Part shown: positions 1 through 64,000 of the stretch, in pieces | Layout of the letters: the number at the start of each line of letters is the position of its first letter | How positions within the stretch are numbered: the stretch's first letter is position 1 | NCBI GenBank assembly: GCA_021014325.1 | Contig: CM037463.1 | Coordinates: 7,199,001-7,263,000 of the forward strand | Direction of reading: 5' to 3' | DNA from: Plazaster borealis | Taxonomy: Eukaryota; Echinodermata; Asteroidea; Forcipulatida; Labidiasteridae | Length of the DNA: 64,000 bases | Translations under genes and position numbers: made by a program | Notes under the pieces: generated by a model | What the model saw: the letters and a program-made list of their open reading frames with translations, nothing else | Told to the model about the DNA's origin: nothing | Databases searched by the model: none

Positions 1-345
1 TCAAACCCCTGGCCCTACTGAGTGAGGGGGGGGGGGGAAGGAAAATCTTGGAAATAAATGGAAAGCAACCTTCCCAGGTCTTGGAATATTGTTGCCCCTT
101 CAGGTGTTCTCATTCTAAATAAACTATTTTCGTTCTCAAGGAAAAATAACCTTGCCCAAAGACTTCACACAAGGACAGAATTCACTGTGAGCCAACAGTA
201 TACGTATCACACTCTTTTCAAAATAGATTTTGAGTTAAATTGGATACAAAAATTAACAAATTTAAATAAGTGATGTACTTGATAAGTTTTGTTTAGTCTT
301 TTTGCAGTTTGCCGAACCTCCCTTCCTCTAAACCCTGGCCCAACT

Positions 346-470
346 GAGCCCGATTTCATGGCTCTGCTTACCGCGGAATTCTTTGCTTACGGCGCTCAGT
401 AAAGCACATAGGTCTACAGGCCTGCGTAAGCGCAGAATTCCGCGGTAAGCAGAGCCACGAAATTGGGCCC
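346..470. repeat. Family D foldback (CATGGCTCTGCTTACCG)
   Basis: GATTTCATGGCTCTGCTTAC and its inverse enclose 125 bp. The arms of about 35 bp match through CGCGGAATTC. Longer relatives lie at 30925-31174 and 51692-52521. The outermost bases resemble family C. Confidence 0.75.
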
Positions 471-968
471 AGATTATTTAAATTAACATCAAAACATCAA
501 ATGAAAATACAATAAGCCTTGCCTTGTACAAATCCTCCATGCTTGTGATGAACATTGTGCATCATATAATAAAGCAGAACGTTAGTTACCCAAAGAACCC
601 ACTGGCCAGAGAGGGCCAGGAGTCTAGGTTGTGTCACACAAGGCAGTTTGAGGCAATCTCCAAGAAGAAAAACATTTATAATTCAGTTTCCACATCATTT
701 TCTTTGGGAATGTATAGGAAAAGCATACAAAAATTAATCTTGTGCTTTTGAAGCTTTCCTTTTGCATGCAGTGTGTTTGGTTGTCTCCAAGTTGCCTGCA
801 AAATTTGCCTGAATGTATCCTCCCCCAATCTCTCCATCCCTCAAAAGAACAACTGTTCCCCACTTAACAAACAAAAATTAATTTATTGGAGAGACCGGGA
901 GACCGCCAGCATTAGGGCTAGATACAGTTAGCTCTACATTTGTACATAGATGGAGACCACTAACATTA

Positions 969-1042
969 GGGCTAGATGACTCAGTTGGTAGAGCGCAGGC
1001 ACGTTAATCCAGAGGTTGCAGGTTCAAATCCTGCTCTGGTCA
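969..1042 (+). repeat. tRNA-like head of SINE family 1, copy 1
   Basis: The sequence folds like a tRNA. It has a 7-bp type acceptor (GGGCTAG), Box A TGACTCAGTTGG (977-988), GTT in the anticodon place and a perfect T stem GCAGG/CCTGC around TTCAAAT, with Box B at 1021-1031. The acceptor end and anticodon stem have mismatches. The same body recurs at 53519 (+), 50851 (+, damaged), 39238 (-) and 28582 (+, fragment), so this is a SINE head, not a tRNA gene. The unit is preceded by a GGGAGACCGCCAACAT segment, partly duplicated here at about 905-968. Confidence 0.75.
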
Positions 1043-1173
1043 ATTTGTCTTTGCCCAACCCTAAAATTAACTAAAATTTACCCGGTCAGTTTCCCTAGTG
1101 GTTTATTACTTGTTATCAACAAAATTGCGATTTGTTGATTTGTTGATTAGCTTTTTTAGCCCAGAGGAACTGC

Positions 1174-1260
1174 TGTGGGCTAGTAAAAAACCACTTCTCA
1201 ACTTGCCCTGTGGGCTACTAAAAAACCACTTCTCAACTTGCCCTGTGGGCTACTAAAAAA
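1174..1260 (+). repeat. 35-bp tandem repeat, 2.5 units
   Basis: Units at 1174-1208, 1209-1243 and 1244-1260 begin TGTGGGCTACTAAAAAACCA; the first two differ at one base. Confidence 0.85.
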
Positions 1261-1869
1261 CTGTGCAACCTACATGTTTGAAATGCTCATATTTCTTCCT
1301 TTTCAGATGTGAATAATAAAAAATTAATGTATTAATTATTTTTTAGTGTGTGAATGCAACTTCATTTGACCATTAAACTGGTTGTGATTGCTACCATAAA
1401 AACATCAGAAAGATACATTTATGACAATACATTTATGCTAATAAAATTAAATCTGGACTACGGAAACTTCCTGGGGGCAAGTAAAATGCACAGTTTACTA
1501 GCCCGGTGGGCTACTTCACAAAATGCTGAAGCGCAAGACCTGCGTTCTCAAGAAAACCTAGAATAGGGAGAACCCTTGCTCAATTGTTTACAAACACCAC
1601 CCCTTTTTGAATCAGTGAGCATATTAAGACTCTGTTTCCGGAAAACAGAGACTATTTCTGATGGCCCCTTAATGCAACATCATCCCAACCGATGGATGTT
1701 GCACATTTTCTGGATTAGCAGAGCCAGCGCAGGATTGACCTAAAATAACCCCTCCCTGAGCATGAGTAGACGGTCCACGCATGACATCCCAAGAAATTAA
1801 AGCCACATGATCCGAATGTTATTAATCAATCATGTTTACCACATGAAATCATGAGAGGAATGTTGTTTC

Positions 1870-1906
1870 ATGCAAATTCCAGCCTACTGCGGCTATAAAA
1901 AGCCGC
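1870..1906 (+). promoter_or_regulatory. Octamer plus TATA box in a palindrome
   Basis: ATGCAAAT (1870-1877) lies 16 bp before TATAAAA (1894-1900). The TATA box is centred in the perfect inverted repeat GCGGCTATAAAAAGCCGC (1889-1906). Octamer followed closely by TATA is a known core promoter arrangement, for example in histone H2B genes. Upstream at about 1815-1850 are AT-rich homeodomain- and forkhead-like motifs. No expression evidence is available. Confidence 0.35.
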
Positions 1907-1950
1907 TCCAGAAACACAGCGGAAGAAAATCAGTTTTTGTGTAGGTGTTC

Positions 1951-2061
1951 ATGGCGCACAAATTGGATGAAAACATTCACAGGTTGATATTTTTCCCCCC
2001 AAACGGTCGGCACTCTCAGAAGTCTCGTCTCGCAGTGTTTGCCGCAATGTTTGGTCTTTAG
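1951..2061 (+). CDS. Possible 36-residue microprotein ORF
   Basis: ATG at 1951 opens 36 codons to TAG at 2059-2061. The peptide begins MAHKLDENIHRL, is moderately basic, and ends in a short hydrophobic segment (LAVFAAMFGL). I do not recognise it. What makes it more than a chance ORF is its setting. A TATA box lies 51 bp upstream (1894-1900), an octamer ATGCAAAT at 1870-1877, and AATAAA at 2119-2124 about 58 bp after the stop. The start context is mediocre (T at -3, G at +4). It may equally be the first exon of a longer transcript or mean nothing. Confidence 0.2.
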   Translation: MAHKLDENIHRLIFFPPNGRHSQKSRLAVFAAMFGL

Positions 2062-2239
2062 GTTAAATCATCCGTGTGCTTAGCCGTGACGGCAGGATCA
2101 AACAATCCCCCATCCAGCAATAAATTTATAGAGTGAAGGATAGAGTGATGGAGAGATACTAATCCTATTTCAAAGGGACTTCAAGGTTACGAGCCAAGGA
2201 TATGTGACAGTTTCATTAATGGATGGTGTTGAAATTAAG

Positions 2240-2613
2240 TTAAAGGTATCGTACACGTTTGGTAATGACTCAAAACAAATATTAGCATAAAAACTTACTT
2301 GGTAACAAGCAATGGAGAGCTGTTGATAGTATAAAACATTGTAGGAAACAACTCCCTCTGAAGTAACGTAGTTTTTGAGAAAGAGGTAATTTCTCACTCA
2401 AATAATAAAAACTTCTAGCAAGAAGTTTTTATTCCTATCTGAAAGCACACCAATTTGTACAGCAAGGGTGTTTTTTCTTTCACCATTTTCTTGCAACTTC
2501 GATGACCAATTGAGCCCAAATTTTCACAGGCCTATTATTTTATGCATATGTTGGGATACACCAAGTGAGAACACTGGTCTTTGACAATTTCCAAACGTGT
2601 TCAGTGCCTTTAA
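2240..2613 (+). repeat. MITE family A, copy 1
   Basis: A 374-bp non-autonomous element begins TTAAAGGTATCGTACACGTT and ends with the inverse of TTAAAGGCACTGAACACGTT, so the terminal inverted repeats are about 30 bp. It is internally palindromic around ACTTCTTGCAAGAAGT-type sequence. It contains short ORFs that recur in every copy and are not genes. Near-identical copies lie at 10291 and 45134. Confidence 0.85.
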
Positions 2614-3172
2614 GGGGAAAACTTGAAATACACTCTACACTGTAATGACATCAACGGTGCTGGTTTGACGGTATGAGATACAAGATCCTCATTTTACTTT
2701 CACACAAACGGTACGGGACTTCGTCAAGTCTAAACCTGTTATTTGTCCCATTGGGCAAGGACCAGAAGATACACATGAGGTATGGGTTCAGGAGTCAATG
2801 TATCAAGGAATGTGATAACAAAAAATTAAAATAAAATAAAAATTTGACCTACCTACAATGCAAGACTATACATACATGCACGCGTGTTAACGAAACATGT
2901 GTTCGAGACCTCTATTTAATTAGCTGTAAATTTGAACATAATCACGACGGATTGATTATTTGATTGATTGAAAGAGTCTAATTAATGTGCATTGTACAGT
3001 TGCTCAATACAATGTAAACATTACATGAACACGCATACGTGCCAACATGTACATCACATCCGACTACTGTGGATAAAAGTACACATGCAGGATGCAGCTA
3101 GTAGCTACATGTACACACACTAGAATTCATGTACATGAACGAGGCAAAATTATTTTTTTAAACATTAACTAT

Positions 3173-3560
3173 GTCTCCTGACGATGACCAGAGCAAGCTA
3201 GTCGAAACGTTGAGACCTATTTAGACTCACTCCGCGTCAGTGTAGTTATTAACGAGAAGTCCCCCCGATCCTCATAGCGAAAGTAGTAGTCCCGTCCGAT
3301 TTCCTACCTCCCGCCCAGGTAGTAGTTAATAAGAAGGACAGTTCTTTTCAGAACTGCGAAGTCTCCCGAATTCCAAATATTCTACTCTGCGGAAGTAGAA
3401 TAATATAGCAAGACAAGTTCTCATAGAACAAAATTTACCTAGCAAGTAGATTTAAGAACTGAGAAGTCCCCCGAATTCCGAATATTCTACTCTGCGGCAG
3501 TAGAATAATAAATAAGCAAGACAAGTTCTCAAAGAACAAAATCTACCTAGCAAGTAGATA
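3173..3560 (+). repeat. Hammerhead-bearing dispersed repeat, copy 1
   Basis: The repeat starts with the hammerhead-like core (3173-3216) and continues with GAGAAGTCCCCCCGATC, CCTACCTCCCGCCCAGGTAG, TTCTTTTCAGAACT and AAGTAGATATACACATGG. A unit of about 110 bp (ACTGCGAAGTCTCCCGAATT ...) is repeated twice within it. A second copy lies at 58610-58905. This gene-less layout with hammerheads suggests a Penelope-like or retrozyme-like element end. Confidence 0.6.
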
Positions 3561-5551
3561 TACACATGGTGTTACCGCAAACCAACTATTGTTTATCCCC
3601 ATTCATTTTCTGTACTGTGTTTACTGTTCCAGAGTGTTTGACCCTTAACAGCACATTTATCTCACCCTCTCTGTTCGAAACAGTGTCCAATTCTCTTCAA
3701 ACAAAATGCTTCTGGGTAAGGCCTGAAATTACATGGAGGCCATGCAGGCCATGGAGGCCATGCCCTCTGTTGCCCCCAGTCTTTGGCTTGGTGCCCCTTC
3801 AAAAGTATCCCATAGACTTTAACATTTTCTAATGAAAGGAGCCCTTTGCAAAATGAAAATGGCCTTGCCATCTCAAAGATGAAATTCCAGGCCTGCTGGG
3901 TGACCACTTGCACAATGCACAGCGCACAACGCGCAGCGCACTTACACACGCCTATTCTGTCCGCCATTTTGGGAGTCAGAGTGTAAACAAAGGAATTGAC
4001 TCCCCAAATGGTGGAAATGGTAGACGCGCATTGTGTGGAGGTGCGTTACGCGTTGTGCAAGGGGACCTCATTTATATCTTCTGCACTAATTTAACAAGTT
4101 TGTAAAACACAAACGAGAATACAGACTTCTTCCATTTAAAGACAAAAATCCATCCCACAGGGAAAAGTTACATTTCTCTTGATTAAGAATCATACATACT
4201 TGAAAGTTTTATTAGAATCTCCAATAACAAAATCAAATGCCACTACTCAATTTCATTCTCTAAAATCTCTCCAGGTTGTACATGTACCTAAAATATGTAT
4301 GAAAAGTAAATTTATCTAGGCAATACACACCCCTCAGTAAACAATTACACATTTCCAGAATCTTTGTGCGTCCCAAAGTAACAATACTCAATAAAGAAGG
4401 GGGGTTCCACAAAATCAAGAAAAAAATACATTACCTATAATTCTTTGAAGGTTATTAATTAAGTTAAAACTGTAACGCTTTCAATGGCCAGGCAGAAGAA
4501 AAACAACCAGTAATTAGGTTTCTTTTCCCGCCTCACTATTTGCAGGAGACCCTTTCATCGTCGCACGAAACCTCTCCAGGGCTTTCAAATAAGATGGGGG
4601 CTTGCTTTTAGTGCATCTCGCAGGACAACTAGACGAGGCGGCATTATGAATCACTGGTCTTATCAAATTTTCGTTTTTTGGGGGGGAGGTAGTCATCATT
4701 TCAATAATTATATATTAAAAAAAAAATTGAGCCAGTCGGTAAAATCCCTCCTAAATTTAAAACCCCAAGGGGCGGCTGAGTCATTTGCTAATTGTTGCTG
4801 CCAAGCCGCAATCTCTCTCCCTCCCATCTCCCGACCTGAGCTTGGTGATAGTATCTGTTTCAAGTTTACGGTTGGTTTCAGTATATGGAATTTCTAAAAA
4901 AAGACTGGTAAATTTCATCAGCAGATTTACTAGATAAAGAAGCTGAGAGAGCTTTACTGGAACTCAAGTCATTCATTCATTTGGCATATTAATATTTGCA
5001 TAAAATGGAATTTATTAATTTTTTCCACTGAAGATTAAGTGTGTCCAAATAAATTCATTCGAGCAGGTGTTTTTTTTATTACTTTCACAAGTAATGAGTT
5101 TTCTTGAGATTTATTGTTAGCCAGAAGTTTAGATTGTTTTATATTTATATATTTTGTTACTTTTCAATTGTATTTATTTATTTATTTTAAATTCATTTTT
5201 AAATTTTTACTATTATTATTGTTATTATCTTACTTTATTCATTTCCTCTCTTTTTTTCTTCTTTTTTTTCCTTTTTTTTTTGGGGGGGGGGGATGTTCTA
5301 TGGAGGTTCTGCTTCAAATTTTGAAATCATAATATTTCTTTTGTTTTAATAATGTTCTGTATGAGCAATTTTGAATACCCCCCATGTTCCAAAATGCGAG
5401 CCCAATATCTGCCTCCTGGCTACAGCCAGAAACATTAGATGTCAAATCTTTGTCTTCCGAAAAAAAGGGAATTTTCCCCCAAAAATTCAAACCGAAACAG
5501 GCCTGAAACATCAAGGAAGGAGGTAACAGAGGCAATTGCCTCCATGCAACT

Positions 5552-5744
5552 GGGCCCAATTTCATAGAGCTGCTTAAGCAGAAAAAAACTGCTAAATAAA
5601 CAATTTATGCTTAGCAAAAATAAGCAGGATACCAGCCACAGATAGTACATGTGAGATGGTATTTTGGTTGGTAACCTTATTCTGGTAAGCATCATTTTGT
5701 TGTGCTGAGCTACTTTTTACGCTTAAAAGCAGCTCTATGAAATT
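5552..5744. repeat. Family C foldback, copy
   Basis: GGGCCCAATTTCATAGAGCT to GCAGCTCTATGAAATTAGCT, 193 bp; the terminal GGGC at the right end is eroded. It sits directly beside a GGCAATTGCCTCCATGC dispersed repeat. Confidence 0.75.
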
Positions 5745-8700
5745 AGCTCTACAAAACTGTTGCACAGCATATATAGCACCATGTACCAATTTACATTCAG
5801 TACATACATTGTTTCAGTACTACAGGCATGCAACTGCAGTTTTTCAAAAACAGGAGAGTGCCAGGCGCAGCATGACTTCGTACGGTGTTTTTCAAATTTC
5901 AATGGCGCGACTGAGAAACCAAGAACGAGGAAATCAGCTGATCAGCTGAAAAAATGCAAGTCTGACACTAAAAACTCCTCATAAAATTCATCAAGATTAT
6001 TTCTTCATTGTAAAAACTGCTTCAAAATCATAGTGTGCGTCTTTCCCAGAGTAGTTCGGATGCAAACAGCATGCGTTTTGTTGGGAAGATACATGCATTT
6101 GGCGAGTTTGTTCCTGATTTTATAGCCATTTTAAACTCATAGTCATTTTAATTAAATTATGAAATTTCAAGTAAACATCCTCAAAAATGCACTGAGCTTC
6201 GAGCACAGTAAAGATCTTACAGCACTGAGCTTATAATTAAATTCAAATTCAGATTTATTATTTTAAATTTTATTTCCAGCTTTTAAACGTTTCAAATGGC
6301 GTACCTTATCTTTAAGAAGCCAAAGTCAGGGATCCATATGGCGAACCTTCAGCCCGATAATCCCCACGTCAGCAACCAAAATAACACCATAAATCACCAA
6401 ACAGATTCAGCCAAACTAAACTCTCACGGTCAACAGTACGTGATCACATAGGCAGAGCTCCTCAGATTCAAGAAGAGAGCGAGAGAAAAAAAAAAAGACA
6501 AGACGAAAGGGCTCTGTTTTCACTGAAAACACTTCACACAGGCCATCTCCAGATGAATTGATGGACGAGGTAAGACGCTGGTAAGATGCTGCTCCTTATC
6601 CTCTTCGTTGCATCCAATCACTGCACCTGAGTGATACACACTAGACCATCCTTCCCCCCCTGTGCAGATTCTCTCAAGACATTTTGTTTCTTTCAACTTG
6701 ATTTCACTCTAACAAGAGGTGATCTCAGGGTCTAGGTACATTAACTACACAATGGCTCGTGTCTTTTGTGGTTATCGTTTTCCCCTGGTTCTTCATCCCC
6801 TCTGATGTTCATGATCCTTATTGATTTTAAATTATATGAGAAATGTCCGGACGAGTCATGCAAAGAAAGAGAGGGGGGTTAAGAGACTTTTACAAGGGGT
6901 TCGTGCTCGCACATTCGTCGGGATCCTGGTTGCATTTCAATTGTTTTCCAGCCCTGTGGCTATTAAACCTACTGCCATGATTGCACTCGATCTGTGCGGC
7001 ATCGTCCTGCGTAATTATTATTTTCTCACTTGGGAGGGTTTAGGGCTACGGCTGCTGATAAATGCAAATTTCTGTCGGGGGGGATCTCTAGAAATTAACA
7101 AATTAATCCAGTTACTGTGTTAAAAGAATTGGATTCACTTTTCTCTGTGGGATTTTATCACCTATGATCTTCTTGTGTGTGGGAGGAGGAGGGGAAGAAT
7201 TTGATGGTGAACATGTAAATTTGTAATTCTGGATTTGCTGGTTATGGGAGAACTGTCGACGAACCGGCATCCGAGTTGTATGAATTGTTTGCATCCAAAT
7301 TGCTTGTTTGAACTCAAAAGGAAAATAACGCAGATTTAAAATCAGGAAGATCAAATACAGTCTTTTGTAATTAAAGGTTATCACTTCAGGATCAGAAACT
7401 GAGACATCTTCCAATGTGTTAATGAGGACTGATCTTTCAGTGTAACGTACATTTTGAGCTCAAGAAAAAATATGTGTTTCAAACTAATTATCTTTTTGCA
7501 AAAACGTTTAATGCCCTCTTTTTTTTACAAGAGGGTTTTCCCCAAAGGCACATTTAGACTTTGAGAAAGACTCTACTCGGGTAGACAAATGAGGTCATTA
7601 ACAATGTGTGTATTCAGTTCTATTTTGATGTATTATGTCAGACACGGTATTTCTTCCCAATGCAACTTGATAAAAACTATAAAACATGCTGTTGCACATT
7701 CTTAAGTGTATGCGTGTTCACAGACTTCACAGGGAAAGTGTTTTCTGTCAAATGTCTGTGGGTTATCATCAAAGTTTCTTCAATTTTTAAATTTTTTTTC
7801 CCCTTTAAGGTAGGGTCATCATTTGTTTTTTGTCAACGTAATGCTGATTTATAGGCAAAATTATCAACAAAGATAAAATGTAAGTCACCTGTGAAAGTTT
7901 CAGTTAAAACAGTGTCTACTTGGTGAGAAAACAGCGAAAACCTGTCACAGTATTTTCATCAAGAACATTGAATCCATCCACGGGTACAACAGCATCTCTG
8001 GCCGTATTGAGGGCAGCACTTAAACGGACACCGCACAACTTTCAAAAAGTCGCCTACAGGGGATCTTGGGAGATATTTTTAAACATACTTTTATTGATTT
8101 CTAATTGACAGGGGGCACTTCAGAGTCAGACAAAATATTTTTGCAGAATACTCACTACCATTACCATCTTTATAATAGGTAGGCTTTCAGATAATAATTA
8201 AACATTTTTTTGGGGGGGTCAGTACCAAGATATGAACCTACCTTCAAAATGTAAAATACAACATTTTAAAAGGAGCTGGAGAGTCTATATAGGCTATGCA
8301 TTGAGAGAGTGGAACTCAATGAAAATAAGCCGCAGTAGACTCAAGAAATAAGCCGAGGGAAACCAGTACGGAAGAGAGAAAATTCTATTGAACCTAGAAT
8401 CAATATTAACAGAGACCACAGTCTGAATTGGTCTGGCATTGACCCAGACACCATTACTATGTACATACACAAAGGTCAAGGTGTTGAGAAATGTGCATTA
8501 CGCCCAGTTTCATGGATAAGCAGGGCCGTATATCGTAACACTGTTAATGTACAGTAGAAAGGACAAGGTGCAAAATTTGAACAAACCGAAAGGAGGTTTT
8601 TTGCAACGGAATCACTGTACAGTCATATTGTCATGTCACTCAAATTTTGTCTGCAATAAACCCATTACATGATGTAACTTGCTAACACTAACAGCATTAT

Positions 8701-9264
8701 ACACTATGAACAAGAAATTCTGCTGGGGGAGGGGAGCCACCCCCACAAACAAAATTTTGCAAAGAAATATTACCAAACTTTGCTCAGAAAAAAATTAAAA
8801 GAGAAGTTGTAGTCACATATAAAATCATTCCATTTCAGCTGAAAATGCATTTTTCAAAGCAAAGAGGACTATTTCTGCTTTCAGCGCTACATACTAGGCT
8901 GCATTTAGGGGCTACAATTGCTTAACAATAAAATGCTGCTTGAAAATTATTGGTTGGTTTACACCACAGAGCAAGGGTCCTTGCTGTATGGTTAAACACA
9001 CAAGTACTCGTCTTTGGTTTGGCAAAAACTTTGGGCTAAGCATAATCATGCACAATGTACTCATATAATGCTCAGTAGCTCAATGAAATTGAGACCAGCT
9101 GTCAATCAATCAGTGCATAAATAATTGGATGACCACAATGTGTTCTCTGGTTCCTCACCAATCTACATTCCAGCATGTCTCAGAAGCTAGAGGAATCAAT
9201 CTTCTACGTACATGTAGTACTAGAGGGTTTAATAATAAGTAGTCTTGGTGCAAGACGTTACTTG

Positions 9265-9639
9265 TTAAAGCATCTTTATACATTTGGAAATGACTCTGAA
9301 AATGAATGGCAATAAAAACTTACTTGGTAAGAACATGGAGGTACAGGTGTAGTATAGCAGCAACTTTGGATAGTATAATGCATTTTGAGAAACTTTTCAC
9401 TTCGAAGTACTGCGGTTATGGAAAAAGATATCACTTTTTATCCCCCAAAATTTGAATCTGAGATTTAAATTGTGTATTCCAATCGCAGATTATTCTTCGT
9501 GCGTGGACAAATCGCTCCAGATTTTTTGTAATATCTCAAAAACGCTACCACCTTTTGAAATGAAATTTTCACAGGTATCTACAACTATATAGGATTGAAA
9601 CAAATAGTTCCAATTACCGAACGTGTACAATCCCTTTAA
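9265..9639 (+). repeat. MITE family B, copy 1
   Basis: A 375-bp element runs from TTAAAGCATCTTTATACATT to CGTGTACAATCCCTTTAA. Internal landmarks shared with the other copies are ACTTACTTGGTAA, TATAATGCATTTTGAGAAAC, ATCACTTTTTATCCCCCAAA and ATATCTCAAAAACGCTACCA. Confidence 0.8.
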
Positions 9640-10011
9640 GTTACCATACGTTACATGCATGCCGACCCGCTGTTATTCAACTCACCAATAGCGGGCGCAA
9701 TTCATGTACATGTAATGTTCCACGAACATGACTTAGCCCATGTGGGAACCGCCCCTCAGGAGCATCTGCTAGCGGTGACTAGTTGGTTTTGTATAGTAAT
9801 ACTAGTGCGATGATCATGTAACAAAGATCCGCTGATAACATTTTGCCCCAAGACTAATTAATAAGCAGAGGGGGTTTGCGATGATCGCAAAATCCTGCTT
9901 GAATATTTTGGTTGCCATCTTAGAACTATACACGAACATGTCAGAGCATGGTCAACAAAAGAAAACACGCTTCGCGGTCCAAGTGTAAGTACCAGGCCTG
10001 TAACTTCACAA

Positions 10012-10042
10012 TTATTATTATTAATATTATTATTATTATTTA
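10012..10042 (+). repeat. (ATT)n microsatellite
   Basis: ATT repeats interrupted once by AAT. Confidence 0.8.
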
Positions 10043-10290
10043 TTCAACATAATTCACATGACAATAAAACAAAATAGTGTAAGACAATGATTAAAATGAC
10101 AATTGAACAGAAGGACAAAGATACAATAGAGCCAGCAGTAGGCCTACATGCCAGGAAAAGAACAAGTTAACCTAAAAACTGTGGCCCGAAGGCCTTCGTT
10201 TCCAATGCTCCTGGCTATCAAAGAATGTTACTAAAATAAAAATAAAAATGTTACTTTTGTTTTGAAACGGGGACTTTCTGTTGGAACATC

Positions 10291-10663
10291 TTAAAGGTAT
10301 TGAACATGTTTGGTAATGACTCAAAACAAGTATTAGCATAAAAACTTACTTGGTAACAAGAAACGGAGAACTGTTGGATGTATAAAACATTGTAGGAAAC
10401 GACTCCTTCTGAAGTAACGTAGTTTTTGAGAAAGAGGTAATTCCTCACTAAAATAATAAAAACTTCTTGCAAGAAGTTTTTATTCCTATCTGAAAGCACA
10501 CAAATTTGTACAACAAGGGTGTTTTTTCTTTCACCATTTTCTTGCAACTTCGATGACCAATTGAGCCCAAATTTTCACAGGCTTGTTGTTTTATGCATAT
10601 GTTGGGATACACCAAGTGAGAACACTGGTCTTTGACAATTTCCAAACGTGTTCAGTGCCTTTA
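10291..10663 (+). repeat. MITE family A, copy 2
   Basis: Same length and order as the copy at 2240, with a few substitutions and the terminal CCTTTAA changed to CCTTTAC. Confidence 0.85.
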
Positions 10664-10943
10664 CAGAAGGGGAACCAAAGCCAAGACCGACAGCAACAAC
10701 AACCATGATGTAGTTCCAGGCCTGAGGTACTGAATATAATTATTGATCAGATTCAGAGCATGAACAGCTCACCTAGATGTCTGGCTTTGGGTGTATTATC
10801 GACGGGTGTTACGCACTGGTGGTACATGTATCTTGTACACGTAGAGCAAACATGCCTTGAAAGCATGGTTAGGGAAAAGTAATTCTAATAAATGGTGCAA
10901 GGGCATGCACACTCACAAGACAAATACAGACACAGACTGATCC

Positions 10944-11322
10944 AGGGTTCTCCCTGGGATTTTTTCAAAACTGGGGGTGGGGGGGAGGGGGCATTCTGGA
11001 CTCAAATTGTTGAAGTTTGACCAGAGAGCATACTGTTCAAATTGAAACAAGGTCCTCGGAATGTTTTCTACTTGGTGTTTATTTTCGGTTTTAAAAGCCC
11101 TAACCCTGTGAAATCTAAGACACTCAAAATGGTTTTATCTTGATGTTTTTGGTGTATTTGATCTAAAGTCAAACCTAAAAAAACAAACAAAAGCAAATTA
11201 AATGTTTTGGGGGTTTTTGCGTATCAGCCGAAATTCGCGCGTATCAGCCGAAATTCGCGCGTATCAGCATACAATTCGCGTGTAACCGCCCGATACACTA
11301 GCTTATGCATTGGGAGAACCTT
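10944..11322 (-). mobile_element. AGGGTTCTCCC family, inverted copy
   Basis: AGGGTTCTCCCTGGGATTTT to CATTGGGAGAACCTT, 379 bp. The interior matches 34317-34612 in reverse. The CGCGTATCAGCCGAAATT unit is present as a short tandem array (about 11217-11275). Confidence 0.6.
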
Positions 11323-12584
11323 GCTGATCTGTACGATCTACATGTACACTATAGCATTAGGGCAATAACGTACAAGTGAATGGGTTAGAGAAGTAGTATT
11401 ACCACCCCCATGGTATTACTACATAGCTTTCTTGACATACAAGTTTCCTTGACAAAACAAAAACATTGCAATGTTATCACATCTTGTGAACACATGTTCC
11501 CAACAACAAAGACCCCCCAACCCATAATAAGCCTATTAAGAGCAGCCTAATGACAATCCAAAGCGACAGGCTGATCAATGTTGCACCAACGTCTCGTCTG
11601 TCTCTGTCTCTACTAAACATCCACAATGACGAAGAGTCGTCTTAAGAAGCTGTCCAATCAATACCGAGGCAGCAGAGTTATGCCAAATCAGCGAGACGCA
11701 CTTCCACGGGTCCCCGTACGGGGACGAAATGGATCTTGGACAGACATCTTGTAGGGAAAAAGGGAGGGGGGAGCTAGAGATAATGCCCAAGGCAAGAGAT
11801 TCCATCTTGTGTTACAAGAAAATGTTGGGGACCCTGAGATCTATTTATTTTTCATATCCGATTTCGCTGCACTTTCGAGGCACTCAAGACATTCCCCTGT
11901 GCACCGTATTGCAACTGCATCATTTGAATTACACAAGGCATGTTTGTAAGGTGTGTTCCTGTATAAATTACCACCCTTCTAAGTACAATGCAGACAGAAA
12001 TCTACAGACTTGATGAACAAACAACAAATTTCTTCAGTGAGGACTAAATGTAATTTGTATGGATGTATTGTATACTGCACTTTAAACATTTTGTCCTGCT
12101 AACCATTAAGTGTGTTTGATTATATTTATTTACTTAATAACTTGATTTTAGCTTTTTTTATGAAGAAAGTGTCAACATTTCCTTCCAGAAAATCATCGAA
12201 AATCTATAATTAAATAGATTAACCTAGATGTAACCATGTACCCCTATGTACATGTGCTGCATTTCAATGCACTGTGGCAATTACAATCCTAGTTAAAATC
12301 ACGTAAGAATTCGTCAAGAAACTACAACATGCACATGTTTACTCAACTTATAACAGAAAAGAAGAAAACAAATTAAACTGAAGACCACATTGACACAGAT
12401 TCTAAACAGAAATCTAAACTTCAAACACTCCACAGTCTACAAGGCACCCAACTCATTACTATAACAGAATTATAACTCATTACCAATTACAGAACAAGTC
12501 ATTAAAATTGCAAAGACTATGGGTCAGAATCCCAAGAATTTTTGTTTTCAAACCCCTTGAGTGTGCAATGTTGCAACCAGCCTG

Positions 12585-12760
12585 GTGATTCTTTCCTCCA
12601 CCAAGTCAACACAGACAGAGTACAAAACTATTGTGTCTTACTCAAGGACACAATGCACTCTACGGGATTCGAACCCATACCCTGATGACTCAGCCATCAA
12701 AATTGAGCCTGGAACGCTTAAGTACACTCCACGCAAAACCTGTGCATCCCATCAGTTGTA
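12585..12760 (-). repeat. SINE family 2 relative, antisense
   Basis: On the minus strand, GGTTCGAATCC (complement of 12664-12674) is followed by a GTCCTTGAGTAAGACAC motif, the same post-tRNA motif as in the 51529 copy. Box A is degraded. Confidence 0.5.
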
Positions 12761-13742
12761 CTTTAATATCCGAGAAGTTTCTAATTCCAGCATCACACCT
12801 GTATCAATCAAGCTACACCAAACCCCAGGCCTAGACTTAACCTCCGCTAAATTGGGAGCGCATGCCTCCAGGAAATGATCAGCCAAACGGAGGGTGAAAC
12901 CCGAGTTCGCTACGCTTGATCGACAATGAAACCGTGCACCGCAATCGGCACAGCCCTTTAAAAATTACCCAGCATGATGGTTGACAGGTACCTTTAATTA
13001 GAAAAAAGGGCAGGCAAATCCCTATTGATGAAGGATTTGTACTTTGACGCCTCGATGGATGACAAACTCCATCTTTATTAGTTCTCGATATTTTTTGTCT
13101 TGGTTGTCCTCCAAATATCTTAAATTCCCATAATCTATGAGACCAAAATTGGGCTCGAAGGGAAATAGTCGGCCCCATTGTTTGTTTTTTAATGAGAATC
13201 GGTATTAAGGTCTGCCGTTCTGTTTGGGAACATAGGCCTACATGTAACAAAGATGATTGCAGCATGGTGAAAAAGTCTTACTGCTAGGAATGTTTTGGCT
13301 TCTGAATTCTGACGGTTTATAATACGGAAAATATTCCCATGAAGACAAGGAAAATAAACAATTTTTACATTAATCATTACACAAAATAGTTATGATTATG
13401 GCCTACTGTGATTAAACCATGACCACCAAATTTAGGTTGAACCGAAACCGGTATCCATGATTAAAATGCATCAACTTTGCAGAAGGCAGTGTTGACAATT
13501 ATTTGTTAACATGTCTACATTATTTTTCTTTTTTTTTTCTCTCTCTCTCTTTTTTTTTTTCAAGCGAAAGGTAAGGAAGAAATAGATGAACGTCATTGAG
13601 TAACAGCTTGATTGCAGTGTGACTTGAGTCACGCCAATTAACTTGGCCGTTTCATTTGCTAAATTCATACCGTTCTAGCAAAAATCTAATTGTGTACATA
13701 TGAGGTACAACTTTTTAAAAAAACTCTGTGCACAAGACAGCA

Positions 13743-13935
13743 GGGCCCAATTTCATAGAGCTGCTTAAGCAGAAAATATTGCTTAAAAAATTTCTGCTAA
13801 GCAGCAATAAGCAGGATACCAGTTACAGATGCTACATGTGAGATGCTTTTTTTAGCTGGTAACCCTTTTCTGGTAAACATAATTTTGTTGTGCTTAGGTA
13901 ATTTTTGTGCTTAAGCAGCTCTATGAAATTGGGCC
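13743..13935. repeat. Family C foldback (CCCAATTTCATAGAGC), type copy
   Basis: GGGCCCAATTTCATAGAGCT at the left and AGCTCTATGAAATTGGGCC at the right make long terminal inverted repeats continuing through TGCTTAAGCA. At 193 bp it is a nearly complete palindrome with no coding content. Other copies: 5552-5744, 26968-27154, 47187-47419, 54601-54791 and 54796-54990. Confidence 0.8.
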
Positions 13936-16524
13936 AAGGGCTTGTACATTTAGCTCACAACTTTCAGTGCCAGACCAGAACATCCAGAAGAGTTCTTAGA
14001 AAAATTTCCTTCCGTTTTCTTGTTGTGCTTTTCTGAGTTAAAAGCCTGTGGACAACATTAAACAATCAAAGACCAGTATCCACACATTATGTGAATCAAC
14101 ACTAATACAAAATGAAATTTATACATTAATGAAATTGCAAATGAGACTTTAAGATTAATCGGTCGTTGGAGTTGTGACTGCTCTATGTTCAGACAACCCT
14201 TTGTTCCCATAATCCCCCGTGATCTACACGCAAGGGTTAGGGTTAAGATTAAGAAAATACATTAGGGATGTCTGAATATAGGGTGTACAACCATCGGAGT
14301 CACAAGAAAATAGTGGGGTAATTTTTTTAAATGTTTTTACCGTTTTCAAACGTCAAGTTTTGGACTCGCAAGATCAAAACTAGTTGGGTTTTTTAACTGT
14401 TAATTAAACAATTCAAGATAAATTCTCTACCATGACCATACCATGTACAAGTTATGTGCAAATCTGTAAACATTTGTTATATTATTCTCACTCTTACCAA
14501 TGTTGTGCACACCCTTTAATAGGGGAGGTTCAGAGTTGAAAACCAGACCAATCTTAAAATGTATTATGTGTTTTTTTAACAAAATGAGCCACTGAACTTG
14601 TTCAGATGTGTGGTGACTGGCCTAATGCTAAAACCACATGACTTAGGCCAGTGGTCTGTTGTGTATTCCATACTTCTGAACAGCCCAAGACAATTTATCT
14701 CCAACGTCACCGGAGTCGTTGCTCTCCGAACAAACCCATGCATTTAGGTCAAACAATTGAGTTTGAGAGTAAGTGCCTGTAAATGTTCTATCAAAAGTCA
14801 ACTGAACAAATGACTGCAGAAAAATGAGATTACCTCAACCTACGACACTAAACTACAAGTAATATCGATTGAAAAATTGAAACTGACTGTGAATGGATAT
14901 TAAACCACTTGACTCCCAAAATCTCTCTGTCAACACAGAAATTGCGGGAGCCCTGTTGATTTCCCCCAGAAGCCCAGATTTCAATTACGCTACGTAGGCT
15001 TTAATCAATTGACACTAGCCTTGCCTGGGTGATATCCTATCAAGACTGATCACCTCCCATTAGCACAACAGTCCACTTTTAAAGGCGGCTTCATTTGCCA
15101 TTGTGGCTTTCTTTTGATTTGATGGGCAAACTCTGTGCATTATTGTTCCTTGGTTGTTGAGCAGGCAATTTATCTTGGTCCACTTCAGATTGTTTATTTC
15201 TGATTAGAATACCTTTGCCTATCTGGATTGGGTCAAGTTGAATGACAGCAGTCAGTCAGTTGTTACTAGGCAAAGCACGCTTTGGTATTCCATGCTCTAT
15301 GTTCCCTGTTAACGGGGAATGTTTTTACCTCTAGCATTATTTTGTGTTTATTTTAAAAGAAATTTAGAATTTGATTTGTGCATTCTAAATGCTAAGTAAT
15401 ACTGCGTAGCAAATGATGAGTTATCAACTGCTACATTTTTTTGTGGAGCTTTTTGCTATGCTAAACAAGGGAAATCGTTCACTCCATGTAGGTGCTCACA
15501 GACTGTTTTTTTTTAAATAGCCAAGGCCAAGTAACAAAAGTAACAAGTTTCTCGTCCCCGCCCGCCTCCTTTTTGGCAACCGCCTCCTTTTTTTAAAACT
15601 ATTTACTATTCAGAAAAAAGAAGGGAAAAAAAGGAAAAACAATTTTTTTTTAAATAAAACACAAAGTTCCTTGGTTTATTTTTGCCTAAAAATTTGTCTA
15701 GACCCTTTTTTCACCTTTGCAATACAACAGCCGTTTCTGAATTTTGAAACTTGCTTAGCAAGTGGACTAAAATAATACAAATCATTTGTTTTGTCATACA
15801 TTGCATCAGTATACTCAAATAGCACAATATCTGTGAATAAATATACCTTAGCCAGCCATATTTAGTATGGCAGCCATCTTGGTAAAAAATTGCAAAAAAT
15901 TGAAAAATAGTAAATAGTAAAGCCAAAGCCCTGCCTTCTCCACTCCTTTTTTTATTTAAAGTCCGGACGTGAAACTCGTTACTTTTGTTACTTGGCCTAA
16001 TCAATTCTAATCAGCAATAAGAATCCAGTCCTGAAAGATGAGGGGAATTAAAATGGGAATGTTAATGGGTGGTTGGCACACATGATACCACATTTATATT
16101 GTACAGTTCAAAATTGCACTGTATTTTGAACTTGAACTGTACATTGTTAAATGTACCAACTGCACTGCACCACCTCTGGCAAGAACAAGTCATGCCATCT
16201 TAAAGGTACAATTCTTAAGCAGCTCACCAATCTTCCAGATCAATTCATGACAGACAGATATCAATTGAGCTGATAAATTGCCTGTGCACACTGCACAGCA
16301 AGACATTAATTTTCCGCCCCACTGGGATGCATGACCAGCAAATGGATGGAGCTTGACCCCTTGCTGGTACACGCTTGCATCAGATGCATCACTCAAGATC
16401 CTCCTTTTCACCTGGTCCAAGTGATTCCCGGGCTGAGTTAAGTGGGTTTACAATTAGTATGCTTGGGGTAGGCTATACGAGACATCTTATGGATGAAACA
16501 TGCCATTCTGAAATGCTACAAGTC

Positions 16525-16985
16525 GGGCTCAATTTCACAGAGCTGCTTACACAGGGAGGGTAGGGTATACCTTTTGGTAATGACTCCAAATAATTAATGA
16601 CCATAAAAAACTTACTTTGTAATGTAAGAAGCACTGCAGCTGTTGATAATGTATAACATTTTTTAGAAACAATTTCCTTCAAAGGAATGTGGTTTTAGAG
16701 AGAGGGATTCAAAAACATTTCAATCTGAGAAATGTTTCTGCATGAAATGTTTCACAGATTGTGCAATCCAATTATGGATTATTCTTCCTGCGTGAACATA
16801 ACCGCCTCAGATTTTCGGCAATATCTCAAAAACGCTACCACCTTTTGAAATTATATTTGCAAAGGTTAGTTTTATTGGATATATCTACATTTATATAGGA
16901 TTAAAACAAGGGAACGGTTCAAAAAACCAAAGGTATTGCCTTTAAGCACAAAAAGTAGCTAAGCACAACAAGGTATTACCGGGAT
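16525..16985 (+). repeat. MITE family B nested in a family C foldback
   Basis: GGGCTCAATTTCACAGAGCT (from 16525) is the left end of family C. At about 16557 a family B element begins (GGTATACCTTTTGGTAATGA) and ends CCTTTAA at 16945. Family C sequence then resumes with GCACAAAAAGTAGCTAAGCA. Family B therefore inserted after family C was in place. Confidence 0.65.
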
Positions 16986-19143
16986 TGTAGAGTATAAACA
17001 AGTGTATTTTAACAGATAGTTTTGGTGTGATGTTATTCTGCCACTCAGCTGCCAGACAATTTGTCACTTTGTAAACAATGTGACAATAAATAATGAGTCA
17101 CTCCTGGGTGACAGCGCCTGAAATTTCATCTACTAAATTTCAAGGCCAATGTCTATAACAACAGGGCGCTGAGTTCCATTAGTAAATCAGGGTTCTTTGG
17201 GAACATTTACAAGGGCATCATTGGAAGGGGGGGTTAGAGGTAATGGCGGAGATGGCCTCTGTGAAAATCCATACTTTGTGATTTATTCCAACATTTTGTA
17301 ATTAATATGTATACATTGGTACTCTGGTATAGGAACAACTACATGTATGTACACAATTATGTAGTTTACTGGTGACAACAATGCAAAGCTTCCAATTCTA
17401 ATGATTTTGTTATAGCACATAATACAGTCAAGGTCGCTGGGACTGGCCAAATTACCTCTTTACAACAGGACCGTTGTTATTTAAAGCGGACAGCAAAACA
17501 AAGAAACACAAAGTAGAAATGAGATTTCGGACTTCAGAATGTACTCATTTAATAAGCATTTCACCTCTTTATAACATGGGTTGACTGTGCTGTATTTAAT
17601 CCAAACAAAGAAATAAATGTATTCTTGTATTTGGTTGGTATAGTATAGGCCTACATGTATTTCCTCTTTTATTTAGAATTTTTTTCCAAGGATAATAGGA
17701 TAAATTTATGTAAATTTAAAATACACATCACAAGCAAATGTTTTCTAATGATTCAGTAAAAATGTAAAATGCATGTACAGTCAATACAGTCCATGAAAAG
17801 CAGTACAGTTTACCAGGCATTGCATTATTTTGATTCACATATACATACAATGCGTTGCTGAACGTTCCTATGAATTGTATTACTGTGTTCCAGAAAAAGG
17901 CTAATTTTCCCAGTACACACATTGTTTGGGGGCATAATAACCTACCTTTGCATCCTTAGTTTCATCCTATTTTTATGATGAGCATCTAATATCATGTACC
18001 AGTCATACAGCCAGCTCTCCAGCCAGCTAGCCTGCCCCTCCCCCCCCCAGCCCCCAAGCAACTGTAATCATCATATCCAATTTCAGTAACACTGTCTAAG
18101 ACCTAAGAAACTTTTGTGGCTCTGATTTCTTTAGTCATCATAAAAAACGGCCAAGTGTAATTTCCCAGCTGCCTCCAGCGCCATTACTATTTCTTTTTCG
18201 ACCGGTGCCCGGCAATAATGGTGTGCGTTGGCGGGCTGTTATAACTACAAGGGATTCGTTTTGTTAGTAATTTCTGGGGTGGGCGTATACATCGATCATG
18301 AATACACAACTGGCCGAGGGCTACGAAGATTGTGGACAAAGTCTTCTCAACTTTCAATAATGTACTGTGACTTGGGGATTTCAGTTATCAATCATTTGGG
18401 GGTTGACGCTACAATTCCACAGAATTTTGTTGGGGTTTCTTTACAACGGAAATAATTTTAAAAATATTAAATTATTTAAAGAGGATGAATTTTGTTTTGA
18501 ACTATAATTACTGTGGACATAAATAAATGTATGTTGACCACCGACCAAAACATACACATTTTTATTAAACAAGAGACACTAAACTGCTAAAGGCACTAAT
18601 TTAAACTTTTTTTGTTTTACTTCTTTAACTTTTTTATTATTTTGGTCTGTTAAAAAAACCTTATGATATGCATAAATGTCGTGTAATGACCAACGATATT
18701 ATATGTATTGCGCTAGATGTGTATTATCTGAATAGCTTTTTGGTGATAAGTGAACTTTGTGTGCATGGAAAAGGGCTTGACAAATAACAGTGATAATAAA
18801 ACAACAATTATTTTCATGAATCATGATGATTTTCAAAACATCAATCCTACATGTACACAAAATCGTTCTCTATTTTCAAGAAGCACTGCGTCCACCATAC
18901 AGCCACCTTCAATGAAAACACCAAACAACATTTCACTGTCTGGGACGATGTGGGATTAACAAGAGGATTAAACTAAATAAAGGATCGACTGTCTGGGGCA
19001 TAATCCAGTCAATGAAAAAAAGGTACAAAGTTAAGCTTAGCCTTGTAGTGGTAGCATTTATCATGCTTCTCTTTTTGAGTCTGGTCAATGTGGTGCAAAT
19101 CTGATAAAGTGAAGAATAGTCACAGTCACACCACATAGTTGCA

Positions 19144-19373
19144 GCGTTCTCCCTTAACAGTGGTGCGCTGGCAAAATGCTAGCTTAAAACACCTAATATT
19201 AAGCCTTTAAGGCCAGTCAAGTTTCAATCCAAGTGGTCCGGCTGGCTAGTTCAGTGGTGAAAAGCATCCCTACATGTATTTATTATGAAATATGGATTAG
19301 TGGAAAAGCTGCCAGGACTAGTGAAATGATTTACAGCTAACTTGTCACTGAAAAAGTTAAGGGCCAACCCTGT
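19144..19373. repeat. GGCCAG-rich dispersed repeat
   Basis: AGCGTTCTCCCTTAACAGTG at the left and AGTTAAGGGCCAACCCT at the right are weakly inverted. A relative in the opposite orientation lies at 34980-35208 and shares GGCCAGCAGGACCACTTAG-like motifs. Confidence 0.45.
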
Positions 19374-22300
19374 ACCTTATTCTTACAGTTAGGCAGATTA
19401 GCAGAGATTGGTTTTAATTTTGATTATAAAAAGTGAGTAGTTACAGTGTGGTACCTTCTTATAGCAAAAGGTAAAACATGTCTACATACTTAGTTATCGT
19501 GGGGGAATAACCACCCGACAAGTTTTGTTTGATTCTGTTGTACTAGGGATTGCAAAATCTCTGGTAAACTGGCTTCGGAAGTAAGTTACCACAGACTTGT
19601 AGCATAGATAAATGACCAGTGTTGGAGTGTTGTAGTAAGGAGGGAACCTACTTTACTAATCACACTTAGTAAAGATAGACTCAGGAGGAGACAAATCACA
19701 ACTTCAGTTGTTCCTCAACACAAAAGGCAAAAATGCTATTTTCTTGTCATAGCCTGCATAAGGAGACTTGGCTGAACTTAAGCCACAAGACAAATTTGAA
19801 TTTTATTTTTTGTTCGAAAATGTCCACAAGACAAGTATTTAAATGCTTGATAAAATCAGCTGAAAACATGTTTCTTTCACTCATTCAGTGTTCCCGTCCC
19901 GTTTACATACATGTAGAGCACTGGCTTTACAGGCAAATGAGCATCCTTTTGGCTAGAGAAACAACTTGTCTAATACTAGCGGAGTATAGTCCATAATATA
20001 CAGTTATGATCCAATTGGATGATCTGAGACCAATCCATTTTGTTTTAAAAGGTCAGTTTCCTATTACATATCCTGCACTGTTTTCTGCATTATGATCAGG
20101 TATGTGAATTGCGCAGGCTTGATCTCCTATCATGCTAGCGTTGCTTCTTTCGACATCTTAGGCCTGTGAGGCCTATCAAAACTAATGCTGGGCATATATT
20201 GTGTCCCAGTAATGGCAGAAAACACCGGTACACACTGTATGTATAGTAGATTATTGGCAATGGATGATTGGTCAATATTTTTATTGAATAATACAATAAA
20301 TTGCATCACAGTATATTTTCCTGATTACTTTTGCTGTTCATCCAAAAACCCTGCAGGATAAACACCATCAAACACATCGTTCACTCACATACACTCACCA
20401 TGCATGTAGCGCCGCAAAAACAGGCTAGCACCCAGACTGAAACAAACAGAAAGAAATGGGTAGTCCATCCATGCAGACCACCATGCTACTTGGTAGTTTT
20501 GAGTCCATATTGGGCTCTTTTCGGTCCGTGAAGATGATGTGTTTTAAAGTGATTAAATTACACTTCTATGAAGCAGGTGTGCCAAGTGTTAACAGGGGAT
20601 TTTATGAAGAAAAAAATTAGTTCAATCAACAATTATTTTACATGGCCTTATAATACTCAACAGAACAAAACCATCCACCTGATGTATCTTGTTATCCTTT
20701 AAAATTTAATACAACTGCTATTCGCTCCCATCGTAATATCATTTCACATTCTATGTATAAAAAACTGTTAAGTACAACATGTATTGTACAATGTACTCTG
20801 TACTGTGATAAATGTAATAATTATATTAAGTTTTGTAAAACAGTAGCCTTGTAATTGTAATGTGTACTGCACCTGTAAGTAGGCCTATAGGCGCATTGAG
20901 CCCCTTTGTTGGATTCGTGTGCCATATGTAGGCTATACAAAAATCTATTATTATTATTTTAAAAATGGGATTATGAATATCTACAAGTCGAAACTGATAC
21001 ATTTCTCCACTTATTTAAACAATTGTAGGGTTTCCTTTTGTTCCAAATATAATAAACAATTTGTTTGTCCCTAATGTCTGTCCACGTTATATGTTACACA
21101 CTTTACACACCCAAGGGAATTAAATTTCTGCCATTACGAAAAGCTTAGGGAACTTTAGTTGTAACTATTGCAGGTCTGGAATTTCAATTCATGTTTGAGA
21201 GGGCAAGGATGGTTTGATAAATTGCAAAGGGCAGTGAGAGCGCACGGATGGAGTGAGCACAGACTGACTGAAGCATGACTGAAGATGCCTCCATTCTGCA
21301 AGTGTTTCAAAATCATTTGTTGTTTTTGGATGAGCTTCATATAAATTAAACATCACACACCACCTTCAAAACTTTCTTTTAATCTAATTCTTGTTTTGAT
21401 GAGCTTCTTATGAATTAAACATCACTTGACCCCCTCCCCCTCTTCTTCCTTCGCCATTAGTAATTATATTTTGAAGATATTTAGAATAAAAGTGAATAAT
21501 AATAGAGAGTAAAAAAAATCACAAGAAAATGTAACACTTGCTAATTGCAGGGTTTCTATTGGAAAGGGGTTTGGTCGAGAAGACACCGAGAAGAGACCAA
21601 CTTAAGAAGAGACTTTTCAGCAGTAGTCTTCAAACCCTAACAAAAAAACTAAAAAGTTTAAGCTCAATCAGTCATTGGAGTCAAAAAAAAAAAAGAAAAA
21701 AAAAAAAAATTTTTTTTTTTTTTGTTTTCATGTTTTTTGGACTGGCAGCATCAAACTAAAGATCAATTCTACTCATCAAAAAAAAACTATTGCATTTTAA
21801 AAAATAATGCAAATTCAAGCAAAAATATTTCAAGGAATTTCCCACCATGACCAACTTTATACCCATGTAAGTTATGCAAAAACGTGACATTTTTATTTTT
21901 TCTCTCTACCAATGTTATGCACACCCTTTAAGCAATACATGTAACAACAAAAATTGTTAAAACTCACTTCAGCCTTGTCTCAAAAAAAGATCATGCTGAA
22001 AAGTAAATTACAATTGTTTGAGTAAGACCCAAGAGGTCTTGGGTCTTGGAGGGGGGAAATTTTTGAAGGGGCACCAAGGCCAAGACCATTGGATTGGGGA
22101 ACTTTATTTTGATTGCTTTAACCCTAACCATGCTAAATGCAACACCAAATGGTAAAAGTTGTTGTAATCTGTTGCATTTGGCAGTCAACTCAGATGTCAT
22201 TCTTTGACTGAATTTGTTGCATTTAGCAGTCAAGTGACTTCATATTGGTGTTGCATTTTGTTGTAGTCACCACTACACTTGCATTTAGCAGGGCAAACCC

Positions 22301-22933
22301 CCTTGCTCAGTCCTAACACAAACAACATGCCTGCACAATGCAACAAAATCCCTTGTTGCATTTTGTTGCATTTGGCATGGTTCTCATTTCAACTGTGTTG
22401 CATTCTGTTGTATTTGGCAGGGTATGGAGGGACCCTGATGCCGATGGGGGTTATTAAGCTAAGTTTACTGAATCCAGTTTACACTACTACTAGTCCATCT
22501 CGTCTGTTGCTGTGACATGTTTCCATTTTTTAATTACCCATTAAATTGCCAGTTACTTACATGTAATTACATTTTATCTTCATTTTTTGGTTGGGCGGTA
22601 AGAACAAATATTAACGGCAATTTGCCATTACTAATTTGTATTAATTTGGGGGGAAATGGGGGAAATGCGGGAAATGCTGTTCTTTACATATTTAATAATT
22701 TTGTAAAAAACAAGCATTTTCCCTCATTTATTTTGACTTCTGATAAATAACTGAGTTATCCCTCTCAGCTCAGTTAAGTTGACATGGTTGAACTTGAAGG
22801 GCCATTGCAATGATGTGGATATGAGGTCCCTTACTAAAATTAAATTACTAAAAAAAAATCTACTATTTTTAACAGCTGTCCAGTTTTTTATTTAATCCCT
22901 AACAATTCCGTAACATGCCTGTAAATTACATAC

Positions 22934-23163
22934 CCGTCTATAAATCCATCTCCATCGCTGTCGCACGTCTGGAAAAGTCTTCGCAATCTGCCTTCCTCGC
23001 TCGTGCTATTGGAGTCGCAATGCGTGTGATCCCCGGCAGACGATCCAGAACAACTGCTCCCCACAGATCCTCGGTCCGAACCGCTGCTGCTGGTGGAGTC
23101 GGTGTTGGCACCGCAGAATTTCTCCGAAATGTCTGTCCTGTTTTCTCCTGGATTTCTCTCCAT
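22934..23163 (-). CDS. MCC: First coding exon of MCC-like EF-hand protein
   Basis: Read on the minus strand from ATG at 23163-23161, this gives 76 codons plus two bases, then the donor GTATGT (22933-22928). A TAG lies in frame upstream with no ATG between, so the start is well placed. Residues 22-58 are Ser/Gly/Thr-rich and disordered. Residues 60-76 read LRRLFQTCDSDGDGFID, an EF-hand entering helix and loop with Asp68, Asp70, Asp72, Gly73 and Ile75. The loop is cut by the splice site. From memory, vertebrate MCC long isoform also has a Ser/Gly-rich stretch, then EER and RRLFQTCDGDGDGYI, a very close match. MCC is a coiled-coil scaffold acting in cell polarity, Wnt signalling and migration. 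Later exons should lie leftwards in 1-22933 or beyond; I could not find them. The alternative is another EF-hand coiled-coil protein such as ninein or Rab11-FIP3. Confidence 0.72.
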
Positions 23164-25420
23164 GTCCGTTTGACCATTAACAACGTGTATCTATTGTGTC
23201 ATTCCGTACAAGATAAGGATTTCAGAGACGGTAAATGTCCTCAAGCTGGCATCTTCGGCTAACACGTTTTGTGTACATACAAATCTACACTATAGTGTGC
23301 ACACTGTTTGGGAAATGTGTCCGAACGGCCGTGTAGTTGGTGTCACAAGTCATCGCTCATACGAAAACAAACTTTATCAATTATGTTTTCATTGTTTTAA
23401 AAAATAGTATTTGCAAGAGGAAATTCCGTGGGTTGTTGTTGTTGTTGTTGTTGTTTTGGAGGTTTTGGGGTGTTGTTTTTTACTTTGTTTGTTGTTGTTG
23501 TTTTCCTATCACTGTACACATGTATTATGATTGACTTTGAATGTTCATGTTCATGGCGAATTGATTGTAATACATTTGCAGTAACAATTACACTGACAAT
23601 AAACAGTTCCAGTATGTGAAATAAATTGTGGTTTATTTATATTACAAACTTAATTAACAAAAATGAGTTTGCAGTGTTTCGACTAGTTATTTAAGCAAAT
23701 TATTGTATTCCTTCCGAGATGTTTTAGTTATTTTTAAGGTTTTTTGTCACCACCTACTTGTTACAAATTTTAAAATAAACGAGAAGAGCCGTCAAAAGAG
23801 GGCGCTTGCCGACATTCCTTTAAAAAAATGTAAAGGTTCAAAATCCACGCGAGGTGGCGGTATGTTGCTCAAGCAGACGACGATGGGTTGGTTGTGGTTG
23901 TGGAATGCACAAAGAATGAAACTAACTCTGTTGGTAGGCCTACCGCCCGGGCTCTGTTTTTTTGTTTGCACTTTCGTCCCCTGAATGCTCTCAAATTCAA
24001 TGAAGATGACTTTAAAAATAAATTATGCATGCACCTGTTTTTATTTTTTATCGATTTGTCCATGAATTTCTTAAAGAAGTAGTTCATCTTTCACTGAAAG
24101 TAAAAGAAAGATTTTCCCGGCAGTCCTTTCCTTACTAGGTAATTTTGTTAAAGACCAATATCCTCACTTGGGGTATCCCAACAACATACAATAACTTACC
24201 TGTGAACATTTTGGGCTCAATTGGTCACCGTTGTTGCAGAGAATTGTGTGCTTTCAGATGCCTGAGAAAAGCTTCATGCCAGCCTTTCTGAGATGCAAAT
24301 TTTGGGGGTAAAAAATTACCTCTTTCTCTAACACTACATTACTTCAATTCTAACAATGTTATTATAATATCAACAGCTCTCCAGTGCTTTTTACTAGGCC
24401 CGTAACTAGGGGGGTTGGCAGACGCCCCCCCCCCCCAAAAAAAAAAGAAGAAACAAAAAAAGTCCACCAAAATTTTAAAAAATGGTGCGCACAAAAAATA
24501 AGCACAAAAATTAACCGAATGGCTTGAATTGGGCCTTCATTTTCAAAAAATGTCCAAATCCCCCCTGCGTCGATGTTCACTTTCTTTCACATCCCCCCAA
24601 AAAAACCACAAAAAATTAGTCCATGCCCTTTAGTTTTAAATCAACACGATTACAACTTTCAACCTGTGAACATTTCCGACGCCAAAGTTGGTTTTATGTT
24701 AAAAACAGTGGTACATGTTTCGTCAGGAATTTGGTGCACAATCTATTGGCTTATTTTGATTGCTGCAATCGAAATAAGTGATTTAAATGGTCTTCAGATG
24801 CTATTTCCTAAACTTTATTTCAGGCAGAATTTTTTCTCTTGAGGATTGGACTGCTCGGGCAGGCAAACAAATGAGAGAATAATAAAAATTAATGTGATTG
24901 ACGACAATTATAAAGCATCTTAAATACACAAATTGGAATTTTGTGGGTTTTTAAAATTGTAATTAAATAATTATTTGATAAACTGTAAAATTTTGTATTT
25001 TCAGTTTCTTGAATTGTGTCATTATGAGAGCAACTTGAGATTAGTGTAAACATTTGTAATAATTTAGTTTTTTTTATAAAATTGTATTTATTTATTTAAT
25101 TTCATTCAAAACAAAATAGTTTACCCAACATGAATGCTAACTTTTATTAAACTGCTGTTCTGTCTGTGTTTTCTTTTTTTCCCCACTGTACTTTTGTGTC
25201 CTGGCCTGTGAATTAAAAAAAATAAAATGAAATGAAAATGAAACTAAAGTATGATGCATTGCTTTAATTACATACAGATTTTATTGCACAAAAACCCCCA
25301 AACCCTCAACACAATTGAATTATAAATAGTATAATAAAAGTAGCCGCACCCACACCGAGTTGCACATTAAAGTGAAATGAAGACCATTCATTGATTTCTG
25401 ATGGGTAGGTTGCACCTCTA
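23164..25420. other. Intergenic region between two divergent genes
   Basis: About 2.4 kb separates the two start codons. It holds a (GTT)n microsatellite (23432-23456), a degraded copy of the TTAAAGG family A repeat (about 24146-24392), and a low-complexity C-run and A-run repeat (about 24395-24605) beginning with a CCCGTAACTAGGGGGG motif. The rest is AT-rich sequence with no recognised gene. Regulatory elements of both genes may lie here. Confidence 0.6.
23432..23456 (+). repeat. (GTT)n microsatellite
   Basis: Eight near-perfect GTT units, with a second shorter GTT run near 23490. Confidence 0.85.
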
Positions 25421-25562
25421 AGTATCACGTGACCAATAATTGAACTGATAACCGCCTCGCACCACAGTGTTGGTCTCATTGGCCACGACTTGTTAAGAGA
25501 ATACAATACCAATTCGCAACCAGACTACTTTACAAATAAATGAAGCGGAGATAGTGTACGGC
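25421..25562 (+). promoter_or_regulatory. Putative promoter / 5'UTR of CNTNAP-like gene
   Basis: Just upstream of exon 1 are a CACGTG E-box (25427-25432), a CCAAT box touching it (25433-25437) and an inverted CCAAT (ATTGG, 25478-25482), 80-140 bp before the ATG. No TATA box lies at a useful distance. This cluster is what a TATA-less housekeeping or neural promoter could look like, but the transcription start is not determined. Confidence 0.35.
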
Positions 25563-25647
25563 ATGTGTGGCAAAATGGGCTCCCAAACACCACTCGTTTT
25601 AGCCTGGATTTTCACAATTTCGGTGTCATTTTGCACTGCAGATATAG
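25563..25647 (+). CDS. Exon 1: signal peptide of CNTNAP-like protein
   Basis: This exon holds 28 codons plus one base, followed by the donor GTAAGA at 25648. The peptide has a short polar start with Lys4, a second in-frame Met at residue 5, a hydrophobic core LVLAWIFTISVSF, and a CTA|D site that fits signal peptidase. An in-frame TAA at 25494-25496 lies upstream with no intervening ATG in that frame, which supports the start at 25563. The exon ends in phase 1 and its last G joins the AT of exon 2 to give Asp29. No discoidin sequence lies here, so the link to exon 2 over a 27.2-kb intron rests on phase, strand and the need for a secretion signal. It could instead belong to a different secreted protein, but no better partner exon is visible. 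Confidence 0.72.
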
Positions 25648-26967
25648 GTAAGACGCACTCATGTACATTGTTAATATATGTTTATTAAGAGATATGTTAT
25701 ATTTGAGGTCGTAGCTTGACTTCTTGATTTCAACCGGACAGCCCGTTCATCTCGCCGTCAACATGTTGAAGTGATGCCTGGAATTTTTTCACAGTTTCCC
25801 CACGGCCGGCCGGACTCGAGTCGAAGGAAGGCCACCGGCGGCGCCGTGTCTCAGCGCCATTGAGCCGACATTTGTGTGGGTTTTCACTGATCTTTGGTGG
25901 CGGTAGTCAATAGTTATGGTAATTTTTGATGGAACTGGGAGGACAGATGTTTTTGGAAGAAAATTAACTGTAAACAAAAGACTAAACAATAAAACATGTC
26001 AAAATTTGTAACATCATTCCATCATTCATCAATGAATATTTTGAACACAGAACTACTATTCTTAAAAATACCTGGGTCAATTTATCAATTCTGATTGGCC
26101 AAGAGGAGATCAAGTGGCCATGTTTAAACGTGCGATATAAACTCGGTTAGCCGTGTTTAAACATGATCGACCTTATTGCTATCAGATGAATGCGCAGAGC
26201 GTGCACATTTTGGCCTAATTTAAGTTGGTAGGACTCAGGAGTTTGAAACTTGCGTGGAACAGTTTGAAACTTAAACGCGTAAGGAGCTACTTTACTTCCA
26301 TGATTTAGCGCTAAACATAGATATTCAACGCAGAGTTGAGGTGAGCTGAGGCTTAGCTGTCAAATTTTTTCTTAACTTTTGAAGGTTTTTTGATGATTTT
26401 AATGGAAGGTATTTATGAATGGGAATATACACTGCAAGACTAACGTGGTGACTCTGTCTTTGAAACGTTCATTTAAAACCTTGCAGTTGCAGGGTCGTGA
26501 CCGAGCAATAAAGGACTTTAGCTTGGTTTTAAATGGACGTTTACGACCTCCTCACGACTCTTTTATTTCCTTATTATAACAAAATAATATGTCTAACTTT
26601 AACCTGTTCACATTATTTGACAGTTGTCGAATTTACAATTTTCCAGACACAAGCTAACTTGACATAAAAGAAACATCAACTGAAAATATGGAATTTGAGT
26701 TAAAACCAGATTGCCAGGTGTGTATTGCTTGTTTGTGACTACAGTCTACAGAGAGTATACTTAGCAAAAAACTGCGTGAACCAGTTACAAGATAATTTAT
26801 ATATGCCAACGGGTGCCTCTTTCTGCTATTAAAGAAGATATTTCATTTGAATTACAAAAAGAGGACAAAAACATCACACGCGCAAATGAAAATAGTAGTC
26901 ATGCATGAGGAATGTCTATATGTGACTACACATAGTGTTACTTTATAACAGAAAACTACAGGGACAA

Positions 26968-27154
26968 GGGCCCTTCATGTGTGTCATAGAGCTGCTAAAG
27001 CACAAAAAGTAGCTGAGCACAAAAAGATTATAAAGGCTATTTATGGTTAGCAACCACAATACCACTTCACCATTTGTGACTGACTGATATCCTGCTCATT
27101 TTCGCTTAGCAGAAAATAGTTCAGCAATTATCTGCCTAAGCAGCTCAATTGGGC
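26968..27154. repeat. Family C foldback, diverged copy
   Basis: GGGCCCTTCATGTGTGTCAT at the left and AAGCAGCTCAATTGGGC at the right, with the usual interior of AGCACAAAAAGTAGCTGAGC, give an eroded 187-bp copy. Confidence 0.6.
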
Positions 27155-27536
27155 ACAGTCCATGACTGGTCACCTTTTTCGGCTAAGCAGGGTCTGTCTG
27201 CACTTAACAAACTTTTGTGACCACTGCCCATCAGCTTGAACAAAATTTGACCCACCCAGTTTCTTTGATTCGCATTGAAAAACCAACCAGGGTTTTTGTT
27301 GACAAGTAGTGATTACTCCGACAAATATGTGCAGAATGTTTGCTACTTTGATTACATCTGCTGGTTGGGTACATGTAAATATCCAATGGATAATGATCAA
27401 GAAAAACATTGGTTTCTTCTTATATGATTCTGTAAGTCCCCTCTTAAATTTATATCTACAGTTTTTTCAAAGGATCCTGATAACACCAATTTGAGAATTT
27501 TTATTAGAATTTATTAAAAAAATAAGGGGAAAGGCA

Positions 27537-27914
27537 CTATCAAATGAACGTTACAGAACTGGGAATTAAAATTTTCTTTAAGATAACAGATTTACATAAA
27601 ACTTACACGGTCTAATGATGATGATAGTAGAAAACATCTCTAGAAATATTTCTGTCTGAAATGCCATATTTGATGAGAAATAAATAAAACTAATTTCCGA
27701 TTGGAGTTTATCGCTCATGAGCATTTTTTTCATGCATTGTATAACACATGCAAATGTGTAATCGGTTTTTCACTATTTTCTCGTGACCCAGATGGCCAAT
27801 CGATCTCAAACTTCTACAGGTTTGTCAGTTGATGTATATGGTGGATTATATGAAGTGCTTACACTGCCATCAACTGTTTTGTTAGCAAAAACCAATTCTG
27901 TAATGTTCCTTTAA
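27537..27914. repeat. Diverged foldback element
   Basis: AAAGGCACTATCAAATGAACG with ACGTTACAGAACTGG near the left end is mirrored by CCAATTCTGTAATGTTCCTT at the right. Only the ends match; the interior is unique within the window. Confidence 0.45.
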
Positions 27915-29877
27915 ATGTTTGAAATTTATTTTTAAAAAAAGTCACATAGAAATGTAGTTTCACAGCAGACTTTATGATTATGTCTTGTAGCTTTAAGGGT
28001 TTTACAAGTACACATCCACATTGTGTCTGTATTAATAAGTTACAGATACTATACTAAGCTAGTGAACATTAGTAATCATCTCTATAGGCCGGTTTAATGT
28101 ATGCTTTTAATATCGGCCGACGTGGCCCTGCCCATTCATCAGTGTTTTCATTTTATTTCAATTACGTGTACCATGTTATAGATGGGGACATCTCTAATGG
28201 TGCGTGCAGTGAGAACAAGAAGAAAATTACAACAGGCTACAAGTAATAGGATCTCAGTGCCAATGTCTATTCTCAGACTGATATTACCGCAATTGATTTT
28301 TTTTGTCCCCGCTGTGTGTGTACACTGGATACAGTTCGCACAGTGTTCTTAATTGTCAATTAAAGGGATCGTACACCATTGTTTTGTTTTTTAGAAGCAA
28401 CACATGTATCCAAAAACATGTTCACAATTCTTTTTGGGATTGTATGCTTACATGTAAGTTTTCAGTAAATAAGCAATGTCTAATGGCCACATTACATAAA
28501 TTTGAATAAATTCTCTTCAGTTACTGCAAGAAAAGAGAAAATTTTAAATTGAATTAAAACTCAGTTCTCCCTTGAAAAACATTAATCCAGAGGTTGGGAT
28601 TCAAATCTTGCTCTAGTATACAATTTGTCTTCGTTCAACCTACCTCCTTGGTTCAATTAATCTTCAGTTAAAATCACCATGTATTCAAATGCCTGATTAT
28701 TGTCAAACAGTGACAAGTTTCTGACTGACAGAAATATATTTTGCTAATATTTTTTGAGCACAATTTTATGCTCATATTTTAAGGTAGAATTTACAAATTA
28801 ACATTTTCAAATGTGTACATCACATGTTGTTATACACTCAATTATCACAGGAAACAAACCACAGGGTACATGTAGGCCTACAAGATTTCTACAGAAAAAA
28901 TTTTGGACAAAAGTAAATAATTTGTTTTACATCACACTCGAAAATGCGTCATCGTGTTGTCTATAAATGTCATCTTTTTCTATCTGAAAAATTCTAAGAT
29001 GATGTCTTTTGTGTACATCAAGTGATGCACGTTAATGGTCACACAGTCATCACGTTCATCCGTCATTGACGTTAATTCGCATTCCATTTCCTCTCTCTGG
29101 GGGGGACTCCATTTCTCTTAAGATTTCATTTCCAGGAGCAAATTTACATCTCCCATCTGCAGGAATTTTAATCATACCCGAAGCAGGGTGCTGGCTGGAT
29201 ACTTCATGTTTGGACAAATATCTGGAAATGCTTTTAATGCTCCCCGTGGGTGGATGTAACCTCCCCCGCACCCCTCCCTAAAAGAAAAGAGAACAAATGA
29301 AACGGAGTTTGGTAATCTGTTTGGCTTTTCAATCAGTCTATTTCAATTTAGACTAATTAATTTGTCCATAATCTGGATTTAGGTCAGGTCACTCTGGTAA
29401 TGTAATTTTTTTAATCTTGTGTGCGTTGGGTTTTGTCATTGTTTGATCTTTTTACGTGGTTCCTGCACTCTGCTTAATTGCTTCAAGACAAAACAATGAT
29501 ATGATCTTAATAATTTATTCACTCTCTCGTGTTTGTTCATTTTGTTAATTTATGTGCGCTGCATCTTTGTTTGTCGTATTTTTATGAAGTGTTTTGTTGT
29601 TGTTGAAGGAGAGCTACATGATAAGGACAAGAGCTTACATGTACAGTGCATGTAAGGCATGCTAGGTCTGTAAGTAATGAATGGACACGTAAACGCCATA
29701 ACACATTTAGCCTTCGCTCTGGCCTCTGCCATTCCTGGCTTTGTCTCCACAATAAGAAATGTCTTGCCTAAAACGAATCCTGGTGTTCTAATTTTGGTCT
29801 GATTGTTGATGTAATTGAATTGATGAAATAGAATTAGCTGTTGCAAACTGCTGACCAACCAAAAGGACCTATGGTAT

Positions 29878-29990
29878 AAATGCAAAAAATAGTTAATGGG
29901 CTGACGTTTCGACCCTAGCAGAGTCTTTCTTGAAGGCTAAAGCGAGAAAGACTCTGCTAGGGTCGAAACGTCAGGCCATTAACTATTTTT
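29878..29990. repeat. GAAACGTC foldback element
   Basis: Two nearly perfect arms, each containing GACTCTGCTAGGGTCGAAAC and ending at GCC(A)TTAACTATTTT, face each other around a short loop (about 29930-29943). Relatives lie at 44533-44645 and at 63950-64000, the latter cut by the window edge. Confidence 0.7.
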
Positions 29991-30773
29991 TGTAATTGAA
30001 TTGAATGAAAAATATCAGTTCTCTTTTACTTTGAGGGGAAGTGGCCTTGCCCAACCTTATGAGAATATTGACTTATAAAAACCCCCTGATGTACACATGT
30101 ATGACAAGTTGTTAATTTATGATTACAAATACAAATTTAAAAATGTTTTACTACAGTTACAGTACAATTTTTACCCGGCTCAAACGCAAGTTGTATTGGA
30201 TCGATGATGATACATTGTACGATGACAAATTTTGTGTAATTTGTTCGAAGTGCATTGTAATTCATGTTTTTCCAAAGTATCACCTGGCATACACATTTCA
30301 TCCCCTTCGTTATCAATTGGGTTATGTGTTAAAATTGAACAGAACAAAAAAGTGCAAGCCCCCGGGGTGTGTTGCAGCTGTTATGACAAATGTAAAATCC
30401 CCCCAAACCCGGTAAAGTTTCCACTCTGAGATTCTTGTCTGTAGATCCAAAGCTGCGATTATTCCGATGAACAGCTAGCGCAGCATTCGGCAGACTTTTG
30501 TACTTATAATAGATCTCTGTTTGACTGGAAAGGAGAAGGATTGGAAGGGGGTGGAAAGAAAGAAAAAGGTTAGCCAGTGTGGTTAAAGATGTAGTGTACA
30601 GTTGATACATGTATGTCTCTAGGTTTTATTTTATTTTTTTGAAGATAGGAGATGTGGGACAAAGGTAATCAAATTCATCCATGAAGCTCAACAAGGCCTT
30701 CGATTATACACTGTATGTAAACTGTGCCGGCATTTAATACAATATATTGATTCATTTTTTTTAATTTGAGGCC

Positions 30774-30922
30774 TGGAATTTCATCTTTGGGGGGGGGGGG
30801 GGGCAAGGCCATTTTCATTTTGCAAAGGGTACCTCCACTGGGAAATCTTAAAGTCTATGGGAAACTTTGAAGAGCCACCAAGGCCAAAACCAGGGGCAAC
30901 AGCAACCTTGTAATTCCAGACC
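30774..30922 (+). repeat. Dispersed repeat with GGCCTGGAATTTCATC
   Basis: Blocks GCCTGGAATTTCATCTTTG, a G run, GGCCATTTTCATTTTGCAAA and CCACCAAGGCCAAAACCAGG recur at 3720-3895 (-), about 56555-56730 (+), and in shorter form at about 22030-22110, 37600-37700, 39600-39790 and 63685-63810. It can form a long hairpin between its GGCC ends. Confidence 0.6.
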
Positions 30923-30924
30923 GG

Positions 30925-31174
30925 CGCCCAATTTCATAGCTCTGCTTACCGCCAAATTCTGCGCTTGCGATCACCATTCTTCGCTTACAGGGCAAGCGCA
31001 GAATTTCTGCACTAGCTGTGTAACCGAAGAATGCCTAGTAACGTGGACTACGCACGTGCAAAAGCAGAAATTCCCTGCTAACCTGTGAAATACGCTTGAC
31101 GTAACCGCGGAATTCCCTGCTTCCGTAAGCGCCGATTCTTTGCTTACGGTAAGCAGAGACATGAAATTGGGCCC
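30925..31174. repeat. Family D foldback, 250-bp copy
   Basis: The ends GCCCAATTTCATAGCTCTGC and GCAGAGACATGAAATTGGGC match. The interior shows further inverted segments (TAACGTGGACTACGCACGTG and a CTTACGG series). Confidence 0.7.
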
Positions 31175-31772
31175 TGTACTTTAGGCTAGTTCTTCTTTAT
31201 TCCACTTTCATGGATGTCATTTTTACACCATTTTTACAAACAATATTTTACTGTCAGATCTATAGGCTACACAGTGACTCAAGAAAATTCTGTTATGTAT
31301 GTTCGTATGCTGCTCAAATTCCTTCCTCTCTGTACAGTAATTCTGTTCCAAGTGAAACAAGGTTGTAGCTAGGGCAAATTGAATGCCGGCTAATTTTGTC
31401 GAGGGTGGGTGTGTGCAACGTAGCGCATCACGGCCGGGGTCAAGGGGCCCGCTTCCTCTGGAAGCTGATTTACTGAAGGGTTTTACTTTTAGTTGTTTTT
31501 ATTGTGCTGATGGACTCCCCAGTCCCCAGGCTCTCTCCTGCCCATATTTGTGCCTTTGACAGAGTCATTGTCAGAGGCATAAACATGTGCAGGAGAGCCA
31601 TAGAGAATAAACACTTGTATTGTTGAGTAAAATGTTAGGGTAAAATAAATAAAATATTTGCAAAAAAAAAAATTAGGCCTACTGTCATACCTTGTTCTTC
31701 TTCTTTAAACTAGTCCAACTTATATAGGCGATTTATTTTCCACTTGGTTGAGAATGTTTGTGCAAGTTTTTG

Positions 31773-32635
31773 CAGGGGTCGAAATTAACGGTGGCCTGCT
31801 GGCCCACTGGCCCATGACCAGTTCAAATATCTCCGGGCCACCGAAGTCACCAAAACTGATAGCCAAAACTGACACTACAGTGGAAAATATCCTCAAAATA
31901 TCACCGGAACCCAGGCGCCGGGATCTGCCTGCTACGGTCCGACTGTTGAAAATTCACTCGAAAGTTCCGCGAACTGAGAGTACACAACGCACTCAGTGCA
32001 TGCAGTGCGACAAGCAGAGTCATGTCGTTTTCAATTTACAGGCTTACAGTCTTTGTTTTGTGCGTGCTAAGAAACATTCAACGCTAGAAGGCGTGTTAGA
32101 ACAATGCGACAGGATAAGAGTAAACGCCCTCTATTGATGAAATATTACGCGATAGCATACAAAACCGGTTGCAAACGCCTTGACGAAAGACTTTACGTGT
32201 CTGCGCATGCTCGGGAAAAAAGTGATTTCCCCCAAAAATCTCGTACCCACATTTAATGGCGGTGGTGCAAAGGCCACCTGTAACACGCACACACGCACCA
32301 TTCTTTCCCTGAGAAAGAGTATGTTGTGGTAGGATTATTAGTGCATGAAAGGAGTGACGGACGGGTGCTAAACTCAGGTACATACATGTACATGTAGCTT
32401 ACGATATAAAAATTTGTAAGATTGGCGCTGATTGTTTTAACAGGAATAAAATACACACGTTGAATAGGAGTTTACAATGAGTTTCTCTCTTAATTTTTCA
32501 CTTATTTCAATGACATTTTTAATAATTTTACATAAATTTAAGCCGGTCGGAATTTGTTAATTTTCATTCGAGCCCGGTCGGCTAAAGCTGGGGCCGGTCA
32601 TGACCGACCGGCGCCGACCGTGGTAGCTACAACGT
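31773..32635. repeat. Large repeat with GTCGAAATTAACGG start
   Basis: AGGGGTCGAAATTAACGGTG at the left loosely mirrors TTAATTTTCATTCGAGCCCG near 32557. The edges are GGCC- and CCGG-rich. It looks like a relative of the 59127 element family. A 129-codon frame at its left end is not a recognisable protein. Confidence 0.4.
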
Positions 32636-34316
32636 TGAAGTGAAACCATGGAGCTCCATGGTGAAACAGACCCATTTTTAATTTATTGCACACTATGTAC
32701 ATGTGTAGAAGTAACAAATACACTGTAGCAGCTTACTGTTTTCTACACTTGACTAAACTGCGTGTAGTTTAAGTGCTTTTGATGCTCACAAGGTGCTAAT
32801 AAATAATTCCAAATGAATTGATGTTAGGAGTGTGGTAAGCTGCTAGTGTTGAGGTCCCTTGGCTTTTTCTCCCTCTTCTTGTCACCCTTTCAGCAGATGC
32901 TCATTACCGATTGTCAACAGAACACCTGTGACCTCAAATCTGGATTGATGCTGAAAGAGAAACACTACAAGGAGATTAGTGTGCAGAAAGTACGCGTGTA
33001 CATAAAGTACGTGTGTACATAGTGTACTGTAGATGACTTACAAAATTGTAGAATTGTAGAACATTTCAAGCGCAATACACCACTTTGTAGATGAATAGGA
33101 CACCTTGACAGTGCCCAGTGTCATTATAGTGGCTGGGGCAGATAAGGGAAATATTTGGGGGAAGTGTGCGTTTGATAATACAAGAATGGAATTTGACAAA
33201 CAGTCGTTCATGAGCTATACAGTAGGGACATTGTAGATTTGTCTTTTGAAATGGTGTAACAAGCAAAAGCAGCCATTTTGAAAGTGTTGAAAATTGCTTG
33301 TAATTATTATGTACGGGTCTATATTTTTGCACAGGTCTATATTTTTTCAAAATTCAAATCTGCTATGGGCCCTATAGCCCAATTTCTTCCTCACAACTTA
33401 CATGTAGGCCTACTCTGTGTGCCGAATTGCATGCCTGTATCATAAAAAGGCACAAATTCATCACCTCCCTGCTATGCTGTTTATTACATTGTACATACAT
33501 GTACAATGTATGTCCCCTATCCTCCATGTACATTGTCATTGTACATTGTCATTGTACATCTTAACAGACTCTTTTGAATTGAATAGTCTGTAGGAAAGTG
33601 CCCCTACAAATTATGCCTTATTTGACTACGATAGAAGCAATGCTGAGGTACCTGCACCCATGGAGTAATAATGCAACACCAAAGTATGCACTATACATCA
33701 AGTCTTGGTGTATATATAATGCCTCCTCAAGTGCGCTCTATTTTTGGCGCAATGAGTCTGTATCTGAACTTTAGCCATCTCATACAGCAGTATGTGTATT
33801 TATACAGGAGCATAGAGGGTCAGTGATCCAAGGGATGGCCCAGCCACCTGGGATCCTTCCCCAGGGTGGTAATTCCTTTCTGAGTGTTACAAGGCGCATG
33901 TAAAAATAGCCTTTAATGATAAGCAACCAGGGAGTTGGAAGAACTGTATTACAGACTGCACTGGAAGTAATCGGATAACTTACGCCCACTTGGGCCCAGT
34001 ATGCCAAAGTAATGTGATCCAGTGCGTGTTCTAATTGGACAATTCTGTTGCAAATGTGTAGTCAATAAACTACTAAAAATTCTCCAAAATTGATTATGTC
34101 CTACCATGGAGGAAGGAAGGTCCTACCATGATCCTACACGTACGTCTGTGCACAGTCTGATTGGTGGTGCAATCTAATCTGTCTTGGGTAGTAAAGTACT
34201 GCTCAACTTTACCAATTGTACTTAGCATATTATTACCAATCTTCTGCGTGCAAATGTTAACATGTGCCAATGCTGTACATCCATACGTTATTGTATTCTG
34301 ATGAATTTACTGTATG

Positions 34317-34612
34317 AGGGTTCTCCCCATGCTCAAGCTAGCGTATCGGGCCGATACGCGCGATTTGCGTGTCGGAACGTGCAAATTTCGGCCTACACGC
34401 AAAATAAAAGTATATATAATTTCACAAAAAACGGAAAGAGAAAACCATGTAGGATGCTCCAGATTGCATAGTAAGGCTTTTAAAAACCCAAGATAAACAC
34501 CAAGTAGAAAACAATCCGAAGACCTTGTTTCAAGTCAGCGTGCTTCGGCCAAACATCCAAAAATTAGGGTCCAGAATGCCCCACAGTTTTGAAAAAACCT
34601 GGGGAGAACCCT
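34317..34612. mobile_element. AGGGTTCTCCCC-ended element (hAT-like?)
   Basis: Perfect 12-bp terminal inverted repeats AGGGTTCTCCCC/GGGGAGAACCCT bound a 296-bp element containing GCTAGCGTATCGGGCCGATA and CAAGATAAACACCAAGTAGA. The 8 bp outside each end (ACTGTATG and AGTGTATA) agree at six positions, as an aged hAT target duplication might. Relatives: 10944-11322 (-), 41611-41923 (+, right end lost), 60305-60607 (-). Confidence 0.6.
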
Positions 34613-35277
34613 AGTGTATATTGAAGAGATGTGCCTTAAAGATGTTGCTTCAAATTGAATGAAGAATGATGTTGACTGAAGCTCTGCAAACTGGGCATGT
34701 TCAAGAGCTTCTTCTATTTTTGTCAGTGAGTTACATCATGGGTTATTTATTGACCATGTTATTGTTAGACACAACATTGGAAGTGCAAACTCTGTGCCCC
34801 AGCTTGCTCGTGTAATTTGCGTCACGTTTGGTTCTCGTCATGGAACAGGGCATCGAGTGCTTTTCCCCCATGAAGTCCTGTGGCAGGCAAGTTAAACTTG
34901 TTACCGTTTGCTCTTCGTACAATGATACTCTGAAGGCCCTTCATGTAATTTGTATTACAGGCTAGCAACATTATAACTTCAGGGTTTACCCTTTACTTTT
35001 TTTAGTGACTGGCCAGCAGGACCACTTAGCGTGTCATTTCACTAGTCAGTCAGCTTTTTCACTTGTCCATATGTTTTATGAAATTGGGATGCTTTTCAAC
35101 ACTGAAGTAGCCAGCCGGACCATTTGGAGTGAATTTTAACTGGTCCTCATGTGTTTTAACTGGCATTTGGCCAGCGGAGCGGTGTTGAGAGAGAACGCTA
35201 AAACTGCGATAATTTATCATTAATTGCGTAGTATATTTACATAGTACACCATATACTTGGCACTCGCATTATTTTCA

Positions 35278-35500
35278 GAGATCAGGTTGGCTCAGTGGTT
35301 TCTTTCCCTGCCTTACACCTTTGTGGATCCCAGTTGGAATTCCACTTCTGATCAGAGCCTTAAAAAAAGTGGTAAGCTTAACGTGTGGATTGGATTTTCA
35401 GTCACTACCTGATTAATTTTGGGTTTCCCAATTTAGGGTTTATCCTCCCACGTCTAAATCTGAAATTCTTTTCAGCGACTCCTATTCCTCACCATTACTG
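35278..35500 (+). repeat. SINE family 3, copy 2
   Basis: It is the same arrangement as the copy at 42575: GGTTGGCTCAGTGG, then GGATCCCAGTTGGAAT with a mutated Box B, then GGATTTTCAGTCACTACCTG and ATCCTCCCACGTCTAAA. Confidence 0.6.
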
Positions 35501-35692
35501 GTATTTGCACTGTTGGATACATGTAACACTTACTACATAATCAAAATAATCTTTGTAAGTTACCATGTAACAAGGATGAGAAATTTTAGACTTTTATCTG
35601 AATTCAGACTTTCTTATGTCTGCCTCGTGAAAAAAGTGGCTGTTATTTTCTACAGATTTTAAGAAAGTCATGTATTTTTACTTCTTCTCTAG

Positions 35693-35965
35693 CTCCAAGG
35701 ATGCTGTTCCCAGAAGGCTCCTTGATACCAAAAGGTAGAAATGCCATCATTTCAACATCCCTCTTAAAATGTGGATCTTAGTTTCAGACTTTTTTGTCAG
35801 CAATGACTCTAGTCTCACCCCTGCATGTAACCAAGGCAAGACCAAGACAACAAACAAAGCCTTGTGAAAGTCTAGGCCTGACATGAAACAGCAACTGATT
35901 GTAAAAATACTTGCAGACCACCAGGGCTCTAAGCAAAGATGGATCTTGCTCAGCAGAACCAGGGG
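35693..35965 (+). repeat. Dispersed repeat with GTCAGCAATGACTCTC
   Basis: Shared blocks are ACCAAAAGGTAGAAATGCCA, TCATTTCAAC, TTTCAGAC and TTTTTGTCAGCAATGACTCT. Other copies are at about 36610-36700, 48710-48832 (continuing at 49840 beyond the Harbinger-like element) and 58995-59126. It has no coding content. Confidence 0.6.
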
Positions 35966-37766
35966 TCAATTTCACAAAGCACTAAGATTCACCTTAGAAG
36001 ATGAGTTGTCAGTATTACCATAGTGATTTGTAGTGTGACATCACACTTAGCAATTAAGATTGATACACAGTTCAGATCAAGACCGGAGGTTGCATACTAA
36101 GAGCCAAGACTAACACTTATGGTACTCCACCATTTTGTAATTATTTTCTTTTGCTCAGCGAATTTGTTCGTGAAAAAGCAGCTCTGTGAACATGGTCCCT
36201 GCAGCTATCTAGAGTTAAAAGTGTGTCTGGCTCATCAGTTAGTTGCCATGACAATAATAATGATAATAATGTCACTGCAGATTAATGTGAATAGCCCTAT
36301 TACGTGTGTACACCAGCAGATGTTAACGAAATAAATTGGATGTAACATTAATCGAAAATTAAGCAGGGAGAAAAAATAAAATAAAACGACAGATTAGACG
36401 AATCTTATGAAATGACATTTAAAACGGCTAGGAACTTAATTGAATATCATGTAAATGTATTTGCCACATGTGTTCAGTTTGTTTACAAGTCAACCTGACA
36501 TACCTTATCGATAATTGCATGGTTATGATAATTTACTTCTCTGGTGTACATGTATACATTGCGGACAATCATAAACTGAAATTTAAGTTAATTACATGTC
36601 AGTTATTACATTAAAGGTATCATTTCAACGTACCTCCTCAAATTTGGCTCCAAGTTTCAGACATTTTTGTCAGCAATTACTCTCATTCCTGATGAATACA
36701 ATGCACTCAAACAATATTCATTCAGGAGTACATTCACTGTTTTCCTACAATGTAATTGAACATTAATAGGATAACAGCGAGGAACAGTGATAGAAAAACT
36801 TCTTAGGTAACACTCAGAGCTAAAATAGTGTATTTTAAATATTACTCATTATATTTTTCAACTTAACCTTATCGAGAATCAAATGCAAGGATACTTGGGA
36901 AAAAGGAGAAAATAGTATTTGATAAACAACCACGTCGAATCATCCCCGCCCCCCTCTTCTCCCTCTGAGGCATCTTCTTGCATCTTCTCTCGCATCTTCT
37001 CCTGCCATTAAGTTTTAAGTAAATTTGTCTTATCATTTGCAGAAAGTCACCTGCTTTCATTCTCAGCAAGAGGAACTTGATCAGATAAGCAGTGACTTTC
37101 GGCCACAGTCGAGAAGCAAATCCTGGCATGACCGATTTAACAATTCACACTGATCCTAATCAAATCAAATGGAGGATCGTTTTGGCAGTCGGTTTTCAAC
37201 TGCTGTCTCTTTCTCTCTCTCGCTGTCTGTCTGACTCTTCTCAACTGAATAGTGCTGATTGCAGACTCACTGTCAAGGTTACGTAGTGTACACATGGTAA
37301 ATTTGCTGCGTGGCTTTGTCCTTGGTGTTGGCTGAATATTGATTCTGTCTGTATGGGGAGAATTTGCGCATGTTATTGTAAACGGAGAAGATAGTTGCGC
37401 CGAGAGAAGATAAGATGCAGACGAAGCTATTTAAATTCGTCTGTTAAGATTCAGTCTGATGTTTAAAAAACATTGTCAGTATCAGTTTATTTTGGATGGG
37501 ATGGCTAATTGATTTACTGCAAGGGAGTCGAAGAGAGAGCCGGGGAAAAGGGAACAACCGATGAATAAAGAGCAGGCCTGATGTTACGTTCTTGATAGCA
37601 CCAAGGCGTTTTCACCTTTGTAAAGGGCGCCTTTATGAGGAAAATGTTAATTTCTATTGGAATGTTTCAAGGAGCATCGAGGCATTGACCAGGGGCAATG
37701 GAGGCAATTGCCAGGAAGAGAATGAAAATCTCATCTGAATTTAATCAAGACACACACTAAAAAACA

Positions 37767-38719
37767 TTAAAGGCACCTGGCAGTGGTATTTTGTCAAAAT
37801 AAAGCTTTTGTCGTTAATATATACATTGTTATGAGTGGAATGTGATTAAACAATTAACTAAGGTTTAAAAATTGTGGGTTTTTTTTAATCACAAATTTAA
37901 AAATAGGCCCCCGTTTACATGGCGCTGTTCGTGACGTCAATCGAGGCGCGGGATATTGGAAGAGAAAATGTGTAGTCTGGCCCTGTACATTACGTCTGGG
38001 TACCTGATCAGTATGATGCGTTTTCGTATTCGGACGTCTACCAATGCAATCTTAGGACAGCTGTGTACAGTCGATGTTTATACAAGGTTTTTCACCGGTC
38101 CCGAACTGTCCCATGCGCGTTTCTATGTCTTAAAAAACGGAAGATACGAGCACGGTCATAACGAGAACACGGATAATTCAAGATTTTAGCGGCCCCGATA
38201 TGACAACGGATCGGCGCGGCGCGGCATACAGCTCAAGTCGATCCGAACACCAGAAACATGTTCGCTGCAGCGCTGAAAACGATGTCGGAGCGGACCACTT
38301 TGCCCTCGTTAGCCTGACTTTCGATGCCCATAACTGCCTATATTTGGGATCTGCATGAAACAAATGCTAACTGACCCCATCTTTAGTCGTTTTGCAGCAT
38401 ACAGCAGCAATACACCTGGTCGGCATTGCCGGAAAAATGCACAAAAAATTCCTTTTTTGGGGATAACCAAACGAAACGTACAAGCTCACTGCTTGCACGT
38501 AAATGCAGGCAAGTTCGAGGGGGTTGATATTCGATCGCGGCGAAGTCTGCCTCGATTGACGTCACAAAAAGGGATGGGCGGAGTCACCCTCAAACAACTT
38601 TATCATTTTTTTTAACATATAAATCGTGACAAACAATTACTCAAAAAATTGTTTTATTGTTAATATACATATACTCTTCTATAAAAAAAAATAAAAAAAC
38701 TATTTCCAGGTGCCTTTAA
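37767..38719. repeat. 950-bp TTAAAGG-ended foldback element
   Basis: The left end TTAAAGGCACCTGG and the right end CCAGGTGCCTTTAA form a perfect 14-bp terminal inverted repeat. A second inverted pair lies inside: GTGACGTCAATCGAGGC near 37931 and GCCTCGATTGACGTCAC near 38550. The core is unusually GC- and CpG-rich for this window and has ORFs of 60-86 codons on both strands, none recognisable. It is non-autonomous. Confidence 0.7.
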
Positions 38720-39237
38720 AAAGTCAAAGTAAACAAGTTTCAGCTCTTTGGATCGCTGTGTTGTGTCTTTTGTTTGTGGCATAGGGCAGAACAAGATGCA
38801 TGTCTTAATGATCCATTACCCACATGGGCGCCATTGGTAGACACTTCCTTAATGGATCTATTCTATTGTCACTATCAATTTGCTCTCGGTCAGCTTGCGT
38901 TTAACATTAGCTACATTATAACCTCCCCAAATGCAATGCATTATTAAATATTAAGGTGATCTTGGCTTCAGCCGTGAGCCGGCTGTCACTTTTGTTACTT
39001 CTCTACAGAGTATTTTATTCCTCCTTTGGTTATACTGACGTGTACCTTTTTACATACTATTTTATTTTCTACTTCAGTCTGATTTCTGATTTGTGGGCCC
39101 TCAGAAAAATCAGCAAAATTGTTATTAAAATAGCCTGAAAAGTCTCTAGAAGCCTATACCATGTACTGTATGTCAGCCCTTGTAAAATTGTCCTACTTTT
39201 TTCACCAGGGCCAGATATTATACCTGTTATAAATTGG

Positions 39238-39455
39238 GGTTGAACAAAGAAAAATTTACTAGAGCTGTATTTAACCAACAACCTCTGGATTAACGTGCGG
39301 GCTCTCTACCAACTGAGCTATTTAGCCCTATGTTGGCGGTCTCCCTATTTAGTCAAATTTACCCGGACAGTTTCCTTATAGTCAAATTTACCCAGTCAGT
39401 TTCCTTAAATTAAATTTACCCAGTCAGTTTCCTTAGTGGTTTTTTAAACCATGTT
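39238..39455 (-). repeat. SINE family 1, minus copy with repeated head
   Basis: Reading the minus strand, three tandem variants of AAGGAAACTGACTGGGTAAATTT come first, then GGGAGACCGCCAACATAGGG, then the tRNA-like body with GTT in the anticodon position, then TTTTTCTTTGTTCAACC. This copy shows that the GTAAATTT head precedes the tRNA-like part. Confidence 0.7.
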
Positions 39456-41125
39456 TTATGGTGCTTCAATTTTCATGGTTTATAATATGTAGCTCGCCAC
39501 TACATGTAAAACTGCATGGAAAACAGCAATATGTTTTTTTCCCCCACATGTTGTTTACACAAAAAGTGCTCGTAGTTTGATATTTTCACATGCATTATGC
39601 AGGCATGGCAGTAGAAATGTCAAGCCTGTAGGCAGTCTATATCCTATTGTATGTGGAGGACTGGAGGGCACCTCTACCTGTGGGAAATTTAAACTTCTAA
39701 TGTATAGCATTTCAAGGGGCACCAAGACAATGAACAGAGGCATGGGGGCAATTGCCTCCATTCCCCCCTTGAAGTATCAGACTTGCTGTCTGAAAAGTTC
39801 ACACATTGTCACTTTTATTTTATGTCTGGTGTAATGAATACACATAGGGCAGTTTCATGTTTAGTCTGGCACTGTTTCCGATAGCAATATTCAAGTGAAG
39901 ATGCATTAAGAATGGATCACGTTTTGAATGGGAAGCGAATCATTTTATTTAGTTCGTCACAGTGTGATTTTATTTATGTTTTTTTTGTTTTGTTATAATA
40001 TAGATGAACTCAGAACAGTCTGATATTTACAAATGCCTATAATATGACCTTTTGGTTCTTCTGTAGATAAAACATGGCTAACTAAAATACAATATTGGGG
40101 AATAATCAATTGGTACCAAAAAGCACAAAAACGAGACATTTGGAGACGTCATGCTGAGGCTTTCAGTGGATCGACAATGGCTAAAAAATCAAAATACCCC
40201 CCCCCCCCCTAAAATATAAGAACGGCATATCTGGAATGGATGTGCCAATGTTTATAACCTTCACACTGGATGTTGTTATTGACATCCAGTTCCCCGATTC
40301 TGTGCTTTAACAAAAAATGTGGCCATGAAGAACTGCACCTAGTTTAAATTCTGTAATAACAAAACCTTACAAACAAAGAATTCCAGGCAGTTCTCTATTC
40401 AGTATTGCGTTGAATCACCATCTTAACATTACAACCTTGCTTTCCAATACAACCACTTACACTAATTGAGAAATCTGGTAACCTTCCTTATTGTTGTTAA
40501 TGTTTCATAATGAGTCCAATCACTCCAAACCATGTACATGCCATACCATACTAGTTACTACCTTGGAGCTGCTTCAGGGAAGCTAATTTCCTGTACATGG
40601 AAAGCAATTTTCCCTCACAGCCCTTAGTACCTTGTACTCCCCCAATAGTTTCCTGAATTGAACTTCCCTTTCCCGTTATCATGTCTTCAGACTCCTTAGT
40701 GTTCCAGTCGAGTTATTTTTTTGAATGTAGATCCGGGTCTGTCCTCCAGTCTAAAAGACAAAAGTGTTTCTTTTGTCGTCGTGCGGTAGGGCAAACCAGC
40801 ACCTTATTATTTGATGACATTCGCGGACGCGAGAAACGTGAGGAGGGTTGCGATCTGTACGCAGGGCATGGGTTGGAGTTAAAGCACAGCGACCGGGGTA
40901 TATCAATTTGTACTGGAGTGCACTATGCGTCAGGTTGCGCTAGGCAATGCACGTTCGAGCCTTTTGTGTGGAACCTGGATGCTAATCGTGTATTACCCAC
41001 CAACACCTATTATAATCATTTAGAGGATGGGATACAATAAGAGAGGCTTGGTTGGGGAGAGTGAATTGGGAAAGCAATGTGTCGATGCATCTAGTATTTG
41101 TAGCCTGCACCACTACATTGTAAAT

Positions 41126-41325
41126 TAAAGGCAGGGTATACTTTTGGTAATTGTCAAAGACTGGTATCCTCACTTGGTGTTTCCCAACATTATGCATTTA
41201 AAATCACAAAGCTGTGAAAATTTGGGCTCAATTGGTCGTCGAACTTGCAAGAAAATAATGACAGAAAAAACCCCACCATTGCTGCACAGAATTGTGTGGT
41301 TTCAGACGCCTGAGAAAGACTAATA
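41126..41325 (+). repeat. MITE family A, diverged half copy
   Basis: TTAAAGGCAGGGTATACTTT followed by TTGTCAAAGACTGG, CTCACTTGGTG, GCTCAATTGGTCGTCG and TTTCAGACGCCTGAGAAAG matches the right half of family A in reverse orientation. The other arm is missing or unrecognisable. Confidence 0.6.
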
Positions 41326-41610
41326 TTTTTTTGGTCATAAATGCTCAAATGGGAGGATGAAATATTTTTTATATAATATACACACCAACCTACGCCAGCT
41401 TTGGAGCCTGAAGTAGTGAAAACTTCAGGTGTTCAGCAGATACAAGCGTGTTTGAATTGATGCAATGACTGTACCATCAGGATATAATGCATCAAAAATG
41501 CATCAACAATTTGATTCTGGGAGCAATTGACATCTATTGCACTCTGTATAATTTTTAAGAGTGTGTGGGCTTAACAAATATGAGCTTTTGTTTCTCCTGT
41601 AGTCCAGTGC

Positions 41611-41923
41611 AGGGTTCTCCCCATGCACAAGCTAGCGTATTGGCTAAAACGCGCGATTTGCGTGCCGATACGCGCACATTTTGGCTGAAATGCAAACAAA
41701 TAATAAACAAATAATAAATAATTTTAAATATTTCTTTTATTTTTTTACAATTTCTCAAAAAACAGGAAATCATATAGAATGCTCAAGATTGCACAGTAGG
41801 GCTTTTAAAACCAAGATAAACACCAAGTAGAAAACATTCCAAAGACCTTGTTTCAATTCAGCACGCCTCGGCCAAACTTCCAAAATTTGGGTCCAGAATG
41901 CCCCAGAGTTTTGAAAAAACCTG
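41611..41923 (+). mobile_element. AGGGTTCTCCC family, right-truncated copy
   Basis: It starts AGGGTTCTCCCCATGCACAA and is colinear with 34317 as far as GTTTTGAAAAAACCTG, after which the terminal GGGGAGAACCCT is missing. Confidence 0.6.
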
Positions 41924-42574
41924 CAATTCGGCATTTACAGTTTCTTACGGAAATTTCCTTGACTAATTGTTCTGGGAGTTCATTTCATGTCAGGACAACA
42001 CAGCACTTGTATTTTTATGGTTATGTATGTAACCTGACAATGAAATGCACTACAGGGATTATACATGTACAAAGGAATAATACAAAACGAAAAAAATTAA
42101 TGAGGCTGTAAAACCTTGAGTTCACTGACATGTTTTTAGCGGCAGTGAAAGGACATGGCCTTCGTGTAATGGCAGTAGGCTTAGACTGCAAGAACTACAT
42201 TTTCATATGAAACTCTGAGGTTCCACAAAATAATGTTTGTGCACTTAATTTGTTTAGAACTACATACATGATTTGTTATAAAATAGAGGTTTGTAATAAT
42301 GTAAGAACAATTTATTATTATTGTATTATTAGTATTTTTGATGACTCATGAAAGGGATTACAAAACTAACATTGTGTAGCAAGGTTATCATACTGCAAGA
42401 ATATTTACATGTTCCGAATGAGAGTACTGAGAGTACAATGCCTTTTTTATCTATTGTGTAAAAAGACGTCGCATGTAGCATGTGATTATGTATACATGTG
42501 CATGTACGTGTACAATACATCAAGGATACAGCTGAATTGTTTTCACTATCACAAGCAAGGAATGGGCGTTTGGG

Positions 42575-42770
42575 GGATCAGGTTGGCTCAGTGAGTGGTT
42601 TCTTTCCCTGCCTTTCACCTCTGTGGACCCCAGTTCGAATCCTACACCACAGACTGGAATTCGTACATGTGGATTGGGTTTTCAGTCCCTACCTGATTGC
42701 GTGGGTTTTCCCCATTAGGGTTTCCTCCCACATCTAAAACTGAAAATGTTTTCTTGGTTTCCTATTCATC
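42575..42770 (+). repeat. SINE family 3, copy 1
   Basis: GATCAGGTTGGCTCAGTGAG carries a Box A-like TGGCTCAGTGAGTGG (42584-42598), and GTTCGAATCC at 42633-42642 is a Box B. The body continues with GGGTTTTCAGTCCCTACCTG and TTTCCTCCCACATCTAAA. Related copies lie at about 35278-35500 (+) and 56425-56548 (-). Confidence 0.6.
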
Positions 42771-42783
42771 CGGTTATTGGCAC

Positions 42784-43255
42784 TAATTGTGCTGTTGGGT
42801 GTGTAATAGATACATTATGTATGTTGGCCTATACTAAAGGCTAATTGTGCTGTTGGGTGTGTAATACATCATGTATGTAGGCCTATACTAGCCTATAGAC
42901 CCATTGCATAACGCGCAGCGTACTCACGTGCGCCTATCCTGGGTGTCATTTTGGGTGTCAAAATCGTATACAAACATGCACAAAAGAGAGTTTTGACACC
43001 CAAAATGACGCGCATTGTTCGGAGGCGCGCTCCGGGTCTATAGAAATCAATGGATCCCCCTTGCATAACGCGAAACGCTACAGATACGCTGAGGTCACGC
43101 GCACGTTTTTACGCACAGAGAACAGCTATCGTCCAATGATCTGCCTCCTTTTTGAAAGTGTGACGTCATATGCAATAGGTCTATAGGTTAATTGTGCTGT
43201 TTGGTGTGTATTATAGATACATCATGTACATGAACGTGTATGTAGGCCTATGCTG
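42784..43255 (+). repeat. Three-copy minisatellite interrupted by a MITE
   Basis: Units begin TAATTGTGCTGTTGGGTGTG and end TAGGCCTATACTA. They lie at 42784-42840, 42842-42890 and 43189-43255. The foldback element at 42892-43187 separates the second from the third. Confidence 0.65.
42892..43187. repeat. CCTATAGACC-ended foldback element
   Basis: The terminal inverted repeats CCTATAGACCCATTGCATA and CCTATAGACCTATTGCATA bound 296 bp. An inner palindrome pairs CCTGGGTGTCATTTTGGGTG with ACACCCAAAATGACG. A relative with CpG-rich ends and the same CCATTTTGGGAGTC core lies at 3907-4064. It interrupts a tandem repeat. Confidence 0.7.
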
Positions 43256-44532
43256 TAGTTCATGATACACACTATTGCACCAAAACTTGGTGCTGGCGTG
43301 TACTCAATCTGCACATTGCATATTGGTGAGCCGAAGACTTAGGAGACTGAAGACAGCACTTTTAACTACATGATGACAAATGCTGCGTCCAAAACAAGTG
43401 ACTTTGGCCAACAATGAACACTTGTGTACATTCCATTGCGATAAATCATACCGTTTGCTTTGATCATGCTCCAAAACATTTCTGCAGAAATCTTTGAAAT
43501 TAAGATTCGTTATGGTGTTTGATGTTGACAACAATGAAACTTTGTCTGGGCTCATATTTCCATAAAAATCTCCACAAGACCTTGAACAATTAATTTCTCT
43601 TCTATATTTTTCTGAGGTTCTAGAGGATTTTAGTTGAAAGGCTTTGCAGCACTTACTGGTTATTCAATCTCATAAAAAATATTCTGTACACTATATGTGT
43701 TGGGATAAAACACTAAACTGCTAGACTTGTTCAAGAGTTGGGGCCTACATCTGTAGGTTACTGGCCCAGTGTAAAAATGACTGGACTTCGGGCTGGTGGT
43801 CGAGTGGGTATTTCAAGCCTTGCTTTTTGCCCAATCCCATTTTTAGCAGCAGGTGGTATTTTTTGTAAACAAGCGATACCAATGTCATAGGTCATGTCAT
43901 CCAGTCCATCAGTTTGGGTCTCGAGTTACTTTTATGGTGTTAGATTTTGATAGAGTGATGAAGGCTTCCTATAGACGATGTGACCTGTGACATCACATGT
44001 TTACAAAAGAGCCACAGAGCCTGGACTTCCTGCAGGCACGATTTGTACACAGACTAATGAAATAAAACAAAAAATCTTATATTTTATGGAGATTGCACTG
44101 TCTAATTCCTATCAACTTTTGATATGATAAAAGGGGGCACATCTCAAAACTTGTCCAGCTTTTACTTTCATAGTTCTTGGATTTATGTGGAAATTATGAC
44201 ACAAAATGTCAACTTTCCCATAGGACCTGTGTAGTATCTTGCCTGCCAGAATACCCAAACAATGCACAAGGTCACACTTATTGTAAACAAAGTTCACATG
44301 GTCTATTCTGTGACCATAAAAGAACACCTACATACGTACTGTAGAAAATTGAAATTAAGAAAATCTTCAGTGGACCTTAGCACTTATACTTTTTACAAGA
44401 TTCGCTGAGTTTTACAGTGTATGTACTGTCTAGTGTGCACACATGTAATGCATGCATTAGCACACCATACAAGTTTACTAGAGTTTTCCTCACCACATTT
44501 AAAGAAACAAACGCAAAACAAGTATCAGCAAA

Positions 44533-44645
44533 TTATAAAAGAAATAGTTAGTAGCCTGATGTTTCGTCTCTAGCAGAGTCTTTCTTAAAAGTTTTCAAGA
44601 AAGACTCGGCTAGGGTTGAAACGTCAGGCCACTAACTTTTTGTTG
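44533..44645. repeat. GAAACGTC foldback element, second copy
   Basis: AAATAGTTAGTAGCCTGATG to GTCAGGCCACTAACTTTTT, the same arms as 29878-29990 with several substitutions. Confidence 0.65.
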
Positions 44646-45133
44646 TATTAATTATAATACCATAGGTCCTTTTGGTTGGTAAGCAGTCTGCAACAGCTAA
44701 TTCTATTTTCTAATTATCCATTTTGCAAAAATGTTTTTGGCAACACTTAGAATAGTGTATGGTTTTTTAAAAATATAGGCTAATTGTTTGCTGTTTTCAT
44801 AATAATAAAAATAGCCGTGTTAGTCTGATGAAGTAGTTGATTGCTACGAATGCTCATGCAGTTTTTTTTATATAATTAGTTATTCTATAAGTGCTACCAC
44901 TATCTTCCTTGTTATTTTCATATACAACTGCAGTATGTACACATGTAATTTACACGCTTTCCATTGAGTAAATTTCTTGACATACTAAGTGGTTATGTCT
45001 GACCCATACATGTATTGGAAGTCACCAGTGTCAGACTGTCGGGGGGGGGGGGGGGGGGATATTGTGTAAACATTGATGATGAATATTGTGAATTACATAC
45101 CAGATGTGCATTACCAATGCAGAATTATCTGCC

Positions 45134-45477
45134 TTAAAGGTATCGTACACGTTTGGTAATGACTCAAAACAAATATTAGCATAAAAACTTACTTGGTAAC
45201 AAGCAACGGAGAGCTGTTGATAGTATAAAACATTGTAGGAAACGACTCCCTCTGAAGTAACGTAGTTTTTGAGAAAGAGGTAATTTCTCACTAAAATAAT
45301 AAAAACTTCTTGCAAGAAGTTTTTATTCCTATCTGAAAGCACACAAATTTGTACAACAAGGGTGTTTCTTCTTTCATCATTTTCTTGCAGCTTCGATGAC
45401 CAATTGAGCCCAAATTTTCACAGGCTTGTTATTTTATGCATATATTGGGATACACCAAACGTGTTCAGTGCCTTTAA
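45134..45477 (+). repeat. MITE family A, copy 3
   Basis: It is colinear with the copy at 2240 but has a deletion of about 30 bp near the right end (CACCAA joins ACGTGTTCAG). It lies just right of a 19-bp G run. Confidence 0.85.
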
Positions 45478-45800
45478 AGGGAAAGTACACCCTTGGTTTT
45501 TGGAAGAGTACACCCTTGGTTTTTGGAAGAGTACATGTACATATTATTAATTAGCCTCTACTTTTTAATCAACACCACCATTCACACAACTTATGAAATT
45601 TCAAAACCACAATTCCCAGCAGTAGTTCTCTGGACGCTCATGTTGGGCGTTGTTTTGATTGAACCAGTCGAAATACACTGCAAGTAATGGCCATTGTTGG
45701 GTGTCTTCTATATGTTATTTTACTCGCCAGTAATTCAGACGGAAATATTCCTCTGGAGAATTGGTACTGGAAATATCTGGCATGAACTCTACATGAAGGA

Positions 45801-46189
45801 TTAAAGGCATCGTACACGTTTGGCAATGATCCTGATAATTAATGGCAATAAAAACTTACTTGGTAACAAGTACAGCAGCTTTGGATAGTATAATGCATTT
45901 TGAGAAACATTTCACTTTTAAATACTGTGGTTATGAAAAAATATATCACTTTTTATCCCCCAAAACATTTGAATCTGAGAAGCGTTACGCGTAACGCTAC
46001 TCAGAGTGTGTATTCCAATGCAGATTATTCTTCCTGCGTGGACATAACCGCTCCAGATTTTCAGCAATATCTCAAAAACGCTACCACCTTTTGAAATGAA
46101 ATTTTCACAGGTTAGTTTTATGGTATATATACAGCTAGGTTTGAAACAAACAGTAGGCTCCAATTACCAAACATGTACGATGCCTTTAA
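45801..46189 (+). repeat. MITE family B, copy 3
   Basis: A 389-bp copy runs from TTAAAGGCATCGTACACGTT to the inverse of TTAAAGGCATCGTACATGTT. The centre is a palindrome, AGCGTTACGCGTAACGCT (about 45980-45998), which is absent from the copy at 9265. Confidence 0.85.
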
Positions 46190-47186
46190 ACATTCAGTCT
46201 GTTGAAAATAATTATAAAAAGTATTACAAAACATATAAGTTTTGACTTCAAAAGGCAGTTGTTTGAACCAGGGATTTATTTTGTTGATGTAAATTGGAAG
46301 CCTTCATAATACTAATGATGGATTTCACTAATGGGGAGGGTGCGGGGAGGGGGGAGGGGGGATAGGAGAGGCATTTGCTCAATTGAAACTGTCATCAACT
46401 GTGGTAAGATTTAAGACCACAGATGTTGGATGAGATCAGATACATGTAAACTAATATGAAAATGTTCAGCATGTGATCAATTAATCTTTTATTTAGAAGG
46501 CAATCTTGGTGGTCATGTCTTTTAGTGTTTTTGAGGGGGAGTATGATGAGGCTTAAATTTGTGTGGTGAGAATTTACAGCTGTTTGGGAACAATGTTGCT
46601 TTTGAGATTAATTAACAATGTTGTTTTTGAGATTAATTTACTGAGGTGATGTTTTTAATAATGAAGTTACATGTGCATAAAACCATTAGATGTGTGCACT
46701 GTGTTCTTAAGGAAATGAAGTGACCAAAGGCTTAGGCCTGGTAAAAAACAAAATAAGTTTCTCTTCCAGGTTTAATTTAAAAAGGAAGGAGGATGCCCTT
46801 TTTAAATTTTTGATGTTGTTGTCCAAGATGGCATATTTTTCACCCCAAGTCAATGTCCTCTGTGGAACACGTCGCTAAATTTGATGTGAAATTTTATATT
46901 TGTATACTTTAAACAAAAATATTGAGGCAGCTATGAAAAAGGAAGGGAGCAGGGACAAGAAACAAGTTTATTTGGTATATTACATTCTAACCATGGCTGT
47001 AAGTCTATTCCTTGGTGTAATGAATAGGCAGATGTTGACTATTGTGATTAAATGAATAGTTGGATGTATTGTCAGTGATTACGTCACCCACCAATATGAC
47101 TCCACTGTGACTACTTTTACTGGCATGGAAGGTCATACCTTTTGTCATATTATTAAAGCCATGTTGATGGCTTCCCATTTATGTCT

Positions 47187-47419
47187 GGGCCCAATTTCGT
47201 AGAGCTGCTAAGCACATCAATTTGCTTAGCATGAAATTTCTTCCTTGATAAAAACAGGATTACCAACCAAATTTCCATGTGATTTTCAAGATAAGCAAAC
47301 AACAGCTGAATACCAGTAACAAGCAATATGCAACACATGGAAATTTGGTTGGTAATCCTCATGAAGAAATTTCATGCTAAGCAAATTGTTGTGCTTAGCA
47401 GCTCTATGAAGTTGGGCCC
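47187..47419. repeat. Family C foldback, long copy
   Basis: The 233-bp palindrome runs from GGGCCCAATTTCGTAGAGCT to AGCTCTATGAAGTTGGGCCC. Its arms match over most of their length, including CATGAAATTTCTTC and ACCAACCAAATTTCCATGTG-type segments. Confidence 0.8.
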
Positions 47420-48444
47420 TGATCTTCAAAGTAGCAAAAATATTAAAAAACGGGGATGTTAAAAAAAAAAACCACAATGAACAAAATAAAGAGAGCTGCA
47501 GAATGCAAATGCTCTTTACTTGTAGACAGTCAAGGCAACATCTTAAAGGCAGAGAAGCAATTTATTAAGACATGAAATTTTAAACAGGTGCCAGCAAATT
47601 CACCTCTGAACATTTCATTGCAACAGTTGTTCATTTTTAATAAATGGTAAGACCTTGTGGAGGGTCAATGCCCTGGTCTGGTATTGGTTGCTCAATGATG
47701 ATGATACAGACTATGGGTAACCTTTGTTTACAAATAGAGTGACCTTGTACATTCTAGGGCCCTTATGGCAGGCAAGGTACTACACTGGTCATATGAACAA
47801 TTTTACATAGTGTATTGTGTCATATTTTCCACATCTTGTGTCATAATTTCCACATAAATTTAAGAGTTATAAAAGTATTAGCACAAGTTTTGAGATGTGC
47901 CCCCTTTCCTCATATCAAAAGTTGATGAAAATCACATACATGTTATGCAATCTCTATAAAATATAAGATTTGATGTTTTCTTCCATTGAGCTGTGTTCAA
48001 ATCGTGCCTGCATGAAGCCCAGGCACTGTGGCTGTGATGTCACAGATTTAAATGGTTTGAATATTTTTTCTTGTCTTGAAAAATGAAACGCAGGGGACTT
48101 CAAACTTTTCAACATGATTAATTGTACACAGAATCAAAACTCCTTAATATTTTAGCGAGAAAAAAAACACTTCAACCAAGACCTTTCCGAAGATTGTTCT
48201 CACCTGCCAGTCCAACCAATCAGAGTTCTGGGATACAGAAACTTGGTTGCTCAGAGATGAGAAATTCTAGACTTTTTACAGGGCTCAAAATTTACACTGG
48301 ACTGCAGGCCCGAGGCCAGTAATATCAGCGTCAGGCAAGTAAACTCATGTTTGGACAAATCTGGCTACCATAAGACAAACGAGATCTTCTCTTTTCATAT
48401 AGGCCTAAAAACAGTTTATTTGCTAAAAATGTATTGTCATTTTT

Positions 48445-48540
48445 ATTCTGGTCTTTTCATGTATTTTCCTGTCTTGATTCTGGTCTTTTCGTGTATTTTC
48501 CTGTCTTGATTCTGGTCTTTTCGTGTATTTTCCCATTTTG
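48445..48540 (+). repeat. 32-bp tandem repeat, three units
   Basis: Units at 48445, 48477 and 48509 begin ATTCTGGTCTTTTC(A/G)TGTAT. The array lies inside a repeat related to the 59127 element. Confidence 0.85.
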
Positions 48541-48832
48541 ATTAGGTTTTGTGGACAAAACTGGGTCCAGTAAACATTCCGAGCTACAAGCCCTGTGGTC
48601 TCGTGGATTCCCCTCACCCCACCCCCATTTTTTTTTTTTTTTTAAACAATTTTCTATAAAGTAATCAGGTTCTCTTTGATCGACTTCTCTCGTGCTGACG
48701 ATTAACTGTTCCTAAAGGTCCTTGTGATATCTATCATAATTCTAGGGGTTACCAAAAGGAGAAAATGCCATCATTTCACCAACCCTACCTAAATTTTTCA
48801 ATCCTAATTTCAGGCCTTTTTTTGTCAGCAAT

Positions 48833-49836
48833 GGGTACGTTCACACGAGTAGCTAACTTCGCTGCTAACTTCGCTGCTAGCTAACAGCGAAAAATTTGTG
48901 ACCGTGTGAACGCAAAAATAGTCAACGTCGCTGCTAACTTCGCTGCTAACTTCGCTGCTAACTCCAAAAGTTAGCAGCGAAAATTTCCGCTGCTAACTTC
49001 AGTTTTACGACTTAGCAGTGAAACTTTTTACTTTTACCGCAGATAAAGGAATTTTAGCAGTGTTTTTTTCTCGTGTGAATGTAACTGATCTTAGCTGCGT
49101 AGTTAACATGATGGTTTCAATTTGATGTACGACGCCGTGTATTTGTTCTCCTGCTGGAGTTGCACGTAGGCCTAAACATTTTTCTCGTCAGTTTCCGCCG
49201 AAATTCTTTAAGTTTTACAGCTATAAGTTGACATCATCTTTATTCCTTATAACAGGCCAGTCATAACAAAGAAAAATCGGCGATTGTTGGGATCATTTTT
49301 GTAAACATATTATCCGAACGGTCCAAAAACATTTCTACGGCCAGCTATAGTTGGCCACGCACGTGTGAAGTAGTCAACCTCCTTCCCACAAGCAAGCAAC
49401 GTGCTGTGGCACGTTGACATGGCACACAATTGGGGACGAAGTTGTAGCGCTCAACTTAGCTGATGACGCAGTGTATTTAGTGACAAGAACAGACTAAAAC
49501 AAAATCGTTTCTTATTCAGAATCGCTGCGAATTTAAAAAGTAGAGTCGCTGTGAACTTATAACAGAAAAATGAAACTTTACATAAGTATTATGTTTATAA
49601 GATATTCTTCAAGCCAACATGTAAATTTATTCAACAAACTACTGACACTAGTGACAGCATAATAGAGTGGCAAGAAAACTACCGGAAGCCGACACACTCT
49701 GCTGTGCTGGCTAACAGCGAAGCCTCGTGTGAACGCAAGGTACTTTTTAGCTAAGTCCGTTTCTTGATGCATCCCCCGCTGCGAATTTTTAGCAGCTAAG
49801 TTAGCAGTGAAGTTAGCTACTCGTGTGAACATGCCC
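48833..49836. mobile_element. Harbinger-like non-autonomous DNA transposon
   Basis: The 1004-bp element begins GGGTACGTTCACACGAGTAG and ends with the inverse of GGGCATGTTCACACGAGTAG. The terminal inverted repeats continue about 40 bp through CTAACTTCGCTGCTAACTT-like 12-bp tandem units. It is flanked by AAT on both sides (48830-48832 and 49837-49839). Removing the element and one AAT restores the host repeat GTCAGCAATGACTCTCAG seen at about 35800. GGG/CCC ends with a 3-bp duplication fit PIF/Harbinger. No transposase frame is present. Confidence 0.75.
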
Positions 49837-50837
49837 AATGACTCTCAGTCTCAGCCCTGGTTGTTAATTGTTCAGTCACTGCACATTACCTTTAAGTAGG
49901 TCAAAAGAACCTTTGGGGTTTACTGTGAGAGTCAACTATTCACTGTGGCCAGGTGTCTGTCTGCTGCTATTGTTCAGATAGAATCAACAGCTGCCTTGGA
50001 AAAATATTGGGCAGAATGGTATGCCCTAAACAGTGCTGTAGGGGGGGGGGCTACTGAGGTTGTCTCTGAATGTGGAGAGTACCACTAAACATACCCATGA
50101 AAGTTGTTGACGTACTGTGCGTACTGTGTGTAGATTGTTACTTGCATACCTGCCAACTGTCCCATTTTTATTCCCGAGACTGTCCTGATTTCCAAGTTTT
50201 AAGAGCAGCGGGGACGTCATGATTTTCAGGAGAGGAATATATTTAGTGAATTCAACATAAAACTCCCCCCAATAAAAACAACATCAACAACAAAAATGAC
50301 AGTCTGAGTCAGACACCATCTGAAAGTAGAGCGTGCTCTATCATGAGAGCGCTCCTTCACAAGGCAGAGGTTGTAGCCAGCTGCTGCAGGTCTAAATTAG
50401 CCCCAATCCTGGACTCTTCCAGGGGGCCTGGATGAACAGCTCGACCCTGGACCCTGCATGGACAATTTTTTTGCACCTGTGACACCACTATGCTATGTGT
50501 CCCTTCCCCCAGATTTTAAATGTTGGCAGGTCAAAAAAAAATATACAGTTTGGTTCGGAACAGTACAACACATTTCATTATTTTAGCCCTCATGATTTAA
50601 AATTTTGAAAACATTCTAAAACAACCTGTTAAATGTCATCGTGGTGGGTACCAATAATTTTTATAACAAAAAGTTTACAGCAATGGGTTCATGGTTGTGC
50701 AGTGTACGCTTTGCACCTGTTTGCGTGGAACAATGCATAAACAAGACAAATTGAATGTCAGATGTGTGCTTTTAAAATGAATTTTCATTCATTGTCTCGA
50801 AATCGTCTACATTGTAAGTTTCTTAAAACATCAAGTT

Positions 50838-50945
50838 ATAAACCACAAGAGAAACTGACTGGGTAAATTTGGTAGGGCGCCTGCACGTTAATCCGGAGGG
50901 CGCAGGTTGAAGTCCGCAGTAAATATTGCTTTGTTCAACCCAAAA
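50838..50945 (+). repeat. SINE family 1, internally deleted copy
   Basis: It begins AAACTGACTGGGTAAATTT and jumps directly to GGTAGGGCGCCTGCACGTTAATCC, so Box A has been lost. It ends with the TTTGTTCAACCC tail. It confirms the head-to-body order seen at 39238-39455. Confidence 0.65.
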
Positions 50946-51528
50946 ATGTCTTATAAGTATGTAACATACCATTGCTCTATGAACGTTTGTACAAAGCAAA
51001 TTGTTGAGAAAATCCCCCCCCCCCCCCCCCCGTGCTGTGTTTAAATGTAACATGAGTAGTGGCAGCTCATCAAACGTAATGACTAGTAACTGGCGGCGTC
51101 TGTATGCCTCGTTGTCTCAGTGTCAAATCTAGTCTTGTATTCTCATTAGGCAGTCACTAGGTAGATATTTGATTCTGGCTCCGCATAGTGACATTGTCTA
51201 TGAGTGCTGTCTCCTCAAATAAAGATGTGTAGAACATGCGCACACCTGAATCTACTGTGGATATTTTTTGGAGTGTTGTAAATCTGAGGGGATGGAAAGA
51301 TGAAGATAAAACGTAGAAGGGCCAAATGATGTTCTTCTTTATTGAATCTCAAATCCCGTTTTAGATCAAAACTGTTGGACCAAAAATGTAATATTCTTTG
51401 GAATCCAGCACCGTGCACTGTATGTAGTTTGTCAGTGTGTATTTTTTTTATAATATACATCTTCTACATGCATACTACATAATAAACAATAATAATGTAA
51501 TGCTTGGTTCTTATATCAGGGCACAGCG

Positions 51529-51662
51529 TTTTGTGGCCGAGCGGTTAGGAGCACTGGACTCATCAAGCTCTGGTGTTTCTGATCAGTAGAGTGTGGGTTC
51601 GAGTTCTGGTCATAGCACTTGAGTCCTTGACCAAGATAATGTACTATAATTGCTTTATTTTT
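51529..51662 (+). repeat. SINE family 2, tRNA-Ser/Leu-like
   Basis: Box A is TGGCCGAGCGGTTA (from 51534) and Box B is GGTTCGAGTTC (51596-51606). The 48-bp spacing fits a long variable arm as in tRNA-Ser or tRNA-Leu. It continues into GAGTCCTTGACCAAGATAA, a motif found downstream of the tRNA part in many animal SINEs, then a T-rich end. An antisense relative lies at 12585-12760. Confidence 0.65.
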
Positions 51663-51691
51663 TAAGATACATTCCAAGAAAGGCAAAATCT

Positions 51692-52521
51692 TGGCCCAAT
51701 TTCATGGCTCTGTTTACCATAGACTGTGCAAGTCTTGCGCGTATCGGAACGAGAAAACACGTCAAACGAAGAACATTGTTTTCTCTGAAATCAAATCTTT
51801 GTTTTAAATTATATATAATAATCAAAATCTGAACAACAAAAATACTCATCACATGTTTATAAAATCAGTTTTAGTTTTTATAATAAATACACAAATAATG
51901 TGCTAAATATTAGTGAAGCAAAATTAAAACTCTGGGACAAGGATGCTTATTCGATCTTAACTTTTCAGAAACTCATCCAAAACAAGCGTTTACATAAGTT
52001 TTGTGATTGGAGGTGAGCACAAAATTCTTAATTTTTTTCAGCAACCGGAAGCTGAGGTCAAGTTTAATTCTCGGGTTTTCTTCAATATATTGTTGAATTG
52101 ATTTCACTTTCATATTTTGTATTCACTAAGTATTACATTCCCAACAACATATGTATTTTTCACGGGCATAAACCACGTTAAACTAAAATAATTGACAAAA
52201 CAAAATCTCACCCACGTAAATAAATCTCCATATGGTTGGGACCACAATGGTCCCGGAAGTTCAAATATGCGCGAGACTTGCATAGTCTATTATAAGCAAA
52301 TAATCTGTGCTTGCGGAAGCATGGAATTCTGCACTTACGTCAAGCAGATTTTACAGGTTAGCAGGGAATTTTTGCTTAAATGCACGTGCGTACTCCACGT
52401 TACTAGGCATTCTTTGCTTACAGTTACACAGCTAGGGCAGAAATTGGGACTTGTCCTGTAAGCGAAGAAGGTGATCGGCATGCCCAGAATTCGGCGGTAA
52501 GCAGAGCCATAAAATTGGGCC
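51692..52521. repeat. Family D foldback split by a nested element
   Basis: The outer arms are GGCCCAATTTCATGGCTCTG and GCAGAGCCATAAAATTGGGCC. Inside, about 51719-52291 is bounded by ATAGACTGTGCAAGTCTTGC and the near-inverse GCGAGACTTGCATAGTCTAT, which looks like a second TIR element with TA at its edges. Confidence 0.6.
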
Positions 52522-52839
52522 TAGTGTTTGGGCACTAACCCTGACCCCCTAGGCCAACTTTGCCTACAGGTGACCTCTGTCCTCCAATATCCTCCTCTCC
52601 TCTGCCACTTCACACAAACATGTTTGGACTTGGATTAGATTGGAATGCCTGACCTAGTGTTAAGCACTTGGACCTACATCCCTCAGTCCTTCTGAATCCT
52701 TCATTTTGGCAAAGAGGATATGTAGAAGGATTTTGGACGGTGAGATTTTGAATGTAAGCCTTCATTTGTATCAAGTGTCATGTTGAACCATTCATTTATT
52801 TGAGACCTATTTTGGTTTTTCTTCTTTCTGTTTTATCAG

Positions 52840-52962
52840 ATGCCAACTGCCGGATACCCCTAGGTATGGAGTCAGGAGCCATTCTTGATAGTCAGCTTTC
52901 CGCCACATCATGGGCTCACGTTCTTGAAGGCCCAAGGTACGCCAGACTACACAACAGAGACG
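52840..52962 (+). CDS. Exon 2: start of discoidin (F5/8C) domain
   Basis: The acceptor is the pyrimidine-rich TTCTTTCTGTTTTATCAG ending at 52839; the donor is GTAAGT at 52963. The exon encodes residues 29-69 and opens with the classic F5/8C entry CRIPLGMESGAI. Cys32 should form the disulfide that closes the domain with Cys180 in exon 4. It continues through SATSW and ARLHNRDG, where the spike loops of the beta-barrel start. The LGMESG wording is closer to coagulation factor and DDR discoidin domains than to vertebrate CNTNAP, where this position is more divergent. It ends in phase 1, the last G completing a glycine codon with exon 3. Confidence 0.9.
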
Positions 52963-53493
52963 GTAAGTTTGGTAGATGGGAATGAAAACATGGATGAATA
53001 GTGTGGAACTGTTAAAGTCCTTGGTGGACTGAGTATGTGTACTTCAAAACCTGTCTAAAAAAAGTGTCTCTCTTTGTTCAAGCGCCTTGAGCACCTTATT
53101 GGTGGATACATGCGCTATATAAGACTACATTATTATTATTGTGTAGAATACATAGTTTTAGCAGGGTTTGACTTTACTGAAACAGAGCATGTTTTGGAGT
53201 ATTGTTTATATGAAGTGTTCTTGAATGAACGTGTATTTCATGTGGCCTCTCCTTGGAACAATGGTCAGTGTAAATGAATAATAGTCATTATTATCTATCA
53301 TTTAAAAATGTACCCAGTCAGTTTCCCTTGTGGTTTATTATTTGGTATCTTATATAAAAAGTCGCATCCCCTTAAGGTGATCCCCTGGCTGCCGCTTCCC
53401 AGGTTGTATCGTATACTTGGGTGTGATCCCTGGCTGCACGGCAGTTTGCGGTTGAATGGCTTCTGACTGGCACCCCCCCGAACAAAGATATTG

Positions 53494-53625
53494 ACAAAAT
53501 AGGGAGACCGCCAACATAGGGCTAGATAGCTCAGTTGGTAGAGCGCCGGCACGTTAAACCGGAGGTCGTTGGTTCAAATCCCGCTCTAGTCAATTTTTCT
53601 TTGTTCAACCCAAAATTATTATCTA
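53494..53625 (+). repeat. SINE family 1, best preserved copy, in intron 2
   Basis: The tRNA-like part is 53519-53592. Box A is TAGCTCAGTTGG (53527-53538) and Box B is GGTTCAAATCC (53571-53581). The anticodon stem CCGG/CCGG flanks GTT. The acceptor pairs at six of seven positions, including one G-T wobble. It is followed by TTTTTCTTTGTTCAACCC, as in the other copies. It ends a short distance before the acceptor of exon 3. Confidence 0.75.
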
Positions 53626-53678
53626 TCATGTCTATAGCACAGGGCCTAAGAAAACATACTTTCTTTATTTATTTGCAG

Positions 53679-53875
53679 GTGGCGGAGGGTGGACAGCGGG
53701 CACCAGTGACCTGGAGCAGTATCTGACCATTGACCTAGGGAGCGTTGCAGAGGTTACCGGTGTGGCCACGCAGGGTCGTTACAACACAGACTACCACGTT
53801 CAGGAATACAAGGTGATGTTAAGCATGGACGGCCGCGATTGGACAACTTATAGCGATGATCAAGTCACTGATAAG
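53679..53875 (+). CDS. Exon 3: core of discoidin domain
   Basis: The acceptor TTCTTTATTTATTTGCAG ends at 53678; the donor GTAAAT is at 53876. The exon encodes residues 70-135. It begins GGGWTAG, then LEQYLTIDLG, which is the signature beta-strand of F5/8C domains. Next come VTGVATQGRY, matching the ATQGRY of contactin-associated proteins, and the EYKVMLSMDGRDW segment typical of the family. It ends in phase 0 at Lys135. A tRNA-like SINE (53519-53592) sits in intron 2 only 86 bp before this exon. This is the best conserved exon and the best anchor for identifying the gene. Confidence 0.93.
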
Positions 53876-54600
53876 GTAAATTCCTCAGCTGTCTGCAATA
53901 CTAAGTGTTTAAGCCGCATATTTTCCCTGCTAGAGTTTCAGAGTGGTGTGCATTTTGTATTTTGGTGTCACATCAGATGATCCATTTGGTGCTCGATATG
54001 TGGCATGATGTACCCCCCCCCCTCCTATTGTGTCTTCATTGTGTTCTTGGAATCTTAGGAATTCTTCAGAGAATTTTAGGGGGTACTTCTGTACAAGAGG
54101 AAAGAGTGTTAAAGTATGGGTTCATATGGGGGGTCACCCTCCGCCACACATCGGGCATGGTGTAAGATGACCGGAATGAAGGCCGCATGTACTTTACACT
54201 ATGGAGCGTAGTCAGAGCATGCACATTCCCCCCATGCAACACTTTGTTTCATCCACACAAAGAAGATAGTTGGTGGTGGAAAAAAAGTGGTAAAATTCTG
54301 CCTTTGTGCTGGGGTTATTGTGTAGTCCTTAATTCCAGGCCTTTGTCCTGTTATTGCAAGAAGAGGATTACGTGGCATCGAGAGGCTTCCATCGTTTTAT
54401 ATCATTTTATTTCGGCATAATGGAGGTAAGTCCGAGCGGATTGTGATTCCAGCCTTGGTTCCGGTCATGGGCCCAATTGGCGGCCGTGTCTCACAGCCAA
54501 GGTTTTGCTGTTCATGGTTCGTAAATATGGTAGGCCTATTATCTTGAAAGAGAAACAACAAATTCCTTTGCTTTGGACAGAATTTCTGTTATCTTATGCA

Positions 54601-54990
54601 GGGCCAAATTTCATAGAGCTGTTAAGCACAAAAAACTGGCTAAGCACAACAAAATTATGCTCACCAGAATAAGGTTACCAGCCAAAATAACATCTCACAT
54701 TTACAATCTATGACTGGTATTCTGCTTAGTTTTGCTCAGCAAAAAGTTGTTAAGCATAATACTCTGCTTAAGCAGCTTTATGAAATTGGGCGTAGGTCAC
54801 AATTTTATAGAGTTGCTTAAGCAGAACAAACATATTGCTTTGACGAATTCCCGCTGAGGAAAAATTAACCGGTGCCAGTCACAAACAATGCACATGTGCG
54901 ACACAGCATTTTGGCAGGTAAGCGAAAAATTGTCTTGTGCATTGCTAATTTTATTCGGTGTATTTTAAGCAGCTTTATGAAATAGAGCCC
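54601..54990. repeat. Two adjacent family C foldbacks
   Basis: The first copy is 54601-54791 and the second 54796-54990; only four bases separate them. Both have the terminal CAATTT(T/C)ATAGAG and TTTATGAAAT ends. They differ enough internally that they look like separate insertions and not a recent tandem duplication. Confidence 0.7.
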
Positions 54991-55098
54991 GGAGGTTTTG
55001 GTGTTGAGTTACAATGGTACATGTACCATATGCTGTAGAATCCTGTTACATTGTACATTTTAAATTTCGGGGGAAGGATCCCGGTGAAAATGCCAGGA

Positions 55099-55117
55099 GT
55101 GTGTGTGTGTGTGTGTG
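55099..55117 (+). repeat. (GT)n microsatellite
   Basis: A 19-bp uninterrupted GT run in intron 3. Confidence 0.85.
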
Positions 55118-56424
55118 CATCGGGTCAATATACTGCATGATGAAAGGTTTGTTATCTACTGGTACATGTAAATATTCCATTGAAAGGTGGGCGACTACTT
55201 TTATTTGTACAAGTATGTGTAATTTGCATTAATTTAGGACTTATGAATAGGGAAGCTAAGCTAGTATCAGGTCCATACTCCCAAAAAGAATTTTTAATTT
55301 TAGGTTTATAGGTAGGGTCATCACTTGGTTTTTGTCAACGTAATGCTGATTTACAGGCAAAATTATCAAGAAAGTTTCAATAAAAGTCACCTGTGAAAGT
55401 TTGTCTATTTTCCTAAATGTTAAAACATAACTCCGCTTAACCGTTTCACTGTTTTTACCAATTTCATTAGCCCACATACCCAGTCTTCACAGTCTCAAAA
55501 TCACAAACAACGTGGAGATGGTTTTCAACGTTTCTTCACTGTTAAACTGTTAACCGGTTAAACATCCCAACCCTAGTGTCTACTTGTTGAGAAAACAGTA
55601 AACAAAAATCCATAGACATTTAGCGGATACCATCCGCATCTCTTGCCGTGTTGAGGGCAGCATTCAAACGGACACCACGAACATTTTAAAAAGCATTACG
55701 GTGTACGCCTCCAGTGCTTCATGAATATATGTATTTAATGTAAATTGCTCGGATGCCTTTGTGCCTCTGCATGTAGTTCTACATGTAGGCATCCTACATG
55801 TTGTTTGTTTATTCTGATACATTATTTACCTCTGCACATAATTCATGACCATGAATCTGTCTGCAAGATTCAGTTTCATGTGCTGCCAAGGCACTACATA
55901 GTACCAGCTGTTTCCCTAAGTGCTTGATGAATATTCATGGACTAATGTGCATGAATCGGCTCACGGCCAAAGCCTGCCAGGGTTTTTTCCGAGAGTGAGT
56001 AATGCACCAATCAATAGCGTATTAGTAATTGACGAAATGTGTTCCTTTCCTATAATCCATCAGGTAGTTTCAATCCGTATGTCTCACAAATATTTACTGT
56101 AATAGGTCTCTACATGTAGCCCTTAGGGTAGTGAAATGACCCCTCGGTCGTTGAACTTGCTGTATGAATGCATACAAATGTACAGCTTAATGACAAACAA
56201 AAAAACTGAGGATGTACTGAAAACATTGCAAGCTCCAAAAACAGGACAAATAAAAAATGCAGGCTTGATGCTTCATGTTTAAAAGGGCAAGGGCACCAAG
56301 GCGTTTTTTCTCCTTTGTATAGGGCACCTCTTATGAGGAAATTGTACATTTCTATTGGAACGTTTTAAGGGGCACCTAGGCAATGACCAGGGGCACAGAG
56401 AAACAAGAAATGTTAAGTTTTAGA

Positions 56425-56548
56425 TGTGTGACGAAAACCCCAAATGGGGAACTTCAAGGCAATCGGTTGGGGACTGAAAAACCCAATCCACATTGCAAGG
56501 CTCCAGTCCCGAGGCGGGATTCGAACCGGGGTCCACAGAGGTATCAAT
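56425..56548 (-). repeat. SINE family 3, antisense copy
   Basis: GGGATTCGAACCGGGGTCC (from about 56516) is the complement of the Box B region, followed leftwards by the complement of the CAGTCCCCAACCG and GGGGTTTTCGTC parts of the body. A 156-codon reading frame on the minus strand runs through it and is not a gene. Confidence 0.55.
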
Positions 56549-57040
56549 TGTGAACTCAATCTGGAATTTCATCTTTGAGAGGGCGAGGCCATTTTCATTT
56601 TGCAAAGAGCATTTCCATTGGGAACTCTTAAAGTCAGGTGGAGACGTTTGAAGGGGGCACCAAGGCCAGGACCAGGGCAACAGAGGCCATGGCGTCCTTG
56701 GCCTCCATGTAATTGCAGGCCTGTCATTAGACCTATATGCATTGACGTCATTCCGCCACCATCTTAGATGATGAAACAATGGAAATGCGTAGCTAAGTAC
56801 GCGCGGCGCACCAGATGGTCCAATGAGCAACCGCCTTTTGACCTCTACTTGAGGGCGCCATACTGCGGAGATGTCATGCGCATCGATCATAAATGTTTAT
56901 TTTAAAGGGCCAACAAATTTTAAAAACATTGAAATTTTTAAAGTATTGGCATACATGGTTAAATGTTGTGCTTGCCTATAAATTGTTTTCAGATTGAAAA
57001 CAATTTTTTTTGTAACTTTTATTTCATCTCTCCCTGATAG

Positions 57041-57182
57041 ACTTTTCAAGGCAACACAGACGGCAGCCTCGCCAAGAAGAATGAGTTTACAAGAAGCGTT
57101 GAGACCCGGTATGTCCGCTTCAACCCAACCTTGTTCGTCGGAGCGCCAGCAATGCGCGTGGAGGTTTATGGGTGTCTGAAGG
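57041..57182 (+). CDS. Exon 4: end of discoidin domain
   Basis: The acceptor ends CTGATAG at 57040; the donor is GTGCGT at 57183. The exon encodes residues 136-182 plus one base. It starts TFQGNTDG, where contactin-associated proteins have FPGN-like sequence. It then has the RYVRFNP strand and finishes with AMRVEVYGC, the usual C-terminal signature of F5/8C domains. Cys180 should pair with Cys32. The discoidin domain is about 149 residues from Cys to Cys, the normal length for the family. No free cysteines and no frame damage are seen. Confidence 0.92.
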
Positions 57183-57286
57183 GTGCGTACAAAAAGAGAT
57201 ATCATTTACATTTCTAGCAGATAGGAATCCTTCAAATTCAAAGTGGTGTATTTGCTCAGTTCATACATTTTATTCTTCTTGAACTA

Positions 57287-57643
57287 TTAAAGGTTTCATA
57301 CAGGATTGGTGAGGGTAAAAAACAAGTTCATACTAGAACTATTTTTTCTCTGTGAAATATTTCCCTCTGAAATGAAGTCATATTCGAGAAAAAAAAAAAA
57401 AAAAAAAGAAAAAAAAAATTTAAAAAAATTTTTTTTGTTACAAAATTAAAATTATTTTATAATAATTTTTCAATTAAAAATTTTCTTTTCTTTTTTTTTT
57501 TTTTTCACACCTACACACACAACAAAGTTTTCAAATCATGTATAGGGTTGTTATTTCATGTATATACATGGTTGATCACTTAAAACGTGAACACTGCCTG
57601 CGACTATTTTGTCAGCTCTACCAATCCTGTATAATACATTTAA
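57287..57643. repeat. TTAAAGG-ended MITE in intron 4
   Basis: TTAAAGGTTTCATACAGGATTGG at the left mirrors CCAATCCTGTATAATACATTTAA at the right. The interior is dominated by A and T homopolymers (about 57390-57505) that can fold back on each other. Confidence 0.6.
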
Positions 57644-58151
57644 CTATTGGACCTTACCGAAAGTGACATACAGTAGTTTCTTTTCCTGAAATGCTTTTGA
57701 AATGTAGTGGGCACAATGGTAAAATGCCCTTTTTTGTCTTCAACAACAAAATAAATATATAAATGCCAGTTGTGATAGGAAGTGTCTGTATACAGCAATT
57801 GATATCCTCATTATTGCACGATAGAGTATCTATTATTTTTAAACATTTTTTTCTTCTACTTTCATATGTCGATGAACTTGAAAAGTTTGTATTCCCATAG
57901 TTGCCAATTGAATCTTGACTACATACATGTATGTTAAAAAGAAACACTTTGGAACTCTCATATTTACTGATAGCTGATCTAAAATATGTGGCCAATGTGT
58001 TCCATTGCACTTTGCAAATGTTGGATTGTGTGTGTGGATTAATGTTGTATTAAATGTCAAGTTATTATGACACACTTCCAGTTTAACCTGGACCATAGCA
58101 CTATGATTACTTCTGCTTTCACTTCTAGTATCGATTTTTCTATTTTTACAG

Positions 58152-58355
58152 ATACCGCCTCCTTTGATGGGAATACCTACATCAAGTATGACGTCACCAG
58201 CCCGCCCAATCACATCCAATCCTACGAGGGGTTGTTCCAAGCGCGCATCAGGACGACGCAACCGGACGGAGTCCTCCTGGCGGGCGTCAGCAAACAGTCC
58301 GACTACCTCTTCATCCAGATGAAGGGAGGCAAGATCGTAGTGGGCATTAATCTTG
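58152..58355 (+). CDS. Exon 5: first part of laminin G domain
   Basis: The acceptor TTTTTCTATTTTTACAG ends at 58151; the donor GTGAGT is at 58356. The exon encodes residues 183-250 plus one base. SFDGNTYIKYD and YEGLFQARIRTTQPDGVLLA are the first two strands of a laminin G domain, where a Phe or Leu strand precedes R-T-x-x-x-x-G-x-L. DYLFIQMKGGKIVVGINLG aligns by eye with the corresponding strand of vertebrate CNTNAP LamG1. Placement directly after a discoidin domain, with no EGF repeat between them, is the CNTNAP/neurexin IV arrangement. The exon ends in phase 1; the next exon lies beyond 64000 or was not recognised. Confidence 0.9.
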
Positions 58356-58609
58356 GTGAGTACACAGGAGTTATTTTCTGAAGTTTTTGTTTTTTGACAG
58401 TGATCATGGCTGCAGTTTTCTAGTTGGTAGGTGAAATTAATAACTGACACAATCCAGTACACAGGGTGCTCACAAACAATGGGCAGCCTACTCATTACTT
58501 CTGAGCCCACCAACTACAGTTCCCCTTTCGGAAGAACCAATCAGAGCAGTGCTGGCTCTACACTAAAAAACCTCTGAATTTCTATAAAGAGACCACCATC
58601 TCAAACACT

Positions 58610-58905
58610 CTTCAGTCTCCTGACGATGACTAGAGCAGGCTAGTCGAAACATTGAGAACAATTAAGAACTCACTCCACGGCAGTTAATAACGAGAAGTCC
58701 CCTCGATTCACTGAGCGAAAATAGTAGTCCTGGCCGATGTCCTACCTCCCCAGGTTGTACTTAAAGAGCAGTACAGTTCTTTTCAGAACTAAGTAGTCTC
58801 CCGAATTCCGAAATCTTCTCCAGCGGCAGTGGAATAAACAGCTAGACAAGTTCTCAGGAACAAATCTACACAGCTAAGTAGATAAATACACATGGCGTTA
58901 CCGCA
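58610..58905 (+). repeat. Hammerhead-bearing dispersed repeat, copy 2
   Basis: Colinear with 3173-3560 but with a single copy of the inner 110-bp unit, ending at the shared TACACATGGCGTTACCGCAA. It lies in intron 5 in the same orientation as the host gene. Confidence 0.6.
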
Positions 58906-59126
58906 AACAGAATGTACATTGATACCTCACCATGCAATGCCTCAAAACCAATATAAAATAATTGCTGATATTTTATTCAGTCATGCTGTTGTCTACATTT
59001 TTAGCTCTAAGAGTACTGTCCCAAAAGGTCTTACCAAAAGGTGGAAATGCCATCATTTCAACACGTCTCCTAATACTTGGATCCTAGTTTCAGACCTTTT
59101 GATCAGCAACGACTCTCACCCCTGTC

Positions 59127-59884
59127 AGGGCTCGAATTTGGGGGGAAAATCCACAAGACCAAAGGGCCTGTAGCTCAGATTGTTTACTGGACCAGAATTG
59201 TTGTTGTAAGACCAGAATCAAAATGTTAAAAGACTTCCTGACTCAGTCCAACTTGCATTTTATTGTTTTTATGAACAAGTTTTTTTTTTGAACAAGCTCT
59301 GAGAAGTGTAAGTAAGAGAAGATTGATCTCATTTGTCTTGACGAGTATTAGGTATACTTCATTACGCAACGGAAGTGAAAGGTACTTATCAGACTCGTAG
59401 TCAACATTTTAACATCATTTGTTTCTGCTCAAAATATTACACAACGAGCTATTGATAAAATTCAAATAAGAAACACAAGACCGTCGGACTTGTCTGGTCA
59501 TGAGTTCACTGGCCTAATGCTAAAACTACTGGCCTCCAGGACTGGAAAAAACACTGAACCGCAGGCCAGAGGCCAGTACCTTCAGCGTTGGGCCAGTAAA
59601 ATCACAACTGAACGAGCCCGGTGGTCTTGTGTTTTTTTCAATTGACTAATAACAGTAATACCTCATTGTTTAATATCTTCTTTTATGAAAAATGTTGACA
59701 ATGAATCTGTTACATCTTTCAATTCTGTTGAGCAACGAAGTAGCATGACAATTTATATAGATCTTCTCTTAGCACTTGTTCGACTCATTTTGAATCTGGT
59801 CTTTTAAAATAAATTTTAGTCCAGTAAAGATGTGGAGTTACAAGCCCTGCAGTCTTGTGGATTTTCCTCCCAAATTCGAGCCCT
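59127..59884. mobile_element. AGGGCTCGAATT-ended TIR element
   Basis: AGGGCTCGAATTTGGGGGGA at the left and TCCTCCCAAATTCGAGCCCT at the right continue inward through AAAATCCACAAGAC and its inverse, about 34 bp in all. The interior of 690 bp has GGCCAGTA-type motifs shared with 48270-48620 and 31770-32600. No transposase was seen. Confidence 0.65.
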
Positions 59885-60304
59885 TACCTCGGGCCTGCGG
59901 TCCGGTGTAAAATTGTAGCCCTGTCTGTGTATATTCCCTGAAATGAAATTCAAAATCTGGGTGTGAGGCAAAGACATTGGCCAAAAATATGTTCCAGACA
60001 GTCACTGAATGTCATGATGCATGCAACTTCATATTTGCATGTAGATGTGGGAGAAGACACGCTGTCATTAAATTGGAAAATTTCTTGTTGCGGAAAGAAG
60101 GAAAAAAAACCCTCTAGTATTATGATGAAAGCATTGAAATAGAAAGCATGGTCTGGGAGCTCTCTGATCACAGTCTGAGGAATTTATGACTAGTGGGAAC
60201 TATAAACAACATCTGTGTAAGATATTGGCGAAAAAAGGCTCAATTCTTAATATTGCATTTTCAGTTGACACACGCAAGTCATTAGACAAGGCAAAGTACA
60301 TGTC

Positions 60305-60607
60305 AGGGTGCTACCTAGGAACTGGGGGGGGGGGGCTTTCTGGATCCAAGTTTTGGAAGTTTGGCCAAAGTACTCTGAAATGAAACGAGGTCATCGGAAT
60401 GTTTTTTACTTGATGTTTATCTTTGGTTTTAAAAGCCCTACTGTTTTTCTTTGAATGATTTTTGTGAATGTGATCTGAAATCCTCAATCAAAAAAAAAAA
60501 AAAATTCACTATTATTTTTTGCGTATTGACCGCAATTTATGCGATTTGCGGGCAATTTGCACATTATTAGCCCGATATGCTAGCTTGTGCATCTGGGGGA
60601 GAACACT
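60305..60607 (-). mobile_element. AGGGTTCTCCC family, inverted copy
   Basis: AGGGTGCTACCTAGGAACTG to TGGGGGAGAACACT, with interior sequence matching the complement of 34317-34612, an internal C/G run and a poly-A run. Confidence 0.55.
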
Positions 60608-63108
60608 GCATGTGCTACCCTAACCAGTATGATTAGCTTTACCTGAACTACATGTACAGTATGTCTAGTAGGAAAGTTGCTTGGCGTTATGTGACATTGA
60701 AACTCTTTCATTTTATTTGTTTTCTCAACTTAAAATGTTTTGTTTTTACAAATACTGCGTTTTCTGTCAGGTTTTTTTTTTACAGAAAAAAAATCCCAGT
60801 ACTTATTAATAGAATCCACCCAGTCTACTTGTACATTGTAAGAAGTTTGGTTTGCAGTGTGCATAAGGTTTACACTGTTGCCAAGATTACTACATCTGTG
60901 TAAATAATCGCAGCCCTTTTGCCAGACTGAAAACTCTGTTTATGCGTTTCGTTTTTTTGGTTGGGGGCTCTTGGAGGTTCATGATTCCAATTTTGGCAGA
61001 CTCTTCTTGGCATTTTGAATCCCAAATCAAACAACCTTTTTTTTTAAAACTTCGGCCTCCCACAGTTTATATTCTCCTCAAAGATTTTTTTTTTTCAAGT
61101 GGAGTTAAACTCCAGTTATTGACATCAATCATTCTTTATTTACAACAGAAGGTACAAAAACATACGGAAAGGTACAAGAACACATGCAAATGTTGAACAT
61201 TTGAAAACGAAATTAACTTAGAAGGAAATCAAAAAATAAAATTGATGGGCAATTTAAAATAATATAACAGAACAAAAACTAACTGCACAATATTACTCAT
61301 ATATCAAACAGAAGACTACTTATTGAACATCAGAAGGTAAATTTAAGCTTGTCGTTTTCGAAATAGCACAAAGCACTGTTTTTAACATAATTTTGGTGAA
61401 AGGCTCAATCAAAGATTTATTTACGAACCAAAATCATCATTAGTGGTCATGGCGTACACTAAAGCCAAGGTTCTCACCGTGGAGGCATCCAAAAATGTCT
61501 CGAAAGAGAACGAAAAAATCCCATTGCATTGTATGAAAACGTTTGTTGTCTTCACTTTGTTTAGTCAGGGTTTCATTGTAGCCAGGATATTCTCAAAAAT
61601 AAATTATCAACAAAATCGGAAAATCCCAAGCCAAGTGGTTAAGGAAGCAGTACTTGTTCCTACATGTAAAATTTGAAAAGAATATGCAATAATATATATT
61701 TAAAAAACCACCCATATTGTGCAATAACAGTTTTCCTTTCCTTAAAAGGGACCACACCTATGTACGGCAATATCATTCAGAAGGGTAATTGATACCTGTG
61801 CGTTCATGTATGGACACTAATAAGAACTGTTATTATTGGTTTTATTTCAAATCAAACATTGCAGCCCAAAGGCTGAAATGTGTTCAAGCTACGGAGGTCT
61901 TTAGACTAGAGCCACATTGTGGGTTTTCCCCATGTGTTTTCTATTGTCCCTTTTCTTTAATCTTTCCTGTTAAAAACAATGTGGGGTTAACCCCACAATG
62001 TAAAAAATCAAAATCAAAAAACACACAAGTACAGTTACTACCTAAAAATCACCCCACAATGTCTATCTTAAAAGGGCAGCAAAGTTCATCACAGAATTAA
62101 AATTGCGAAAAAACAATCCTAAACAAGGCTAGAAATATATATTAGTGATTAAGAAACAAAGATATCATCACAAATATACAATTGCAAGATAAATACATTA
62201 AAAATACCAGTGGTAAATGAGACATACATACAGCTTGCATTCTATTAATAGTTTCCATCAATGTTAAATGTTTGTACAGTGTATGGTTCCAATTAATGCT
62301 CATGAATTACTGATGTGGCACCATCTGACTTTCCATCATTTCCTGACAAGTGTGCGAGATTTCAGGGTGCTAAAAAAAAGAAAGAAAGAAAAAACTCCAA
62401 AACAAACAAACTTCACAAATCCCCCTTTACAGCGTTGTAGTCTCATCATCAATTATGTACAAACAATTTAACCATTCCTCACCCCTAAACACAAACACAC
62501 ACGCACACATGATATCCTGGGATGTGATGATGAAGAAGATGGAATAAAAGAAAAAAACACTATTTTTTTTCCGATCCCGCCTGATATCCCGTCATGGTCA
62601 CCGAAGCGTGTGGCAGTAAAGTGACAAAATTGCATTTCACGGTCTGTTCATGCCGGGCTGGTTAACCACCCCGGCAGGAGGGGAGCGCCAGCAACCTTGT
62701 GGGTGTCCTGGTGTCTTGTCTGTTTGGATATGAGTTAGTCCGGCTTCATTTGGTATGGAGAGAGGAGTAAGAAATACCATGGAGGAAGGAAATACACTGA
62801 GTGGTTACCCTGTATGGAAGCAAGTTCGCTGAATTGGGGTGGGGGGTGTATGGGGAAACAGTTTGCCGAGTTGGGGGTGGGGTGGGTGGTGCTGAATGAT
62901 TGTCACGAGTTTGTCCTGCCCCTAACACGCTAGTGTTTACGTGCGTATATACGCATGACAGGCATGTTTGAGAAAATTAAGAAAACTTAAACTTTTTACT
63001 GTTGAGAGCTGAATTATTTTGCAAAACTGAAATATTTCCGAGGAATATCTGAAGTCCAAAACCAACCACCAAAAAGTGTATTTGGCCATGGAATGTTATC
63101 CGGTGATA

Positions 63109-63441
63109 TTAAAGGCATCATACACGTTTGGTAGTTGGAGCCTATTGTTTGTTTGAAACCTATATAGTTGTAGATATGTACCATAAAACAAACCTGTGAA
63201 AATTTCATTTCAAAAATTGGTAGCGTTTTTGAGATATTGCCGAAAATCTGGAGTGGTTATGTCCACGCAGGAAGAGTTTTGGGGGATAAAAAGTGATATA
63301 TTTGTCCATAACCGCAGTACTACGAAGTGAAAAGTTTCTCAAAATGCATTATACTATCCAAAGCTGCTGTACTTCTTACCAAGTAAGTTTTAATTGCCAT
63401 TAATTATCAGAGTCATTACCAAACAGGTACGATGCCTTTAA
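63109..63441 (-). repeat. MITE family B, copy 4 (inverted)
   Basis: TTAAAGGCATCATACACGTT at the left and GTACGATGCCTTTAA at the right bound a 333-bp copy in the opposite orientation to the other three, with the same internal landmarks. Confidence 0.85.
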
Positions 63442-64000
63442 TAACAGATAAGATAAGATTTGAATTATGGAACTCTGAAATCTTTCCGCCCCAGAAACGG
63501 ATCCTCATATCTAGGACTTCACAGTATTTTGAAAGTGAAGGGCCTCCAGGGCTATTTATGTGAAGAGGCATCTTGCATCGTACAGTTGACATACATACAG
63601 CATTGGTTATACTCTGAATATTTGTTAATAAGATCCTGACATACCTTGTCATGGATGATAGGGGGGTCACGCTGTGAATTACCAGGGTGACCTTTAACTG
63701 TACCAGCAGGATTTATTCTTCGTAGAGGCAATTGCCTCCATGCCCCCTGGTCATTGCCTTGGTGCCCTTTGAAATGTTCTAGTAGAAATGTAAATTTCCA
63801 TCAAAGAAACATGTTCCCTTTACTAAGGAACATCTTCCCTGCCACCACATCAACCAAGCATTAATCCTGTGCCAGTGTATTTTGTTCCTCGTTTGTAAGC
63901 TCAACTGTAGTAAAAAGATTTGTTTTCTTTACTCAATTTAAATCAAAGAAAGCCTTCGAGAAAGACTTTGCTAGGGTCGAAACATCAGGCCAGTAATTAT

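Follow-up and report, generated by a model that had tools for sequence, protein, structure and literature searches.

A minimal hammerhead motif at the probable 5' end of a starfish Penelope-like element transcript, and a histone-type stem-loop behind it in families B and D

The stretch of starfish DNA analyzed here (64,000 nucleotides, hereafter the window) carries a short motif resembling a self-cleaving ribozyme, which raises the question of what kind of element it belongs to and whether it cuts the RNA of that element. The original prediction described a near-complete type I hammerhead core in a dispersed repeat at 3173..3216 of the forward strand, and reading of the window letters confirmed the motif and its layout. 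Stem I (GTCTC/GAGAC, 3173-3177/3212-3216) is paired at 5/5 positions and is followed by the core CTGACGA (3178-3184), an inserted T between core and stem II (3185), stem II (GACCAG/CTAGTC, 3186-3191/3198-3203) enclosing AGCAAG, then GAAA (3204-3207) and CGTT (3208-3211), with the predicted cut between 3211 and 3212. The stem II mismatch noted in the prediction (C.A at the fourth pair) is present in this copy, hereafter copy 1, but is restricted to some copies of the family. A descriptor search revealed copy 2 at 58615..58658 on the same strand, with a perfect stem II (GACTAG/CTAGTC) and flaws of its own: its minimal stem III, owing to GAAACATT, contains a C.A, and it reads GAGAA. The two copies have 228 of 282 alignment columns in common and their match begins exactly at the first G of stem I. 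Judged from its letters, this is a type I hammerhead motif of the minimal kind, having a stem III of two base pairs and one inserted, mostly pyrimidine, nucleotide.

The descriptor (5-bp stems, at most one mismatch in each, G.U allowed, both strands) matched the window at these two places only, and the same descriptor produced 4 matches in 150 simulated 64-kb windows. With a perfect stem I required, one match remained in the window and none in the 150 simulated ones. The looser pattern of CTGANGA, a gap and GAAAC was not significant by itself (2 found in the window versus 0.63 expected). The Rfam hammerhead models gave no match at the gathering score over the whole window and nothing at E≤10 for 1001 or 55 bases around copy 1, literally the outcome that the original prediction had named as speaking against the motif. 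Rfam hammerhead models probably expect a longer stem III, and we therefore gave this result little weight. In its minimum-energy fold, copy 1 has the core paired to the CGTT letters and does not adopt the hammerhead; stems I and II are both present in the corresponding fold of copy 2. An open stem I (GTCTC/GAGAC) is accompanied by a NUH cleavage triplet, GUU in family A and GUC in family B.

Searches of the 560.6-Mb assembly, in which repeat counts may be lower bounds, returned 957 matches (481 + 476) to the exact-core pattern CTGANGAN{14,24}GAAACRTTGAGA and 0 to the reversed pattern, as expected of the predicted dispersed repeat. Among the 100 matches listed, 93 were of standard length, and every one of these 93 had one extra nucleotide separating CUGANGA from stem II (83 with T, 8 with C and 2 with A), so that what had been taken as unusual in the original prediction turned out to be the norm of the family. 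One or two inserted nucleotides at the same place are tolerated in known hammerhead alignments, according to the available part of PMC10085705. All six stem II pairs were standard in 78/93 of the same copies. Pair 1 occurs as G-C, A-U or G.U, pair 3 as C-G, U-A or G.U and pair 4 as U-A or C-G, and stem II thus changes in a compensated way across the family rather than decaying without compensation, the other outcome held to speak against the motif. The inserted pyrimidine could also form a pair, keeping that register, with the G of GAAA.

Because the exact-core pattern itself fixes the core, copies were also picked by their 3' sequence, which had 1152 exact matches in the genome (control 0). 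Of the 100 matches listed, 75 were examined: contig 1 contributed all of its 52, and contig 2 another 23. In 34/75 the 5' end lay at or before offset 3; 25 of these 34 were gap-free over the motif, all 25 carried the T insert and 13/25 had exactly the commonest sequence. The extra T is therefore the norm in this set as well. Among the majority sequences of three subfamilies (22 copies), 43/44 hammerhead columns were identical, compared with 236/307 over the whole unit.

On the strength of its linkage and promoter motifs, the repeat is the pLTR of a Penelope-like element (PLE). At locus L009 an open reading frame ending in ..QSSD* is followed by a promoter and then by the hammerhead unit; the promoter is interrupted, with an inverted-repeat insert of ~590 bp with ends CGTCAGCAATTTCACGAAGGGCC lying inside it (L009:1381-1967). 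The L009 protein had 1990 matches at E≤0.001. The highest-ranking named matches are from Asterias (86-87% identity), and on these PLE matches the host is probably a starfish of asteriid type. The domains RVT_1, GIY-YIG and PF26215 are represented in the top matches, although Pfam found no match in the L009 ORF itself. Within the genome the protein had 124 matches (115 of 1099 candidates scored), from which 20 ORF 3' flanks were taken. All 5 flanks with 82-97% identity run into CCCCTATAAAT.., the hammerhead region and the same hairpin, with the core deleted in one of them (L157). This linkage of ORF, promoter and repeat, at L009 and in 5/5 close flanks, supports the predicted short-stem-III type I hammerhead of the Penelope kind. 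The hallmarks of a PLE were found in linkage to an ORF with RT and GIY-YIG, pLTR promoter motifs, inverted and solo copies, target-site duplications and an optional tail.

Within the window, copy 1 heads a solo PLE leader of family A (3173..3583, forward strand) that would extend from the putative transcript start to the first reverse-transcription start site (..GTTACCGCAAACC). It contains an internal 105-bp duplication (3346-3559) and a conserved hairpin CAGTTCTTTTCAGAACTG (3339..3356, forward strand), which corresponds to the histone-type stem-loop present in families B and D, and is bordered by the 6-bp target-site duplication AACTAT at 3167..3172 and 3584..3589. Copy 2 belongs to a pLTR at 58615..58949, also on the forward strand, which comprises a leader to ..GTTACCGCAAAC (58908), an optional tail ..CTCACCATGCAATGCCTCAAA and the hairpin CAGTTCTTTTCAGAACTA (58774..58791). 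This copy keeps the last ORF codons and the stretch behind them, ..CCAACYACAGTTCYCCTTT..GAAGAACCAATCAGAGCAGTG.. (58500..58560; compared with L009 by eye), as well as the promoter with TATAAA at 58583..58588. It lies behind the second of two stretches (53558-53977 and 58043-58378) in which we found exons encoding F5/8 type C and laminin G domains; their best PDB matches were neuropilin and neurexin, and they perhaps belong to a contactin-associated/neurexin-IV-like gene. Pfam detected these exons, and no RT or GIY-YIG domain, among 10 window ORFs, and tblastn of 120 PLE proteins against the window and loci gave no match in the window. No PLE match was found in the upstream 2.4-2.5 kb of four promoter-bearing family B copies. 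Exact unit patterns were absent from viral and prokaryote contigs (0 matches), and blastn in phage records returned 0. A predicted PLE-like protein of another source (P0015) matches with its N-terminus the strand opposite the hammerhead in L008, L014 and L038, as expected from a head-to-head inverted pLTR before a PLE ORF.

We then considered where the transcript begins and where its copies end. By eye, TATAAA begins 31 nt before the A of the initiator-like TTCA|GTCTC (TTCAGTCTC in the window) in window copy 2, L008 and L153. Among the 75 copies picked by 3' sequence, of which L068 and L069 are one duplicated locus, 20 have their 5' end at offsets -6..0. A further 12 reach offset -10 or further upstream, counting one mis-set inverted case (L020) and four short extensions (L094, L100, L011 and L076). 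The remaining 5' ends fall at offsets 2-3 (2 copies), 5-26 (9), 36-41 (4) and 46-154 (28), and an inverted piece of the element adjoins the start in 16/75. The predicted cut, offset 39, coincides with the 5' end of a single copy (L096), and 2/75 begin at offsets 38-40. No peak of copy ends was seen at the cut site, with 4/75 at offsets 36-41 versus 37 at the other 144 positions of 5-154, and any excess there is at most weak. Flanking matches were scored in 31 copies without a promoter end, 12 of 43 being set aside and the 43 including hammerhead-picked copies; a match of at least 8 was present in 14/31 versus 3.5% of permuted pairs. In nine copies (L001, L002, L004, L013, L026, L049, L077, L087 and window copy 1) a flanking match of at least 6 ends at the initial G of GTCTC or on the preceding base. 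The 3' ends form two classes, after GCAAACC(AAATAT) or after a tail with ACCATGCAATGC; the tail occurs in 34/87 rows, some inverted and unrelated-array rows included.

From these ends we infer that the hammerhead makes up the first ~44 nt of the transcript. Copies that begin at the transcript start carry the whole hammerhead, and their template RNA was therefore uncut there. Most templates of the 3'-picked copies were uncut, with 20 copies at the start versus 2 within 1 nt of the cut (n = 75), and solo copies appear to be cDNAs made on uncut mRNA, with priming at its leader/ORF junction. The account that we consider probable places a minimal hammerhead at the 5' end of the PLE transcript, where it cuts only a fraction of the molecules, and adds a histone-type stem-loop in families B and D. 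A TATA/initiator promoter in the pLTR would start the RNA at the first base of stem I or one base before. As the copies show, reverse transcription begins at either of two leader/ORF-junction sites and runs to the 5' end or stops short, giving rise to leader-only solo copies such as 3173-3583, many with target-site duplications. Cutting, which would remove a 39-nt leader, may take place in a fraction of transcripts as dimers or with the help of a PLE protein, in the manner described for other PLEs. The stem-loop that immediately follows the hammerhead in families B and D would form or stabilize the 3' ends of PLE mRNA.

Three other explanations were weighed against this account. Chance resemblance to a hammerhead could draw on the lack of an Rfam match and on the loose pattern, which alone is not rare, yet the simulated windows (4 loose matches in 150, 0 with perfect stem I) and the compensated stem II variants within and between PLE families leave it next to inconceivable, and it was rejected on these two grounds. 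An animal retrozyme, which the original prediction had mentioned beside Penelope-like elements, would be a small circular-RNA element that comes in tandem, bears a type I hammerhead and lacks an ORF; this label fits the size of the leader-only copies (~300-400 nt, with type I hammerheads; 170-400 nt in the published range given in the excerpted text of PMC7229834). These units, however, are the pLTR of an ORF-bearing PLE, their stem III is minimal and the two window copies lie 55 kb apart. Moreover, among 20 long loci (L009-L028) paired hammerhead copies occurred in L023 and L026 only, in opposite orientation. A head-to-tail tandem arrangement without ORF linkage was thus not what we found, and the label proved wrong; a retrozyme origin is very improbable.

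A stronger competitor holds that the shape of the hammerhead persists in the leader for structural or protein-binding purposes, for instance for binding by a PLE protein or for shielding of the 5' end, with cleavage dispensable or lost. The copies, which start at the transcript start rather than at the cut (20 versus 2 of 75), agree with it, as does the U4-to-A change in 10/10 readable cores of the abundant D-type family. The accessible part of PMC11167929 reports that a PLE of Anolis inserts without cleavage in vitro, its hammerhead being protein-assisted and not needed for insertion there; the same text has published PLE hammerheads cut once protein is added, which counts against a purely structural role. 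So does the conservation in family A, in which the best-kept columns (43/44) include those of the cleavage triplet and the catalytic letters, a degree of conservation beyond the needs of a simple stem-loop. We regard this structural reading, with cleavage dispensable or lost, as rather unlikely and prefer that of partial cutting.

The D-type core bears on the role of cutting in its own right. CAGAAGA was found in 10/10 readable flanks (of 12), in the position where family B has CTGAAGA. The change falls on what we take to be U4 by standard hammerhead numbering, and it should impair cutting in D-type elements. Together with the 5'-end data, it weakens the view that mobility needs cutting.

Directly behind the hammerhead, family B carries a second structured signal. 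The family B joint has 389 exact copies in the genome (control 0), and the family reads ..GAAACGTC-GAGACCACACC-GGCTCTTTTCAGAGCC-AACACTCCTCCC-AAAAGAGATTT.., to be compared with GGCTCTTTTCAGAGCC-ACCAC..-AAAAAGAGATT at the ends of the host H2A (..KKTAKAAK*) and H2B (..AVTKYTTSK*) genes, named from their C-termini. All 16/16 stem-loop letters agree with host H2A/H2B. The exact purine motif AAAAGAGATTT follows within 26 nt, at about the same spacing, in 19/30 B places with a hammerhead remnant immediately upstream (11 are without it) and in 4/5 host histone ends. Since 20/26 B loci were picked by the exact stem-loop, they are no measure of its conservation. Among the ORF flanks, the three with 50-51% identity (L148-L150) are B-type with a compensated stem, GGTTC/GAACC, located ~75 nt after a putative stop common to all three, and the other 12 (56-63% identity) are D-type, with GGTTCTTTTCAGAACC in 8/12, variants in L152 and L142 and two flanks ending before the site.

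Scores of the Rfam Histone3 model (RF00032, gathering score 34 bits) were 41.0 and 39.8 bits for host H2A and H2B, 37.4, 37.4 and 26.8 for the three D-type flanks scanned and 30.1 in 3/3 B ORF flanks; among solo B copies L005 reached 31.3 and five further loci 18.4-31.4. The D-type signal thus exceeds the gathering score at its best, and B remains below it. Most B copies have AACAC after the stem, compared with ACCAC in the histone signal, and in the older PLE copies L128, L129 and L136 it is ACCAC or ACCAT that comes after the stem-loop. The hairpin of family A, CAGTTCTTTTCAGAACTG, keeps the loop and has two compensated pairs relative to B. It begins with an A-U pair, and the Histone3 model found no match in it (61 bases, E≤10) or in the A-type loci L001 and L008, so that reading it as a histone stem-loop is unsupported.

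These features hint that starfish PLEs took over the host histone mRNA 3'-end system, with a functional stem-loop and a U7 target behind the hammerhead in the pLTR, a proposal that we put forward tentatively and judge slightly less probable than its negation. The stretch that may pair with U7 under this proposal is AAAAGAGAUUU. If it is true, PLE mRNA would be non-polyadenylated, SLBP-bound and made in S phase. The second reverse-transcription start site would then be lost when the downstream pLTR is processed, and the abundance of leader-only solo copies would be accounted for. Retroelement families endowed with a histone 3' signal would follow a polyA-free mRNA strategy, and a telomerase-related retroelement would be linked to S phase.

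Cervera and De la Pena in 2014 and Lunse and colleagues in 2017 have reportedly described minimal hammerheads in PLEs. The motif agrees with these in its type I layout, the lack of a real stem III, the site in a PLE pLTR and the many copies in an animal genome; a possible difference is that here CUGANGA and stem II are as a rule separated by an extra nucleotide. The element PAc of Anolis similarly has two adjacent reverse-transcription start sites and an optional tail, but its ORF begins at stem II (PMC11167929, in the part available), whereas here the motif occupies the probable first nucleotides of the transcript and the ORF starts ~300 nt further on. Elements of the Penelope/Poseidon type in Adineta vaga share the pLTR with TATA and initiator-like motifs, solo and inverted pLTRs, target-site duplications and the optional tail; the available portion of their description (PMC3846280) contains 0 mentions of a ribozyme or stem-loop. 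Animal retrozymes resemble the unit in their type I hammerhead and small repeated unit (PMC7229834, excerpted text), and differ from it in that it is not tandem, resides in an ORF-bearing PLE and has a minimal stem III. The B and D signal, in turn, differs from metazoan histone signals in its location in a retroelement behind a hammerhead.

Hammerheads in PLEs are known, and both the insert and the position at the transcript start may already be in print. The histone signal in PLEs is seemingly new within the open-access literature, where no description of a histone 3' signal in a PLE or other retroelement was found, most subscription papers lying outside that search; in the accessible text of a U7/SLBP review, Ty1 was the only retroelement mentioned. 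The start, end and template use of PLE transcripts are poorly known. As many natural copies put the transcript start on the hammerhead's first base and came from uncut templates, the purpose of the PLE hammerhead becomes directly testable.

Several further repeats were encountered. Family B forms head-to-head inverted pairs in L029, L030, L035 and L136, in which a tail..stem-loop..hammerhead unit and its mirror image are joined near the hammerhead 5' ends. A different ORF-bearing sequence in L130:1101-1560 and L137 (G000:C2, C7) carries the same histone stem-loop with ACCA and a AAAAAGAGATTTT or AAAAAAGTGATTTT stretch behind it; Pfam finds nothing in its ORF, and it may represent a second element, or else a host gene whose 3' end is of the histone type. 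In L020:1500-2500 an array of ~77-bp units, ..TTACCACAAACCTCTCTAGATTG..CCACCATGCAAAGTTTCAAATCC.., repeats in tandem the PLE leader/ORF junction that belongs to one more family. In the window, a repeat with ..GACTCTGCTAGGGTCGAAACGTCAGGCC.. is present at 7562-7613, 29876-29994, 44540-44652 and 63957-64000, partly as head-to-head inverted pairs (29876-29986 and about 44558-44639), and resembles the 3' half of a different hammerhead family, with the CUGANGA half missing or degenerate. Finally, two tRNA-like sequences at 970-1042 and 53520-53592 of the window, contained in a 99-nt repeat with 86% identity, are probably tRNA-derived SINEs.
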